A stretch of DNA of 64,000 nucleotides from the NCBI RefSeq assembly GCF_007197775.1, contig NZ_CP041638.1, forward strand, positions 2,356,001 to 2,420,000. The letters run 5' to 3'. The notes under the pieces were generated by a model. That model was not told the origin of the DNA, did not search any database, and was given only the letters and a program-made list of their open reading frames with translations. Of this stretch, positions 1-64,000 are shown in pieces. Positions within the stretch are counted from its first letter, which is position 1, and each line of letters opens with the position of its first letter. This DNA is from Thalassotalea sp. PS06 (GTDB lineage: Bacteria; Pseudomonadota; Gammaproteobacteria; Enterobacterales; Alteromonadaceae). The translations under genes were made by a program, and so were the position numbers.

Positions 1-626
1 ATAGCACGGGTATCAGCTCCGGCTTTAGCATCGAGCTGTTTGGCATTAGCAGACATGATCAGTAATACCGCCATCCAAAGATTGGCAACAATCACATCAA
101 CGGTGATCATTGCTGAAAAGATATCATCGCCTACACCATAAATTTCTTTCATTGCCGCCTGGTTAGCACCGCCACCGATCCAGGAACCGGCAACCGTTGT
201 TAGGCCACGCCATACCGCATCCGGACCTTGGCCACCGAGTAAATCAGGGTTTATGGCACCAACTAACATTAATGCTACCGGTCCGCCAACAACGATTCCT
301 ACCGTGCCAATAGCAAACATGAACGGCGCGCGCCAGCCCAAACCAGCGATAGCTTTTAAATCAACACTCAGGGTTAGTAACACTAAACAAGTCGGCAACA
401 AAAAGCGTGACGTGACGTAATAAAGGTTCGACTCTTTAGCGTCAATAATGCCAAACGTATTTAACAATGATGGTAAGAAATAACACAGCAATACCGCTGG
501 TACTACCGCATAAAATTTTTGCCAACCGGGCTTAGGGCTATTCGCCGTATAGAATACTGCCCCCAGCATAAGGGCCAGAATGCCCAATATGGTGGCATCG
601 TTGGTGATCAAAGCCGTATTTTCCAT
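1..626 (-). CDS. DUF819 family integral membrane protein (3' end outside window)
   Basis: The reading frame starts at an ATG at 626 behind a strong AGGAG ribosome site and runs off the left edge, so about 208 N-terminal residues are visible. The translation begins MENTALITNDATILGILALM and alternates hydrophobic helices with short loops. It contains glycine-rich segments such as VGGPVALMLVG and AGSWIGGGANQAAMKEIYGV, which are typical of the DUF819 (YjcL-like) family. The family is found in bacteria and plants and has the look of a transporter, but no substrate is established. It lies downstream of sirB1 on the same strand with a 67-base gap, so co-transcription is possible. The C-terminus cannot be judged. 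Confidence 0.8.
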   Translation of the reverse strand, partial: MENTALITNDATILGILALMLGAVFYTANSPKPGWQKFYAVVPAVLLCYFLPSLLNTFGIIDAKESNLYYVTSRFLLPTCLVLLTLSVDLKAIAGLGWRAPFMFAIGTVGIVVGGPVALMLVGAINPDLLGGQGPDAVWRGLTTVAGSWIGGGANQAAMKEIYGVGDDIFSAMITVDVIVANLWMAVLLIMSANAKQLDAKAGADTRA

Positions 627-693
627 AACTTCTCCTGGTTATTTCTTTTTCTCTACTCAAGCACATTTAAGGCTTGAGATTCATGCCGCCAAA

Positions 694-1542
694 CTAGTGC
701 AAAACCGTTTCGGTTTGCGCGAACATGTCTAATTGCATTTGTAAAATCTTTGCAGCCGGGTCTTGCGGACAGCGCTCAACAAAATAGCGATAGTCGTCAA
801 AAGCGACTTTATAGCAATCCATTTGCTGCAATAAAAATCCGCGATCGCGTCGCTCATAGGGATCATCCGGGGTCAGCGCCAGTAAAATATCCACACAGGT
901 CAGTGCCTGACTAAACTGTTGTTCACGGATCAGTGCATTTTTAAGCGAGGTCAGATATTGACTGATTAACTTGTTGTCCTCAACCCCTTTTAGGGGAAGC
1001 TGGGCATCATTCGGGCTAACCTGATTCAACCTCTGATCCAATTCCTGCCAGTTAATCGGCTCACCACTGATACAATCGAAAATCACCGCATAGGTGTCAT
1101 CACAGGTAATGCGGATCATCATCTCATCGGGCACGAACACCACATCGACATTCAGGCCGGTCTCGCGAATAACATGCAACAACACCATCACTTTTAACGT
1201 TGGCGCCATGTTAAGGAAATCCAGACCATAATCCAGCCGATGATTCGCCACTCCGTATGAGGATTTTGGCGTATCTGTCATCAACTTTTCTACGAACAAT
1301 ACATCGAGAACTTTTTCGGCCTGTTCTAACGGCTCTTCAATGTTGGTCAACTGCGAAATCAGCGAATCAGTCATTTGTCTTACCTGATCCATCTGCTGCG
1401 GTTGCTGGTTAAATATTTCTTGTTCCAACAAACACAGACTATCCAGCAAATTCACCTTTTCCGTCATTAATTCGGAAATTAATAATTCTTTCATTACATC
1501 TACAACTGGTACATCACAATAGGTTGGCGTATCCCACTTCAA
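694..1542 (-). CDS. sirB1: SirB1 family protein (transglutaminase-like fold plus TPR-like tail)
   Basis: This 282-residue soluble protein has the SirB1 layout: an N-terminal helical region (1-90), a transglutaminase-like segment (about 95-165) and a C-terminal TPR-like region (about 190-275, with LKNALIREQQFSQALTCVDI and PDDPYERRDRGFLLQQMDC). The canonical family motif around GIPI is degenerate here (LNMAPTLKVMVLLHVIRETG), so enzymatic activity is doubtful. It lies 12 bases downstream of sirB2 and is probably co-transcribed with it. In many gammaproteobacteria sirB2-sirB1 follow hemA-prfA-prmC; that context is absent here. The family's molecular function is unknown. Confidence 0.8.
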   Translation of the reverse strand: MKWDTPTYCDVPVVDVMKELLISELMTEKVNLLDSLCLLEQEIFNQQPQQMDQVRQMTDSLISQLTNIEEPLEQAEKVLDVLFVEKLMTDTPKSSYGVANHRLDYGLDFLNMAPTLKVMVLLHVIRETGLNVDVVFVPDEMMIRITCDDTYAVIFDCISGEPINWQELDQRLNQVSPNDAQLPLKGVEDNKLISQYLTSLKNALIREQQFSQALTCVDILLALTPDDPYERRDRGFLLQQMDCYKVAFDDYRYFVERCPQDPAAKILQMQLDMFAQTETVLH

Positions 1543-1554
1543 TATGCTGGTGGG

Positions 1555-1926
1555 TTACAGAAACATGGTTTGATGGGTTATGGCTAATTTGATGATTAGA
1601 ATAAACCAGCCTAGCGCCCCTAAATATCCGAGATACTTCATTGCATCAGTACGGGCCCATTTCAAGGTGTAAAACCCGGTAAAAATATACGCGACAAGCG
1701 CCAGCAACTTTTCCAGCATCCAATCGTGTTCGGTTGGATAGAATGAAAAAGAAACCATCAAATAAACGCCGGTTAGCAACAAAAAGGTGTCGATCACATG
1801 GGGAAATACTTTCAACCATTTTTTATCAAGCTGTGCAGGTTTTCGCATCAACAATACAAAACGATAGCTAAACATCAGGATGCTTAGCGTTGCGAAAGTA
1901 AAGTGTGCGCTTTTGACCAGTTCCAT
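1555..1926 (-). CDS. sirB2: SirB2 family inner-membrane protein
   Basis: This 123-residue protein is almost wholly hydrophobic, with about four membrane helices (roughly 8-27, 45-62, 70-88, 98-118). It matches SirB2: the N-terminal KSAHFTFATLSILMFSYRF and the KWLKVFPHVIDTFLLLTGVYL segment are typical of the family. Length is normal for SirB2. It is the first gene of a likely sirB2-sirB1 pair. No catalytic residues are known for the family and the function is not established. Confidence 0.85.
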   Translation of the reverse strand: MELVKSAHFTFATLSILMFSYRFVLLMRKPAQLDKKWLKVFPHVIDTFLLLTGVYLMVSFSFYPTEHDWMLEKLLALVAYIFTGFYTLKWARTDAMKYLGYLGALGWFILIIKLAITHQTMFL

Positions 1927-2211
1927 ATTATTCCAGCTTCAAAAAATTTAGCGCGTAGCATAGCACAAAAGGCATTGCTTGCCATCAGTTAAGTTATCTC
2001 ACTAAAGCTTGATAAACCGCCAAAGATCGCCGGGGAATCTCCACAGGATCTATGATTTTCGCGGTATTTAAAAGACGATAAGCTAATTAACAATTAATCA
2101 GCTTTCGGTCAGTGAAAATGCAATTGATTTTCAGTGCGCAGAATTTAACCAACCCTCTAAACAGCCTGTTTTCCTGCGATGAATTCATCTCTCACAAGCT
2201 AATGCACAATG

Positions 2212-2220
2212 TTATCCACA
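2212..2220 (+). promoter_or_regulatory. DnaA box 1 (TTATCCACA)
   Basis: A perfect match to the high-affinity DnaA box TTATCCACA. A second copy in the same orientation lies 49 bases downstream. Binding is inferred from the consensus only. Confidence 0.5.
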
Positions 2221-2260
2221 GTTTGTGTGATTAACTTTTTGCGCAAAAAAAAACCATGAT

Positions 2261-2269
2261 TTATCCACA
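2261..2269 (+). promoter_or_regulatory. DnaA box 2 (TTATCCACA)
   Basis: Second perfect TTATCCACA in the same intergenic region, same orientation as the first. The 49-base start-to-start spacing is close to five helical turns minus a few bases. A palindromic TTTTTGCGCAAAAA lies between the two boxes. Confidence 0.5.
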
Positions 2270-2350
2270 TTAATTGAGAATAAAACCATGGCTTGCAGAC
2301 AACTTAGATCCAATCCAGATCCAGTTGGGCCTGTGGTTAGGCTAAGCTAA

Positions 2351-3526
2351 CTATTCTTTATCTTGTGCAACCGTTAAACCTTCTTCACCAGCAAAACGAT
2401 TCACCCAAAGGGCAATAACACCGTCACCAGTAACGTTACAGGCGGTACCGAAGCTATCCTGAGCCAGATACAAAGCAATCATTAAACCAAGCGCCGCTTC
2501 GTTAAAGCCTAACATGCTCGCTAACAGGCCTAAGGCTGCCATTACTGCGCCACCTGGAGCACCGGGAGCGGCAATCATAGTAATGCCTAGCACCAGAATA
2601 AATGGGATCATGCCCATAAGACTTGGAACGGTTAAAGATTCCGTTAGCAACATAACCGCCGTTGCACAGGTTACGATGGTAATGGTGGAGCCACTTAAAT
2701 GAATCGACGCACACAATGGAATGGTAAAATTAACCACGCCTTCATCGACGCCGTTTTCTTTTGAACAATTTAGTGATACCGGAATGGTTGCTGCGCTAGA
2801 CATAGTACCCAAAGCGGTAAAGTAAGCCGGCAGCATGTTTTTAAGCAGGGTTAATGGTGAGCGACCAAGTGCTAAACCACTAACCACATAAATGGTAGTG
2901 ATCCACAACCAGTGCATAACAAGTGCCATAACCAACACAACAGCAAATGTCTTTAAGGTTGCGAATACCGTACCCGCCACTGTCATTTCGGCAAATACAC
3001 CGGCAATGTATACCGGTAGTAATGGAATAATCACTTTGACCAGCAACATTTCGATAATGTCACGGCCTTCTATCAAATTCGCGCGTAAGTTCTTAGCATT
3101 GGTGGCGCTGATACCTAAGCCAAACACAAAGGCCAGGGCTAATGCCGTCATTACTGAGAACATTGGTGGGATACTGAACTCAATAAACGATTTTAACCCT
3201 TCGCCTTCTGCGATTGCGGAAATTTTTGAACCTTCCATTAAACCCGGCAATAACGAGCTGGCTACCAGAAATGCCAAAATACCGGCGGTTATGGTTGAAC
3301 CATAGGCAAGACCAACGGTTTTACCTAGCAGTCGGGTCGAGCCCTGAGGCAGGGTCGCGATGCCACTGGCGATATAGAACAGGATAATCAATGGAATGGT
3401 AAACGTGATCAGCTGACCGATTAACGTCTGGATCGTTAGTAACGTACGAGTGATCGCTTCTGGGGCAAACATGCCGATAACGAAGCCGGCAGCAATACCC
3501 GCAATAAGTTTCAAAATTAAGTTCAT
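2351..3526 (-). CDS. Dicarboxylate/amino acid:cation symporter (DAACS family)
   Basis: This 391-residue transporter belongs to the DAACS (glutamate/dicarboxylate:Na+ or H+ symporter) family. It shows about eight hydrophobic helices, the serine-rich re-entrant motif TMSSAATIPVSL and the substrate-site segment FTIPLCASIHLSGSTITIVTC. The start is placed at ATG 3526 because GGAG lies just upstream; an earlier in-frame start six codons upstream has no good ribosome site. The substrate (dicarboxylate, glutamate, serine or threonine) cannot be told from sequence alone. It stands between tilS and the DnaA-box gap. Confidence 0.88.
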   Translation of the reverse strand: MNLILKLIAGIAAGFVIGMFAPEAITRTLLTIQTLIGQLITFTIPLIILFYIASGIATLPQGSTRLLGKTVGLAYGSTITAGILAFLVASSLLPGLMEGSKISAIAEGEGLKSFIEFSIPPMFSVMTALALAFVFGLGISATNAKNLRANLIEGRDIIEMLLVKVIIPLLPVYIAGVFAEMTVAGTVFATLKTFAVVLVMALVMHWLWITTIYVVSGLALGRSPLTLLKNMLPAYFTALGTMSSAATIPVSLNCSKENGVDEGVVNFTIPLCASIHLSGSTITIVTCATAVMLLTESLTVPSLMGMIPFILVLGITMIAAPGAPGGAVMAALGLLASMLGFNEAALGLMIALYLAQDSFGTACNVTGDGVIALWVNRFAGEEGLTVAQDKE

Positions 3527-3579
3527 AAAGACTCCATTTGACACCTTAACTCTGGAATTGCCAGACGAAACGGTGTGTA

Positions 3580-4995
3580 TTATTCTTGTTTGATATTAAT
3601 CACGCGCTTATTGTGCGCTAAGTTTGCTGCCAAGGTAAAGTCTTCACAGATAAAGTGTCCAACTACCCCGGCAAATATATTGTCCACGTAGATAAAAACC
3701 AGCCGGCGTCGCATCCAGGGCGCGATACTGCGCTCTTGCAAAACCTTCTTCAGCGCTCGACTTTTCGAACGCCCCTCTGGCTTGCAGACCGGGTTTTGAT
3801 GATGACAGCTCAGAGTTATCGTCGATGAATCAGCCACTACAATAAGCTGATTGTTAACATCTGGCTGTGTTTGATTCTCGCCATCGATCATGTCGTTCAT
3901 AACCACTTCCTGCAACGCTAATTTTCCGGCATTATCGGGCAACTCAATGCACAAAGCGTTACAGCTTAGGGTACTTAAATCATCAATGGTGGCGGACCAG
4001 TCCTGAATGTCCTGATAATCCCGGGTGATGTAGAGTTTTTGTTGATAGCGCCTCAATACAGCATCGGCACATTTGATCTCAGGGTTTTTATCGGCTGCGG
4101 CAATTCTCAGCTGCTGCAAAGCTTCCAATAAGGGTTTCTGCTCCGGCATTCGCAATTGCAATTGCTTAAATCGATACCTCAAGGCATTAAGCTGACGATG
4201 CTCAGCTAATTGGTTAAAGGTTTCCAGAGGGATAGGTTGGTGTAATTGCGTGCCGCCGAGATCCAGTTGCGCTAATTCTTCTAACAACTGCTGAGTTTGC
4301 CCCATCAACGCTGCCGATTTATTCACACTCGCGCTGAAAGACGGCCAACGCTTTTGCAAAAGCGGCAACACTTGCTGCCTTAAAAAGTTTCTATCAAACC
4401 GGGTATCCTGATTCGATTCGTCCTCAACCCATTCTAACCCGTGTTGCTCGGCAAAAGTTTGCAGTTGCTCGCGGTTAATACCTAATAACGGCCGACCAAG
4501 TAATCCAACGCCAGGCATATCGCGAAGCGTTTGCATCGCTGCTAATCCCAATACACCGGCGCCCCGTTTGAGCGCCAACATGAAGGTTTCGGTCTGATCA
4601 TCCTGATGATGGGCGGTAACAATAATATCCTGGACTCCAGTATTTTCAGCAAACGCCTGATAGCGGGCATTACGAGCTTTTTCCTCAATACCACCGCCCG
4701 CTTGAACACTTAAATCCACTTTTATCGCCTGGTAGGGAATGTCGAGCTTTGCACATTGCTCACCGGTAAACGATTGCCAGCTATCAGCATTGTCGCTCAA
4801 ACCATGATGGATATGGATGGCGCGTATATCCGCGCTAATTTTATTGCTCGATTTCAGCATCGACAGGGCGTGCAATAGCACCTGGGAGTCAAGACCACCG
4901 CTGTAGGCAACCACTAATGTTTTTTGCGCCAGTTCTGGCTTTGCCAAAAACGTTAACAATGCATCAAAAACCGGGCTGCTTTGGGAGTGTTTCAT
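3580..4995 (-). CDS. tilS: tRNA(Ile)-lysidine synthase TilS
   Basis: TilS converts the wobble cytidine of tRNA-Ile(CAU) to lysidine using ATP and lysine, which changes both charging and codon reading. The N-terminal PP-loop SGGLDS lies near residues 32-37 in VVAYSGGLDSQVLLHAL, followed by HIHHGLSDNADSW and TAHHQDDQTETFMLALKRGAG, all family hallmarks. The C-terminal substrate-binding domain ends with CKPEGRSKSRALKKVLQE and APWMRRRLVFIY. Length (471) is slightly above the E. coli enzyme. ATG 4995 is chosen over the adjacent TTG 4998. A strong terminator lies between accA and this gene, so it probably has its own promoter or depends on readthrough. Confidence 0.95.
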   Translation of the reverse strand: MKHSQSSPVFDALLTFLAKPELAQKTLVVAYSGGLDSQVLLHALSMLKSSNKISADIRAIHIHHGLSDNADSWQSFTGEQCAKLDIPYQAIKVDLSVQAGGGIEEKARNARYQAFAENTGVQDIIVTAHHQDDQTETFMLALKRGAGVLGLAAMQTLRDMPGVGLLGRPLLGINREQLQTFAEQHGLEWVEDESNQDTRFDRNFLRQQVLPLLQKRWPSFSASVNKSAALMGQTQQLLEELAQLDLGGTQLHQPIPLETFNQLAEHRQLNALRYRFKQLQLRMPEQKPLLEALQQLRIAAADKNPEIKCADAVLRRYQQKLYITRDYQDIQDWSATIDDLSTLSCNALCIELPDNAGKLALQEVVMNDMIDGENQTQPDVNNQLIVVADSSTITLSCHHQNPVCKPEGRSKSRALKKVLQERSIAPWMRRRLVFIYVDNIFAGVVGHFICEDFTLAANLAHNKRVINIKQE

Positions 4996-5048
4996 CAATT
5001 GAGAACAATCAATTAGGGATAGTTTTCAAATAATACCTGCTCAAACAA

Positions 5049-5073
5049 AAAATGTCCCTATCTGGGACATTTT
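5049..5073 (-). terminator. Intrinsic terminator downstream of accA
   Basis: A perfect 10-base-pair stem (AAAATGTCCC / GGGACATTTT) with a five-base loop. Read on the minus strand, it is followed by T6-G-T3. It sits 28 bases past the accA stop and 53 bases before the tilS start. The A/T-rich flanks on both sides would let it act in either direction. Confidence 0.85.
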
Positions 5074-5100
5074 AAATCACTTCAACAGGTTATTTGTTAA

Positions 5101-6057
5101 CTAACAATAACCATAGGTCATAAGACGCTGATAACGGTTTTCAACCAACTCGTCTTTTTCCTGCTCATCTAAAGACGCAAGGTCGGCCTTAATCGCTTGT
5201 TTCAGATTAGAAGCCATTAAATCGAAATCACGATGAGCGCCACCTAATGGCTCATCGATAATGTTATCAATCAGTTCTAAATCTTTGATGCGATCGGCGG
5301 TTACCCCCATGGCTTCCGCCGCGGTTGCCGCTTTCTCAGCAGTCTTCCAAAGGATAGACGCACAACCTTCTGGGGAAATAACCGAGTAAGTGGAATACTG
5401 AAGCATATTGACTTTGTCACCAACGCCAATCGCTAATGCGCCACCAGAACCACCTTCACCAATGACCGTGCAAACGATTGGTACGGTCAGGCGAGACATC
5501 ACTTTCAGGTTTCGGGCAATGGCTTCACTCTGACCGCGCTCTTCAGCGCCGATACCTGGATATGCGCCAGGAGTGTCAATAAAGGTAATGATTGGCATAT
5601 TGAAACGCTCAGCCATTTCCATTAAACGCAAGGCTTTACGATAGCCTTCCGGGCGTGGCATCGCAAAGTTACGACGTACTTTTTCTGTGGTATCACGACC
5701 TTTCTGGTGGCCGATCACCATCACTGGGCGGCCATCAAGACGGGCAGTACCAGCAACAATAGCAGCATCATCGGCATAAGCTCGATCACCTGCCAATTCG
5801 TCAAAATCGGTGAAAATACGTTTGATGTAATCTGTGGTGTATGGACGGCCAGGATGGCGAGCGATACGAGATACCTGCCATGGGTCCAGATCAGAAAATA
5901 CTTTTTTAGTTAACTCTTCACTTTTATTGCGCAGCTGAGCGATTTGTTCTTCCAAATCCAAATCAAGGTCCTGGCCTTGATTGACCAATTGCAGTTCTTC
6001 TATTTTTGCTTCTAAATCGGCAATGGGTTGCTCAAAATCTAAAAAGTTGAGTGACAT
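5101..6057 (-). CDS. accA: Acetyl-CoA carboxylase carboxyltransferase subunit alpha
   Basis: AccA forms the carboxyltransferase with AccD and moves the carboxyl group from biotin to acetyl-CoA, giving malonyl-CoA for fatty acid synthesis. The 318-residue length is typical. Family signatures are visible: [18 protein letters not shown] at the N-terminus, [32 protein letters not shown] and [16 protein letters not shown], the last two forming the oxyanion and CoA-binding loops. It follows dnaE by 41 bases and ends the block at a strong terminator, as in the conserved dnaE-accA order of E. coli. Confidence 0.97.
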
Positions 6058-6098
6058 ATTGGTTACCTAATCATATATGCGGGCCAAGGCCCGACGAC

Positions 6099-9000
6099 TT
6101 ATTCTTTAAATGCCATGGCGACGTTTTCCGCGCCCAGTAATAATCCTAATTCGTGTACTAAAGCATCGCTGGGGGTTACCCGCCATTGCGTTCCTAATTC
6201 AATAGTCGCGCTGGCTTCTGGTCGCTGATAAAACACTCGAACCGGGCAGGTCCCTTCTTTATAGGGTTCCAGTACCCGATGAAAATCGGTAACAAAGTTA
6301 TCGCCGATTTGGGTGCGATGCAATTGTATATCAAGAGATTTTATATAATTTTCTCGCGCTTGGGCAATACTCATGATCTCTCGACCGGTCATTGTAATAC
6401 CACCGGAGTAATCATCAAAGCTGACCTGTCCACTACAGACTAAAATAGCATCTTTTACCAGGATATCCTGATAACGCTCAAAATCGTCAGGAAACAGACG
6501 AACATCGATACGTGCACTTTTATCATCAAGGGTAACCAGAGCCCAGCGACGGCCCTTTTTATTCACTAACACCCTGACTCCGATTACCAGTCCTACAGCA
6601 GTCTGAACTCGATCTTTACCTGCTGGTTGCAGATTTACCAAACGGCCAGTGCTGTAGTGCTTAATTTCTGCCAGATATCGGTCAATCGGATGTCCGGTCA
6701 GATATAAACCAAGGGTTTCCCGCTCGCCATCAAGCCAGACATCTTCGGCCCAACGTGGCACTTCTTTAAACGACTGACGGGTATCTTCCTCTTCAACATT
6801 GATAAGTCCGAATAAATCTTCCTGACCCAAAGCCTGCGCTTTTGCATGCTGGTCAGCGGCTTTAATTGCTTCGCTAAGGCTTTCAAACATGGCCGCTCGA
6901 TGTGGCCCAAGGTTATCCATAGCGCCGGCTTTAATAAGACGTTCAAGCACACGTTTGTTGATTTTTTTCAAATCGAGACGGGCACAGAAATCAAATAGAT
7001 CCTTAAATGGCCCACCCTGCTCCCGGGCTTCGATAATCGCTTCAATCGGGCCTTCGCCCACGCCTTTTATGGCGCCGATACCATAAACAATTTGATCATC
7101 ATTATTGACGGTAAATTTGTACAAACCAGAATTAACATCCGGCGGCAGCAAATCGAGCCCCATATTGGCGCATTCATCCACCAGGGTTACGATTTTATCG
7201 GTGTTATCCATATCGGCTGACATTACTGCCGCCATAAATGGCGCCGGATGATGTGCTTTCATCCACAGCGTTTGATAAGAAACTAATGCGTAAGCTGCGG
7301 AGTGCGATTTGTTAAACCCGTAACCGGCAAATTTCTCTACCAGATCGAAAATTTTCATCGCCAGCTCGCCGTCTACACCAAGCTTTTCCGCACCTTCTTT
7401 AAAACCACCACGCTGTTTGGCCATCTCTTCTGGCTTTTTCTTACCCATGGCTCGACGCAGCATGTCAGCGCCACCAAGGGTATAACCAGCAAGGACCTGG
7501 GCAATCTGCATTACCTGCTCCTGATACAGGATAATGCCGTAGGTTGGTTCTAGAATCGGTTGTAGCCACTCATGCTGCCAGGTGGCATCTGGATACGATA
7601 TTTCCTCTCGTCCGAGCTTACGGTCGATAAAGTTATCTACCATGCCTGATTGCAATGGCCCCGGTCGGAACAGGGCTACCAGAGCGATCATATCCTCAAA
7701 GCAATCGGGTTTTAATCGCTTAATCAAATCCTTCATACCACGGGATTCAAGCTGGAATACCGCGGTGGTTTCCGCCTTTAACAACACATCATAGCTTTTC
7801 GCGTCATCAAGGGGGATAGCGGCAATATCTATCGGTTCTTTGCCGACCTTCAATAATTTCTCATCGGCCATTTCAATGGCCCATTGCAAAATGGTCAGAG
7901 TTCTAAGACCCAAGAAGTCGAATTTAACCAGTCCTGCTTCTTCAACGTCGTTCTTGTCAAACTGGGTTACCGGGTTATTACCTTCATCATCACAATACAA
8001 AGGCGCGAAATCGGTAATTACCGTTGGCGATATTACAACACCACCGGCATGCTTACCGGCATTTCGGGTGGTACCTTCTAAGATCCGACACATATCAATC
8101 AGATCTTTAACTTCGGTGTCCTGCTGGTAAATTTCCGGTAATCGCGGCTCCACTTCAAAGGCTTTGGCCAAGGTCATGCCCGGATCGCCAGGGATTAATT
8201 TGGAAATTCTATCGACAAAACCGTATGGGTGGCCAAGCACCCGGCCAACATCGCGGATTACCGCTTTCGCGGCCATGGTACCAAAAGTAATAATCTGTGA
8301 TACCGCGTCGCGCCCATACAAATCCGCAACGTGATCGATAACTTCATCACGACGGTCCATACAGAAATCAACGTCGAAATCCGGCATCGAGATACGTTCC
8401 GGGTTCAGGAATCGCTCGAATAGCAGGTCAAATTCCAGCGGATCCAGGTCGGTGATTTTTAACGCATAGGCAACCAGGGAACCGGCACCAGAACCACGCC
8501 CGGGGCCAACCGGAATGTTGTTATCTTTGGACCATTGGATAAATTCCATAACGATAAGGAAATACCCAGGGAAGCCCATGTTGTTGATAACGTCTAATTC
8601 AATTTTCAGACGCTCATCATATTCTTTTCGTTTTTCAGCAAAATCCGGCGAATTAACATCGAACAGGAATTCCAGTCGCTCCTGCAGGCCGTCTTCGGAT
8701 ACCTTGATCAGGTAATCATTAATGTGCATGCCTTCCGTTGGGAAGTCCGGTAAGAAATACTCCCCTAAACGCACGGTTACGTTACAGCGTTTGGCGATTT
8801 CGACACTATTGGCCAGGGCCTCAGGGATATCAGCAAATAATTCCTGCATTTCCGCTTCTGAGCGCAGGTATTGTTCTTTAGAATAACGTTTAGGACGGCG
8901 TTTATCTTCGAGGGTAAAGCCATCATGAATCGCGACCCGAATTTCATGGGCATCAAAATCTTCAGGCTTTAAAAACACCACTTCATTGGTAGCAACCACT

Positions 9001-9584
9001 GGCACCTGGCGATCAGCGGCAAGGGCCACGGCCATGTGCAGATAGTTTTCTTCCTGCTCGCGAGTAGTGCGTATAAGTTCCAGATAAAAACGATCGGCAA
9101 AATGTTGCTGGTAAAATGCCAGACAGGTATCTACCAGTTCCTGATTCCCTTTTAACAGGGCTTTACCAATATCCCCCTCTCGACCACCGGAGAGGATAAT
9201 CAACCCGTCGGCATGTTCAACGAGCCAGGTCTTATCAAGAATTGCTTTGCCCTGTATATGACCTTGCAGATACGCTTTAGAAATTAATTCGGTAAGGTTT
9301 TTATAGCCGGTATTATTCATCGCGATTAACACCAGTCGGAATAGTTCGTCTTCGAACTCTTCGCTTTTTACCCAAAAATCACAGCCAATGATCGGCTTTA
9401 TTCCGGCCCCATGCGCAGCACCATAGTATTTTACCAAACCACATAGATTGGTTTGATCAGTAAGGGCTATGGCCGCCATTTTCTGCTCGCTGGCAGCGGC
9501 AATAATAGGTTTAACCTTATTCAAACCATCGGACATTGAAAAGTCACTGTGGACTCTTAAATGTACAAACTTCGGCTCGGCCAT
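6099..9584 (-). CDS. dnaE: DNA polymerase III subunit alpha
   Basis: This is the replicative polymerase subunit, 1161 residues, the normal DnaE1 size. An N-terminal PHP domain is recognisable ([19 protein letters not shown]). The polymerase palm carries the catalytic aspartates in [21 protein letters not shown], with the nearby [16 protein letters not shown] loop. A helix-hairpin-helix segment ([25 protein letters not shown]) and an OB-fold region near residues 990-1070 follow. The start at 9584 is supported by AAGGA five bases upstream. It lies 8 bases from rnhB and is probably in the same transcript. Confidence 0.97.
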
Positions 9585-9592
9585 AATATTCC

Positions 9593-10195
9593 TTACTCTG
9601 CTGAATTGCGGGCGATAATTTCGGCTACAGGTTTAAATGATTTTCGATAATTGTCCAGTACGCCATATTCCTGGATAATTTGCAAATGGGCTTTGGTCGG
9701 GTAACCTTTATGATTGGCAAATCCGTAATGAGGGTACTGCTCGTGTAGTTCATGCATTTCCTGATCACGAGCTACTTTGGCAATAATAGATGCTGCGCTA
9801 ATTGCCGCAACCCGGGCATCACCTTTGACTACACTATCACTCGGCACCGGTAATTCCGGACAGCGATTACCATCAACAACAACGAATTCTGGTTGTACAC
9901 TCAAACCATGAACCGCTCGTTGCATAGCAACCATGGTCGCCTGAAGAATATTTAACTGATCAATTTCCCAGGCTTCACAACGACCAATACACCATGCCAG
10001 AGCATGTTCTTTTATCTGTTCAGCCAGCGCCTTGCGTTTTTTTTCCGATAGCTTTTTTGAGTCCATTAATCCTGCAATCGGATTATTTGGATCGAGAATG
10101 ACTGCGGCGGTCACGACAGCGCCAACAAGTGGGCCTCGCCCTACCTCATCTACACCGGCTATTAATGCCACATCAGGAAGAATATACGGTTCCAT
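9593..10195 (-). CDS. rnhB: Ribonuclease HII
   Basis: RNase HII cleaves 5' of ribonucleotides embedded in DNA and starts ribonucleotide excision repair. The 200-residue protein has the acidic active site in [17 protein letters not shown] (Asp-Glu), with further conserved residues in [11 protein letters not shown] and [24 protein letters not shown]. The C-terminal [15 protein letters not shown] motif is also typical. It sits between lpxB and dnaE, the same order as in E. coli. Confidence 0.97.
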
Positions 10196-10225
10196 AATGA
10201 CTTCTGTTGTTATCTGTTTAGCGGA

Positions 10226-11374
10226 TTACTTCTGGTTTAACACCAACTCTACCGCGTCTGCGGCGCGAGCACTGGCATCTTGCTTTAAGGTCTGATGAAT
10301 TTGCGTAAACTCGTCGATTAGCGCCTGTTGATCGTGATACAACAAAGGTTCAACTTCCTTGGCCAGATTCTCAGGTGTGACTTCACTTTGCAATAATTCA
10401 GGTAACAGAGCTTTGTTGGCCAGCAAATTAGGCAGAGAAAACCACTTAAGTTTCACCAGTTGTCGACCAATCCAATAAGTCAGTTGCTGAAATTTATATG
10501 CAACTACCATAGGTCTTTTTACCAAGGCACCTTCCAAAGTAACCGTGCCAGAGGCTGTTAACAAACAGTCACTGGCCGCCATCACCTGCTGGGTTTGATT
10601 AACAATGGTAGCGACTTCGAGATCCGGTGCATGTTCTGCTTTTATTTGCTGAAACTGCTCTAATCTAAGATCGTTAATTAAAGGCGCAACAAACTTTAAA
10701 TCAGGATGCGTGGATTGTAATAATTTAGCGGTGGCAAAAAAATCCGGTAGCAGTCGTTGTAATTCACCGCCACGAGAACCTGGCATAATCGCCAGATATT
10801 TAGCCTCAGTATCTAAACCGAGCTGATTTCTCGCCTCGGTTTTGTCGCTGTGCATAGGAATGTCATCAGCCAGAGGATGCCCGACAAACGTGCAGGCTAC
10901 CTGGTGTTTGTCATAGAACTGCTTTTCAAACGGTAGCAAAGCTAACACCATATCGGTAGCTTTATCGATTTTAAAAATACGTTTTTCCCGCCAGGCCCAG
11001 ACACTCGGGCTGACATAATGGACAGTTTTAATACCTTTATTTTTTAACCGTTGTTCCAATCCAAGATTGAAATCCGGGGCATCAATACCGATAAATACAT
11101 CCGGGCGATTATCGCTGAAATAACCAACCAGAGACTTGCGCACGTGCATTAAACGTCGTAATCGACCAAGCACTTCTACAAGGCCCATGACCGCCAGCTC
11201 TTCCATCGCGAATAAACTGTTAAACCCCTGTTTCAGCATTTTCGGTCCACCAATCCCGACAAACTCAGCATCGGGATAGCGTTCTTTTAATACCGCAACC
11301 AACCCTGCACCCAGAGTATCCCCTGAGTGCTCACCAACGACGATGGCAAAGGTTTTTGGATTGGATTCAGTCAT
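10226..11374 (-). CDS. lpxB: Lipid-A-disaccharide synthase
   Basis: LpxB is a GT19 glycosyltransferase that joins UDP-2,3-diacylglucosamine to lipid X to form the lipid A disaccharide at the inner membrane surface. The 382-residue protein shows [18 protein letters not shown] at the N-terminus, VGIGGPKML, the [14 protein letters not shown] motif and the nucleotide-binding [24 protein letters not shown] segment. It is 3 bases downstream of lpxA and 30 bases upstream of rnhB, in the classic lpxD-fabZ-lpxA-lpxB order. Confidence 0.97.
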
Positions 11375-11377
11375 AGG

Positions 11378-12148
11378 TTAGCGGATGATTCCACGGGAAG
11401 AATTGTTGATGAAATCAACAAAAGATTGAACATGCTCAGATTCTTTTGCAAGCTCGTTGAGCGCTGGCATCGCTTCCGCCAGAGTTTGCCCTTTACGGTA
11501 AACTTCTTTGTAAGCTCGACGGATCGCCAGAATATCGGATTTCTCGAAACCGCGGCGCTTAAGGCCTTCAGTATTTAACCCAAACGGCGATACTGGATAA
11601 CCAGAAGCCATGACAAATGGTGGGGTATCTTTGAGAACAATAGCACCACCGGCGATAAATGCATGCGAGCCAATATGACAGAATTGATGAGCACCGGACA
11701 TGCCACCGAAAATCACCCAGTCACCAACATGGACGTGGCCGGCAAGGGTGGCATTGTTGGCAAAGATACAGTTATCTCCAATCATACAATCGTGAGCAAC
11801 ATGGGCATAGGCCATAAATAAATTATTGCTGCCAATCTGAGTCAGGGAATTATCCTGGATAGTGCCGCGGTGAATGGTTACACATTCGCGAAACACATTA
11901 TTGTCACCAATGATCAAACGGGTATCTTCACCAGCGTATTTTTTGTCCTGACATTCTTCGCCAATGGAACCGAACTGAAAAATGCGATTACCTTTGCCGA
12001 TTTTCGTCGGACCTTTAATGACGACATGTGAGCCAATAACGCAATCGTCGCCAATTTCTACATCATTACCAATGTAAGTCCAGGGACCTACGGAAACATT
12101 GTTGCCAAGTTGAGCTCCGGGCTCAATAATAGCTTGTGGATGAATCAC
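11378..12148 (-). CDS. lpxA: UDP-N-acetylglucosamine O-acyltransferase
   Basis: LpxA catalyses the first step of lipid A synthesis, moving a 3-hydroxyacyl chain from ACP to the 3-OH of UDP-GlcNAc. The 256-residue protein is dominated by left-handed beta-helix hexapeptide repeats ([20 protein letters not shown] onward). The catalytic histidine lies in [15 protein letters not shown]. The C-terminal helical part ([20 protein letters not shown]) is typical. It is separated from fabZ and lpxB by 3 bases on each side, suggesting translational coupling. Confidence 0.97.
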
Positions 12149-12151
12149 TAA

Positions 12152-12604
12152 CTACATCTCTCTTCTTGCACACATCAGGTCCGCACTACAGACGACTTTC
12201 CCGTCGACTTTGGCTTCACCATAAAACTTCCACATGCCTCGTCTGTCCTTGAGAAATTCAATATGCAAATGCAAGGTATCCCCCGGATGAACCGGACGTT
12301 TGAATTTCGCATTATCAATGGAAGCGAATAAAAACATTTCGCCGTCAGCGCGGTTTTCCACGCTTTTAAAACCAAGAATACCACTGGCCTGAGCCAGTGC
12401 TTCAAGGATTAATACCCCTGGAAAAATCGAATAACCTGGGAAATGTCCCGTAAATACAGGCTCATTCACCGTAACATTTTTGATGGCATGAATGGACTTA
12501 CCCGGTTCAAAATCAAGAACCCGATCCACCAACAAAAATGGATACCTATGCGGAATGAGCGCCTTTATTTCTTCGATATCTATGACATTTTTGCTAATTT
12601 CCAA
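12152..12604 (-). CDS. fabZ: 3-hydroxyacyl-[ACP] dehydratase FabZ
   Basis: FabZ dehydrates 3-hydroxyacyl-ACP in fatty acid elongation and competes with LpxA/LpxD for the same substrate. The 150-residue hot-dog-fold protein has [20 protein letters not shown], the catalytic histidine in [22 protein letters not shown] (with the following Glu), and [17 protein letters not shown]. No ATG or GTG lies near the conserved N-terminus. The start is a TTG at 12604 with GAGGG seven bases upstream, giving [13 protein letters not shown]. Confidence 0.96.
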
Positions 12605-12619
12605 AACCTATCCCTCTGT

Positions 12620-13660
12620 TTAGTCGTTATCCTTTACGTTATGGTTTGCACTGGATAACTGTTTTTCTAATCTACTTAATCGCTTGTACATGTCGTCTAA
12701 TTGACGCAATCTTGCGGTGGTTCGACGCCATTCGCGATTTTCAACCGCAGGCATACCCGATGAATAAGTCCCTGCTTTTTCGATCGATTTGGCTACCATG
12801 GAACGTCCGGTAAAAACACATCCATCGGCAATGGTGATATGACCATTAATTCCCGTCTGTCCAGCAAGAACGCAATATTTACCGATCGTGGTGCTACCAG
12901 CAATAACCGCACAACCGGCAATCGCAGTACCTTCACCAACATGCACGTTATGGGCAATCTGTACCTGATTATCAATAATGCAGTTATTACCAATAATCGT
13001 ATCTTTTAAGGCGCCACGATCGATGGTGGTACAGGCTCCGATCTCCACCGAATTCCCGATGACTACCGAGCCCAGTTGGGGAATTTTCTCCCATCGGCCT
13101 TTGTCATTGGCATAGCCAAATCCGTCAGAACCTATGGTTGTATTTGCCTGAACCAGGCAATCTTCACCGATGACCACATCATGATAAACACTGATGTTTG
13201 ACCATAATTTGCTTCTGGCGGCAATTTTAGCACACTTTCCAATAAAACAATTGGCACCGATAATTACGTCATCACCTAGCACAACGCCAGATTCGATCAC
13301 GGTATTGGCACCAATGCTGACATTGTTGCCGAGTTTGGCATCATCTGCGATAACAGCACTATCAGCAATACCCTCGCTAGGGTTTGGCGTGGTATCTAAA
13401 AGCTGCGCGACCTTAGCAAAACCTAAATAAGGATTTTCCAATATCAATGCGTTGGTGGGACAAAAAGATGCATCTTCTTCGCTTAAGATAACGACAGATG
13501 CCTGACTGGACTGTAAATGTTGTCGGTATTTGGAGTTAGCCAGAAAGGCGATATCGCCTTTCCCGGCCTCTTCTAAGGCAGCCAATTTATGGATGACACA
13601 ATTACCGTCGCCCTTTACGGTGCCGCCTAGCTTGGCGGCCAGCTCCGCTAATGTAATCAT
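12620..13660 (-). CDS. lpxD: UDP-3-O-(3-hydroxyacyl)glucosamine N-acyltransferase
   Basis: LpxD adds the N-linked 3-hydroxyacyl chain in the third step of lipid A synthesis. The 346-residue protein has an N-terminal uridine-binding domain ([30 protein letters not shown]), a left-handed beta-helix of hexapeptide repeats (about 100-300) and a C-terminal helix. The catalytic-site segment is [19 protein letters not shown]. The last 20-25 residues ([20 protein letters not shown]) look coiled coil. It lies 10 bases after skp and 15 before fabZ. Confidence 0.97.
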
Positions 13661-13670
13661 TAATCAGCTC

Positions 13671-14189
13671 TTAGTTAGATTTTGACGCTTGTTCTACAAC
13701 TTTAGCTGAAATATCAAGCTCTGGCTTAGCAAAAACGATCGCCGAGTTTTGTAAAATCAAGTCGTAACCTTCCGCATCAGCAACGCTATCAACGGCAGTT
13801 TTCACAAGTTGCAGAATCTTCTGTTGTTCTTCTTGCTCACGGCGCTTAAGAGATTGCTGAAGTGGCGCGGCTTTCGCTTGGTATTCTTTAGTCAGCTCTT
13901 CAATCTTACCGTCCAGCTCTTCAATTTCTTTTTTGCTCATGATCGCTTCATCACGCTTACGCTTCTCAAGGTTATACTTGATATCGCCTTCAAGCTTTTT
14001 AAGCGCATCCATCGGCTCTTTGAATTCTGCGGTGATGGTTTGCTGAATCGTAGCCATTTGTGGCAATTGCGAAATCACCTTCTGAACATTTACTGTGCCG
14101 ATTTTCTGATCCGCTGCCATAGAAGCACCGGAAAATAACATCGTCGATGCAGCGGCAGTAAATGCCAAAGATTTAATTAATTTGTTCAA
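13671..14189 (-). CDS. skp: Periplasmic chaperone Skp/OmpH
   Basis: Skp holds unfolded outer-membrane proteins in the periplasm on the way to the BAM complex. The 172-residue precursor has a signal peptide (KSLAFTAAASTMLFSGASMA, cleavage near Ala25) and then KIGTVNVQKVISQLPQM. A long, highly charged helical middle region (about 55-135) forms the tentacle-like coiled coils of the family. It lies directly after bamA, with which it works, and before lpxD. Confidence 0.93.
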   Translation of the reverse strand: MNKLIKSLAFTAAASTMLFSGASMAADQKIGTVNVQKVISQLPQMATIQQTITAEFKEPMDALKKLEGDIKYNLEKRKRDEAIMSKKEIEELDGKIEELTKEYQAKAAPLQQSLKRREQEEQQKILQLVKTAVDSVADAEGYDLILQNSAIVFAKPELDISAKVVEQASKSN

Positions 14190-14240
14190 CTTACTTCTCC
14201 TAGTTCTTGTTGTATGTTGATCAGCCTATCCTGCCTGAAA

Positions 14241-16703
14241 CTAAAATGTTTTACCAATATTAAAGCTAAAGAATTGATGATCATCACCTTCTTGAGACTT
14301 TAATCGCTTGGCAAAGTTAAATATCATCGGCCCCATTGGTGATAACCACTGTACCGAAAGACCCGTTGACGCGCGAAAACGTGTTGGATCTGAGTAATCA
14401 TCAATTTGATTAAAATAAAACGGATCCAACTCTTCATAATCGGATAATTCGAACTCAGTATCCCATACGTTACCGACATCAACGAAAATACTGGTACGAA
14501 CGCTGTTTGCATAACTTTCATCAAGGAAAGGTGTCGGGAAGATTAATTCCGCGCTACCAATTAGCGTTGCATTACCACCCACACTGCGGCGGTTATCGAT
14601 AATAATAGTATCGGAATCCGGACCAAGGATTTCATTTTCACCCGGTAAGCCAGGAACCGTTGACGAGCTTCGGAAAATCGCACGAGGACCAACGGTGTTG
14701 TTCTCAAAACCACGCATGGTGTCAGAACCGCCGGCGCGGAAGTTTTCCCAAAATGGTAACAGGTAATCATTGCCATTGATGTCACCATAGCCGTTACCGT
14801 AACCCGCTTCTAAACGCGTCAGGAAGGTCCAGCTGTGATCTCGACTTAGCGGGAAATAGAATTTCGAATCAAACTTCCCTTTAAAATACTGAATATCGGA
14901 ATTTGGTGTTGTAACCTTACCCGAAAGAGACATGCTCGAACCGGCCGTTGGGAAGGTACCGCGGTTTAAGGTAATACGTGAAATGGTACCGTTTAAGTCA
15001 AACGTCTCAAACGTTAACTTCGCATCCGGATCATCCGGGTCACGGAAAATGCTGTAGAAGTCTTCAATCTGCTCGTATTGTTGCAGACTAGAGATCTGAC
15101 TGCTTTTGTATGCTGCACCAAAGTTCAATCGTACGTATTCGTTAATTGGGAAACCAAAGTTAACACCCGTACCGTATGAGGTCTGGTTGTAGTTAACAAG
15201 GTTTGCAGAACCTGCATCGAATTCGGAATAGAAAATATTTCCACCTAATGAGATCCCATCAATAGTGAAATAGGGGTCGGTGTAGGAAATATTGGCATTG
15301 CGGGCGTAACGGTTGGTATTGATTTGGAAACCTAAGCGGTTACCCGTACCTAAGAAGTTATTTTGCTGAATACCGGCATTCAAGCTCAAACCTGAGTAAG
15401 AACCATAACCAATACCCGCGGTAAAGGAACCAGATGGTTGCTCTTTGACGGTGAAATCAACGTCGACTAAATCTTCTTCACCTGGAACTGGTGTTGTTTC
15501 AAACTCAACGGTCTCAAAATATGGCAAACGCTGGATTCGCATTTTTGAAGATTCAACCCATGAGTTAGACAACCAGGAACCTTCCATCTGACGCATCTCA
15601 CGACGTAAAACCGTCTCTGACGTCACATCGTTACCGGAGAAGTTGATACGGTTTACGTAAACACGTTTACCTGGGTCGACGGAAACCACCAATTTAACAG
15701 TTTTATCTTCGTCGTTAATTTCTGGGATGGTTTTTACTTCCGGGTAGGCATAACCAAAACGGCCGAGGAAGTTAGAAATTAATTCTTCACTATAGGTAAC
15801 TTCAGCACCGGAATATAGTTGTTCAGGACGTAACGGAGTAATGCGTTTAATGGTATCTTCATAACCGGCCATATCGCCGACAAATTCAACTTCACTAACC
15901 GTGTATTGCTCACCTTCGGTTACGTTCAGGGTAATGTAAACGCCCTCTTTGTTCGGGCTCATCGATACCTGAGTTGAGTCTACGTTAAAACGCAGGTAAC
16001 CACGATCGAGATAATAACTCTCAATGGTTTCCATGTCCCCTTGCAGGGTTTGCTTCTGGTATCTGTCCTGCGCCATGAAGTTCCACCAAGGGGAATCATA
16101 GGTCAGCTCAATTTTTTCTAGCAGCTGGGCGTCGGTAAATAATTCATTACCAACAATATTGATTTGCTCAATCGCCGCGGCATCACCTTCTTCAAAATCA
16201 AAAACAAGATTGATACGATTTCGAGGTAAATGGGTGATTTCAGTGCTTACTTTCGCGTTGTATTTACCAACGCTGTGATAAAAATCTTCAAGACCGGCTT
16301 CGATATTGGTCAATACCGAACGATCCAGGGTTTCACCAACGCGAATACCGCTGTTATCGAGACTTTCCTGAAGTTGTTCATCTTTAATATCATCATTACC
16401 TTCAAAGGTAATGCCAGATATCGTCTCGCGTTCTTTCACACGATAGATAATGGCGTTGCCATCTCTGAATACGCTTATCTCGTGGAAATGACCTGACGCA
16501 TATAGTGACTTAATGGATTGTGAAATTCTGAATTCGGATAACTCATCGCCTACACTAATCGGCAGGTGAGTTAATGCGGCTCCCAGCGCTACCCGTTGCA
16601 GTCCTTTAATCTGAATGTCTTCTACTACAAATTCATCAGCTGCCTGAACATTACAACCAATGCTGCCTAACAATACTGCCAAGGCGAGTTTTCTTATTAT
16701 CAT
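14241..16703 (-). CDS. bamA: Outer membrane protein assembly factor BamA
   Basis: BamA is the central beta-barrel insertase of the outer membrane. The 820-residue precursor has a signal peptide (MIIRKLALAVLLGSIGCNVQA), five POTRA domains over about residues 22-420, and a C-terminal 16-strand barrel. Barrel hallmarks include FRAGGSDTMRGFENNTVGPR (the VRGF/Y-type L6 motif is MRGF here) and a terminal phenylalanine in FSFNIGKTF. ATG 16703 is chosen because it begins the signal peptide; a TTG four codons upstream is possible. The gene lies just downstream of rseP. Confidence 0.96.
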   Translation of the reverse strand: MIIRKLALAVLLGSIGCNVQAADEFVVEDIQIKGLQRVALGAALTHLPISVGDELSEFRISQSIKSLYASGHFHEISVFRDGNAIIYRVKERETISGITFEGNDDIKDEQLQESLDNSGIRVGETLDRSVLTNIEAGLEDFYHSVGKYNAKVSTEITHLPRNRINLVFDFEEGDAAAIEQINIVGNELFTDAQLLEKIELTYDSPWWNFMAQDRYQKQTLQGDMETIESYYLDRGYLRFNVDSTQVSMSPNKEGVYITLNVTEGEQYTVSEVEFVGDMAGYEDTIKRITPLRPEQLYSGAEVTYSEELISNFLGRFGYAYPEVKTIPEINDEDKTVKLVVSVDPGKRVYVNRINFSGNDVTSETVLRREMRQMEGSWLSNSWVESSKMRIQRLPYFETVEFETTPVPGEEDLVDVDFTVKEQPSGSFTAGIGYGSYSGLSLNAGIQQNNFLGTGNRLGFQINTNRYARNANISYTDPYFTIDGISLGGNIFYSEFDAGSANLVNYNQTSYGTGVNFGFPINEYVRLNFGAAYKSSQISSLQQYEQIEDFYSIFRDPDDPDAKLTFETFDLNGTISRITLNRGTFPTAGSSMSLSGKVTTPNSDIQYFKGKFDSKFYFPLSRDHSWTFLTRLEAGYGNGYGDINGNDYLLPFWENFRAGGSDTMRGFENNTVGPRAIFRSSSTVPGLPGENEILGPDSDTIIIDNRRSVGGNATLIGSAELIFPTPFLDESYANSVRTSIFVDVGNVWDTEFELSDYEELDPFYFNQIDDYSDPTRFRASTGLSVQWLSPMGPMIFNFAKRLKSQEGDDHQFFSFNIGKTF

Positions 16704-16727
16704 ACGATCTGTCAACTTATTTACTAA

Positions 16728-18092
16728 CTATTGTCCAAGCCGGGCGAAATCATTAAAGAGTGCAACACTCATTAACATCAAGAGAACCAGTGCTCCGAAC
16801 TTGAAACCAATCTCCTGAACCTTCTCAGGAACCGGTTTGCCGCTGAAAAGCTCTATAACATAATAGAGTAAGTGGCCGCCATCAAGTATTGGTAGCGGTA
16901 AAAGGTTAATTATTCCTAAATTAACGCTAATTAAAGCCAAAAAGCCTAGAAAATAAGCAATCCCGATGCTCGCATGGGCTCCTGCGCCCTGAGCAATTCC
17001 TATCGGTCCACTTAAATTGCTGACACTTACTTCTCCGGTAATCAGGTTACCAATAGTCTTAAAACTTAAACTGATTAACTTCCAGGTTTCATCGATGGCC
17101 ATGCCAATTGCCTCTAACGGACCGTATTGGATGTTAATTACATATTTCTCTGGCCAAGGTTCGCCTCTGGGAGAAACCCCGATAAACCCTAACTTACGAC
17201 CATCATCCGTTTCTTTGGTTCCCGGAGTAATCGTAATTTGTTGCAATTGGCCGTCACGAAGTATTGTCAATTGTGCAGTTTCTCCTGGGCGGCGCTCTAC
17301 TTCATTGACTAAAGATTGCCATTGATCTTTAACATCAATGCCATCAATTGACTGAATATGATCACCGGGTAACAAGCCCGCCTGTGCAGCGGCACCGTTT
17401 TCAGTAACAACGGCGATTTGGGTTAATACTTTAGGACGGTATGGCTCTATCCCCAGAGTTTCCATCGCCGAAATTTTGCTTGGTTCGTACTTTAAACCGG
17501 ATGTATCAAGCTCGAATTTGTTAACCAATGAACTGTTTTCGTCACGGGTCGAAATAGTCACCTGCTCTTCACCAATTGAACCTAGCAACGCCATCTGGAT
17601 TTGCTGCCAGGTCTCAGTTTTTTCGCCGTTCACAGCGACAATTTCCTGCCCAGAATTCATCGCGGTTTGACTGGCAATACTCGCTGGTTGGATATTACCA
17701 ATAACCGGCTTGATATCAGTTTTGCCAATCAGTAATAGACAATAAAATGCGAATATTGCGAAGATAAAGTTAGCTAACGGGCCGGCGGAAACAATAGCGA
17801 TGCGCTGTAAGACACTTTTACGGTTAAACGCATAGGGTAAATCTTCCTTGGCGACTTCATCAACTCGCTCATCAAGCATTTTCACGTAACCGCCAAGCGG
17901 GATTAATGCGATGACAAATTCGGTTCCATGTTTATCGTAAGTTTTAAATAGTGTTTTGCCAAAGCCTACGGAGAATCGCTCTACTTTTACATTGCAACGT
18001 CTGGCAACCCAAAAGTGACCGTACTCATGAACGGTAACTAATAAGCCCAGAGCAACGATAAATGAGGCGAGATTCCAAAAAAACTCAAACAT
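16728..18092 (-). CDS. rseP: RIP metalloprotease RseP
   Basis: RseP is the inner-membrane site-2 protease that cuts the anti-sigma factor RseA and cleans up signal peptides. The 454-residue protein has the zinc motif HEYGH near residues 22-26 in VTVHEYGHFWVARR, two PDZ domains (about 120-310) and the C-terminal LLPLPILDGGHLLYYVIE motif carrying the third metal ligand. About four membrane helices are visible. Its start overlaps the end of dxr by 8 bases. Its position just upstream of bamA is conserved in gammaproteobacteria. Confidence 0.97.
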   Translation of the reverse strand: MFEFFWNLASFIVALGLLVTVHEYGHFWVARRCNVKVERFSVGFGKTLFKTYDKHGTEFVIALIPLGGYVKMLDERVDEVAKEDLPYAFNRKSVLQRIAIVSAGPLANFIFAIFAFYCLLLIGKTDIKPVIGNIQPASIASQTAMNSGQEIVAVNGEKTETWQQIQMALLGSIGEEQVTISTRDENSSLVNKFELDTSGLKYEPSKISAMETLGIEPYRPKVLTQIAVVTENGAAAQAGLLPGDHIQSIDGIDVKDQWQSLVNEVERRPGETAQLTILRDGQLQQITITPGTKETDDGRKLGFIGVSPRGEPWPEKYVINIQYGPLEAIGMAIDETWKLISLSFKTIGNLITGEVSVSNLSGPIGIAQGAGAHASIGIAYFLGFLALISVNLGIINLLPLPILDGGHLLYYVIELFSGKPVPEKVQEIGFKFGALVLLMLMSVALFNDFARLGQ

Positions 18093-19308
18093 GCAACGTA
18101 CCTTCCGTCATTGTTACCACCATAGTTTGGGCGAATTCCCGTGCCTTGTTATCCACTAGCTCGACGTCATCGAGGGTGGTAATCGACTGGTCACGAAAAT
18201 GATTCATTACTTTTTCGTTAACCACAGCGATATCGGTAAATTTAATGTGTTCATCCAAGAAGGCGGCCACGGCCACTTCATTGGCGGCATTAAGCGCAGT
18301 GCAAGCCCCCTGCCCGAGCTTACAAGCTTCAATAGCGAGCAGCAAATTAGGGTATCGTTGCCCGTCAGGTGCGGCAAAGTCAAATGACTGACAACTGAAA
18401 AAATCGAAATTTTTAACACCCGCATCAATGCGTTCCGGATATGCCAAAGCATGAGCGATTGGTGTTCGCATATCGGGATTCCCGAGTTGGGCTAACACCG
18501 AGCCATCTTTATACTGAACCATAGAATGAATGGTACTTTGTGGATGCAATACTACCTGGATGTCTCCGACATCAAGGTTAAACAGCCATTTAGCTTCGAT
18601 AAATTCCAGGCCTTTGTTCATCATAGTCGCCGAATCTACTGAAATTTTTCGTCCCATATCCCAGTTTGGATGAGCACAAGCTTGATCTGGGGTTACCGAT
18701 GTTAACTGTTCCATCGGTAACGTCCGAAATGGTCCACCAGAACCGGTTAATAAAATTTTCTTTACCCCATGTTCTGAGATAGAAGAGGCTGTGGTGTCCG
18801 ATTGCATCGCCGCAGGCAAACACTGAAAAATGGCGTTGTGTTCGCTGTCGATTGGCAATAACTGCGCTTGAGACTGTCGCAATGCATCAATAAATATTTG
18901 ACCGGAACAAACCAGAGCTTCTTTATTGGCAAGCAATACTTTTTTATTGGCCTTGATCGCCGAAAGTGTCGGTAACAGGCCACTGGCACCAACAATCGCT
19001 GCCATCACAACCGTAGAATCCGGTTCCGAGGCAATGGTTTTTAATGCCTGTTCACCACTAAGAACGTCTATGTTAGCAAGTTGTTGTTGGACAAGTTTGG
19101 CTCGTAACCTTTGAGCGGCTTGAGCACATACCATAACCACACGTTTTGGTGCGAACTCGCGACATTGCTCAAGCATAATGTCATCGCGTTGATTAGCACT
19201 AAGTGATTGAATACAGTATTTTTGCGGATGGCGGCGAACCACATCTAAGGTGCTTTGCCCGATTGACCCGGTTGAACCTAAAATACACAGGCTTTGTTGC
19301 TCATTCAT
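18085..19308 (-). CDS. dxr: 1-deoxy-D-xylulose-5-phosphate reductoisomerase
   Basis: Dxr makes 2-C-methyl-D-erythritol 4-phosphate with NADPH, the committed step of the MEP isoprenoid pathway. The 407-residue protein has the NADPH-binding LGSTGSIGQSTLDVVRRHP, the LLANKEALVCSG segment, the metal-binding PIDSEHNAIFQCL and the loop LTGSGGPFR. The C-terminal ALNAANEVAVAAFL motif is typical. It supplies precursors for the undecaprenyl diphosphate made by UppS, encoded two genes upstream. Confidence 0.97.
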   Translation of the reverse strand: MNEQQSLCILGSTGSIGQSTLDVVRRHPQKYCIQSLSANQRDDIMLEQCREFAPKRVVMVCAQAAQRLRAKLVQQQLANIDVLSGEQALKTIASEPDSTVVMAAIVGASGLLPTLSAIKANKKVLLANKEALVCSGQIFIDALRQSQAQLLPIDSEHNAIFQCLPAAMQSDTTASSISEHGVKKILLTGSGGPFRTLPMEQLTSVTPDQACAHPNWDMGRKISVDSATMMNKGLEFIEAKWLFNLDVGDIQVVLHPQSTIHSMVQYKDGSVLAQLGNPDMRTPIAHALAYPERIDAGVKNFDFFSCQSFDFAAPDGQRYPNLLLAIEACKLGQGACTALNAANEVAVAAFLDEHIKFTDIAVVNEKVMNHFRDQSITTLDDVELVDNKAREFAQTMVVTMTEGTLHV

Positions 19309-19314
19309 GGTTAT

Positions 19315-20193
19315 TTACCAGCCGAATAAGACATAACAAAGCGCGAATACCGGAGCCGTTGCCGTCAGACTATCAATACGATCGAGAATGCCACCATGGC
19401 CTGGTAAAATAGAGCCACTGTCCTTCACCCCAGCCTGACGTTTCAACATACTCTCAGTTAAGTCTCCCAATACCGAAACCGTGCTGATTAACAATGCCAG
19501 TGCTACCGCCATCAATATTTGTTGAGTCTGCCACTCAAAAATAAGCCCCATGACCACCATGGCAAGAGCGGCACTGACATTACCACCAAAGAAACCTTCA
19601 AGGGTTTTACCGGGACTGACATTCGGCATAAGTTTGCGCTTACCAAAACGCTTACCGGCGAAATAAGCGCCGATATCGGCACTCCATACGAGTACGAATA
19701 ACAGCAATAACAGACGAGTACCATGAAACTCATCAGCCTGGTAATCAGCACTTCTCAATACCAGAAATGCCAACCAGGTAGGAACCAGAATAAACAGCCC
19801 GAATACGCCTCGGACGCTACGATGATTGGCCCAGAAATTTGAAAAATTGGGATAATTAAAGATTAACAGAATGGTAAATAACCACCAGATGGAAGCAATA
19901 GATAACACTGCCGTTGCGATAGGGTTCAAGGTTGTTTGGCCTGAATCAGCAGCCAGCCAGATTTGCGCTGGCGGTAATACGTACCACACAGCCAGTATTG
20001 CAGCGGTTATCCCGGCAACAAAGGCTATCCGACGGCGCTTGTTATCAAAACCCATTAATGGTCCCCATTCCCAGGCACCAATCGCCATTACCCCTAAAAG
20101 CGCTGCCGCTAACCAGGGCAGACTAAGATAAAATATCGCTGCAATGGCAAGGGGCGCCAAAATAACAGCAGTAATAATACGTTGTTTTAACAA
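19315..20193 (-). CDS. cdsA: Phosphatidate cytidylyltransferase
   Basis: CdsA makes CDP-diacylglycerol from phosphatidic acid and CTP for phospholipid synthesis. The 292-residue protein is integral to the membrane with about eight helices. The CDP-alcohol signature lies in SVLGDLTESMLKRQAGVKDSG followed by ILPGHGGILDRIDSL, both diagnostic. FGKRKLMPNVSPGKTLEG is also typical. It lies 6 bases upstream of dxr and 52 bases downstream of uppS. Confidence 0.97.
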   Translation of the reverse strand: MLKQRIITAVILAPLAIAAIFYLSLPWLAAALLGVMAIGAWEWGPLMGFDNKRRRIAFVAGITAAILAVWYVLPPAQIWLAADSGQTTLNPIATAVLSIASIWWLFTILLIFNYPNFSNFWANHRSVRGVFGLFILVPTWLAFLVLRSADYQADEFHGTRLLLLLFVLVWSADIGAYFAGKRFGKRKLMPNVSPGKTLEGFFGGNVSAALAMVVMGLIFEWQTQQILMAVALALLISTVSVLGDLTESMLKRQAGVKDSGSILPGHGGILDRIDSLTATAPVFALCYVLFGW

Positions 20194-20245
20194 ACGTTAT
20201 TCCTTTTAAAAAAGTGGATAAGCGACAAGTTAATGTCGTTCTTAT

Positions 20246-20965
20246 CTAGATGCCCCTAACCTGCTCGCCGGTTTGACCAAATCGTCTTTCCCGATGAGTA
20301 AAGGCCTGCAAAGCTTCTTTAAATGCATCCGCATCAAACTCAGGCCATAGTTTTTCGGTAAAGAAGAACTCGGCATATGCGGCTTGCCACAATAAAAAGT
20401 TGCTGATCCGGTAATCACCACCGGTTCTTATCAGCAAATCCAGCTCTGGCAGATTGGACAACTGTATGTGATTATCGAGCATCTGCTCGTTTATATCGGT
20501 GAGTTTTACCTCACCATTCACGGCCTGTTGAGCGATTTTTTGACAGGCTTGGGCAATATCCCATCGACCACCGTAGTTGGCAGCAATGGACAATACCATA
20601 GCGTCATTATTTCTAGTTAGATGCTCGGCCTCTGTGATTTTTTCCTGTAATTTTTCAGAAAAGCGGTGTTTATCGCCTATCAGCTGAAAACGGATATTGT
20701 TCTTATGCAAGCGCTTCACTTCCCGTGTCAGTACAAACATGAACAAATCCATCAACACGCTCACTTCTTCTTGCGGTCGCTTCCAGTTTTCACTGCTGAA
20801 CGCAAACAAAGTCAGTGCTTTTATGCCCAGCTCTCTGGCAGTAACAACCGAAGAGCGAACTGTCTCCACGCCCGCTCTATGGCCAGCTACACGTCCTTTG
20901 CCGCGCTGTTGGGCCCATCGCCCATTGCCATCCATGATAATCGCAACATGTTGCGGTACAGACAT
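20246..20965 (-). CDS. uppS: Undecaprenyl diphosphate synthase
   Basis: UppS is the cis-prenyltransferase that makes the C55 carrier lipid for peptidoglycan and O-antigen. The 239-residue protein shows [18 protein letters not shown] with the catalytic aspartate, [10 protein letters not shown], the [14 protein letters not shown] motif and the C-terminal [19 protein letters not shown] and [10 protein letters not shown] segments. It is 130 bases downstream of frr; that gap contains an imperfect nested inverted repeat that might affect readthrough. Confidence 0.97.
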
Positions 20966-21018
20966 GATATTCCTTTAAATCACAATTAAATCAATATGAA
21001 TTAACATCATATAAAAAT

Positions 21019-21076
21019 GCCGTAACACATACCAAGCAAAGCACGCAGATGTGTCATTGCTGATAGAAATTACGGC
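21019..21076 (-). repeat. Nested inverted repeat between frr and uppS
   Basis: Outer arms GCCGTAA (21019-21025) and TTACGGC (21070-21076) enclose inner arms ACACAT (21025-21030) and ATGTGT (21049-21054). The transcript from frr to uppS could fold here into an interrupted hairpin. No long T-run follows on the minus strand, so an ordinary terminator is not indicated. Confidence 0.3.
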
Positions 21077-21095
21077 GTGTCGTTTCTGGAATTCC

Positions 21096-21653
21096 TTAGA
21101 TTTCCATCAATTCTTTTTCTTTTTCAGCAGCCAGCGTATCGCACTGCTTGATAAATTCATCAGTAATTTTCTGAATTTCATCTTCACTCTGGCGTGCTTC
21201 ATCATCACTGATTTCTTTTTCTTTGTTCAGGCTTTTAATGTCTGAATTAGCGTCACGACGAATATTACGAATGGCAATTTTACCACTTTCGATTTCACCA
21301 CCAACGACTTTTACCAGATCGCGACGGCGCTCTTCAGTAAGCGGTGGCAATGGAATGCGGATAAGCGTGCCTTGCGAAGATGGGTTTAAGCCCAAATCAG
21401 ATGCCATGATAGCTTTTTCAACGGCACCGATCATGCCCTTATCGAAAACTGTAACTGCGATTGTGCGAGCGTCTGGCGTTGAAATATTACCTACCTGATT
21501 TAATGGCGTGTCCATGCCGTAGTACTCAACAGTGATGTTATCGAGTAATGACGCGTGGGCGCGACCGGTACGGATTTTATTCAGGTTAGTTTTTAACGCG
21601 TCAATGCTTTTTCCCATGCGGGTTCTTGCATCTTGTTTGATCTCGTTAATCAA
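21096..21653 (-). CDS. frr: Ribosome recycling factor
   Basis: RRF, with EF-G, splits the post-termination ribosome. The 185-residue protein has the full family length and signatures: [48 protein letters not shown], the [21 protein letters not shown] segment and [12 protein letters not shown]. It lies 39 bases downstream of pyrH in the conserved pyrH-frr order. Confidence 0.98.
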
Positions 21654-21692
21654 AATATTCTTCCTTCTGTAAACCTGTGTGTTAACAGGAGT

Positions 21693-22433
21693 TTAATTCA
21701 AATTCTCAACGTGGTCGATAACCGTACCCTGGTCACCACCAAGAATAATAGATTTTAACGCGCCTTCTCGATTCATATTGAATACGCGAATCGGCATTGA
21801 ATGGTCTCGGGCAAGCGTAAACGCCGCCAAATCCATTACTTTTAATTCTTTATCCAAAACTTCCGAATAGGATAGTTGGGAGTATAATTGTGCTTCCGGA
21901 TTTTTCACCGGGTCGTCAGAGTAGATACCGTCAACCTTAGTACCTTTAAATACCGCATCAGCCTCAATTTCAATGCCGCGCAAACAAGCTGCGGAATCGG
22001 TTGTGAAGAACGGGTTACCGGTACCTGCGGAGAAAATAACAACGCGTCCGGATTTTAGTAAGCTAATGGCTTCAGCCCAGTTGTAGCTATCACAAACACC
22101 GGTTAAATCAATTGCAGACATTAAGCGAGCGTTAACGAATGCACGATGAAGCGCATCACGCATGGCCAGGCCATTCATCACGGTTGCCAGCATGCCCATC
22201 TGGTCACCAACCACTCGGTTCATGCCGGCTTCAGCCAGACCTTTACCACGAAACAGGTTGCCACCACCAATGACCAGGCCTACCTGAACCCCCATTTCGA
22301 TAAGTTCTTTGATTTCATGAGCCATACGGTCGAGAATTTTTGGGTCAATACCAAACCCCTCATCCCCCATCAGGGCTTCACCACTTAATTTGAGTAAGAT
22401 TCGACGGTATGTTGGTTTTGGATTGGTGCTCAT
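21693..22433 (-). CDS. pyrH: UMP kinase
   Basis: PyrH phosphorylates UMP to UDP as a hexamer of the amino-acid-kinase fold. The 246-residue protein has [60 protein letters not shown] and [19 protein letters not shown], all diagnostic of bacterial UMP kinase. It is preceded by the tsf terminator, so it probably has its own promoter in the short gap upstream or depends on readthrough. Confidence 0.98.
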
Positions 22434-22460
22434 AAAATAAACATTCCTTGAGGTTGTAAA

Positions 22461-22496
22461 AAAATAGCCACGGACATTTCTGACCGCGGCTATTTT
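22461..22496 (-). terminator. Intrinsic terminator downstream of tsf
   Basis: A 13-base stem with one G-U type mismatch (AAAATAGCCACGG / CCGCGGCTATTTT) and a loop of about 10 bases. Read on the minus strand it is followed by a run of seven T. It lies between the tsf stop and the pyrH start and would end the rpsB-tsf transcript. Confidence 0.8.
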
Positions 22497-22572
22497 AATA
22501 CGTTTATGTGACTTTAAAAAGTCCTAAAAGAAAATAACACCACAAACTGCAACGCAGTTTGCCTGTAGGTGA

Positions 22573-23412
22573 TTATTCGCCTTTAGCTGCAGCGATTTGC
22601 GCTTCAACTTCAGCTGCGAAATCTTCTTCTTTCTTCTCGATACCTTCACCAACTTCTAAACGAACAAAGTTAGAAACTGTTACGCCTTTCTCTTTTAACA
22701 CGTCACCAACAGTACGCTTTGGTTCCATGATGAAAGCTTGACCAGTCAAAGAAATTTCACCTGTGAACTTCTTCATACGGCCAGTAACCATTTTCTCAGC
22801 GATTTCAGCAGGCTTGCCTTCGTTCATCGCGATATCGATTTGAATAGCTTTTTCTTTCTCTACTACGTCAGCAGGTACATCTTCAGGGTTGATGTAATCT
22901 GGCTTAGAAGCAGCAACGTGCATTGCTACGTGCTTAAGTGACTCTGCATCACCTTCACCTGCAACTACAACACCAATTTTTGCACCGTGCTTGTAAGAAG
23001 CAAGGTTAGCGCCTTCAACGTAAGCAACACGACGTACGTTGATGTTTTCGCCAATTTTAGCAACAAGAGCAACACGCTCTTCTTCAAACTGTGCCTGTAG
23101 CTCTTCGATAGAAGGCTTAGAAGCAGCAGCAGCGTCAGCTACTTTGTTTGCGAACGCAAGGAAGTTGTCATCTTTAGCAACGAAGTCAGTCTGACAGTTA
23201 ACTTCAACCAAAGTACCATCTTTAATGATGATTTGACCTTCAGCAGCGATGTTACCGGCCTTTTTAGCAGCTTTTGCCTGACCAGACTTACGCATGTTTT
23301 CGATTGCAAGCTCCATATCGCCATCCACTTCCTGAAGGGCTTTCTTACAATCCATCATGCCAGCGCCAGTGCGATCACGTAATTCTTTAACTAATGCAGC
23401 AGTAATTGCCAT
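22573..23412 (-). CDS. tsf: Translation elongation factor Ts
   Basis: EF-Ts is the nucleotide exchange factor for EF-Tu. The 279-residue protein has the N-terminal UBA-like domain ([25 protein letters not shown]), followed by [27 protein letters not shown] and the coiled-coil region near residues 180-230. The C-terminal [28 protein letters not shown] is typical. It is 80 bases downstream of rpsB, with a strong hairpin in that gap. Confidence 0.98.
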
Positions 23413-23443
23413 GAGTTAATTCCTCAAAATAAGTATTAATTGT

Positions 23444-23466
23444 GGCTGACTGGGAACCAGCCAGCC
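23444..23466 (-). terminator. Hairpin in the rpsB-tsf gap (possible attenuator)
   Basis: A 10-base stem with one G-U pair (read on the minus strand GGCTGGCTGG / CCAGTCAGCC) and a three-base loop. It is followed by moderately T-rich sequence on the minus strand rather than a clean T-run. It could be a partial terminator that sets the ratio of S2 to EF-Ts, or a transcript-stabilising hairpin. Confidence 0.5.
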
Positions 23467-23492
23467 GAGATACATTTCGCTAAATAATGGAA

Positions 23493-24221
23493 TTATTCAG
23501 CTTCAACAAAACCATCTTTTTCTGCTTGCACAGCGATGTTAGTCTCACGACCTTCGATTACAGCGTTAGCCGCTGAATCTAGGTATAAGCTAACTGCACG
23601 GATCGCATCATCGTTACCTGGGATGATGTAATCAATGCCATCTGGGTTTGAGTTAGTATCAACAACAGAAATTACTGGGATACCTAAGTTGTTCGCTTCT
23701 TTGATTGCAATGTGCTCATGGTCAGCATCGATAACGAAGATAGCGTCTGGAAGGCCACCCATGTTTTTGATACCACCAAGGCTTTTCTCAAGCTTTTCCA
23801 TTTCACGAGTACGCATTAATGCTTCTTTTTTGGTTAAAGCATCAAAAGTACCGTCAGTGCTTTGAGTTTCAAGATCTTTCAAACGTTTGATAGATTGACG
23901 AACCGTTTTCCAGTTAGTCAACATACCACCTAACCAGCGGTGATTTACGTAGAATTGATCACATTTTAGCGCTGCTTCTTTAACAGCATCGCTTGCCGCG
24001 CGTTTAGTACCAACGAAAAGAACTTTACCTTTCTTAGATGAAACACCTGATAAGAAAGCTAGAGCGTCGTTGAACATTGGAACAGTTTGCTCAAGGTTGA
24101 TGATATGAACTTTGTCACGTGCACCAAAAATGTAAGACTTCATTTTCGGGTTCCAGTAACGAGTTTTGTGACCGAAGTGTACGCCGGCCTTAAGCATATC
24201 GCGCATAGATACGTTTGGCAT
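23493..24221 (-). CDS. rpsB: 30S ribosomal protein S2
   Basis: S2 is a small-subunit ribosomal protein that assembles late on the 30S. The 242-residue protein shows [22 protein letters not shown] at the start, [39 protein letters not shown] and the [24 protein letters not shown] segment, all family signatures. A GAGG ribosome site lies upstream of the ATG. The leader before it is long and structured, fitting S2 autoregulation. Confidence 0.98.
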
Positions 24222-24248
24222 TTTTTAATCCTCTTGGGGTTAAGCGTC

Positions 24249-24319
24249 CATACATCCCGTATTACCGACTGCGACTGAAAAGTCAGGGCAGCACCCCGGA
24301 ATACGTTTGCCGATGTATG
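24249..24319 (-). ncRNA. Structured leader of rpsB (S2-type autoregulatory element)
   Basis: On the minus strand the leader can fold into nested stems: CATACATC with GATGTATG (24312-24319 with 24249-24256) and CGTATT with AATACG (24300-24305 with 24258-24263). Inside lies a GACT-TTTC-AGTC hairpin (24273-24284). The arrangement lies 28 bases upstream of the rpsB start. Enterobacterial rpsB leaders are known to bind S2 and repress rpsB-tsf; matching function here is inferred from position and folding. Confidence 0.65.
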
Positions 24320-24398
24320 TGAGTTTTTAAATAATTAATATGTTCAATAATTGAACGCGAACCCATGATTTCGCCGATGGCTTTTTCACGGGCGGTGC

Positions 24399-24407
24399 TT
24401 TATACCA
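24399..24407 (-). promoter_or_regulatory. Extended -10 promoter candidate for rpsB-tsf
   Basis: On the minus strand the sequence reads TGGTATAAA followed by a GC-rich stretch (GCACCGCCCG). The TGn extension, the -10 match and the GC-rich discriminator are typical of strong, stringently controlled ribosomal promoters. The -35 is weak (TTTATT-like). Confidence 0.5.
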
Positions 24408-24683
24408 TTTAAACGTTCAAAAATAAAGCGATAGCGAGAAAAACTTTTATTTTCACCAAGGTTATCAACAACACAACTACCACTTTTGCGAACAACAAAA
24501 TACTTTCTCACTTGTGGTAGGCAAAAATCTGCTAATAAGTTATGACGTAATTACTCAAATAATCCCCAGTGTAACTCGTCTCTGTGTGGCATAAGCCCTT
24601 ATTTTAGGTTATTATTTCGGCTCTATACGTCAGGTCTCGACTATCTATTGCAGACCATTTATTTCAAATCTTTGAGGAATCGA

Positions 24684-25529
24684 ATGAGTATTGTCATTAA
24701 AAGCCAAAGTGACATCGAGCATATGCGCACCGCCGGGAAATTAGCGGCGAGCGTTTTAGAAATGATTGAAGCCCATGTAAAAGCCGGGGTAACAACCGAT
24801 GAACTGGATAGCATTTGCGCCCAGTACACCGCAGAAAACAATGCTCTTTCAGCACCATTGAATTATGGCGCTGATGCTAATGGTGAAGGTGGATTTCCAA
24901 AGTCTATTTGTACGTCGGTAAACCATGTTGTTTGCCACGGTATCCCGTCTGAGCAAACCCTGCAGGATGGCGACATCATCAACATCGATATTACCTGCAA
25001 AATTTCTTTCGATAGCGCCGACACGCCGGAAGATGAGAAAACCTATTATCATGGCGACACCTCGAAAATGTTTCTTATTGGCAATGTAACCCCAGAGAAT
25101 CGTCGTCTTTGTCGCATCACTCAGGAAAGTCTGTATCAGGCGATTCGCAAGGTTAAGCCAGGCGCAAAATTCAATGAAATCGGCGCCACCATTCAAAAAC
25201 ACATCAAAAAAGCTGGCCGTTTCGGCATCGTTAAAGATTTCTGTGGTCACGGCATTGGTACCGTATTTCACGAAGAGCCACAAATCTTGCATTACAAAAA
25301 CGGCGATGCCCGAGTGATGAAAGAAGGCATGATCTTCACCATTGAGCCGATGATAAACCTTGGTAAAGGTGGTACCGTCCTCGATAAAGATGACGGCTGG
25401 ACAGCTTATACTGTCGATGGTAAAAACTCAGCACAATGGGAACACACCATCCTGGTTACCAAGAATGGCTGCGAGATCCTTACCCATCGCAGCGAAGAAA
25501 AAGACCTGCCGAGAGTCCTAGTTAATTAA
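24684..25529 (+). CDS. map: Type I methionyl aminopeptidase
   Basis: Map removes the initiator methionine. The start is ATG 24684 with GAGGA upstream; an in-frame TTG 12 codons earlier has no ribosome site. The 281-residue protein has the metal ligands in INIDITCKIS...HGDTSKMFLIG (two Asp), GHGIGTVFHEEPQILHY (His), FTIEPMI and the final QWEHTILVT (Glu residues). It is longer than E. coli Map. The extra residues sit between the two ligand aspartates (roughly FDSADTPEDEKTYY) and near residues 62-70 (ADANGEGG). Confidence 0.95.
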   Translation: MSIVIKSQSDIEHMRTAGKLAASVLEMIEAHVKAGVTTDELDSICAQYTAENNALSAPLNYGADANGEGGFPKSICTSVNHVVCHGIPSEQTLQDGDIINIDITCKISFDSADTPEDEKTYYHGDTSKMFLIGNVTPENRRLCRITQESLYQAIRKVKPGAKFNEIGATIQKHIKKAGRFGIVKDFCGHGIGTVFHEEPQILHYKNGDARVMKEGMIFTIEPMINLGKGGTVLDKDDGWTAYTVDGKNSAQWEHTILVTKNGCEILTHRSEEKDLPRVLVN

Positions 25530-25582
25530 ACAACAATAAAAATCTGCGTATTTCTGCCAGTCGATAAGGAAGTATTTGTACC

Positions 25583-28231
25583 GTGGTTGAACAAAGTATT
25601 TTACCCCAGCGATTTCAAGAGCGCTTATCGCTGGCAGCACCTGTGATGGAACTTCAGGATTTTCATCTGCAGAACGACGAATTTTACCAATGGCTGGCGG
25701 ATGCATTCGCCGATAACGAAATTACCGACCTGGTGCATGCCCGTGCCGAATACGTGGATCGGGTACTCAACAAAATCTGGTGCCAACAACACCTGGATGA
25801 ACATCAAATTGCGCTGATGGCGGTTGGCGGATATGGCCGCGGCGAATTACACCCTTTCTCTGATGTTGATATCCTGATCTTAACTCAGAAAAAAATCAGC
25901 AAAGAACTTGAAGAATACATTGGTGCCTTTATCACCCAGCTTTGGGATATCCGCCTCGACGTTGGTCACAGTGTACGAAGTGTTAAAGAATGTATTAAGC
26001 TTGCCAGCACGGATGTCACTATCGCCACCAACTTGCTTGAATCCCGGCTTATTTGCGGTAATCAGGCGCTAGCAGAAGAATTATGGCCACAACTTTGGGT
26101 AAAGAAATTCTGGCCTTCGGAAAAGTTTTTTATCGCCAAACGTGATGAACAGATAAAACGTCACCAACAATATAAAGGCGCCGCCTACACGCTGGAACCA
26201 AACCTTAAGGCAAACCCGGGTGGCCTTCGCGACATTCAGAATATTTCCTGGGTAGCGAAACGCCATTTTCACGAAGACAGTCTTTACGAGTTGGTACAAC
26301 ACGATTACCTGACCCTTAATGAATTTTATGAATTAATGGAATGTCAGGATTATCTATGGCGGATGCGCTTTGCCCTACACATTATTGCCGGTCGCAGCGA
26401 AAATCGTTTGTTGTTTGACTATCAGGGCGATGTGGCGCGATTAATGGGGTTTGGTGAAGATGGTAAGAAAGCCATTGAACGGATGATGAAGCGTTTCTTC
26501 CGGGTCATCAACTACGTTTCTGAGCTTAATGAAATGTTGCTGCAGCATTTTCAGCAGGCCATGTTAAATCACGATGAAAAGCAACCTGAAGTCGATATTG
26601 ATAAAGACTTCATGATGATTGGTAATCTGATACAGGTGAAAAACTCCCGGGCATTTGTGCGCCCGGAAATGATGTTGAAGATCTTTTTGGTTATCGCCGA
26701 TAACCCTCAGGTTAAGGGTATCCATTCCGATACCATCCGATTACTGCGTAACTCGCGCCGGCGACTAATTTCAGAACTGATTGATTATGCTGAATGTCGC
26801 CGTTTGTTTATGGCATTGATGCGCCACCCCAGAGGTTTGGGTCGCGCGTTTAATCTCATGCATCATCACGAAATCCTCGCCAATTATCTGCCGGAATGGC
26901 AAAACATTGTTGGCCAGATGCAGTTTGACTTGTTCCACGCTTATTCCGTCGATGAACATAGTTATCGATTAATCAAAAACCTATACCGATTTTCACTGCC
27001 TGAGCACAATCACGAATTTCCGTTATGCAGTAAAATCGTCCAGCGCATTCGTAAACCAGAATTATTGTATCTTGCCGGCATATTCCACGACATCGCCAAA
27101 GGCCGAGGCGGCAGCCATAGTGAATTAGGCGCCGTTGACGCATTAACTTTTGGTGAAATGCATGGCCTGACCAAACACGATACCAAGATGATTTCCTGGT
27201 TGGTCAAATACCACCTGCTCATGTCGGTGACCGCTCAGCGCCGCGACATTTCCGATCCTAATGTTATTCGTGAATTTGGTGAAATTGTTCGCGATGAGGC
27301 GCATCTCGATTATCTTTACTGCCTGACAGTTGCCGATATGCGCGCCACCAACGAAAGTTTGTGGAATAACTGGAAAGGCAATTTGCTCGAAGAGTTATAT
27401 TTTTCCACCAAACGCGCCTTGCGCCGTGGTCTTGAAAAACCCGTCGAATATCGCGCACAAATCAAAGAAAACCAGCAACATGCACTGTTGTTATTAAACC
27501 AGGATGACATCAGTAAAGACCTGATTAAGCCGGTTTGGAAACAGTTTAAGCCGGATTATTTTCTGCGCTATAGCCCACAGCAAATCCGCTGGCATTCAAA
27601 AGCCGTGTTTGCCCATGACAGGTCGTCACCTTTAGTCTTGGTAAGCCCTCAGCCCTATCGAGGAGGCACAGAGGTTTTCGTTTATACCAAAGACAAGGCC
27701 AATATATTTGCCACCATTGTTGCCGTTTTAGGTTCCAAAAAACTGTCGATTCATGATGCAAAAATCCTGACCAGCAAAGATGGTTACACCTTGAATACTT
27801 TCGTGGTGCTTGACCACAAAGGCCATGCCCTGAAAGACGATTATCATATGCAGGATATCAAAGACTCATTAATACACTGGCTGTCTTCGGATCAACCGGT
27901 TACGATAGTGCCACAGCCGGTGCCGCACAAATTTAAGCAATTTGAGATCCCGACTCAGGTAAGCTTTATTCCGCATAACAATACCAAGGTGACCGCCATG
28001 GAACTGGTTGCCCTGGATCGCCCTGGACTACTCGCTGAAATTGGTAAAGTTTTCCAGGAGCAGGAACTGGCCATACATTCTGCGAAAATTACCACCTTCG
28101 GTGAACGCGCGGAAGATATGTTTTTAATTTCTACGGCCGATAATTGCGCCTTAAGCGAAGAGCAGCAGGCTCTGCTCGAAGCGCAGTTGTGTCGAACCAA
28201 TCAACCTTTAGCTAACGTCGAATATAAGTAG
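25583..28231 (+). CDS. glnD: Bifunctional uridylyltransferase/uridylyl-removing enzyme GlnD
   Basis: GlnD senses glutamine and adds or removes UMP on PII, controlling nitrogen assimilation. The 882-residue protein has the nucleotidyltransferase motif [19 protein letters not shown] near residues 81-99. An HD domain follows with [17 protein letters not shown] and the conserved [17 protein letters not shown]. Two C-terminal ACT domains start near residues 695 ([17 protein letters not shown]) and 805 ([19 protein letters not shown]). The GTG start at 25583 has AAGGA upstream. It lies between map and dapD, the same order as in E. coli. Confidence 0.97.
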
Positions 28232-28241
28232 GAAAACATCG

Positions 28242-29066
28242 ATGAAAGAGATCCAACAAATTATTGAGCAGGCTTTTGAGGATAGAGCCAACATCAGCCC
28301 AAGCAGTGTCGACCCAGAAGTCAAAAATTCAATTTTGGCGGCTTTGGATTTACTGAACAAAGGCCATGCCCGTGTAGCCGAAAAAATAAACGGTGAGTGG
28401 GTTGTCAATCAATGGTTGAAAAAAGCCGTACTATTATCATTCCGCATTAATGATAATGAAGTGATGCACGCTGGCGAAAGCACCTATTTCGACAAAGTCC
28501 CACTGAAATATGAAGGTTATGGCCGTGCCGACTTTAATAGAGATGGTGTTCGTGTCGTACCTGGCGCTAGTGTCCGTACCGGTAGTTTTATCGGTAAGAA
28601 CGTAGTAGTTATGCCTTCTTTTGTTAACATTGGCGCGTTCGTCGATGACGGCTGCATGGTTGATACCTGGGCAACGGTAGGTTCTTGTGCACAGATCGGC
28701 AAAAACGTTCACCTTTCCGGTGGTGTTGGTATTGGTGGTGTATTAGAACCACTTCAGGCCGGCCCAACCATTATCGAAGACAACTGTTTTATCGGTGCAC
28801 GTTCGGAAATCGTTGAAGGCGTTATCGTTGAAGAAGGCTCGGTTATTTCTATGGGCGTTTTCATCGGTCAATCGACGAAAATCTTTGATCGTGAAACCGG
28901 TGAAGTCCACTATGGTCGCGTACCTGCAGGTTCGGTTGTTGTACCGGGTACATTGCCTTCAAGCTGTGGCACCTGTCAGTTATATGCTGCCATTATCGTT
29001 AAGAAAGTGGATGCAAAAACACTGGCAAAAACCGGCATCAATGAATTACTTCGCTCGGTAGAGTAA
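28242..29066 (+). CDS. dapD: 2,3,4,5-tetrahydropyridine-2,6-dicarboxylate N-succinyltransferase
   Basis: DapD makes N-succinyl-2-amino-6-ketopimelate in the succinylase branch of lysine/diaminopimelate synthesis. The 274-residue protein begins with the helical domain ([18 protein letters not shown]) and then has a left-handed beta-helix. Diagnostic parts are [61 protein letters not shown] and VPGTLPS. It is 10 bases downstream of glnD. Confidence 0.97.
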
Positions 29067-29074
29067 TTTTATGA

Positions 29075-29106
29075 TCACGCCAGTTATATCGTGGTAGCTG
29101 GCGTGA
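29075..29106 (+). terminator. Hairpin downstream of dapD
   Basis: Perfect 9-base stem TCACGCCAG / CTGGCGTGA with a 14-base loop, starting 8 bases after the dapD stop. No T-run follows, so it may be a transcript-end or stabilising hairpin rather than a full intrinsic terminator. The next gene starts 17 bases beyond it. Confidence 0.4.
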
Positions 29107-29122
29107 ATCAAGGATATTGAAT

Positions 29123-29551
29123 ATGGAAATCATTCAATCACGACGACAAAATATACTGTCCCGATTCTCCCAAATGCTATTGGATTTTGGCTGGTTTATT
29201 CTCTTTTCGCTAATCTTCTTGACATTTACGACAGAGCAGATAGACATCTGGCATTCTTTGACGATAACTCTGTGTCTCACCGTATTCACGACTTTGTATT
29301 TATGGTTTGTCTACCCAGAACCTTCGAAAAAAATTGTTTTCACTGCAAATGGTTTTGAGTATCACGATTACCAGTTAAAGAGGCAAATTGCCTGGTCAGA
29401 TTTCGATGGTTACAAGATTTCCAAGTTTCCCAATTACCAAATAACCTTAAAGATAAAAAATCAGGACAACATCGTTTTTGGTTATCAGGTATTTTCAGCA
29501 AAACAACGCCAGCAATTATTCTCTGCGTTGGATTTCCATCACCAAAAATAA
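29123..29551 (+). CDS. Small membrane protein with possible YcxB-like PH-type domain
   Basis: This 142-residue protein starts at ATG 29123 with AAGGA eight bases upstream; the earlier TTG is less likely. Two hydrophobic segments (about 22-38 and 47-65) form a hairpin in the membrane. A cytoplasmic C-terminal part (about 70-142) begins KIVFTANGFEYHDYQLKRQIAWSDF and alternates beta-like strands. The pattern resembles YcxB-like or bacterial PH domains, but I recognise no specific family. Function unknown. Confidence 0.7.
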   Translation: MEIIQSRRQNILSRFSQMLLDFGWFILFSLIFLTFTTEQIDIWHSLTITLCLTVFTTLYLWFVYPEPSKKIVFTANGFEYHDYQLKRQIAWSDFDGYKISKFPNYQITLKIKNQDNIVFGYQVFSAKQRQQLFSALDFHHQK

Positions 29552-29574
29552 ACCGGTATCGCATTTATCGGTGA

Positions 29575-29894
29575 TTAACTGGAAGCGCCAGCTGCACCTA
29601 CCGCAGCAACGCCAGCAGAACTTGCCTGTTGCGAAGCTACCTGATGCGATATCACCGCCGCGCTTTGATGTTCTGAAGCGATGATACAAGTACCGTACCC
29701 CAATCCTTTTAATGGGTTCTCCCACAGCACCTCGCCATTGGCGGGATCCAGACAAAATAAATGACCGCCAGAATAGGCAAATTATCGACATTAGTGATGG
29801 TAGAGCTTTTGATTTTGGTTTTCCAAAGCTCCTCACCCTGGTTTTTGTTTAAACACACCACGTGGCCACTGATGCCCAAGAATAGTTTTTCCAT
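29575..29894 (-). pseudogene. Frameshifted small PQQ/WD40-like beta-propeller repeat protein
   Basis: The frame starts MEKLFLGISGHVVCLNKNQG and continues EELWKTKIKSSTITNV, a PQQ-repeat blade. After residues DNL the homology moves to another frame that reads YSGGHLFCLDPANGEVLWEN, PLKGLGYGTCIIAS and ends at 29575. Joining the frames would need the loss of about 4 bases near 29775-29785 (D-N-L-[F-A]-Y-S would be expected), giving about 107 residues. Either the gene is broken or there is a sequence error. A GAGGA ribosome site precedes the ATG. The full-length relatives have no assigned function. Confidence 0.65.
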
Positions 29895-29999
29895 AATCGA
29901 TCCTCACAACTAAACTAGCTTTACCATACCAGTTGGAGTCAGGATTACAAATCACCACTCAAATTAGAGAGTTGGACAAAAGGAAATTAAAAGATAGAG

Positions 30000-30026
30000 T
30001 GCACCATCCATTGGCAGAACGGTGCA
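30000..30026 (-). terminator. Weak terminator candidate downstream of kdsB
   Basis: Six-base stem TGCACC / GGTGCA with a 15-base loop. On the minus strand it is followed by a T-rich stretch (CTCTATCTTTTAATTT). It starts 12 bases past the kdsB stop. The stem is short, so the call is tentative. Confidence 0.35.
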
Positions 30027-30037
30027 GATTAGCGTGA

Positions 30038-30808
30038 TCAGGGGAGCTGACGGGCGTATGCGCGGGCTTTTTCGAGATCTTCAGGCGTATCGACACCTTC
30101 AACCGGCAAATGGCTTTTTGCCACTTCGACATGAATTTTTTCACCTTGATAAAGCACCCTGAGTTGCTCGAGGGCTTCAATGGTTTCCAGCTCACTGGTC
30201 GGCCAGGAAACGTAGTCTTTGATAAACCCTGCACGATAAGCATAAATGCCAATATGACGTAAATAGTCGCAACGAAGTTTTCGCGCATCACTATTGCTAG
30301 CCGAGAACTCATCTCGGTCAAATGGAATGCTGGAGCGAGAAAAATAAAGCGCATAGCCTTCTTTATCACAAATCACTTTTACCACATTCGGATTAAACAC
30401 CTCGTCAGACGACTTTATATCCACCGCCAAGGTTGCCATTCTCGCCAAAGACTGTTGAGCAAGATTATTCGCTACCTGGGCAATATTTTCACTCGGGATG
30501 AAAGGTTCATCACCTTGGACATTAACAATGATTTCATCGTCGCTGAACTGATATTTTTCGACCACTTCCGCCAGTCTTTCAGTACCCGATTGATGGTCCG
30601 AACGGGTCTCGCAAACCTCTATGGGTAAGCTTGCCATTGCATCCATTACCTGTTGATTGTCGGTGGCAACAATGACCCGACTGGCGCCAGACGCCAAAGC
30701 TTTCTCTACAACCCACTCAATCATTGGCTTGCCATTTATATCAGCAAGAACTTTTCCGGGCAAACGACTTGAATTAAATCGAGCTGGAATAACTACGGTA
30801 AATCCCAT
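30038..30808 (-). CDS. kdsB: 3-deoxy-manno-octulosonate cytidylyltransferase
   Basis: KdsB activates Kdo as CMP-Kdo for attachment to lipid A. The 256-residue protein has [22 protein letters not shown] with the nucleotide-binding RxxSxRxPGK pattern, [24 protein letters not shown] and [12 protein letters not shown]. The C-terminal [12 protein letters not shown] is typical. It is the last gene of comEC-msbA-lpxK-ycaR-kdsB, 9 bases after ycaR. Confidence 0.97.
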
Positions 30809-30817
30809 ATTTGCCTC

Positions 30818-30997
30818 TTATTCTTCTGATGCCAGCTTACGAGCCTGATTTTCCAGTAATACCGGAATATCTTTTTCTATCGGGTACGCCAGGCGATCAA
30901 ATTTACAGATCAGTTCCAGATTTTCTTTGTCATATGCCAGTTTGCCTTTGCAAATCGGGCAAGCCAGAATATCGATAAGTTTTGTATCAAAAGCCAT
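30818..30997 (-). CDS. ycaR: Trm112-like protein YcaR
   Basis: This 59-residue protein starts [20 protein letters not shown] and has the family pattern ILACPxCKG, with [19 protein letters not shown] at the end. It is a Trm112/UPF0434 protein. Only the first pair of zinc-site cysteines (C13 and C16) is followed by a single later cysteine (LICK). The start codon shares one A with the lpxK stop (TAATG), a strong sign of translational coupling. Position between lpxK and kdsB is conserved in gammaproteobacteria. Its function is uncertain. Confidence 0.92.
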
Positions 30998-31992
30998 TAG
31001 TTAAGTACTCTTGTGTTGATTAGTTGTAGCAGGTGTTGCTCGTCTGCCTCAGACAATACGCCATCTACTGGCAAATACCAAGCATTGTCAGGACATATAT
31101 TACGACATTTTACCGCATCTTTTTCGGTCATCAGTAAAGGCTGCTGGTCATCGAACTGCTGAAAATCTTCGGCAGAAAATTGATGATGATCAACGAATTC
31201 GACTTGCTTGCTCAGAGATAAATTCAGGTCGGTAAGGGTGTTGAAAAATCGCTGCGGATTACCGATCCCGGCAAGCGCCTGCGCCTGTGATGAGTGACTA
31301 GATACGAACTGTTCTAACGGTAGACTTGTACCCGATTTGATGTGAACTAAAGCGCCAGGCGATAATGTCAGGCTCATCTCCCCTGTCTTTGCCTGACCGC
31401 CATTGCAAATCACCACATCGACATTGTTGAGACGTGAAGGAAGCTCCCTTAACGGACCTGCAGGTAATAGCCAGCCATTACCAAACCGGCGCTGACCATC
31501 GATGATAACGATTTCCATATCTCGTTGCAGTCGATAATGTTGCAAACCATCATCACTGATAATAACCTGGCAACCAAGTTCAATGAGTTGCTGACAATTT
31601 TTGACTCTGTCAGGGCCAACCACCACAGGTACATTACAGCGTTGAAAAATCAATACCGGCTCATCGCCAGCCTGCTGAGCGCTCGTGCCATTATCCAGTG
31701 TTAAAGGGTAATTATCAGCCTTACCGCCGTAACCTCTTGATGTCACCCCAACGTTAATATTTAGTCGTTGTAGTAATTTTACCAGGTAGATAACCACCGG
31801 TGTTTTGCCATTACCACCGACACCGATATTACCGACAATGATAACCGGCACGGAAACCTTAAATTGCTTTTTCAACCCCAGGCGAAACGCCCACTTTCGC
31901 AACGAAGAGAGCAACCAAAACAATAGCGATAACGGCAGCAACATCCATTTAAGCCAATGTTGCTGATACCAAGCTTGTTCAATCAATCGCAT
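30997..31992 (-). CDS. lpxK: Tetraacyldisaccharide 4'-kinase
   Basis: LpxK phosphorylates the 4' position of the lipid A disaccharide at the inner membrane. The 331-residue protein has an N-terminal membrane helix ([18 protein letters not shown]) and the P-loop in [19 protein letters not shown]. It also shows [33 protein letters not shown] and [14 protein letters not shown]. All are signatures of the family. It sits between msbA and ycaR. Confidence 0.97.
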
Positions 31993-32040
31993 GTGTTAGC
32001 CCATCCCCTGACGCTAGTTTGCCCAGCCATTAATCAATCA

Positions 32041-33810
32041 TTACTCACCAAACTGAAACTTATGCAGCTGTGCATATGCGCCTTCTTTGGCCAATAGCTG
32101 CTGATGATCGCCCTGCTCAATTAATTTGCCTTTTTCCATAACTAAGATGTTGTCGGCATTTTCTATGGTGGATAATCTGTGAGCAATGACGATACAGGTA
32201 CGATTTTGCTGTAGAAATTTCAATGCATCCTGGATATGACGTTCAGATTCCGTATCCAGCGCACTGGTAGCCTCATCAAGTATCAAAATTGGCGCGTCAC
32301 ACAATAACGCTCTGGCAATGGCCACGCGCTGGCGCTGGCCACCACTTAGCATTGAACCATTCTCCCCGATAACCGTTTGCAAACCATCAGGTAAGTCTTC
32401 TGCGAACTCAAGCACATGGGCATGCTTAGCCGCTTCGATAATTTCCTGTTCACTGGCTTGGGGACGACCATAAGCAATATTGTTCGCTAACGTATCGTTA
32501 AAAAGCACAACCTGCTGCGAAACATAAGCAAATTGCTTACGCAGTGGTTTTAATCGATAATCTTCGATATTTTCGCCATCGATTAATACTTCGCCAGATT
32601 TGGCATTATAAAAACGTAACAGCAAGGAGCTAATCGTCGACTTTCCAGAACCAGAACGGCCAACCAGCGCGGTTGTGGTTCCCGGCGGAACATTAAAGCT
32701 GACGTTATCTAACGCATTGGTTTCAGTGCCTTCATAAGCAAAGTTAACCTGCTTAAACTCGATATCGCCGCGGCTGCGTTTCAGGTCTAACGTTCCGGTA
32801 TCTGATTCTATCGGTTGATCCAAAACATCGAAAATACTGGTACAGGCAGCCATGCCTTTTTGAAACTCACTATTAACCGTGGTAAGTAGCTTCAAAGGTC
32901 TCAGTAACATGATCATTGACGTTACCACGGTGGTAAAAATACCCGGTGTCAGGTTTTCTATCATATTGTCCATACTGGCGATGTATAAAACGAATGCCAG
33001 TGCAAATGAGGCAATAATCTGGATCACCGGCACACTGATAGCTTTGGCTGCTACCATTTTCATTCTTTGCAATCGATTTTGATTATTGATTTTTGCGAAG
33101 CGTTCATTTTCTCGAGTCTGGCCATCGAAGGTTACGACAACCTTATGACCATTGAAACTTTGTTCTGCAGCGCCGGTGACTTCCCCCATCGCTTGCTGAA
33201 TGTGTTTACTCACCGCCCGGAATCGTTTCGAAACAACCACAACGATCACCGAAATCACCGGCGTGATCAGCAGGAAAATTGATGATAACTGCCAGGAGTA
33301 ATAAAACATTAAACCAAGTAATCCGAGGACAAAGGCGCCTTCCCGAACCAGGGTGAGTACCGCCTTTGAGGTGGTATTTAATACCTGCTCGGTGTCGTAG
33401 GTTAATTTCGAAATAAGGGCACCCGTTGACTCTTTATCGTGAAACGAAACCGGCATTGCCAGGATATGTTCAAATAACTCCTGACGCAGTTTCATTACCA
33501 CATGATTCCCGACCCAGGCCAGGCAGTAGGTACCAATAAAGTGAAAAATACCGCGAAACAGAAATGCCACCAGCACAAAGACTGGCGCATATTTTAAAAT
33601 ATTTGGATTGGATTGCGTTAAGCCCTCATCAATAAGCGGCTTTAGCTGGGAAAAAAACAGGGTGTCGATGCCCGCATAACCAAGCATACCAATAATAGAA
33701 ACCAGCAACCCCGCTCTCAGGCCACGGGTGTAGGTAAATAAACGACGGAAATTGGGCCAGGTACGACTCTTCTCTGTGGCTTTTCCTTCTAACGACTTTG
33801 TAGCTTGCAT
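32041..33810 (-). CDS. msbA: Lipid A export ABC transporter MsbA
   Basis: MsbA flips lipid A-core across the inner membrane. The 589-residue half-transporter has six membrane helices (about 35-325) followed by an ATPase domain. The Walker A GRSGSGKST, the signature LSGGQRQRVAIARAL and the Walker B ILILDEATSALD are all present. Gene order comEC-msbA-lpxK supports lipid A transport over a drug exporter role. Confidence 0.96.
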   Translation of the reverse strand: MQATKSLEGKATEKSRTWPNFRRLFTYTRGLRAGLLVSIIGMLGYAGIDTLFFSQLKPLIDEGLTQSNPNILKYAPVFVLVAFLFRGIFHFIGTYCLAWVGNHVVMKLRQELFEHILAMPVSFHDKESTGALISKLTYDTEQVLNTTSKAVLTLVREGAFVLGLLGLMFYYSWQLSSIFLLITPVISVIVVVVSKRFRAVSKHIQQAMGEVTGAAEQSFNGHKVVVTFDGQTRENERFAKINNQNRLQRMKMVAAKAISVPVIQIIASFALAFVLYIASMDNMIENLTPGIFTTVVTSMIMLLRPLKLLTTVNSEFQKGMAACTSIFDVLDQPIESDTGTLDLKRSRGDIEFKQVNFAYEGTETNALDNVSFNVPPGTTTALVGRSGSGKSTISSLLLRFYNAKSGEVLIDGENIEDYRLKPLRKQFAYVSQQVVLFNDTLANNIAYGRPQASEQEIIEAAKHAHVLEFAEDLPDGLQTVIGENGSMLSGGQRQRVAIARALLCDAPILILDEATSALDTESERHIQDALKFLQQNRTCIVIAHRLSTIENADNILVMEKGKLIEQGDHQQLLAKEGAYAQLHKFQFGE

Positions 33811-33862
33811 TTACACTCTCAAGTAAAACGATACTGCGCTATTCTAACGATAATTGCTTGAT

Positions 33863-36274
33863 CTACCAACTCTTTGGCATCGGCTTGATGCTAGTTTGAT
33901 CCTCAGCAAGTGTAGCAAACTGATTGTAAAACCAGAATGGCGCCATATCCGTTCGATATTTCTCAGCATGGATCCCAGTATCTCCAATGGTGAGCCTGAT
34001 CATCCCTGAATCTGCAGTGTTGTATAGTTTGGCACCAACTTTTTGGTACCTTGACGTCACTGTATCTGAGGGCATATTCCAGCGATTCAAGTAAGCGGCG
34101 CTAAAAATCGCATGCTTTGGCTGAATGGACTCGATAAATTCAGCAGACGAGGATGACTTAGAGCCATGGTGCGGGACGATTAATATATCGATTTTCGTTG
34201 CCGATATGTCTTCGAGTAGTCGTTTTTCAACCGATGCTGGGATATCTCCGGTCAACAATAATTGATGCTTTGCGTCGGAAACCAGTAAAACGCAGGAATC
34301 CTCATTTTCCTGCCAGTTGGGCTCTATTGGCCATAAGGCTTTAATCGTTAACCCTTGCCAATTCCAGGTTTGGTTAGAGGTACAAGATTGCAGAGGGTTT
34401 ACAAGGTGACCGGCTGTCGTTTGCCAATCTCGATAATCATCTGAGTTAATATTGGCGACAACCCATGTGGGTTTCAGATGTTCTAAAACGTAAGGCAATC
34501 CGCCAGCATGATCATTGTCGCTATGGCTAACAAACAAGTACTCGGGCGTTTTTACAAACCTGCGACGCAAATAAGGATGAATGATCGACTGGGCGATACT
34601 CAGATCCTTGCCGTAACTGGCTCCGGTGTCATATACCAATGCCTTATTGCCCCGCTCTAGTACCACACTTAATCCATGGCCGACATCAAGAACACTGATA
34701 CTCCATGGCAAATTAGATACATCTATGGTTGCAGGTTTATTGGTTATTGAAACTACCAGGCCTGCGAGTATATTCAAGGCTAACAGGCTCCCAAGAACCA
34801 CTTTACCCGCCGGGGTGACGCGCACAAGTTGAGCAATAACCCATACCGCGATATTCAAAACTACCATTAAAGTGATTGAGGATATTGTAATCAGGGAAAA
34901 TTCAAGTTCATTGAGCCACAGCAGCTGTTGCCAGATAATCTCCAGCTGCCAACGACAGATATCCGCGAGCCAGGCACTGGTTGCTGGCAACCACAGACTC
35001 AATAAGGTCATTAACAGCAACATTGGCATCAACAGTGCACTAAACCAAGGCAAAATCCAGATATTAGCGGCCCAGGGCAACACAGAAGATTGCCCGAACA
35101 ATAATAGGTTGATGGGCAATAAAAATAGCGACAGAAAAAGTTGCAGTTTAATAAACAACCAAAGTTTCTGGGTAATTCCTTTGCCATCTTTAAAGTTCCC
35201 CCAGAATATCAGGATAAGGATGCTCAGCAGTGCCAGAAACGACAGCCAGAATGAAGACGAGATCAGGGCAAACGGTCGAACCAATATCACCAGTGCCAGA
35301 CCAAGTGCAAACCAGAGTAGCAAATGCATCCGACCATGAACTATCCGTAACAACCAAAATAGCAACACCATAATCAAGGCTCTGAGAGTAGGTGTTGAAA
35401 AAGAGGAAATAAATGCATAACCAAAAGCAAAACCGCAGCTAGTAACGATTGGCAATAACCAAAGAGGATAGCGATAAAACCAGTGAGCCGGACATAACAT
35501 CAATGCTCCCCTACCTAACCAATATCCTAAAGCCGCGATAATACCCAGGTGCAATCCGGATATCGCCATTAAATGTGCGGTGCCGGTATTTTGCAAAACC
35601 TGCCAGTGTTGGGAAGTGAACTCCTGCCGATATCCTAGCGTCAGCGCCAGCATCAATGGTTTTACCTCTGAATCAGGTATCAGAGTTTTGAGTGTATCAA
35701 GCATTCGCTGAGATATCGTTGGGCTGGGTTGTACGAGTGGGTTTGGGTTATCGTTATTACTGATATAACCCTTGGCAATAATTTCCCGGCTTAACAACCA
35801 TCTTTGGTAAGAAAAACTGCCCGGATTAGCAAGACTTTGGCTAGGCTTAAGACGAACCCGCACATCAAGATTATCACCGTTGGACAAGTCAATGGGCGCT
35901 TTATACCAGGTTAATCTAACCTTTAGTGGTTTACTTAATCTCCGGCCCGAAACCGATAAAATTTTCAGGGTTATTCGCTTGTCGATATCATCATTATTGA
36001 CCAGTGAGATGATAGAACCCTTAACAGAAACAGGTTTAAGGTAAACTTCAGAGGGGGTTAACTCGTTAATATTAAGAGCGTCGAAGTGATGATGAGCGCA
36101 CCACCAGATAAAACCTGCGCCTAACAACAAGCCACTTAAATTTCGAAGTTTATTGGCGAAAAGGGTGATTGCCCCGGTGATAAATACAATAATAATTAAA
36201 AATAGTTCTGGTACTGTCGGCAAAAATAGCGACAATATGGCTCCGAGGATAAATGAGAGCAGCCACCGTTCCAT
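33863..36274 (-). CDS. comEC: DNA internalization protein ComEC/Rec2
   Basis: ComEC is the inner-membrane channel for transforming single-stranded DNA. The 803-residue protein has an N-terminal helix cluster and OB-like domain, the competence domain with about seven helices (HLMAISGLHLGIIAALGY) and a C-terminal metallo-beta-lactamase domain (SVLDVGHGLSVVLERGNKALVYDTG, FVSHSDNDHAGGLPYVL, VPHHGSKSSSSAEF). ATG 36274 is chosen because AGGA is better spaced; ATG 36286 is four codons earlier. The intact gene suggests natural competence is possible, but no other competence gene lies in the window. Confidence 0.93.
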   Translation of the reverse strand: MERWLLSFILGAILSLFLPTVPELFLIIIVFITGAITLFANKLRNLSGLLLGAGFIWWCAHHHFDALNINELTPSEVYLKPVSVKGSIISLVNNDDIDKRITLKILSVSGRRLSKPLKVRLTWYKAPIDLSNGDNLDVRVRLKPSQSLANPGSFSYQRWLLSREIIAKGYISNNDNPNPLVQPSPTISQRMLDTLKTLIPDSEVKPLMLALTLGYRQEFTSQHWQVLQNTGTAHLMAISGLHLGIIAALGYWLGRGALMLCPAHWFYRYPLWLLPIVTSCGFAFGYAFISSFSTPTLRALIMVLLFWLLRIVHGRMHLLLWFALGLALVILVRPFALISSSFWLSFLALLSILILIFWGNFKDGKGITQKLWLFIKLQLFLSLFLLPINLLLFGQSSVLPWAANIWILPWFSALLMPMLLLMTLLSLWLPATSAWLADICRWQLEIIWQQLLWLNELEFSLITISSITLMVVLNIAVWVIAQLVRVTPAGKVVLGSLLALNILAGLVVSITNKPATIDVSNLPWSISVLDVGHGLSVVLERGNKALVYDTGASYGKDLSIAQSIIHPYLRRRFVKTPEYLFVSHSDNDHAGGLPYVLEHLKPTWVVANINSDDYRDWQTTAGHLVNPLQSCTSNQTWNWQGLTIKALWPIEPNWQENEDSCVLLVSDAKHQLLLTGDIPASVEKRLLEDISATKIDILIVPHHGSKSSSSAEFIESIQPKHAIFSAAYLNRWNMPSDTVTSRYQKVGAKLYNTADSGMIRLTIGDTGIHAEKYRTDMAPFWFYNQFATLAEDQTSIKPMPKSW

Positions 36275-36336
36275 AGTGAAAGTCATCCTGAAAAAATTGT
36301 TGAGTTAACTAAAGTCGTCCTTATTTAATAAGTTGT

Positions 36337-36855
36337 ATGCCCAAAAAATTGATAAAACGCTGGCTACCAGATCATCAGACTCTGAAAAGCCACAAACATT
36401 TACAGGTCTTCGGAGACCTTTTACATGACGGAAACCTCTGGCATTTGAATCGCCGTTCCGTAACGAAAGCATTTGCCATTGGTTTATTTATGGCCTTTGT
36501 TCCCGTGCCGTTTCAAATGTTATTAGCAGCGGGCGCTGCGATTTGGTTGCATGCAAACTTACCCCTGTCCGCAGCTTTAGTCTGGCTCAGCAATCCGATA
36601 ACCATCCCACCAATTTTTTATGGCTGCTATAAGCTTGGCACAATATTACTTAACGTCCCGCAACAGGATTTTAGTTTTCAGTTAAGCTGGACTTGGATCA
36701 GTGAAAGTCTGGCCGCCGTTTGGGCGCCTTTTTTATTGGGTTGTCTTGTCTGTGCCGTATTCTTTTCAACTTTAGGTTATATCGGTATCAGCACATTGTG
36801 GAAGCTCAACGTTTCCCGTAACTGGCGCAGCCGTCAGCAACGTCATCGCGGTTAA
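36337..36855 (+). CDS. DUF2062 domain membrane protein
   Basis: This 172-residue protein has the DUF2062 pattern: a charged N-terminal part with HLNRRSVTKAFAIGLFMAFVPVPFQMLLAAG, then LVWLSNPITIPPIFYGCYKLG, and a last membrane helix near 128-150. About three hydrophobic helices are visible. It is divergent from comEC and convergent with lolE. DUF2062 genes commonly lie between comEC and lolCDE in this order of bacteria; the function is unknown. Confidence 0.88.
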   Translation: MPKKLIKRWLPDHQTLKSHKHLQVFGDLLHDGNLWHLNRRSVTKAFAIGLFMAFVPVPFQMLLAAGAAIWLHANLPLSAALVWLSNPITIPPIFYGCYKLGTILLNVPQQDFSFQLSWTWISESLAAVWAPFLLGCLVCAVFFSTLGYIGISTLWKLNVSRNWRSRQQRHRG

Positions 36856-36896
36856 AGCATAGCCTTTGTTTGAGGCTGCGATTCTAGTGGTTTGGA

Positions 36897-36947
36897 ACGC
36901 TGGGGCGTGGTTTTTATCTCCAAGGTGTGCCAGCGTTAACACACCTT
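36897..36947. repeat. Overlapping inverted repeats between DUF2062 gene and lolE
   Basis: Two mutually exclusive hairpins are possible: AACGCTGG (36897-36904) with CCAGCGTT (36930-36937), or AAGGTGTG (36922-36929) with CACACCTT (36940-36947). Neither has a good T-run on either strand. The region lies between the ends of two convergent genes and may serve as a weak two-way terminator. Confidence 0.3.
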
Positions 36948-36959
36948 AAATCAATAACA

Positions 36960-38210
36960 TCAGACTTGTCCAAGTACCTGAGCAGGCTCAACCTTGGTTG
37001 CTCTCCAGGCCGGATATAAGGTCGCCATCAGGCTGAGAATTAACGCCGCTGTAATGGTCGTTACAACATCAGAGGACTGTAACTGCGTCGGTAAAAAGTC
37101 GATAAAGTAGATGTCTCCGGAGAGGAAACTTATCCCAAACCATTGTTCAAGTTGGCGAACAATGGTTGTCAGGTGCTGAGATAACAGGATACCAATACTG
37201 CCACCTAACGCACATCCCAGTACTCCATTCACTAACCCCTGGTAAACAAACGCCAGCATGATGGTTTGCGGCTCGGCCCCCATGGTTTTCAGAATCGCAA
37301 TGTCACCTTTTTTTTCGTTTACCGCCATGATTAGGCTGGAAACAATATTAAAGCTGGCAACCGCGATGACCAACAGCATAACCACAAACATCACCGTGCG
37401 TACTAATTGGATGTCATTGAAAAGGTGCCCTTGAGTTCGCGTCCAGTCATGCATGTAAACATAGATATTGAGGCGTTGACCGATTTGCGAAACCACCATT
37501 GGCGCGCGGAACACGTCGTCGACTTTAATCCGAATGCCATGGACTTTATCACCCAGACCAAGAAAGTCAGCACCCGTCGATAACGGCATAAATGCCATCG
37601 AATCATCAATCGTGCCACCGAAGTCAAAGATACCGGCTATCACCATGTTTTTCTTGATCGGCGCTAAAAAGCGGCCACTAAGTCCCTGGCCTTCGCTCAC
37701 TCTTGGCATCAACAGCTGTACGGTATCACCAACGCCAACCCCGAGCTTGTTGGCAATTCCCTGGCCAATTACCAGAGATTGCCCGGCAAGTTGTTGCCAA
37801 TTGCCCTGACTCACAAAATCGGCGATATCGGAAACCCTGGTTTCACGTTCAATGTCAACCGCCCGAACTTCCAGGGCTTTAATACGATCGCCCTTTTGCA
37901 ACATGCCAGTTATCTTAATAACCGGTGCAGATGCGACAACGTCTTTGTGTTCGTCGACAATCGCCATTTCCTGTTGCCAGTTATCTACCGGGTCAAGGAC
38001 ACTAATGAATTCTCCATGGGGGATCACCGACAACAGGCGTTTCGCAAGTTCTCTTTCAAAGCCATTCATGGCCGATAACACAATAATCAGCACCATCACC
38101 CCTAACGCTATACCTAACGTTGAGGATGCCGAAATAAATGAGGAAAACCCCTGTCCATGGCGGGTTCGAACGTACCGCAGACCTAAAAACATGCTAAGTG
38201 GTCTAAACAT
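36960..38210 (-). CDS. lolE: Lipoprotein-releasing ABC transporter permease LolE
   Basis: LolE, with LolC and the LolD ATPase, lifts outer-membrane lipoproteins out of the inner membrane and hands them to LolA. The 416-residue protein has an N-terminal membrane helix (SFISASSTLGIALGVMVLIIVLSAMNGFERELAKRLL), a large periplasmic domain (about 45-270) and three C-terminal helices. The short ALKTMGAEPQ-type coupling segment appears as ILKTMGAEPQTI. It is named LolE because it is last in the operon and has the MNGFE-type start shared with LolC. Confidence 0.9.
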   Translation of the reverse strand: MFRPLSMFLGLRYVRTRHGQGFSSFISASSTLGIALGVMVLIIVLSAMNGFERELAKRLLSVIPHGEFISVLDPVDNWQQEMAIVDEHKDVVASAPVIKITGMLQKGDRIKALEVRAVDIERETRVSDIADFVSQGNWQQLAGQSLVIGQGIANKLGVGVGDTVQLLMPRVSEGQGLSGRFLAPIKKNMVIAGIFDFGGTIDDSMAFMPLSTGADFLGLGDKVHGIRIKVDDVFRAPMVVSQIGQRLNIYVYMHDWTRTQGHLFNDIQLVRTVMFVVMLLVIAVASFNIVSSLIMAVNEKKGDIAILKTMGAEPQTIMLAFVYQGLVNGVLGCALGGSIGILLSQHLTTIVRQLEQWFGISFLSGDIYFIDFLPTQLQSSDVVTTITAALILSLMATLYPAWRATKVEPAQVLGQV

Positions 38211-38212
38211 GT

Positions 38213-38902
38213 TTACTCCGCATCTGCCATGGCGACAAGTTGGCCATGATCCAAATTCATCTGCCTGTCCATTCTTGATGCCAGGGTCAAATCATGGGTA
38301 ACGACAACAAATGAAGTTCCTTCCGATTCGTTGAGTTTGCGAATCAAAGTAAAGATTTGCTCAGCAGTGTCAAAATCAAGATTACCGGTCGGTTCATCGG
38401 CAAGGACCAGGGATGGCTTGGTAACCAGAGCCCTGGCGATGGCCACCCGTTGGCGTTCACCACCGGACAATTGCGATGGCCGATGACTTAAACGATGTGA
38501 TAATCCAACTTTTTCAAGCATCACTTCGGCTTGTTGCTTTGCCTTTTTTGGGGAATCGCCACGGATCAATAACGGCATGGCAACATTTTCAACGGCACTA
38601 AACTCCATCATCAAATGATGGAACTGGTAAATAAAACCTATTTTTTCATTGCGAAAACGAGCGCGTTTTTTTGCCGATAGCTGATAGATGTCAACGCCAT
38701 CAATGGTTACCTGACCCGAAGTTGGCGTATCTAGCGCGCCAGCCAGATGCAAAAACGTACTTTTACCGCAACCAGAGCTGCCAACCACAGCAACAAGCTC
38801 GCCTTGCTCGACGCTCAAATCTAACCCTTTGAGTACTTCGGTTGTCTGCGGGCCCTGTTGGTACTTTTTCACCAGTCCCTGACAATGTAAAACCTTACTC
38901 AT
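38213..38902 (-). CDS. lolD: Lipoprotein-releasing ABC transporter ATP-binding protein LolD
   Basis: LolD is the ATPase of the LolCDE complex. The 229-residue protein has Walker A GSSGCGKST, signature LSGGERQRVAIARAL, Walker B LVLADEPTGNLD and the family-specific FIYQFHHLMMEFSAVENV. Its start overlaps lolC by 8 bases and it ends 2 bases before lolE, so the three genes are tightly coupled. Confidence 0.96.
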   Translation of the reverse strand: MSKVLHCQGLVKKYQQGPQTTEVLKGLDLSVEQGELVAVVGSSGCGKSTFLHLAGALDTPTSGQVTIDGVDIYQLSAKKRARFRNEKIGFIYQFHHLMMEFSAVENVAMPLLIRGDSPKKAKQQAEVMLEKVGLSHRLSHRPSQLSGGERQRVAIARALVTKPSLVLADEPTGNLDFDTAEQIFTLIRKLNESEGTSFVVVTHDLTLASRMDRQMNLDHGQLVAMADAE

Positions 38903-40130
38903 TCCTTAATACCTCTGCTGGCTGAGTCTTGGATGCCCGGTATGCCGGGTACAATGTCGCCAGAAAACTCATTAATAACGCGGAGACCAAGATAACTAAC
39001 ACCTGTTCGAAACGAAGTTCGACCGGTAATTGTTGCATCACGAATCCTGAACCCAAAATATTGACACCAAATAACGACAAAATACTATTGAGGTTTAACG
39101 TCACCAAAACACCAGCGATACTGCCGAGTAAGGTGCCCCAAATACCATTAACCATGCCCTGGGTCATAAATATTTTTAACACCCCGTCCGGTGACATTCC
39201 CAGGGTCTGCAAAATACCAATCTCTCCCTGCTTATCAATGACTACCATTACCAGGGCAGAAACGATATTGAATGCCGCAACCGCGATAATGAGAGAAAGC
39301 ATCAGCCACATCATATTCTTTTCGACCTTGACTGCCGCGAACAAATTGCCCTGGGTCTTATCCCAGGTGGAGAATTGAAATTCCTGCATTGCTGGTTGCA
39401 ATTGCAACTGACTGACCACCTGTTTCGCCATAAATGCATCATTAAGATACAAGCGAATGTTGTTAACCCCGTCTTCGGAACGTCGCAGCAGCCGCGCCGC
39501 ATCCTGGCCATTGATCAATACCATCTGATTGTCGACCTGAGAGCCCAGGTAGAAAATACCCGCAAGCGTAAAGGTGCGCTGCACCGGCACCCGCCCCATT
39601 GGTGTGAAGATAGTTTTGGTTGGCAGCAGCAGACGAACTTTGTCGCCAATGCGAACATCAAGTTCTCTTGCCAGAGAAGCTCCCATAACAATATTATATT
39701 TGCCAGCCACCAGCTCGGTCATGCTACCAAACTGCATATTTTTCTCGATGATAGAGTCTGGTAATTCGTACTCAGGAAATACTCCCTGCATCAATACACC
39801 ACTCAACTGACTAGCCGATTGCACTAAAGATTCACTCTCCACATAGGGGGTGGCTTTACTGATATGTTCTTGTGCTTGCAGGATTTGGGAAATCTGCCGC
39901 CAGTCACTAATTGGTTTTTCAGAGCTGACAACCGCATGCGGCACCAGGCCGAGAATACGCTCTTTAAGCTGTCCCTCAAAGCCATTCATCACTGAGACAA
40001 CAGTAATGAGCGCGGTAACCCCCAACAAAATGCCGGCAATAGAAAAAAAGGTAATAAAGGATACAAATCCAGAACGATTTTGGCTGCGAGAATACCGCAG
40101 GCCAATAAACAGACTAACCGGTTGAAACAT
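38895..40130 (-). CDS. lolC: Lipoprotein-releasing ABC transporter permease LolC
   Basis: LolC is the second permease of LolCDE and holds the periplasmic hook that docks LolA. The 411-residue protein mirrors LolE: N-terminal helix (FITFFSIAGILLGVTALITVVSVMNGFEGQLKERIL), a periplasmic domain and three C-terminal helices with GEIGILQTLGMSPDGVLKIF. It is first in the operon. The 244-base gap to mfd, transcribed the other way, should contain both promoters. Confidence 0.92.
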   Translation of the reverse strand: MFQPVSLFIGLRYSRSQNRSGFVSFITFFSIAGILLGVTALITVVSVMNGFEGQLKERILGLVPHAVVSSEKPISDWRQISQILQAQEHISKATPYVESESLVQSASQLSGVLMQGVFPEYELPDSIIEKNMQFGSMTELVAGKYNIVMGASLARELDVRIGDKVRLLLPTKTIFTPMGRVPVQRTFTLAGIFYLGSQVDNQMVLINGQDAARLLRRSEDGVNNIRLYLNDAFMAKQVVSQLQLQPAMQEFQFSTWDKTQGNLFAAVKVEKNMMWLMLSLIIAVAAFNIVSALVMVVIDKQGEIGILQTLGMSPDGVLKIFMTQGMVNGIWGTLLGSIAGVLVTLNLNSILSLFGVNILGSGFVMQQLPVELRFEQVLVILVSALLMSFLATLYPAYRASKTQPAEVLRNE

Positions 40131-40374
40131 TTATATTTATAAATTTGCGAGAATTGAACTGATGATAAAAGGTCGTTGCCATAAGTACAAGCGACAACCC
40201 TGTCATTAAGTAAAATAAAAATCTTTGCAACGCTAGGCAAAATGCTCTGCGTAAACTTGCATCCCATTGAGATCTAATTACAATCTGAGCAGCAAAGAGT
40301 ACTTGCAAATCCACGCACTCTTCAAATACGTATTCATCCATTTATCCAGCGTGGCAACCGACACAGAAGGTATC

Positions 40375-43300
40375 ATGACCCAAGATTGCAGCATATTTAA
40401 ACCGATACTGGCTAAATCGAACAAAACTAAGGCCGATAAAAAAATATGGAAACCACTCCCCGGAAGTAGTGATTCGCTGGCGATTTATCAGGCTGCCCGC
40501 AATGCCAAACAGGTTTTTTTAGTCGTTTGTGAGGACACCGCTTCGGCATTAAAGCTTGAACACGAGTTGCAATCCATTAACGACGATGCCCTTAAAATCT
40601 GTTTGTTTCCGGATTGGGAAACCTTACCTTATGACAGTTTTTCACCGCATCAGGATATTATCTCGCAACGTCTGGCAACCTTGTATCGGCTACCAAGAAT
40701 GGATAAAGGCCTGGTTATTGTGCCAGCGCATACCCTGAGTCATCGCCTGGCACCAAGACAATACCTGGAAGCCAATAGCCTTCTGATTGAAAACAACCAG
40801 CAAAAAGACATGCATCAGTTGCGACAGGAACTGGAATCCTGTGGTTATCGTTCTGTCGATCAGGTAATGGAGCATGGCGAATTTTCTGCTCGTGGGGCGA
40901 TTCTTGATCTCTACCCAATGGGCAGTCAGCTTCCCTATCGTCTTGATTTCTTTGATGATGAAATTGATAGTATCCGGGTATTTGACCCTGACACCCAGCG
41001 CAGTGGTGACCGACTAGACAAAATCGAATTATTGCCTGCCCATGAATTTCCATCGGATCAGGAAACCATTAACCTGTTTCGCCAGCAATATCGCGATATT
41101 CTAAAAGGGAATAATGAAAAGGATTCTATTTACCACCAGGTCAGCAAAGGTATTATGCCCGCCGGTATTGAATATTATCTGCCGCTATTTTTTCAAACCA
41201 CAGAAACCCTGTTCGACTACTTACCAACCCCCCTGCAGGTTGTATTACACGGCAACGTACAGGAAAATCTGCAACAATTCTGGTTAGACATTCAGTATCG
41301 TTATGAAGACCGACGATATGATCCTCTGCGCCCGTTATTAACGCCAAATCAGGTATTTGTTCCGGTAGAAGAGCTGTTTTCTCATATCAAAACTTATCCG
41401 AGAATTGTTTGTAAAAGTAATAGCGATGAAGCATCTGCAGCCGATTGTCTGTTTAATCTAACGGCGCTTCAGGACGTCGCCGTCAATCATCAGCTCAAAC
41501 ACCCTTTACAAAGGCTCACCCAGCTCATTAGTGAGCAGCGTGAGCGCAAAGCCAATATTGTATTTATTGCCGAAAGCCAGGGTCGCCGTGAAACCCTTAT
41601 CGAGTTACTTGCCCGGGAAAACATTAAACCTACCGTTGTTGATAGCATTCATCAGGCATTCATCGGCAAAGACGCCATTACCGTCACCGTAAATGGCCTT
41701 GCCAACGGCTTTATCATTGAAGATAACAAACAGCCCTGGGTGATCATTTGTGAAGATGATTTATTCACCGACAGGGTCCGTCAAAGCCGCCGCCGCAACA
41801 AAAGCCAGGAAACTAATAGCGAAGCCATTTTTAAAAACCTGACTGAGCTCACTCAAGGGCAACCTGTGGTTCATATTGAGCATGGTATCGGTCGTTATCA
41901 AGGCTTACAAACCATCGAAAATGCGGGTATCAGTACCGAGTTTTTAGTTCTGGCTTACGCCAATGACGCAAAATTATATGTGCCTGTAGCATCGTTACAC
42001 CTGATTTCCCGATACAGTGGTAGCGATAGTGAAAACACGCCACTGCATCGTCTGGGCAATGATGCGTGGAATAAAGCCAAGAAAAAAGCTGCGGAAAAAG
42101 TTCGCGACGTTGCCGCGGAGCTGCTCGACATTTACGCAAAACGGGAAAGCTCGGAAGGTTATGCATTTAAACGCGATAAACAAGAGTATCTGAATTTTAG
42201 CGAGAGTTTTGGGTTTGAAGAAACGGACGATCAGCAACAGGCCATTCATAGCGTCGTTGCCGATATGCTTGACGATAAACCTATGGATCGCCTGGTTTGT
42301 GGTGATGTTGGCTTTGGTAAAACCGAGGTAGCAATGCGCGCCGCGTTCGTGGCTGCCAACGACAACAAACAAGTGGTTGTGTTAGTACCAACTACCCTTC
42401 TGGCCCAACAACACTATGAGAATTTTCGCGACAGATTTGCCAACTGGCCAATCAATATTGAAGTGCTATCGCGTTTTAAAACGCCAAAACAGCAAAAGCA
42501 AATTATCGAAAACATCAAAGCCGGTAAGATAGATATTTTAATTGGTACCCATAAATTGTTATCAGACGATATTAAATTTAACGATTTAGGCCTGCTTATT
42601 GTTGATGAAGAACATAGGTTTGGGGTTAAGCAAAAAGAGAAAATCAAGAAGCTGCGCGCCAATGTTGATATTTTAACCCTGACCGCGACACCAATTCCAA
42701 GGACCCTGAACATGGCCATGGGCGGTATGCGTGACCTGTCAATAATCGCAACGGCGCCGGCAAAGCGATTGGCGGTGAAGACCTTTGTCCGCCAGCGAGA
42801 TGAAGCCTTAATAAGAGAATCCATTTTGCGAGAAATTCTTCGTGGTGGTCAGGTATATTTTCTTCATAACAATGTGCAGACGATAGATAAAACGGCCCAT
42901 GAGATACAGGAGCTGGTACCGGAAGCGAAAATCGTTACCGCCCATGGACAAATGCGAGAGCGGGAACTGGAGCGCATAATGAGTGATTTCTATCACCAAC
43001 GCTTCAATGTACTGGTCTGTACCACCATTATTGAGACGGGTATCGACGTACCGACCGCCAATACGATTATCATGGACAGAGCCGATCATTTAGGCTTGGC
43101 GCAATTACATCAGCTGCGTGGCCGGGTGGGACGTTCGCACCATCAGGCTTATGCGTACTTATTAACCCCTCACCCGAAACGGATGACTAAAGATGCGCAT
43201 AAGCGCTTAGAAGCAATCGCATCCTTAGAGGATTTGGGTGCTGGTTTTGCCTTAGCGACCCATGATTTGGAAATTCGCGGTGCTGGTGAGCTACTGGGTG

Positions 43301-43863
43301 AAGATCAGAGCGGACAAATGGCCAGCGTCGGTTTTACCCTCTACATGGAAATGTTGGATCAGGCAATCAAAGCCCTTAAAAATGGTAAGCAACCATCACT
43401 GGAAGATTTAAACGCCAAGCAAACCGAGGTGGATCTTAAGTTACCAGCCTTACTGCCAGACGATTACATTTTCGACGTAAGTACCCGCTTGTCTTTTTAC
43501 AAACGTATTGCCAGTTGCGATAGCGATGCTGAGCTCGATGATATCCAGGTTGAGCTGATCGATCGTTTCGGTTTGTTACCGCAAAGCGCAAAAAACATAT
43601 TTCATATTGCCAAACTGCGTTTAAAAGCAGAAACTATAGGCATTACCCGAATCGATGCGGGCCCCAAAGGTGGTTCACTGGAATTTGCCGAACACACGCA
43701 AATCGATCCTATGGTCATAATTGGGCTTATCCAAAAACAACCAACCGTGTTTAAAATGGATGGCGCCAATAAATTAAAATTTGTGAAAGACACTGAAGAC
43801 AGTAAAGCCCGTTTTCAATTGGTACAACAACTATTGACGGACTTTAGTGCCAGTGCCGCGTGA
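40375..43863 (+). CDS. mfd: Transcription-repair coupling factor Mfd
   Basis: Mfd removes RNA polymerase stalled at DNA lesions and recruits UvrA. ATG 40375 is chosen over the long upstream extension because it gives a normal 1162-residue protein and follows GAAGG. UvrB-like N-terminal domains (LFPDWETLPYDSFSPHQDIISQRL) are followed by the CarD-like polymerase-binding domain (GQPVVHIEHGIGRYQGLQ) and a RecG-like helicase with VCGDVGFGKTEVAMRAA, IVDEEHRFGVKQKE and LTATPIPRTLNMAM. The C-terminal domain is present. csiV follows immediately. Confidence 0.96.
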   Translation: MTQDCSIFKPILAKSNKTKADKKIWKPLPGSSDSLAIYQAARNAKQVFLVVCEDTASALKLEHELQSINDDALKICLFPDWETLPYDSFSPHQDIISQRLATLYRLPRMDKGLVIVPAHTLSHRLAPRQYLEANSLLIENNQQKDMHQLRQELESCGYRSVDQVMEHGEFSARGAILDLYPMGSQLPYRLDFFDDEIDSIRVFDPDTQRSGDRLDKIELLPAHEFPSDQETINLFRQQYRDILKGNNEKDSIYHQVSKGIMPAGIEYYLPLFFQTTETLFDYLPTPLQVVLHGNVQENLQQFWLDIQYRYEDRRYDPLRPLLTPNQVFVPVEELFSHIKTYPRIVCKSNSDEASAADCLFNLTALQDVAVNHQLKHPLQRLTQLISEQRERKANIVFIAESQGRRETLIELLARENIKPTVVDSIHQAFIGKDAITVTVNGLANGFIIEDNKQPWVIICEDDLFTDRVRQSRRRNKSQETNSEAIFKNLTELTQGQPVVHIEHGIGRYQGLQTIENAGISTEFLVLAYANDAKLYVPVASLHLISRYSGSDSENTPLHRLGNDAWNKAKKKAAEKVRDVAAELLDIYAKRESSEGYAFKRDKQEYLNFSESFGFEETDDQQQAIHSVVADMLDDKPMDRLVCGDVGFGKTEVAMRAAFVAANDNKQVVVLVPTTLLAQQHYENFRDRFANWPINIEVLSRFKTPKQQKQIIENIKAGKIDILIGTHKLLSDDIKFNDLGLLIVDEEHRFGVKQKEKIKKLRANVDILTLTATPIPRTLNMAMGGMRDLSIIATAPAKRLAVKTFVRQRDEALIRESILREILRGGQVYFLHNNVQTIDKTAHEIQELVPEAKIVTAHGQMRERELERIMSDFYHQRFNVLVCTTIIETGIDVPTANTIIMDRADHLGLAQLHQLRGRVGRSHHQAYAYLLTPHPKRMTKDAHKRLEAIASLEDLGAGFALATHDLEIRGAGELLGEDQSGQMASVGFTLYMEMLDQAIKALKNGKQPSLEDLNAKQTEVDLKLPALLPDDYIFDVSTRLSFYKRIASCDSDAELDDIQVELIDRFGLLPQSAKNIFHIAKLRLKAETIGITRIDAGPKGGSLEFAEHTQIDPMVIIGLIQKQPTVFKMDGANKLKFVKDTEDSKARFQLVQQLLTDFSASAA

Positions 43864-43874
43864 TTGGAAGTAAT

Positions 43875-45116
43875 ATGACACGAATAAAAACAACCTCTAG
43901 CATCCGCTTTATGTTCAATAAATTAAGGCTAAGCTCAGCTCTGGGCTTAACAACCATTGCCGGTTCCATACTTGCTTTACCCGTAGCAGCTGAACCCGAG
44001 GAAGTGCAACAACGCTGGTTTGAAATTGAAGTGATTCTGGTGCAGCAGCTTCAAAACCAATACCTGAGTAGTGAGCAATTCGATACCAATATCGTTTCTC
44101 CTTACCAGGGCAAAAGTATTGAATTAATTGAACCCTATTTATACGAACTAAAGAATTTTCAGCATGCTTTGCCTGAGTGCGCTTATTCGAAAACGGACAT
44201 GGCCCGAGCCAGTGACAAGGCTTACTTAAATTATGCCGTATCAGGGGATACCTTAGTCGAGGAATCGTTACCACACGTAGATATCGAACTTGGCTGCAAA
44301 CCAGCTCAACCGCCAAAATTGTTTGATGAACTTACCCAAGGCGATATTACCGAGCTTGCGTATATTCCCGAACACTTTAGTGGCCATGAATATCCCGACG
44401 CCACCGAGCCTTACCTGTTAAATCAAAATTCACTGCAACTGGCGCACATCTACCGAAGTCTGGCTCGTTCAAAGCATTTTCGCCCATTATTACACCTTGG
44501 TTGGCGACAACCGGTATTGAGCGAGGAAGAAGCGATTCCGGTTAAATTAAAAGCCGGTCAGAACATTAATTTTCAATACCCTGAACAGGCACAAACCCTG
44601 AATGAGCTGTTACTCGCCGAGAAGGTCGAGCAGGTGGAAACCGGATTAGACGACGAAGCACAAATTCAGGCAAATTTGCAGCGCATCATCACCCAATTAG
44701 AAGCCTCTGGCGATGAAATTGATGTCCAGCCTATTCTGGCAACGTTAACCGAGCAGCAGGAACAGGTTAACCAGCAGGTCAAAGCCGAAAAATTATCGCA
44801 AATTATCGCCACCCCTGATCAAGACTGGTTTATTGACGGCTTTTTCAAAGTCCACTTGAATCACTACCTTTTCATCAATAGTGAGTTTAACGTTTATCGA
44901 CCGCTTGAAGAAGAAACCATAAAAGCCGCGCAAAAAACGCAAACGGCCTCGGTCGACAATATTGTTACATCAATACCTTTCAAACAAAATCGACGGGTTA
45001 TTTCCGGCGAGCTGCATTATTTTGACCACCCTTTTATGGGCATGCTAGTGCAGATAAGGCGCTATGAGAGGCCTGAACCAGAGCTAAAACCAGAACAGGA
45101 AATCGCTCCGGAGTAA
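43875..45116 (+). CDS. csiV: Peptidoglycan-binding protein CsiV
   Basis: CsiV (formerly DUF2803) in Vibrio cholerae binds peptidoglycan and helps PBP1A with LpoA; role here is inferred. The 413-residue precursor has a signal peptide ending near LALPVAAEPEE and then RWFEIEVILVQQL, the family's opening strand. The C-terminal part ends with VHLNHYLFINSEFNVYRP and RRVISGELHYFDHPFMGMLVQIRRYE, which are diagnostic. ATG 43875 is preferred (GGAAG upstream); a GTG at 43860 overlaps the mfd stop. mfd-csiV order is shared with Vibrio. Confidence 0.87.
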   Translation: MTRIKTTSSIRFMFNKLRLSSALGLTTIAGSILALPVAAEPEEVQQRWFEIEVILVQQLQNQYLSSEQFDTNIVSPYQGKSIELIEPYLYELKNFQHALPECAYSKTDMARASDKAYLNYAVSGDTLVEESLPHVDIELGCKPAQPPKLFDELTQGDITELAYIPEHFSGHEYPDATEPYLLNQNSLQLAHIYRSLARSKHFRPLLHLGWRQPVLSEEEAIPVKLKAGQNINFQYPEQAQTLNELLLAEKVEQVETGLDDEAQIQANLQRIITQLEASGDEIDVQPILATLTEQQEQVNQQVKAEKLSQIIATPDQDWFIDGFFKVHLNHYLFINSEFNVYRPLEEETIKAAQKTQTASVDNIVTSIPFKQNRRVISGELHYFDHPFMGMLVQIRRYERPEPELKPEQEIAPE

Positions 45117-45184
45117 AACAAACAAACGATTAACGGTCCAATAAGAGACTGACATCGTTAAAACTATGGGGAGTTAAGAACGCG

Positions 45185-45736
45185 ATGAATAATGCAGTTA
45201 AACATTCATTGTATACGGGCAACGGCGATACCGGGTTAACCAAATTACCCACCGATGCAAAAGCCAATGTCGCCAAAGACGATACCGCTATTGAGTTTCT
45301 CGGCACGATTGAGGAGCTCAATGCATATCTGGGCCTGCTAAAGGCGAAATTAACGCTGGATTCACCGGCTCTTGGTGAGGTAGCAACCATACAGCGCCAG
45401 CTATTTGATATCGGTATGAGCATTTCTGGCGACAGTTTGCTTGATGATAGCCATACCCGGCAATTAGAACAATGGATTGATGGTAAGCTGGCCTTACTGC
45501 CAGAACAACAAGGGGCAATTTTACCCGGTGGTGATAAAACTGCCGCCCATGCTCATGTGTGCCGGGCAATCAGCCGCAGAGCCGAACGCTTCGCCGTCGC
45601 CCTGCACAGACAATCCAATCTTGAGCCAGCGATCCTTGCTTATTTGAACCGCTTGTCCGACTATTTTCTGGTACTGGCAAGACGAATTAACCAACGCCAG
45701 GGTGTATGTGATAACACGATTGCGCACGCAACCTGA
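45185..45736 (+). CDS. PduO-type cob(I)yrinic acid a,c-diamide adenosyltransferase
   Basis: This enzyme makes adenosylcobalamin from cobalamin and ATP. The 183-residue protein has the ATP-binding N-terminus YTGNGDTGLTKLPTDAK (family TxxGDxGxTxL), DDTAIEFLGTIEELNAYLG, HVCRAISRRAERFAVAL and YLNRLSDYFLVLARRIN. It is typical of the PduO/MMAB class. No cobalamin riboswitch was seen upstream, and no corrinoid biosynthesis genes are in the window, so a salvage role is likely. Confidence 0.92.
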   Translation: MNNAVKHSLYTGNGDTGLTKLPTDAKANVAKDDTAIEFLGTIEELNAYLGLLKAKLTLDSPALGEVATIQRQLFDIGMSISGDSLLDDSHTRQLEQWIDGKLALLPEQQGAILPGGDKTAAHAHVCRAISRRAERFAVALHRQSNLEPAILAYLNRLSDYFLVLARRINQRQGVCDNTIAHAT

Positions 45737-45771
45737 GCGACCTACACGACTCAGACATAACAGGTTTAATC

Positions 45772-46062
45772 ATGGATAAAACGACAGAAATTCAAGCCGC
45801 AGTATTCAGACGTTTACTGGCACATTTAGATAATCGCAAAGATGTGCAAAATATTGAGTTAATGAATCTTGCTGGCTTTTGCCGCAATTGCTTTTCCAAG
45901 TGGATGGTTGCCGAGGCAAAAGAGCTTGGTGTTGAAATGGATATAGACGATGCACGCCAGGCCGTTTATGGCATGCCTTACGAAGAATGGAAAGACAAGC
46001 ATCAGCTGCCAGCAACGGAAGAACAAAAAGCAAAATTCGCAGCATTACAGAATTCTAAATAA
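45772..46062 (+). CDS. DUF1244 family protein
   Basis: This 96-residue protein carries the DUF1244 signature: AAVFRRLLAHLDNRKDVQNIELMNLAGFCRNCFSKWM and the later YGMPYEEWKDKHQ. Two cysteines sit in the FCRNCFSKW motif. It is soluble and mostly helical. It is 35 bases downstream of the adenosyltransferase gene and ahead of a good terminator. The function of the family is unknown. Confidence 0.9.
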   Translation: MDKTTEIQAAVFRRLLAHLDNRKDVQNIELMNLAGFCRNCFSKWMVAEAKELGVEMDIDDARQAVYGMPYEEWKDKHQLPATEEQKAKFAALQNSK

Positions 46063-46077
46063 GCTGCCATTACAAAT

Positions 46078-46118
46078 GCCCTGATCAGAAACTCTATATT
46101 TCTCGTATCAGGGCCTTT
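46078..46118 (+). terminator. Intrinsic terminator downstream of the DUF1244 gene
   Basis: Outer stem GCCCTGAT / ATCAGGGC with an inner stem AGAAA / TTTCT, followed by CTTTATT. It starts 16 bases past the DUF1244 stop and ends the mfd-csiV-ATR-DUF1244 run before the receptor gene. Confidence 0.55.
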
Positions 46119-46141
46119 ATTCCCGTATTTTCCAACAAACC

Positions 46142-48247
46142 ATGACAATAAAAATAATGTACAAGGCTTCTTTAACCGCCCTATCTGTTGCGCTGATTTC
46201 AACCTATGGCTACGCGCAGCAAAACAATACCAACGAACAAAATGACAACGAGGTTTATCCCGATAAGTTGTTAGATACCATAGTCGTTACCCCTGGGCGC
46301 AATGTGAGCACAGTCGGTAGCAATGATGTCACCGTTGGCCGTATTGATGAAGACACGATAGCACGGGAAAACATTGCTCACGTGCAGCAGGTATTAAACG
46401 GCATTGCCGGTGTAAACCTCGACCGCGGCAGCGGCCAGGAATACTTATCAGCAATCCGCTCGCCAGTACTTACCGGCAGCGGCGCCTGTGGCGCAATATT
46501 ATTATTAGAAAACAATATCCCGTTGCGTCCTGCCAGCTTTTGTAACGTTAACGGCTTGATTGAAGCTCATCACGAGCAGGCTGAACTCATTGAAGTACAA
46601 AAAGGCCCTGGTAATGGATTTTATGGCAGTAATGCCGTGCATGGCGCCATTAATGTAATCAACCCTGCCAGCGTTAACCAGACACCTTTGTTGTCGCTGC
46701 AGTTAGGGGCATATGGCTATGGTCGACTTGGATTAAAAACTGCCGGCGAAAACTGGTCATCGACCACCACCTTGTTTCACGAAGATGGGTATCGGGATGA
46801 TTCTCAGGTCGACATGCAAAAATTCAGTCTTTCCTATCAGGCCGATTCGACAAGCAATAAAGAGTTTGCTGTGAATAACAGCCTACTGACCCTGGTAAAT
46901 CTCAATCAAAATACCGCTGGGTACATTACCGGCAAAGACAGTTACAAAGACGAAAGCGTTGCTCGCAGCAATCCAAATCCAGAAGCGTATCGAGATATTT
47001 TCGCCGCCCGATTCAGCCAGCAGTATCAGCTCGCTAATTTTGGTCTATTAAGCCCATACGCCCGCGTATCTAACATGGAATTTTTAATGCATTTTTTGCC
47101 GGGCAAACCTCTGGAAACCAATGAGCATGTGAGTGTCGGTACGCAGTGGCAAAACCAATGGCAAAACGAAATACTGGGCAATTTGACCTATGGCGTCGAT
47201 TTGGATATCGCCGATATCGAGTTAGTGCAGGAACAGTTCGCACCAACTCAAGGCTCGGCATTTTTGATGGCAACCATCCCGGATGGTAAACAGTATGATT
47301 TTCAGGTAGATACGGTTAACAGCGGTGCATTCGTGCAACTGCAAAAAAACCTTGGCCAGCGTTGGCTACTGAATGCCGGCGCACGAATCGAGTACTCTCG
47401 CTATGATTATGACAATCGAATGAATAGTGGTCGTGTCGATGAATCGGGTAACACCTGCGGATTTGGCGGTTGCCGTTACACCCGCCCTGAAGATTCGGAA
47501 AATTCATTTACTGATATTTCTGCCAACCTTGGCATCATCTATCAGATTAATGACCAGCAACAATGGTTATTCAGAGCCTCGAAAGGATTTCGCCCGCCTC
47601 AGGTTACGGAACTGTATCGATTACAGCGCGACCAGCTGATTAGCGACCTTGATTCCGAGCAAATTCAGGGCGTTGAATTATCCTGGCGCGGCGATTGGCA
47701 GCAACATCAGTTTGATTTGTCCGGTTATGTCTACGACAAACAAGACGTGATTTTTCGCGATAACGAACAATTTACCCGAAATGGCGGTGAAACCGAGCAC
47801 AAAGGCTTTGAGGTAAGCTGGTCTTACCGTCTGACGGATACCATTGAAAGTCAGTTAGAATATACCTTTGCCCGCCATACCTACACCAATAACCCGCAAG
47901 GTGTTGCTAGTGAGATTGACGGCAACGATATCGACAGTGCACCGCGACAATTTGGCCGTTGGCGATTACACTATCAACCTTCCGATGCTCTCTATATGGG
48001 CCTGGGCGTTAGTCATATGGGCGATTACTACACCGATATTGATAATTTGCATCGCTATGGGGGGCATGTTTTGGTCGATGGTTACTATCAAGCGCAATTG
48101 AGCGATAAATGGCAACTTAGCTTAAAAGCACTAAACCTGTTCGATCGCGACTACGCTGAACGCGCTGACTACACAGCGTTTACCCAAGACCGATATTTCC
48201 CAGGACTTGGCAGACGCTTTTTCGTGAGTGTTAGTTACGCTCTCTAG
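46142..48247 (+). CDS. TonB-dependent outer membrane receptor
   Basis: This 701-residue precursor has a signal peptide (MYKASLTALSVALISTYGYA from the second ATG), a TonB box (DTIVVT) and a plug domain with ENIAHVQQVLNGIAGVNLDRGSG and IEVQKGPGNGFYGSNAVHGAINVI. A 22-strand barrel follows, ending with RFFVSVSYAL. The barrel holds siderophore-receptor-like segments (RASKGFRPPQVTELYRLQRD). The ligand cannot be told. Its neighbour is a cobalamin enzyme but a terminator separates them, and no cobalamin riboswitch precedes the gene. No Shine-Dalgarno sequence was seen before either possible ATG. Confidence 0.9.
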   Translation: MTIKIMYKASLTALSVALISTYGYAQQNNTNEQNDNEVYPDKLLDTIVVTPGRNVSTVGSNDVTVGRIDEDTIARENIAHVQQVLNGIAGVNLDRGSGQEYLSAIRSPVLTGSGACGAILLLENNIPLRPASFCNVNGLIEAHHEQAELIEVQKGPGNGFYGSNAVHGAINVINPASVNQTPLLSLQLGAYGYGRLGLKTAGENWSSTTTLFHEDGYRDDSQVDMQKFSLSYQADSTSNKEFAVNNSLLTLVNLNQNTAGYITGKDSYKDESVARSNPNPEAYRDIFAARFSQQYQLANFGLLSPYARVSNMEFLMHFLPGKPLETNEHVSVGTQWQNQWQNEILGNLTYGVDLDIADIELVQEQFAPTQGSAFLMATIPDGKQYDFQVDTVNSGAFVQLQKNLGQRWLLNAGARIEYSRYDYDNRMNSGRVDESGNTCGFGGCRYTRPEDSENSFTDISANLGIIYQINDQQQWLFRASKGFRPPQVTELYRLQRDQLISDLDSEQIQGVELSWRGDWQQHQFDLSGYVYDKQDVIFRDNEQFTRNGGETEHKGFEVSWSYRLTDTIESQLEYTFARHTYTNNPQGVASEIDGNDIDSAPRQFGRWRLHYQPSDALYMGLGVSHMGDYYTDIDNLHRYGGHVLVDGYYQAQLSDKWQLSLKALNLFDRDYAERADYTAFTQDRYFPGLGRRFFVSVSYAL

Positions 48248-48267
48248 TTCTCACTAAGCTTTACGCT

Positions 48268-48963
48268 TTAGGCATTAACCGAGGCTATCTCAGCTCCGGT
48301 TAGTGGCCGCCATTGTCCTGGCTCTAACTCCGCATCTAATTCAATATCGCCTATTTGTTCACGGTGCAGACCAACGACCCGATTGCCGATAGCAGCAAAC
48401 ATACGCTTAACCTGATGGTACTTTCCTTCACTGATCGTTAACAACGCCTCTCTTGGCGCTAATATTTGCAACGTCGCAGGTCGGGTAAGCTTACTTTCAT
48501 TTTGCAATTGCACGCCTGCAGCAAACGCCTGGATTGCTGATTCAGGAATATCTTTCGACGTTTGCACCCGATAGCGTTTATCACAGGATTTCTTTGGTGA
48601 GGTAATTTGGTGTGACCATTGGCCATCATCGGTGATCAGAATTAAGCCGGTAGTATCGGCATCTAACCTGCCAGCAATGTGCAGGTCAAAGGCCCTATCG
48701 ACGTCAAGAAAATGCAAAACCGAAGGATATAACTCGTCAATATTAGAGCAGATACAATCCTGAGGTTTGTAAAGCATATAATAACGCGCCTGTTCAAAAC
48801 TAAGGCGATTATCAAATAATGTCACTTCAGATTCAGGGTAAACCTGAAACCCGGGATCTTTGATAACTTCTCCAGAAACCCTTACTTCTCCTTGTTTGAG
48901 AAGTTTTTTTGCTTCTGAGCGAGTTAATTCGGTGCATCGGCAAATGAATTTATCTAAGCGCAT
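48268..48963 (-). CDS. rsuA: 16S rRNA pseudouridine synthase (RsuA family)
   Basis: RsuA makes pseudouridine 516 in 16S rRNA. The 231-residue protein has an N-terminal S4 domain (MRLDKFICRCTELTRSEAKKLLKQGEVRVSG), the catalytic aspartate in IAGRLDADTTGLILITDDG, and YKPQDCICS and EGKYHQVKRMFAAIGN. These match RsuA. It is convergent with the receptor gene, with only 20 bases between the stops. Another RsuA-family specificity (RluE/F) cannot be fully excluded. Confidence 0.9.
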   Translation of the reverse strand: MRLDKFICRCTELTRSEAKKLLKQGEVRVSGEVIKDPGFQVYPESEVTLFDNRLSFEQARYYMLYKPQDCICSNIDELYPSVLHFLDVDRAFDLHIAGRLDADTTGLILITDDGQWSHQITSPKKSCDKRYRVQTSKDIPESAIQAFAAGVQLQNESKLTRPATLQILAPREALLTISEGKYHQVKRMFAAIGNRVVGLHREQIGDIELDAELEPGQWRPLTGAEIASVNA

Positions 48964-49108
48964 ATCTTACCAGGTAGACAGGATGGTCCATGTAGATGGG
49001 TTTTAAAAATAGGTGAGATTCTAGCACAGTCTCGATACAGAGGCCGCACAAATCAAGATGCGCAACAAATAATTACCTAGGAATGGGATTCGGAAAATCG
49101 ACTGGAAG

Positions 49109-49148
49109 AGCAACAGGGTGAACAACACCAGTTGTTTACCCTGTTTGC
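49109..49148 (-). terminator. Long hairpin downstream of the PilZ-ParA-RHH module
   Basis: Arms CAGGGTGAACAAC (49114-49126) and GTTGTTTACCCTG (49131-49143) pair with one mismatch around an ACCA loop. Adding AGCAA/TTGCT on the outside extends the stem to about 18 pairs with one bulge. It lies 25 bases past the stop of the RHH gene. The T-run on the minus strand is poor (GCTCTTCC), so it may be a terminator or another structured element. Confidence 0.45.
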
Positions 49149-49172
49149 TAACACTAAAGCAGATACTGCCGC

Positions 49173-49526
49173 TTATTTAATGTCAGACAGGAACAGTTTG
49201 TTCGGATTTTCATGATAAAAGAAGTCGTTTACCATAATTCGAAGCAAACGCGATTTGGGAATATGAGTTTGTTCAGATAACTCATTTAATTGCTGTATCG
49301 CGTGGTCACTTAAGGTAAACGTAGCATGCTTGAATGGCTTGCCCGCTTCACAATGATTATCCTCGGCGAACTGTTTTCTAAACAGCTCTGCCTGCTGGCT
49401 GGCTTCAGCGCTGACAATTTGCGGTTTCCCCTGAGCATAATTGTTGGCATCTTCGATGAAATCGTCGACACTAAAACTCATTCTTGACTTAGGTTTTTCC
49501 TGCTTTTTCAGATCAGCCAAACTCAT
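49173..49526 (-). CDS. Ribbon-helix-helix partner protein of orphan ParA
   Basis: This 117-residue protein has a disordered, charged N-terminal half (MSLADLKKQEKPKSRMSFSV) and a C-terminal segment KHATFTLSDHAIQQLNELSE followed by QTHIPKSRLLRIMVNDF. That reads as a CopG-type ribbon-helix-helix: a short strand, a turn and two helices. Its start overlaps the end of the parA gene by 14 bases, so the two are probably made together. I know no named family. It may be the DNA-binding or activating partner of the ATPase. Confidence 0.75.
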   Translation of the reverse strand: MSLADLKKQEKPKSRMSFSVDDFIEDANNYAQGKPQIVSAEASQQAELFRKQFAEDNHCEAGKPFKHATFTLSDHAIQQLNELSEQTHIPKSRLLRIMVNDFFYHENPNKLFLSDIK

Positions 49527-50181
49527 AGCTTAATTCCTGTTCGATAGATAAGAACTCATTAGCAATGGCACGAATTTCCTCCGCTGCTTTGCCTTTGGGT
49601 TCCGCTTCAAATACGGAGGTGCCCTTTTCTTCTGAATCATCATAAATATTTCGGGCGTAAGTTACTGAATCAAGTACATTAATACCGTAAGATGCACAGA
49701 CTTCTTTAGCTTCGATAATGCGTCCAGCCTGGTTCGGCAATGATGGACATTGAGTAATAACAAACGATGCAATCATTTTCGGGTTCACCATTTTACAGGT
49801 GCTCAGCATGTCTTCCATGTGAGGTGCCGTTTTAATATCACGACGCTTAGGGCGCAATGGGATCAGTACATGCTCTGCTACCGACATTGCCGCACGTAGC
49901 GCCAGGTTATCCTGACCACCACAATCAACGATAACATAATCATAGTGCTCATTCAGGCTCAACAGATCGTTACGAATTTTACCGTAGAGCTGGATACAGT
50001 TAATTGTGACAAGATCCGGATCATTATTACGTGCCTGAATCCAATCAGACGTCGTTCTTTGAGGATCGCAATCGGCGATCAATACACTGGCATTTTTTTC
50101 TTTGGCTAGATAAACACCTATATTTTGAGCCAGACAGCTTTTACCGCTGCCGCCCTTTTCACCACCAATCAGAACAATCAT
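49513..50181 (-). CDS. Orphan ParA-family ATPase
   Basis: This 222-residue protein is a ParA/MinD-type ATPase with the deviant Walker A motif in GGEKGGSGKSCLAQNIGVYL (residues 8-15), the Walker A' in VLIADCDPQRTTSDW and the Walker B in YDYVIVDCGGQD. Such proteins move cargo such as DNA, chemotaxis arrays or pili by patterned binding to the nucleoid. There is no ParB, parS, replication or integration gene near it. It sits between a PilZ gene and a ribbon-helix-helix gene, suggesting a cargo-positioning rather than a chromosome-partition role; this is inference. Confidence 0.88.
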   Translation of the reverse strand: MIVLIGGEKGGSGKSCLAQNIGVYLAKEKNASVLIADCDPQRTTSDWIQARNNDPDLVTINCIQLYGKIRNDLLSLNEHYDYVIVDCGGQDNLALRAAMSVAEHVLIPLRPKRRDIKTAPHMEDMLSTCKMVNPKMIASFVITQCPSLPNQAGRIIEAKEVCASYGINVLDSVTYARNIYDDSEEKGTSVFEAEPKGKAAEEIRAIANEFLSIEQELSYEFG

Positions 50182-50241
50182 GAGTTTAAATTCCTTGTTA
50201 TTGAGAGAATATATTTTTAGTGGGGGCTAAAAAATAGAGGG

Positions 50242-50547
50242 TTAGTCAACCATTTGCAGGCCAATCGAGAAACGCTTACCCGTTAACTCGATACAACGCA
50301 CAACTCTGGCGACAAGTGTCTGACTTTCAGGGTGTTCTGCCTGAAAACAAATACTGACTTGAGTATCAACCGCAATGGCAAATTCATGTTCGATGCGAAG
50401 CCCACCACGGGAAAAATCTAAACAAACGGATTTTACTTTGTGGGCTTGGCCTTCTTCATCGCGCCATAACAAGTCGACGGTTTCATATTCCATATCAATA
50501 CGGAAATATTGACGGCGTTCTGAAACATTTTGCTCAGAGTTAGACAT
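50242..50547 (-). CDS. PilZ domain protein (c-di-GMP binding)
   Basis: This 101-residue protein is a single PilZ domain. The binding motifs are present: RRQYFR near residues 11-16 and DFSRGGL (D/NxSxxG) near 48-54. It should therefore bind cyclic di-GMP. It is the first gene of the module and lies 60 bases before the ParA gene on the same strand. No output domain is attached, so a partner protein is expected. Confidence 0.88.
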   Translation of the reverse strand: MSNSEQNVSERRQYFRIDMEYETVDLLWRDEEGQAHKVKSVCLDFSRGGLRIEHEFAIAVDTQVSICFQAEHPESQTLVARVVRCIELTGKRFSIGLQMVD

Positions 50548-50669
50548 TTTTATTCCTTTTATCTAAATCAGGTAACGTCAATATAACAAAATTAACAATT
50601 GAATTACAAACATCCCCTGACATGCTAAAACTAAGCTTTAACCAAGAAAATAGAATTAAGGAATAACCG

Positions 50670-51191
50670 ATGATATATCAACTTGATGACTATATACCGC
50701 AAATTGCAGCGTCATGTTTTATCGCCGAATCAGCAACAGTAATTGGTCAGGCCCAGTTGGAGACAGACGCCTCGGTCTGGTTTAATGTGGTGATCCGCGC
50801 CGATAATGACAGGATAAGCATAGGGACGGGAAGTAATATTCAAGATGGCAGCGTACTTCATGTTGACCCAGGCATGCCTTTAACCATTGGCAAACACGTT
50901 ACCGTAGGCCATAAAGTCATGCTCCACGGTTGTGATATCGGCGATGGCAGCCTGATCGGAATTAACGCCGTCGTCCTCAATGGCGCAAAAATAGGAAAAG
51001 GTTGTTTAATTGGTGCCAATGCTTTGGTGACCGAAAATATGATTATTCCGGATGGCTCTTTGGTTCTTGGATCGCCAGCAAAAGTCGTCAAGACTTTGAG
51101 TGAAGAGCAGCAGCAACAAATAAAGGCAGGAGCCCTGCACTACGTCAATAATGCCAAACGTTACAATCAAGGGCTGGTTGAAATTAGCTGA
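50670..51191 (+). CDS. yrdA: Gamma-carbonic anhydrase-like protein YrdA
   Basis: This 173-residue protein is a left-handed beta-helix of hexapeptide repeats ([27 protein letters not shown] onward). The metal-site histidines appear in VLHVD and [10 protein letters not shown], which matches the YrdA branch of gamma-carbonic-anhydrase-like proteins. AAGGA precedes the ATG. It is divergent from the PilZ gene and 156 bases ahead of the pxp cluster. Enzyme activity is not proven for most YrdA proteins. Confidence 0.88.
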
Positions 51192-51225
51192 CGGGTAAAA
51201 CGAAAACCATCTTAAAAGATAAATT

Positions 51226-51271
51226 ATTCTAATATTTACTTTTAAACAAATAAAATATTCTGATATATTTT
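51226..51271 (+). promoter_or_regulatory. Candidate operator ahead of the pxp / D-glutamate cyclase cluster
   Basis: Near-identical 10-base units ATTCTAATAT (51226-51235) and ATTCTGATAT (51257-51266) lie 31 bases apart, about three helical turns. The second sits inside a palindrome AAAATAT-n6-ATATTTT (51252-51271). They lie upstream of the first gene of the cluster and downstream of yrdA. A regulator is not encoded beside the cluster. Function is inferred from arrangement only, and AT-rich sequence makes chance matches possible. Confidence 0.35.
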
Positions 51272-51347
51272 GCGCTATCAGCATAATTTGCGAAAAGCTT
51301 CTTTAAAATATAGAGTTAGCCAATAGCCCACATACGACTTTTACCCT

Positions 51348-52163
51348 ATGTCAGAATCACTTATCAGTTCTAGCTTTGACGCGACATCGAGCCCTGCAGA
51401 AATAAGGCAGGCAATACGAAAAGGCGAATATCGGTCACATACCTCAGGATTTGCGAAGGGCTTTGTGCAATGCAACCTGGTGATTCTTGAACAACATCTT
51501 GCCGCAGACTTTTTATTATTCTGCCAGCAAAATCCAAAGCCCTGCCCGCTAGTGGCAATATCTGACAGTCCGGGAAATCCAATCATTCGTGGCGCTGGCG
51601 ACGATATCGACATTCGCAGTGATGTTCCCAACTACAAAGTATTCTTAGACGGGGAATTTAATACTGCAACCACTAACATTGCTGACATCTGGCAAGATAA
51701 TTTCGTTAGTTTTCTACTCGGCTGTTCGTTTTCTTTTGAAGAAGCTCTGATTGATGACGGTATTGAAATCCGCAACATCTCTGAAGGGGTTAATGTCCCC
51801 ATGTATAACACCAGTATTGCCTGTAAAAGCGCTGGAAGGTTTAACGGCAACATGGTCGTGAGTATGCGTCCAATGAAGAGCGCTGATGCCATCCGGGCAA
51901 TTCAGATCTGTAGCCGGTTTCCCAGCGTCCATGGTGCTCCTGTGCATTTTGGCGACCCTAATGAGATTGGCATTGCAGATATCGATAAACCGGATTTTGG
52001 CGACCGGGTAACCATCAAACCGGGCGAAGTACCGGTGTTTTGGGCCTGCGGAGTAACCCCGCAGATTGCTATCAAAAACGCAAAACCGGCAATCAGTATC
52101 ACTCACAGTCCGGGAAGCATGTTAATTACCGACATTCGCAATAGTCATTTATCGGTATTGTAG
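51348..52163 (+). CDS. DUF1445 (YcsI-like) protein, D-glutamate cyclase N-terminal domain family
   Basis: This 271-residue protein is a DUF1445/YcsI family member. Conserved parts are [14 protein letters not shown] (35-48), [17 protein letters not shown] (147-163), [12 protein letters not shown] (193-204), FWACGVTPQ (231-239) and [12 protein letters not shown] (251-262). The family matches the N-terminal half of mammalian D-glutamate cyclase (DGLUCY) and occurs as ycsI with pxpA in Bacillus subtilis. The exact reaction of the stand-alone bacterial protein is not settled; 'hydro-lyase' is an automatic name. The ATG has no clear ribosome site. It begins the pxp cluster. Confidence 0.88.
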
Positions 52164-52175
52164 TAAAAGGATACG

Positions 52176-52904
52176 TTGATGAAATTAAACTGTGATTTAG
52201 GTGAAAGTTTTGCCGCCTGGAAAATGGGATTGGATGAAGAGGTGATGCCGCACATTGATATGGCGAATATCGCCTGCGGCTTCCATGCATCTGACCCGGA
52301 TACGTTGCAAAAAACGTTATCTCTCGCCATTGAGCACAATGTTTTGATCGGCGCCCACCCTTCTTATCAGGATCTTCATGGTTTCGGGCGTCGCTCGATT
52401 AAACATAGTGAACGGGAAATTATCAATCTGATGCACTATCAAATTGCTGCCATCGATGGCATGGCGCAATCACAGGGTGCCATGGTGCACTATGTCAAAC
52501 CGCACGGAGCCCTGTACAACGACATGATGGCCAAACCTGAAGTATTTACCGCGGTCGTAAAAAGTATTCATCAGTTTTACCGACCGTTAAAGTTAATGAT
52601 TCTGGCTACCGCCGATGCAGCCAATTATCAAAAAATTGCTGAACAATATTCCGTTGAGTTAATTTTTGAAGCCTTCGCCGACAGGCGGTACACGCCTGAA
52701 GGGCGATTAACACCGAGAACAGAACAAGGGGCGATTCTCAACAAACAACAAGTCATGGAACAGGTAACCCTGCTTGTCAACCAAGGACAAGTTATCACCA
52801 ATGCCGGAACCCCACTCTCCCTTAAAGCTGACACCTTATGCGTTCATGGTGACAACCATGAGTCCGTCGCTTTGGTTAAGGAAATTAAAGCGCTATGTCA
52901 GTGA
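52176..52904 (+). CDS. pxpA: 5-oxoprolinase subunit PxpA (LamB/YcsF family)
   Basis: PxpA is part of the bacterial ATP-dependent 5-oxoprolinase that turns 5-oxoproline into glutamate. The 242-residue protein opens with MKLNCDLGESFAAWKMG and has MANIACGFHASDPDTL, GAHPSYQDLHGFGRRSI, HYVKPHGALYNDM and EAFADRRYTPEGRLTPR, all diagnostic. AAGGA precedes the ATG. It lies 12 bases after the DUF1445 gene and overlaps pxpB by 10 bases. Confidence 0.95.
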   Translation: MMKLNCDLGESFAAWKMGLDEEVMPHIDMANIACGFHASDPDTLQKTLSLAIEHNVLIGAHPSYQDLHGFGRRSIKHSEREIINLMHYQIAAIDGMAQSQGAMVHYVKPHGALYNDMMAKPEVFTAVVKSIHQFYRPLKLMILATADAANYQKIAEQYSVELIFEAFADRRYTPEGRLTPRTEQGAILNKQQVMEQVTLLVNQGQVITNAGTPLSLKADTLCVHGDNHESVALVKEIKALCQ

Positions 52905-53650
52905 AACCAGAATCCGATGTGCAGATAAAATCTGACGAACCTGGGGTACCGTTTTACCTGGAGGTGGCTTCAGAGAATTCTTTAATTGTTTATTTTGGTA
53001 AAACCTGTCCGCAACAAGCGGTAACGGTAACACCAGCGCTGTGCATGGCAATAAATCAAGCCCAAGCGAAGTTAAAATCAGCCCTGCAATCGATTATTCT
53101 CGATATGGTGCCCTCTTACGCGTCATTACTGATCACCTATGACTCCTGGCAAACCGATCATTTTCATATCAAAAGTCAAGTTGAGAAAATTCTGATCGAC
53201 CTCAACCTTGAAGATACCCAATCGACGCGAACCATTACCCTACCGGTTTATTATGATACTAGTGTTGGTCCCGATCTCGAGCGCATTGCATCCCATGCAG
53301 GGATTACCACCGATGAAGTTATCCAATTGCATCTGCAGCAGGATTATTACGTCTATACCATAGGCTTTGCGCCAGGATTTGCTTACTTGGGGGAAGTTAA
53401 TGACACCATTGCCATGCCAAGACTTGCTACCCCCAGAAAGGCCGTAGCTAAAGGTTCGGTAGCCATTGCCGATAAACAAACGGCAATATACCCACAAACA
53501 TCGCCCGGTGGATGGAATATCATCGGCCGCTGCCCGACAGAAATGTTTTCTCCGGATAACGACCCGGCCATTCCCGTTGCGGTTGGTGACAAAGTAAGGT
53601 TTAAAGCCATCAGCAAGAAGCAGTTTCTGGCTCTGGGGGGACAGCTATAA
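52895..53650 (+). CDS. pxpB: 5-oxoprolinase subunit PxpB (KipI family)
   Basis: PxpB is the KipI-type subunit of the 5-oxoprolinase complex. The 251-residue protein has the family's LPVYYDTSVGPDLERIASHAG, YTIGFAPGFAYLGEV, RLATPRKAVAKGSVAIAD and TSPGGWNIIGRCP. The name KipI comes from the Bacillus kinase inhibitor; the metabolic role is the general one. It overlaps pxpA by 10 bases and pxpC by one. Confidence 0.95.
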   Translation: MSVKPESDVQIKSDEPGVPFYLEVASENSLIVYFGKTCPQQAVTVTPALCMAINQAQAKLKSALQSIILDMVPSYASLLITYDSWQTDHFHIKSQVEKILIDLNLEDTQSTRTITLPVYYDTSVGPDLERIASHAGITTDEVIQLHLQQDYYVYTIGFAPGFAYLGEVNDTIAMPRLATPRKAVAKGSVAIADKQTAIYPQTSPGGWNIIGRCPTEMFSPDNDPAIPVAVGDKVRFKAISKKQFLALGGQL

Positions 53651-54594
53651 TGTCGGGTTTTTATGTCGAACATCCAGGTATGCACTCGCTTATTGAGGAT
53701 GCTGGTCGTATTGGTAAAGCAAATCTTGGTCTGACAACTGGCGGTCCAGCGGATCGTATGGCGTTTTATTGGGGAAATCGATTACTTGAAAACCCAAGGG
53801 GCTGTGCAGCTGTTGAAATTACCTATGGCGGCGTCAAGCTCCATAGTAGTTGTCAAACCAACATAGCCATTACCGGTGCAGCCGTAGAAACCAAGATTAA
53901 TGGTGAAGTCGTCGGTAATTGGCAAAGCCATCCGGTTAATAAAGGTGATTGCATTGAAATCGGTTTTAGCCGCAACGGCATAAAGGCCTACTTGTCAGTC
54001 AAAGGTGGATTTGCCATCAAAGAACAGTTTGGCAGTTGTGCGACTGTGGTTAGGGAAAAAATCGGTGGCTTACACGGTAAGGCTCTGCAAAAAGGAGATT
54101 TTCTCCCTGTCGTTTCTTCGATATGCACTTATCGCAATACCTTGCCCGAGGAAGCCATCCCCCATTATTCGGATTCATTAACCTTGAGGTTAATTACCGG
54201 TTATCAATATTCGCAGTTCAGTCCCCAACAACGGCAACGGTTCTTTAGCAGCGAATATCAGGTTTCCAGTCAGTGGGACAGAATGGGTTACCGATTACAG
54301 GGCCCGGCAATTAAGTTTCCGCAGCAAGCCATGCTAAGCGAAGGCATTGCCTTTGGAGCAGTGCAAATACCAGCAGATGGTCAGCCTATCGTGCTATTGA
54401 ACGATCGACAAACCATTGGCGGTTACCCGAAAATCGGCTCAGTATTTTCACTTGATGCTTATCAATTAAGCCAATGTCAACAAGGTGCAAAGGTTCGATT
54501 CGAGCCCATCAATATTGAAAATGCTCACAACGAATTGTACCTGGCGCAATCTCGTTTTAGACAGGTTGAATTTATTAAAACGGCGGTGGCTTAG
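53650..54594 (+). CDS. pxpC: 5-oxoprolinase subunit PxpC (KipA family)
   Basis: PxpC is the biotin-dependent-carboxyltransferase-like subunit of 5-oxoprolinase. The 314-residue protein has the family patterns GMHSLIEDAGRIGKANLGLTTGGPADRM, YLSVKGGFAIKEQFGSCATVV, SSQWDRMGYRLQGPAI and IPADGQPIVLLNDRQTIGGYPKIG. Together with PxpA and PxpB it forms the full complex. Its stop codon overlaps the GTG start of the next gene by one base. Confidence 0.95.
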   Translation: MSGFYVEHPGMHSLIEDAGRIGKANLGLTTGGPADRMAFYWGNRLLENPRGCAAVEITYGGVKLHSSCQTNIAITGAAVETKINGEVVGNWQSHPVNKGDCIEIGFSRNGIKAYLSVKGGFAIKEQFGSCATVVREKIGGLHGKALQKGDFLPVVSSICTYRNTLPEEAIPHYSDSLTLRLITGYQYSQFSPQQRQRFFSSEYQVSSQWDRMGYRLQGPAIKFPQQAMLSEGIAFGAVQIPADGQPIVLLNDRQTIGGYPKIGSVFSLDAYQLSQCQQGAKVRFEPINIENAHNELYLAQSRFRQVEFIKTAVA

Positions 54595-55451
54595 TGAAAT
54601 ACGACGAATGCGAGCTGCAGTTAAGCCAGACAATCGAATCTTTGCTGGTACAACGAAACCTGAGGCAAATGCAGTTTGCACAGAGATTTCTAACGCCCGG
54701 CTATTACCTGCGCGCGGCGAAACGTATTGAACAGTGCCAGGGCAACATAGTGATTGCCACAGGTTTTCCGGTTTCTGACACCTTTGAAACCGATGGCCCG
54801 ATTGGTGCCTTAGCATTGTACACCTGCTTATTCGCCTTAGGGAAAAACGTGATATTGGTATGCGGAAATCCACTTTACCAGGCCCTACACCAGCGTTATC
54901 AATGTGCACAAATTCCATTAGGAAAAGGCCGGGAAAAACAAATTCAAGGAGTGGTGGATACGCTGCAACCAGAGTTAATCATTGCCATTGAGAGACCTGG
55001 ATTAACCGCAGACAATACCTACCGGAATATGCGTGGTGAAGATATCTCTCATCGTTGTGCACGTTTTGACGATTTCATTGCTCTGGCGGATTGCCCCACT
55101 ATCGCAATTGGAGATGGTGGAAATGAAATCGGCATGGGCAATATTGCCGAACATATTGCAACACTGGATATCATTCCATCAGTGACAAAATGCGATGAAC
55201 TGCTCATTGCGGATGTATCTAACTGGGCAGCTTATGGCCTTATCACCTTTCTTGGGATTTGGTACCAACAAGATTTACTGGCCGAGATTGATATCGAAGC
55301 AACCATAAGCTTTTTATCGGCAAATGGCAGTGTTGATGGGGTAACCCGTAAAAATCAGTTAACCGAAGACAGCTTGTGCTTTAGCGCTGGCGTAGACATT
55401 ATTAAACAATTGCAAGTACTGAGCGAGAGCCACACTTCCTCAGCGAATTAA
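54594..55451 (+). CDS. DUF4392 protein, D-glutamate cyclase C-terminal domain family
   Basis: This 285-residue protein belongs to DUF4392, the family of the C-terminal half of mammalian D-glutamate cyclase. Conserved parts are IVIATGFPV with ETDGPIGALAL (52-74), ELIIAIERPGLTADNTYRNM (127-146) and the glycine-rich AIGDGGNEIGMGNIAE (171-186). The GTG start overlaps the pxpC stop by one base (TAGTG), a sign of coupling. With the DUF1445 gene it would make the two halves of DGLUCY, proposed to form 5-oxo-D-proline from D-glutamate. Activity here is inferred. Confidence 0.9.
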   Translation: MKYDECELQLSQTIESLLVQRNLRQMQFAQRFLTPGYYLRAAKRIEQCQGNIVIATGFPVSDTFETDGPIGALALYTCLFALGKNVILVCGNPLYQALHQRYQCAQIPLGKGREKQIQGVVDTLQPELIIAIERPGLTADNTYRNMRGEDISHRCARFDDFIALADCPTIAIGDGGNEIGMGNIAEHIATLDIIPSVTKCDELLIADVSNWAAYGLITFLGIWYQQDLLAEIDIEATISFLSANGSVDGVTRKNQLTEDSLCFSAGVDIIKQLQVLSESHTSSAN

Positions 55452-55464
55452 GGTAAAACAGACT

Positions 55465-56322
55465 ATGAATTGGGTATATCTAAACGGTGAATACATGCCA
55501 GCTAAACATGCTCGTATTTCGCCGATGGATCGAGGCTTTTTATTTGGCGATGGCATCTATGAAGTGATCCCTAGCTATGGTGGTCAGTTCGTTGGCTTTA
55601 AGCCCCACATCGAAAGACTGAACCAAGGATTAGCCGAAGTGGAAATACACCTGGACTATGATGTCGATAAATGGCGTGATATCTGCGCCCAATTAGTCCG
55701 TAAAAATGGCAATGGTAATCTAGGCGTGTATTTGCATGTTTCACGGGGTACCAGCCCGGTTCGCTACCATGCCTACCCTGAAGATGTCACACCGACGGTA
55801 TTTGCCTATACGTTTGAAATTCCACCAGCACCTGTGGCAGATAAGAACAAAGCGAAAGCATTTAAGGTCAAAACCTTGTCAGATCTTCGCTGGCAGCGAT
55901 GCCATATCAAATCAACAGCACTACTGGGTAATGTCATGCATTTTCAAGCCGGTTACAAACAAGGCTTTGATGAAGTGTTGCTTTTCAATAATGACGATAT
56001 GCTTACCGAGGCCGCAGCCTGTAATGCATTTGTCATAAGCGACGATTGCGTGATAACACCGCCGTTGGACAATCAGTTACTACCGGGAATTACTCGTTTC
56101 ATTTTATTAGATGTATTAAAAAACTACTCATCATTAACCGTAAAAGAGAGGCCAGTCAGTAGACAGGAAGTTGATGATGCCGATGAAGTCTGGATAACCA
56201 GTTCAACAAAACAAGTAGCTCCGGTTGTTGCCATCGATGGCAAACCAGTCGGTAATGGGCAAGTGGGAGATGTCTGGCAAATCGCCCAGAAACTATTCAG
56301 TGAGCATCAGTTTGACTATTAG
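55465..56322 (+). CDS. dat: D-amino-acid transaminase (class IV, PLP-dependent)
   Basis: This 285-residue protein is a fold-type IV aminotransferase like D-alanine aminotransferase, which exchanges amino groups between D-alanine, D-glutamate and their keto acids. The N-terminus has ISPMDRGFLFGDGIYEVIP; the PLP lysine is K149 in RCHIKSTALLGNVM. The LTEAAACNAFVI segment and the C-terminal DEVWITSSTKQVAPVVAIDG are also typical. AAGG precedes the ATG. It lies 13 bases after the DUF4392 gene. A branched-chain or 4-amino-4-deoxychorismate lyase role is less likely given the neighbours. Confidence 0.9.
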   Translation: MNWVYLNGEYMPAKHARISPMDRGFLFGDGIYEVIPSYGGQFVGFKPHIERLNQGLAEVEIHLDYDVDKWRDICAQLVRKNGNGNLGVYLHVSRGTSPVRYHAYPEDVTPTVFAYTFEIPPAPVADKNKAKAFKVKTLSDLRWQRCHIKSTALLGNVMHFQAGYKQGFDEVLLFNNDDMLTEAAACNAFVISDDCVITPPLDNQLLPGITRFILLDVLKNYSSLTVKERPVSRQEVDDADEVWITSSTKQVAPVVAIDGKPVGNGQVGDVWQIAQKLFSEHQFDY

Positions 56323-57253
56323 TAACCATCACTACCTACTGGCAGACAACTGGTATAAAGAAGGTCAGTACTTTAACTATGCTGACCTGCAAATTTTTTA
56401 CCGCGATAGCAATCAAATCCGTAACGATAACAAAGATCTTAAGACGGCGAAGCCGGTTCTGGTACTGCTTCATGGTTTCCCCACCTGTAGCTGGGATTAT
56501 GCCGCTATCTGGCCAATTCTGACCCAGCACTTTCGTGTGGTCACATTAGATTTCCTCGGTTTTGGAATGAGTGACAAACCACTGATGAAATACTCAATAT
56601 TTCAACAGGCAGATATTACCCAGGCATTACTCGAGCACCTTAACATCAAACATTTTCACCTGCTTTCCCATGATTTTGGTGACACAGTGGCTATAGAATT
56701 ATTGGTTCGCTTGCAAAAACAGGGGCAGGTTCAATCACTGGTACTTACTAATGGTGGGATATTTGCAGAATTCCACCAACCTTTACTGATCCAAAAACTG
56801 CTGGCATCAGGCCTTGGTAAATTTATCACACCGCTAATCAATTTCCGACTTTTCAAGCGCTCCATGGATAAAATTATGACCAAACCCATGCCAGAATCGC
56901 AGGCTGAGCAGTACTGGCAATTGCTCAATATTCACCGTGGCAAGCGGGTATTTCCTAAATTGATAAAATACATGAAAGAGCGAAAGCAGAACCGTGCCCG
57001 ATGGGAGGGAGGCCTGGCGGCAACCTCAGTGCCGGTAGGGTTGATAGCCGGAGAAGATGATCCTATTAGCGGTAAATTGATGATCCAGGGCTATCGAACG
57101 ATAAAACCTGAGAACACTGTGATAGCTATGGCAAACACTGGCCACTACCCCCATACCGAAGCGCCTGAGCAATTTCTAAAACATCTATTCCTAATATATC
57201 AGACACTTGGCATTATACCAATCCCATTAAGTTTGTGCACAACTCAGAGTTAG
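56300..57253 (+). CDS. MEST-like alpha/beta hydrolase
   Basis: This 317-residue alpha/beta hydrolase starts at GTG 56300 inside the end of dat (23-base overlap). An oxyanion motif HGFP (58-61), the nucleophile elbow LLSHDFGD with Asp125, an acid in AGEDDPIS and a histidine in NTGHYPHTE are visible. An aspartate nucleophile points to epoxide-hydrolase or dehalogenase-type chemistry. Segments LTNGGIFAEFHQPLLIQKLL and the LSHDFGD elbow closely resemble vertebrate MEST (PEG1), whose substrate is unknown. The last 12 codons appear to come from a MITE-like repeat; the native C-terminus is probably lost. Confidence 0.85.
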   Translation: MSISLTISNHHYLLADNWYKEGQYFNYADLQIFYRDSNQIRNDNKDLKTAKPVLVLLHGFPTCSWDYAAIWPILTQHFRVVTLDFLGFGMSDKPLMKYSIFQQADITQALLEHLNIKHFHLLSHDFGDTVAIELLVRLQKQGQVQSLVLTNGGIFAEFHQPLLIQKLLASGLGKFITPLINFRLFKRSMDKIMTKPMPESQAEQYWQLLNIHRGKRVFPKLIKYMKERKQNRARWEGGLAATSVPVGLIAGEDDPISGKLMIQGYRTIKPENTVIAMANTGHYPHTEAPEQFLKHLFLIYQTLGIIPIPLSLCTTQS

Positions 57254-57479
57254 GGCCGAGGTTCAGTTACAACATAGATTTTATTGATATAGTCATTCTA
57301 TATTAATGAAATATAGGGCAGTAAATGGGCCTCTCACTAACTCCCTACGGGTGAGTTTTAAAGGCGTTTATCCTGCGTTACTGATTTTGACAATGGAATA
57401 ACCATTCTCTGCAATCAAAGCCTTGTCTAAAGGCCTTTAAATTCTCACTGAGTGAGCAATAATTTAATGGGATTGGTAT
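57215..57479. mobile_element. Putative MITE with terminal inverted repeats
   Basis: A 265-base non-coding element bounded by ATACCAATCCCATTAA (57215-57230) and its exact reverse complement TTAATGGGATTGGTAT (57464-57479). Similarity between the ends goes on imperfectly for about 30 bases. If the ends are TACC...GGTA, TTA flanks both sides as a possible 3-base target duplication. The interior is AT-rich and holds a CTATATT / AATATAG hairpin (57298-57316) and no transposase. The left end overlaps the tail of the hydrolase gene and supplies its stop codon. Confidence 0.65.
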
Positions 57480-57541
57480 TACTCTGAAAGACGGGAATTA
57501 AATCCCTGCCTGTTCTTTGCCTTACATTTGTGAACTGTAAA

Positions 57542-57571
57542 AAAAGCCCTGAAACTCAGTTCAGGGCTTTT
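57542..57571 (-). terminator. Intrinsic terminator downstream of galU
   Basis: Perfect 12-base stem AAAAGCCCTGAA / TTCAGGGCTTTT with a six-base loop. On the minus strand it is followed by T7. It starts 34 bases beyond the galU stop. The symmetrical A/T tails suggest it also ends rightward transcription from the pxp cluster. Confidence 0.85.
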
Positions 57572-57605
57572 AGATTTTCGCTTATTGCTTATTGCGTTGC
57601 TCAGA

Positions 57606-58517
57606 TTACTTGCAAACTATTGATTGCAGATATTCTTTAAAGCCGTCGGCTAGTTCAGGATGACGCAATCCATACTCAACATTGGCTTTCATATAGCCCA
57701 TTTTCGAGCCACAGTCGTGAGATTTACCTGTCATGTGGAATGCCTCCACTGTTTCCAATTTCATCAAGCTAGCAATCGCATCCGTTAACTGAATTTCATC
57801 GCCAGCACCCGGCGGTGTGAACTCGAGTAAATGCCAGATATCTTTTGATAAAACATAGCGCCCCACTACGGCCAAATTCGAAGGTGCATCTTCAACGGCT
57901 GGTTTTTCAACGATGGCGGTCATTGGCGCGGAATCGCCTTCAAGCAAATCATGGCCATTGCAATCAACCACACCATAGGAACTTACTTTTTCCATTGGCA
58001 CTGGCTCTACCATAATCTGGCTATTACCCGTTTCTTCATAACGGTTTAGCATTGCTGCCAGGTTTTCCGTTTTCGGATTAGACGTACTGTCATCAATCAA
58101 TACATCCGGCAGAACCACCGCAAATGGTTCTTCACCAACAATAGGTAAGGCTTTCAAAACCGCGTGCCCCAAGCCTTTAGCTTCGCCTTGACGCACATGC
58201 ATGATGGTCACATCTTTCGGACAAATTGCCTGAATTTCATCAAGAAGCTTACGCTTTACGCGCTTCTCAAGAGAGGTTTCTAATTCGAAAGACTTGTCGA
58301 AGTGGTTTTCAATGGCATTTTTCGAAGAATGGGTAACAAGCACAATTTCTTTAATTCCTGCGGCAATACATTCATTGACAATGTATTGAATCAGAGGCTT
58401 ATCAACCACAGGTAACATTTCTTTGGGAATAGCTTTGGTAGCTGGTAGCATCCTTGTTCCCAACCCCGCGACAGGAATAACCGCTTTACGAATACTTTTT
58501 CCTGCGTTTACAGACAT
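57606..58517 (-). CDS. galU: UTP-glucose-1-phosphate uridylyltransferase
   Basis: GalU makes UDP-glucose for polysaccharides, LPS core and glycolipids. The 303-residue protein has [29 protein letters not shown] with the nucleotide-binding loop, [33 protein letters not shown] and [12 protein letters not shown]. These match bacterial GalU. It follows the UDP-sugar epimerase gene on the same strand with a 79-base gap. Confidence 0.96.
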
Positions 58518-58596
58518 AGTACATCCTTAATTATTTTTCTTTCTGATTACTTTTTATCACGGAATTAAGTCTGTTTCATGACATTCACAGATTAAA

Positions 58597-59679
58597 TTAA
58601 TTCACGTGTTGGTAATATTCCTTGTACCAGCGAACGAAATTTGCGACCCCTTCATTGACTGACGTTTGAGGGCGGTAGCCGGTAACTGAGTATAAATCAT
58701 TGACCTCAGCAAAGGTTTTCTGAACATCTCCTGGTTGCATCGGCAACAGGTTTTTCTTTGCTTCGATTGCTAATGATTGTTCCAGTGCTTTGATAAAGTC
58801 CATCAACTTAACCGGATTCCCATTACCTATGTTAAACACACGATATGGTGCCGAGCTTGTCGCCGCTGAGCCCGACTCTACTGACCAGCCTGAATCAATC
58901 ATTGGAATATGATTTTGAACGCGCATTATACCCTCAACAATATCATCAATGTAAGTAAAATCTCGGCTCATATCGCCGTAGTTATAAACATCAATTGGCT
59001 TACCTTCTAACATGGCTTTGGTAAACTTAAACAACGCCATATCAGGTCGTCCCCATGGGCCGTAAACGGTAAAAAAGCGTAAGCCAGTTGTGGGCACATT
59101 GTATAAATGGGAGTAACAATGCGACATCAACTCATTAGCCTTTTTGGTAGCTGCATATAAAGATACTGGGTGATCAACACTATCGGCGGTTGCAAACGGT
59201 GTTTGTTTGTTCAAGCCATATACTGAGCTTGATGAAGCGTAAACAAGATGCTCAACGTCATTGTGACGGCAGCCTTCAAGGATAGCCAAATGACCGATTA
59301 AATTGGCATCGGCATAAGCCATCGGGTTATCAATCGAATAGCGAACACCAGCCTGGGCAGCAAGATGAATGACACGCTGAAATTTCTCTGTCGCGAACAA
59401 TTCAGCAATCGCTTCACGATCTTCCAAATCCAGCTTCACAAACCGAAACTGACCGTCCGCAGAATTGGACTGGGATACGATATCAGAACCGGCAACTAAA
59501 GTATCTTGCTGATGTTTTTGCGAGAATCGCTGTAGTTTCTTAAGACGGGATAATTTTAGGTTTACGTCGTAGTAATCATTGAGGTTGTCCAAGCCTATCA
59601 CCTCATGCCCCTGTTCACACAAGCGAGTGGCAACAAAATGACCAATAAACCCTGCGGCGCCAGTAACCAAGTATTTCAT
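58597..59679 (-). CDS. NAD-dependent epimerase, UDP-glucuronate 4-epimerase-like
   Basis: This extended short-chain dehydrogenase has the NAD motif GAAGFIGHFVATRL, the DNLNDYYDVNLKLSRL segment that marks the UDP-glucuronate epimerase branch, the catalytic YAATKKANE (YxxxK) and FFTVYGPWGRPDMALFKFTKAML. It would give UDP-galacturonate for surface polysaccharide. At 360 residues it is longer than the usual ~335; two low-complexity inserts explain this, near residues 54-74 (HQQDTLVAGSDIVSQSNSAD) and 265-280 (SVESGSAATSSAP). It lies upstream of galU and both act on UDP-sugars. Confidence 0.88.
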   Translation of the reverse strand: MKYLVTGAAGFIGHFVATRLCEQGHEVIGLDNLNDYYDVNLKLSRLKKLQRFSQKHQQDTLVAGSDIVSQSNSADGQFRFVKLDLEDREAIAELFATEKFQRVIHLAAQAGVRYSIDNPMAYADANLIGHLAILEGCRHNDVEHLVYASSSSVYGLNKQTPFATADSVDHPVSLYAATKKANELMSHCYSHLYNVPTTGLRFFTVYGPWGRPDMALFKFTKAMLEGKPIDVYNYGDMSRDFTYIDDIVEGIMRVQNHIPMIDSGWSVESGSAATSSAPYRVFNIGNGNPVKLMDFIKALEQSLAIEAKKNLLPMQPGDVQKTFAEVNDLYSVTGYRPQTSVNEGVANFVRWYKEYYQHVN

Positions 59680-60027
59680 AATTCGTCCCTATTTTGAGCG
59701 TTACTTATGCAAGATTATGTGCAGATAAACTTCCTGCTCCGACACAAAACCTCTAGTTATCTTGAATCTTCCAAACGACAAACATAACTAACAAGTGATT
59801 TAGTCTTTTGATGCCGTCTCATCAAAATATAGTCGAGATAACAAAACATGGAGAAAAAACTAAAATTTAATTTTGCCGGTAAATTAACAAGCTCAGCCTT
59901 TGATTGCCCCCTTTAAAAGAGCAGCTTACTTATTAATTTTTAAAGAAAATCACTGATCTAAATCAAAGCAAATTTTTCGAAAAATATTATCCTTAAAATT
60001 AGCACTAGCAAATGTCTGGAGAATTTG
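59680..60027. other. Intergenic region between the epimerase and uspE
   Basis: This 348-base AT-rich gap separates divergent genes and should carry both promoters. It holds an FNR-like box (59953-59966), a perfect 14-base palindrome ATTTTTCGAAAAAT (59972-59985) and TATTAT at 59985-59990. A 22-codon frame at 59848-59916 has no support as a gene. Confidence 0.55.
59953..59966 (+). promoter_or_regulatory. FNR-like box upstream of uspE
   Basis: CTGATCTAAATCAA matches the FNR consensus TTGAT-n4-ATCAA with one mismatch. Its centre is 68 bases before the uspE start and about 30 bases before a TATTAT -10 candidate, which is close to a class II activator position. Regulation by an FNR homologue is inferred. 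Confidence 0.5.
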
Positions 60028-60891
60028 ATGCGTAATGTTCTGGTGATCGCCGATCCCAATTTCAAAACAACAACCGCAATTGAGCAGGCAAAAAGACTAT
60101 CCATTGCTGACGGCATAACCTTGCACATTGTTTACTTTTATTACGAGAACCTGAGGGGCATGGGAAGTCGAGGCAGCGCCCTGAAGTCTTCACTAATTGC
60201 TCGCTTGCAGGAAAAAGCCGAACAACAATTAGAATCGCTGTTAAGCGATGAAATACCTTACACCTGTGAAATCGTGTGGGAAAAACACTTACATCACTGG
60301 GTCAATGATTATGCGCAAAAACATCAGCCGGCGATGGTACTCAAGACCGGCCACCGCTCCGAAACCATGTTTTACACCCCGACAGATTGGCACTTAATTC
60401 GAGAGTGTCCAGCTCCCGTGCTTATTGTTGCGGAAAATAAATGGCGTCGACGCAGCGGTATTCTTGCTGCGGTTGACTTGCAAACTGAACAACCAGAAAA
60501 ACAGCATCTTAATGAGAAAATTCTGGCCACAAGCAAATATCTAGCAGCGGTGTTTGATGCTCCTTTGCACGTTTGTTACACCCCTGTGGTATCCGACGTA
60601 CTAAGAGATTTCGGGGTTCAGTTCCTTGATGAAATAGAGGACAACGCCAGAGAAGAAATACAACAGAAAATAGATACCCTCGCCATTACTTACGGTATAG
60701 AACCGGAAAACTTTCACATCAAAGCGGGGAAACCAGAAAAAGTCATTCCCAGTACTGCCGCTAAGTTACAGGCAGGGCTTGTCGTTGTCGGCACCATAGG
60801 TCGTAAAGGCATTACCGGGAAATTGCTTGGCAATACCGCCGAAGAAATTCTTAGTTTACTCAAAACCAACGTCCTGACCTTAAAACCTTAA
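60028..60891 (+). CDS. uspE: Universal stress protein UspE
   Basis: This 287-residue protein has two tandem Usp domains. The first runs from MRNVLVIADPNFKTTTAIEQ to CPAPVLIVAENKW; the second from GILAAVDLQTEQPEKQHLNEKIL to the ATP-binding type motif VVVGTIGRKGITGKLLGNTAEEILSLLKTNVLTLKP. The tandem layout and length fit UspE. ATG 60028 is preferred over the TTG one codon earlier (GGAG six bases upstream). An FNR-like box precedes it; in E. coli uspE lies beside fnr. Confidence 0.92.
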   Translation: MRNVLVIADPNFKTTTAIEQAKRLSIADGITLHIVYFYYENLRGMGSRGSALKSSLIARLQEKAEQQLESLLSDEIPYTCEIVWEKHLHHWVNDYAQKHQPAMVLKTGHRSETMFYTPTDWHLIRECPAPVLIVAENKWRRRSGILAAVDLQTEQPEKQHLNEKILATSKYLAAVFDAPLHVCYTPVVSDVLRDFGVQFLDEIEDNAREEIQQKIDTLAITYGIEPENFHIKAGKPEKVIPSTAAKLQAGLVVVGTIGRKGITGKLLGNTAEEILSLLKTNVLTLKP

Positions 60892-61043
60892 ACTAGAGAG
60901 CAACCTAAAGAGCAAGATGAAGGATCACCTTGTTCGCCCCTTTCGCTGCAAACCTCTTCGCTATTTATCAGCTATATTATTGAACATTGAGCGATATCAC
61001 TTGCACCACCGGTGATAAGGTAAAATCGAGTTCGGAGAACCCT

Positions 61044-63806
61044 TTGAAGACCAGTCCTAACGACCCCAGGCAATATCATTCTCTAATTCTGGATAACGGT
61101 CTGCGTGTGGTTATCGTCGAGAACAAAGAGACCGAGCGCGCTGCAGCTTCCATGGTAGTAAACGCAGGACATTTTGATGACCCGGATGATACTCAGGGGT
61201 TAGCTCACTTTCTCGAACATATGCTATTTCTCGGCACTAAAAGTTACCCAGATAGCGGCGAATACCAAAGCTTTATTAGTCAACACAATGGTAGCAATAA
61301 TGCCTGGACCGGAACCGAGCATACCTGCTTTTACTTCGATATTGAGCAACCGTTTTTTTATCAGGCTTTAACCAGGTTTAGTCGTTTTTTTTCGGAGCCA
61401 TTGCTCAAAGCCGAACATATTAATAGCGAGCGAAATAATGTTGACGCCGAATTTCAAATGAAACTCAAGGAAGATACCCGGCGAATATATGACGTCCAGA
61501 AGGAGACGGTAAACCCTCTGCATCCTTTCAGTAAATTTTCTGTTGGCAACCTGGAAACGTTGAATGATGCACCCGGACGCAGTTTGCGTCAGGTTCTACA
61601 AGACTTTTTTGATAACTATTATTGCGCTCCCAGAATGACACTGGCGATTGAATCATCATTAGCTGTTAGTGAAGTTCAGCAACAAGTAAGTAAAGAATTT
61701 AATCAGATAAAATCTGGCCCTAAAGAAAAGCCAGCCATCATACAACCGCTTTATCTACCTGAGAATCTTGCAATACAACTCGCTATACCGCCACAAACAT
61801 CTCAGAGAAAACTGGTCATTACTTTTGCCTTACCCGGTCTCGATACCTACTATCAATACAAACCTGTGAGCTATCTCAGCTATTTGCTTGGACACGAGGG
61901 GCCAGGTAGCATTCTTTCCTTGCTCAAAAAACGCCAGTGGGCAATGAGTTTAACCTCAGGTGGTGGCGTTAATGGTTCCAATTTTAAAGACTTTAATATC
62001 AGCATATCCCTTACAGAAAAAGGTGAGCAACACCAGACAGAGATTATCGACTTGCTTTTTTCATATCTAAGAATGTTAACCGAGGATGGTATTCAGGAAT
62101 TATATTTCAATGAAAAGAGAGCGCTCACTGAATTCGCTTTTAACTATAAAGAAAACAGTAAACCTCTGGAAAACGTCAATCAGCTCGCCATTAATATGCA
62201 ACATTATCCGGAGCAGGATTATATTTATGGCGATTATAAAATAAAGGCGTTTAAACCCGATTTATTGCGTAAATTTCTAGCCTACTTTACCGCCGAAAAT
62301 ATGCGGGTGATGGAAATTCGTAAATCAGTAAATACCGATCGCGTCAGTCGCTGGTATCAGACTCCGTATCAAATGCAACAAATCCCGCCTCTTAAACTTC
62401 AGCGTTGGCAACAAGCCGAGGTTTACCATGAGTTAACACTTCCCAAAGCCAATCCATTTATCGTTGAAAAGCCGACAATCTATTCGGGTGAATCTACAGC
62501 AACCCCCGAGAAGGTTCGTCAGCGTACCGGATTTAATTTTTGGTTTAAGCAAGATAAAACCTTCCGCTCTCCAAAAGGACAGGTGTTCGTTAGCCTTGAA
62601 TCTCCCTACACCATAGCATCGGTAAAACAGATTGCGATGACACGATTATTTGTAGAGTTATTTAGTGAATCGGTACAAGAGCAGAACTATCAGGCAGAGC
62701 TCGCGGGTATCCACTACCAGGTCTATTCTCACCAAGGTGGCATTACCATACAAATTTCCGGGATCAGTGAGAAGCAGCCTTTGTTGCTGGATAACTTACT
62801 GCACGCGGTTTGTGACCACTCTTTACCGCTCGAGCGTTTTCAATTATTTAAAAAACAGCTGATTAGTAATTGGCGTGATGTGACCAAAGGTAAACCTGTT
62901 TCACAGTTATTTAGTCTTCTCAATGCCCTATTTAAACCCTACAGTCCGCACGCATTAGAGCTAGCAGATGCAATGCAGGACGCAGGTTTTGATGAATTTC
63001 GCGAATTTTGCTCAATCTTATTTTCGCAACTTAGCGTTGAAGCTTTCGCATATGGTAACTGGCCTAAGAAAGAAGCCATAAATATGGCGGATAAAATTCA
63101 AAACCACTTAGGAGGCGCGATGAAGGCAACCGCTCTGGTACATCCCGAAATCATCGATTTTAATTCCGCCGCTCCTGCAAGGTTCGTAATTGACATTGCC
63201 GAAGATGAAAACGCCTGCGTAGTTTACTTTCCGATGCCATCTAATGATTTTCAAAGTAAAGCACTGGCAATTTTGACCAGTCAAATGATCGCTCCGATGT
63301 TTTTTCATCAACTGAGAACGGTCCGACAACTCGGTTATCTTGTCGGTGTAAATTACATGCCGATGAATCGCTTCCCGGGAATCGCGTTTTTTGTGCAATC
63401 TCCGAACATAAGCGCAGAAATTTTAGCGGAGGAAATATTTGCCTTTTTACAACGCTTTTCCACCCATACTGAAATGGAGAACTGGGACAAAATACAGCAG
63501 GGCATCATCAACCAATTAGATGCCAAAGACACTAGCCCGAGAATACGAAGTCAACGATTCTGGCATAGTATTACCAACCATGATTACGAATTTAATAATC
63601 GCAGCATCTTAAAGAAGGAAGTCTCACAACTGCACAAACAGCAGGTGATCGACTTTATTGATAACCAATTAACATCTGATAAAGGTTTACAGCCAGTTAT
63701 CCTTACCACCAATAAAAAGGGAACCACGTCGGCGGGCGATTCAGCACCTGCTCAGGTGTTCACCAATATTAAGTCCTTTCACAACCATTATTCACTGAAA
63801 TATTAA
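61044..63806 (+). CDS. Insulinase-family (M16) zinc metalloprotease, pitrilysin-like
   Basis: This large M16A protease has the inverted zinc motif HFLEH (residues 55-59 in GLAHFLEHMLFLGTKSYP). Other family parts are NNAWTGTEHTCFYFDIE and NVDAEFQMKLKEDTRRI with the third ligand, and the C-terminal inactive domain contains RTVRQLGYLVGVNYMPM. The start is TTG 61044 with GGAG six bases upstream, giving 920 residues (MKTSPNDPRQYHSLILDNGL). A TTG at 60987 lacks a ribosome site. No signal peptide is seen, unlike periplasmic E. coli pitrilysin, so a cytoplasmic location is likely. Confidence 0.92.
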   Translation: MKTSPNDPRQYHSLILDNGLRVVIVENKETERAAASMVVNAGHFDDPDDTQGLAHFLEHMLFLGTKSYPDSGEYQSFISQHNGSNNAWTGTEHTCFYFDIEQPFFYQALTRFSRFFSEPLLKAEHINSERNNVDAEFQMKLKEDTRRIYDVQKETVNPLHPFSKFSVGNLETLNDAPGRSLRQVLQDFFDNYYCAPRMTLAIESSLAVSEVQQQVSKEFNQIKSGPKEKPAIIQPLYLPENLAIQLAIPPQTSQRKLVITFALPGLDTYYQYKPVSYLSYLLGHEGPGSILSLLKKRQWAMSLTSGGGVNGSNFKDFNISISLTEKGEQHQTEIIDLLFSYLRMLTEDGIQELYFNEKRALTEFAFNYKENSKPLENVNQLAINMQHYPEQDYIYGDYKIKAFKPDLLRKFLAYFTAENMRVMEIRKSVNTDRVSRWYQTPYQMQQIPPLKLQRWQQAEVYHELTLPKANPFIVEKPTIYSGESTATPEKVRQRTGFNFWFKQDKTFRSPKGQVFVSLESPYTIASVKQIAMTRLFVELFSESVQEQNYQAELAGIHYQVYSHQGGITIQISGISEKQPLLLDNLLHAVCDHSLPLERFQLFKKQLISNWRDVTKGKPVSQLFSLLNALFKPYSPHALELADAMQDAGFDEFREFCSILFSQLSVEAFAYGNWPKKEAINMADKIQNHLGGAMKATALVHPEIIDFNSAAPARFVIDIAEDENACVVYFPMPSNDFQSKALAILTSQMIAPMFFHQLRTVRQLGYLVGVNYMPMNRFPGIAFFVQSPNISAEILAEEIFAFLQRFSTHTEMENWDKIQQGIINQLDAKDTSPRIRSQRFWHSITNHDYEFNNRSILKKEVSQLHKQQVIDFIDNQLTSDKGLQPVILTTNKKGTTSAGDSAPAQVFTNIKSFHNHYSLKY

Positions 63807-63867
63807 CGAGTTAATCTTTAACAACGTGCACATAACTTTAAATTGATCGCTAATTGTTTTAAGATGA

Positions 63868-63883
63868 TTTTTGACGTCAAAAA
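63868..63883. repeat. Perfect 16-base palindrome near the window end
   Basis: TTTTTGACGTCAAAAA is a perfect, loop-free palindrome in the AT-rich stretch after the M16 gene. It may be an operator for a gene beyond the window or part of a terminator. No gene can be assigned in 63807-64000. Confidence 0.3.
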
Positions 63884-64000
63884 AAACTTGAATAATTTAT
63901 TCGAGCAATAACAAATCCCTTGGTTAATGTAATGTTACTAATAACTAAGTTGTAACTTTTAGGGTTTACCTGTGCACTTTACTAACAATAACAAAATGCA

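Follow-up and report, generated by a model that had tools for sequence, protein, structure and literature searches.

The window, a 64,000-nucleotide stretch of the Thalassotalea sp. PS06 genome, contains at 51348–56322 six genes in the order DUF1445-pxpA-pxpB-pxpC-DUF4392-dat, all on the plus strand (Table 1). All six products gave profile matches well over the Pfam cut-offs. This confirmed the six reading frames, their place and strand and the families named in an earlier reading made from the sequence without database searches (the sequence-only reading). The gap between DUF1445 and pxpA is 15 bases if pxpA starts at the ATG at 52179 and 12 bases if it starts at the TTG at 52176. The pxpA and pxpB genes overlap by 10 bases and pxpB and pxpC by one, the GTG start of DUF4392 overlaps the stop codon of pxpC, again by one base, and 13 bases separate DUF4392 from dat. 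The operon structure is thus borne out, with genes that overlap or lie at most 15 bases apart, and the spacing of at most 13 bases given earlier holds within the choice of the pxpA start codon. Scans found no excess of promoters (13 versus 12.4 in shuffled sequences) or of terminators (4 versus 6.5).

Table 1. Genes of the six-gene operon, with window coordinates and Pfam scores.
Gene or family	Coordinates	Strand	Details
DUF1445 / UPF0317 (PF07286 'D-Glu_cyclase')	51348..52163	+	271 aa; Pfam 226 bits
pxpA, 5-oxoprolinase subunit A	52179..52904	+	ATG start; PF03746 299 bits
pxpB, 5-oxoprolinase subunit B	52895..53650	+	PF02682 224 bits
pxpC, 5-oxoprolinase subunit C	53650..54594	+	PF02626 285 bits
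DUF4392 (PF14336 'GLUCM-like_C')	54594..55451	+	GTG start; 285 aa; 221 bits
dat, class IV D-amino-acid transaminase	55465..56322	+	PF01063 165 bits

Conservation and neighbourhood of the operon

Among the 80 named DUF4392 loci, which are the best 80 of 571 matches and therefore weighted toward near relatives, 53 carry all six genes in one order within 6.5 kb. This arrangement is far beyond chance, and relatives do carry dat and DUF4392 together with pxpABC; the absence of such a combination was among the refuting conditions named in the sequence-only reading. The remaining 27 loci comprise six in which the contig ends upstream (L008, L044, L050, L059, L064 and L076), one in which it ends downstream (L060), one in which PxpC is fused to DUF4392 (L083), and 19 variants with one gene missing from the stretch or lying farther away. 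Across the class as a whole the six-gene set is uncommon, DUF4392 being present in two of 274 class genomes versus 30 of 147 genomes of the family. The named loci and the family genomes are not wholly independent samples (L122 is L022, L123 is L027, and L115 repeats L015).

The set is made up of two or three units, because dat adjoins pxpA in the absence of DUF4392 in 27 family genomes and in five of 30 the DUF1445–DUF4392 pair is separated from pxpA (G411, G317, G339, G311 and G298). In one of these five, G317, pxpB and pxpC still lie between DUF1445 and DUF4392 even though pxpA is elsewhere. The six-gene operon is not described under any title among the matches listed from the open-licence literature; Niehaus 2017, on PxpABC, and two papers by Yu et al. 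(2023, 2022), on how D-glutamate and D-alanine are used in the marine setting, may already cover part of it.

Genes of peptidoglycan metabolism lie on the same strand directly upstream of the operon in some of the 161 loci. A NagZ-type GH3 gene is found within 35 nt in six loci (excluding one 4.5 kb away in L018 and a truncated one on the opposite strand in L034), a NagX-like gene within 45 nt in three (excluding one 5 kb away in L065 and two short ones on the opposite strand in L027 and L123), and an amidase_2 gene together with a gene for a beta-lactamase-fold lipoprotein in four, at 36–85 nt in three of them. The proposed connection with the cell wall gains support from these peptidoglycan-hydrolase genes, which occur in relatives and not in the window. 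Other neighbours were rejected as parts of the operon: two upstream genes, for an AMP-binding ligase (26 loci, on either strand) and for an acyl-CoA thioesterase (16 loci, on the opposite strand), are chance neighbours, and the alpha/beta hydrolase downstream in the window (about 56300–57253) lies beside dat in only one of the 80 named loci (L006). An apparent fusion of DUF1445 to a 430-residue N-terminal part in the 691-residue ORFs of L052 and L067 was likewise rejected as upstream read-through of GC-rich DNA, since this part is Arg-rich and gave nothing in a Pfam search, even with the threshold relaxed to E 10, although the two ORFs resemble each other from end to end (69%).

The DUF1445–DUF4392 pair and the PxpABC proteins

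In their distribution DUF1445 and DUF4392 form a pair, gained and lost jointly. Of the 147 family genomes, 31 contain DUF1445, 30 contain DUF4392 and 29 contain both (Fisher p 3e-27), leaving one with DUF4392 alone and two with DUF1445 alone. In each of the nine genera polymorphic for DUF4392, the presence of one matches that of the other in every genome, and the genes lie no more than 8 kb apart in 26 of the 29 genomes with both. To judge from the domain families, DUF1445 resembles the N-terminal half and DUF4392 the C-terminal half of the animal mitochondrial D-glutamate cyclase (DGLUCY, 9030617O03Rik / C14orf159), so that together they look like a split form of that enzyme. DGLUCY is a single polypeptide, whereas here the putative cyclase is encoded by two genes with pxpABC between them and dat in the same operon, and none of the 83 loci carrying both families has the two domains in one ORF. 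The presence of both families and their joint gain and loss support the likeness to DGLUCY that had been drawn from the sequence. A preprint table (PMC11580864) gives six gut-bacterial matches of human GLUCM as 'split'. D-Glutamate cyclase has been described in animals, and the operon presents its halves as separate bacterial proteins, which lets the role of each be tested singly; no paper doing so was found in the literature searched.

The DUF1445 protein exceeds the cut-off of the NCBIfam model NF003969, 'putative hydro-lyase' (408 versus 324), has relatives in the PDB (3db9 and 2pif) and gave a predicted model with pLDDT 88. The DUF4392 protein contains six acidic metal ligands (E65, D67, E133, D174, E178 and D248), identical in 98 of 98 sequences, that match E59, D61, E115, D157, E161 and D246 of TON_0340, an archaeal DUF4392 protein from Thermococcus (PDB 4fc5, 5gl2–5gl4) reported to be a weak Mn phosphatase. 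Archaea are reported to have no DUF1445 homologue (PMC5132392). Distant DUF4392 relatives are also found on plasmids (65 matching records, of which six among the 40 listed were inspected). A Pseudoalteromonas plasmid carries the module; in the records from Paraburkholderia, Agrobacterium, Sinorhizobium, Salipiger and Aminobacter, DUF4392 has less than 30% identity, no DUF1445 or pxp gene is annotated near it, and its neighbours are transporters, racemase-type or RidA genes. The family name alone is thus no proof of cyclase function.

All three 5-oxoprolinase subunits are encoded in the window. PxpA scores 357 against a cut-off of 213 for NF003816 and is 34% identical to E. coli PxpA; PxpB scores 151 against 145.55 for TIGR00370 and is 43% identical to its E. 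coli counterpart over 127 residues; and PxpC, 33% identical to E. coli PxpC, passes the wider domain model TIGR00724 (270 versus 230) and falls below the equivalog NF045499 (223 bits versus 500). The known systems of E. coli (pxpBCA), B. subtilis (ycsF-kipI-kipA) and C. glutamicum (pxpTABC) share these three subunits, at 33–43% identity for E. coli, whereas the window adds dat and DUF4392 and has no transporter among its six genes. In a tree of 134 PxpABC sets from the 161 loci (132 of them distinct, loci without three normal-length subunits being left out), the sets of the operon form a clade of their own, with DUF4392 in 80 of 86 tips and E. coli outside. The control search with PF07286 gave matches in B. 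subtilis, whose YcsI we take to be a DUF1445 protein. The B. subtilis pxp operon also holds ycsI and a Mn importer (PMC10448178). The literature searched, including one Pxp paper looked through for D-form terms, yielded no report of PxpABC being assayed with the D enantiomer.

Transaminase and racemase genes

The nearest solved structures of Dat are D-amino-acid aminotransferases. Its two best NCBIfam models are both D-amino-acid transaminase, with scores under their cut-offs (TIGR01121, 227 versus 277 bits; NF005209, 251 versus 320). The canonical motif of these enzymes in B. subtilis numbering is F26, Y31, [VA]33, [KRPT]35 and R98xH100 (PMC10003956, table), and the predicted window protein carries it as F27, the carboxylate trap Y32, V34 and R100-x-H102, and P36. 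The Y, E, V and H and the PLP lysine are conserved in 88 of 88 sequences and the R in 86, and the P36 position is P in 86 and S in two. This conservation supports the D-specificity that had been assigned to Dat. Dat thus shares the Y31/V33/RxH trap with known DAAT/Dat enzymes (EC 2.6.1.21), and differs from them in its scores, in its placement with pxpABC and in the xYxQ motif near residue 88, which reads VYLH, the Y being kept and H replacing Q.

Of the 61 genomes that have both dat and pxpA, 45 have them no more than 6 kb apart, among them the 27 without DUF4392, and this linkage changes 15 times on the tree of 134 PxpABC sets. An alr gene, for alanine racemase, stands beside dat on the same strand in 31 of the 80 named loci, and ten pxpABC-dat-alr operons without DUF4392 occur among 20 loci chosen for dat near pxpA. 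The racemase MurI is missing from 47 of 66 family genomes with dat versus 13 of 81 without it (p 1e-11); with one genome per genus, it is missing from 15 of 24 versus 3 of 28 (p 1e-4). Here dat was counted only at 250 bits or more, 12 further genomes having only weaker class IV matches (155–224 bits), and MurI only over its curated cut-off (87 genomes), 26 more having only weaker matches (E <= 0.001). From this avoidance, Dat is probably the source of D-glutamate in relatives that have dat and lack MurI. In the genome of the window itself MurI is present (219 bits versus a cut-off of 146.65), and there Dat is not the sole candidate source. The avoidance suggests that D-alanine is the precursor of wall D-glutamate in many relatives of Thalassotalea sp. 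PS06, a marine bacterium, a point relevant to the physiology of the wall and to how D-amino acids turn over in seawater.

A proposed D-glutamate pool module and its alternatives

We propose, giving the reading about an even chance, that the operon works as a module for the D-glutamate pool, connected with the metabolism of the cell wall, in which Dat and Alr supply D-glutamate, a constituent of the wall, a split cyclase drains it and PxpABC recovers it. Dat would interconvert D-alanine plus 2-oxoglutarate and D-glutamate plus pyruvate, with Alr, the product of a seventh gene in many relatives, working alongside it. DUF1445 and DUF4392 would be the two components of an Mn-type D-glutamate cyclase, an unfused DGLUCY, converting D-glutamate to 5-oxo-D-proline, and PxpABC would reopen 5-oxoproline at the cost of ATP. 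If configuration is retained at this step, PxpABC would give back D-glutamate, and cyclase and PxpABC would constitute a drain-and-recover valve on the D-glutamate pool. Dat and Alr could then channel the carbon and nitrogen into 2-oxoglutarate and alanine, or withdraw D-glutamate for use in the wall. We infer all of these activities, the acceptance of the D form by PxpABC and the direction of flux.

The sequence-only reading had drawn a closed route from D-alanine through D-glutamate and 5-oxo-D-proline to glutamate, and as drawn this is unsupported. Ring opening keeps the configuration of the alpha carbon, and 5-oxo-D-proline is returned as D-glutamate; without an epimerising step no L-glutamate is formed and the cycle does no more than consume ATP. 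One alternative, which we regard as rather unlikely, makes the route stereochemically sound: DUF1445 and DUF4392 would cyclise D-glutamate and epimerise the oxoproline, and an L-specific PxpABC would yield L-glutamate, so that D-alanine and D-glutamate from the wall are irreversibly deracemised at the expense of ATP. Such a pathway needs no new specificity of PxpABC, gives two proteins two steps, and fits the peptidoglycan genes upstream of some operons. To our knowledge no epimerase function is known for the families of the operon, and structure comparisons of the DUF1445 and DUF4392 proteins named no epimerase for either, which does not exclude one. Nor does this pathway account for the pxpABC-dat-alr operons without the pair. 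Marine bacteria also remove D-glutamate by a catabolic pathway with dgcN, whose family we take to be DUF1611; the gene families of that pathway presumably differ from those of the window operon. Full-length DUF1611 is rare beside DUF4392, sharing a genome with it in 3 of 40 cases (p 0.02), which favours deracemisation, as do the position of ycsI in the B. subtilis pxp operon (PMC10448178) and the existence in marine bacteria of dgcN, another energy-costing, irreversible D-glutamate racemisation route (PMC12363236). Against it, the product of mammalian DGLUCY was 5-oxo-D-proline, with no L-glutamate peak (PMC5339696). If true, deracemisation would be a previously undescribed irreversible alternative to glutamate racemase, and the two halves of the animal cyclase would have separate catalytic jobs.

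A second alternative, equally doubtful in our view, is that the activities are housekeeping functions side by side, PxpABC repairing 5-oxo-L-proline, Dat and Alr supplying wall D-glutamate and the pair removing its excess, in one operon since the metabolites they handle all belong to the glutamate family, and with no common 5-oxo-D-proline intermediate. PxpABC is known to act on the L form, pxpA is present in 132 of 147 family genomes independently of dat (p 0.42), and the avoidance of MurI by dat points toward wall supply; but dat has repeatedly and separately become linked to pxpABC, PxpC is fused to DUF4392 in one locus and the genes overlap, all of which speaks for a substrate in common. 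That DUF4392 is instead a dinuclear-Mn phosphatase aiding PxpABC, for example on a phosphorylated ring-opening intermediate, with DUF1445 as its partner or regulator, is very improbable, as the activity of TON_0340 is very low, a single animal protein with both domains consumes D-glutamate and makes 5-oxo-D-proline (PMC5339696), and in five genomes the DUF1445–DUF4392 pair occurs away from pxpA.

Operon architecture and conservation

The operon is real and conserved. The location, the single strand and the family assignments of the six ORFs (DUF1445-pxpA-pxpB-pxpC-DUF4392-dat) stand as the sequence-only reading gave them, with intergenic spacings of 15 (counted from the ATG at 52179), -10, -1, -1 and 13 bases, in a genome assembled as one 3.795-Mb contig. 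The named DUF4392 proteins closest to the window's are from Thalassotalea. A DUF4392 alignment run against named bacterial genomes matched 571 relatives, and the best 80 of these 571 loci were analyzed. All 80 are gammaproteobacterial wherever a taxon is stated, and the co-occurrence of all six families raised by the same reading was found at 53 of them, in the same order and within 6.5 kb; individually, DUF1445 is present at 66, pxpA at 72, pxpB at 70, pxpC at 71 and dat at 69. Class-wide, DUF4392 is rare (2/274 genomes). None of the open-licence paper titles listed in the literature searches is about this operon. The component families are already known; what is new is how they are combined, the near-obligate pairing of the two halves of the putative split cyclase, and the exchange between the transaminase Dat and the glutamate racemase MurI. 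The predicted D-glutamate function of the operon is coherent.

Joined ORFs and rearranged operons are included in the table below. The genomes of L046 and L065 each hold one pxpC, away from the operon. The converse of this Pseudoalteromonas arrangement occurs in L118 (genome G317), GH3-DUF1445-pxpB-pxpC-DUF4392-dat without pxpA, which lies 500 kb off (L192). DUF4392 and dat are separated at L037 and L057 by a PLP lyase on the opposite strand (Cds1-like in L057) together with one Lrp/AsnC and one LysR regulator, and a LysR gene also precedes dat at L039 and L058. The alpha/beta hydrolase ORF adjoins dat also in T. litorea (L006) and at no other of the best 80 of 571 named loci.

Features of the window, of its genome (G000) and of fetched loci (L-numbers)
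Feature	Location	Strand	Remark
Alpha/beta hydrolase ORF	window 56225-57253	+	runs on from dat; GTG at 56300 a possible start
Second class IV transaminase-like ORF	G000:C1:1241233-1242027		38% identical to dat
PxpC-DUF4392 natural fusion	L083 8987-10810		607 aa; seen in one Porticoccaceae metagenome bin
PxpA, PxpB, PxpC as single ORF	L193 3635-6190		851 aa; family genome
PxpB-PxpC as single ORF	L187 3634-5541		family genome
GH3-DUF1445-pxpA-DUF4392-dat without pxpBC	L046 8464-11707; L065 8451-11700; L195		Pseudoalteromonas
DUF4392, TAXI-type solute-binding protein gene next	L036 9992-11904		Oceanospirillum
GH3 upstream of DUF1445	L046, L065, L118, L132, L133	same	<=35 nt
GH3 upstream of pxpA	L145	same	<=35 nt
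GH3 upstream, four more loci	L116, L126, L129, L130		<=1.2 kb
Lipoprotein-like protein before DUF1445	L035; L131		77 nt; 85 nt
Lipoprotein-like protein before pxpA	L150		36 nt
Lipoprotein-like protein	L007		1.4 kb off

The DUF1445-DUF4392 pair

Among 147 genomes of the window's family, Alteromonadaceae, DUF4392 is present in 30, DUF1445 in 31 and pxpA in 132, and the first two occur together in 29 (Fisher p 3e-27). DUF4392 stands without DUF1445 in one genome, G382, where a contig end falls inside pxpA, and the two genomes with DUF1445 only (G370 and G399) belong to the same genus. All nine genera variable for DUF4392 show DUF1445 matching it genome by genome. No more than 8 kb separates the two genes in 26 of the 29; pxpA is elsewhere in five of these 26 (G411, G317, G339, G311, G298), pxpB and pxpC remaining with the pair in G317, and at L119 the pair adjoin each other ahead of pxpABC. 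Because of this co-occurrence, agreement within genera and proximity, DUF1445 and DUF4392 behave like one enzyme split in two. The comparison with animal D-glutamate cyclase (DGLUCY) drawn by the sequence-only reading is supported by this pattern, DGLUCY consisting of DUF1445 and DUF4392 according to PMC5339696 and PMC5132392.

The six metal ligands of the Thermococcus DUF4392 protein TON_0340 are identical in 98/98 DUF4392 sequences. In 12 named genomes with unusual DUF4392 loci, DUF1445 was found somewhere in the genome in 11, the exception being that of L036, and the B. subtilis control gave a DUF1445 match without DUF4392, which counts against a strict pairing rule. The TAXI-type neighbor at L036 hints at uptake of a glutamate-like compound.

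Dat, MurI and alanine racemase

The window transaminase has the D-amino-acid trap Y/V/RxH, judged against a table in PMC10003956; H replaces Q in its xYxQ motif, and it scores below the NCBIfam Dat cut-offs. With dat called at >=250 bits and MurI over its cut-off, MurI is missing in 47/66 dat+ versus 13/81 dat- family genomes (p 1e-11), and in 15/24 versus 3/28 when one genome per genus is taken (p 1e-4). This scarcity makes Dat the probable D-glutamate source in dat+ species without MurI. The window's genome has both. In 13 of the 147, a strong dat and an above-cut-off MurI are both missing (G278, G298, G322, G327, G331, G357, G362, G374, G385, G390, G394, G410, G414).

Of the 61 family genomes that carry both dat and pxpA, 45 have the two no more than 6 kb apart, 27 of the 45 being without DUF4392. 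An alanine racemase gene (alr) stands by dat on the same strand in 31 of the best 80 of 571 DUF4392 loci, and all three dat-neighboring racemases compared with NCBIfam exceed the TIGR00492 alanine racemase cut-off. Operons of pxpABC-dat-alr without the pair were found in 10 of 20 loci chosen for dat near pxpA and also in L144, L148 and L151; L183 and L188 have pxpABC-alr without dat. A FastTree phylogeny built from 134 concatenated PxpABC sets, of which 132 are distinct, places every one of the 80 DUF4392-linked sets in a clade of 86 (support 95) that excludes E. coli. Linkage of dat changes 15 times on this tree and is also seen beyond the clade.

Cell-wall neighbors and the proposed fate of D-glutamate

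Upstream neighbors were surveyed at 161 loci, a few of which repeat one genome. Six of them have, immediately upstream at no more than 35 nt and in the same orientation, a GH3 enzyme of two-domain length carrying KHFPGHG....DSH, the NagZ signature; the three GH3 enzymes tested scored 193-206 for NCBIfam beta-N-acetylhexosaminidase, slightly below the cut-off of 207. Four loci have, ahead of the operon, a lipoprotein-like protein that combines amidase_2, peptidoglycan-binding and beta-lactamase-fold domains (read in L035, the others assigned by similarity). A NagX-like membrane protein (205 bits versus a cut-off of 480) is found no more than 45 nt away at L007, L119 and L126. No gene of these three kinds adjoins the operon in the window, and a 51%-identical GH3 is encoded elsewhere in its genome. 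Since peptidoglycan contains D-glutamate and D-alanine, these upstream genes lend independent support, from relatives and not from the window, to the cell-wall role proposed earlier.

Neither D-glutamate cyclisation, which DGLUCY catalyzes reversibly and with Mn, nor lactam hydrolysis changes the alpha carbon. The closed route proposed earlier, from D-alanine through D-glutamate and 5-oxo-D-proline to glutamate, would therefore end at D-glutamate and not at usable L-glutamate. Linkages of dat with pxpABC, of the pair with pxpABC and of the pair with dat (the last in L114) occur separately, and because all share D-glutamate or 5-oxo-D-proline we prefer, at about an even chance, a reading in which PxpABC of the operon would accept 5-oxo-D-proline and the operon would act as a D-glutamate drain-and-recover valve, with Dat and Alr as supply or exit. 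Epimerisation at some step of the route is unlikely; that the enzymes share an operon and nothing more is similarly unlikely. A phosphatase function for DUF4392 is very improbable. Signs on the direction of flux diverge: the avoidance between Dat and MurI points to synthesis, and breakdown is indicated by the wall hydrolases together with the low frequency of DUF1611 (the dgcN family) in genomes that carry DUF4392 (3/40, p 0.02).
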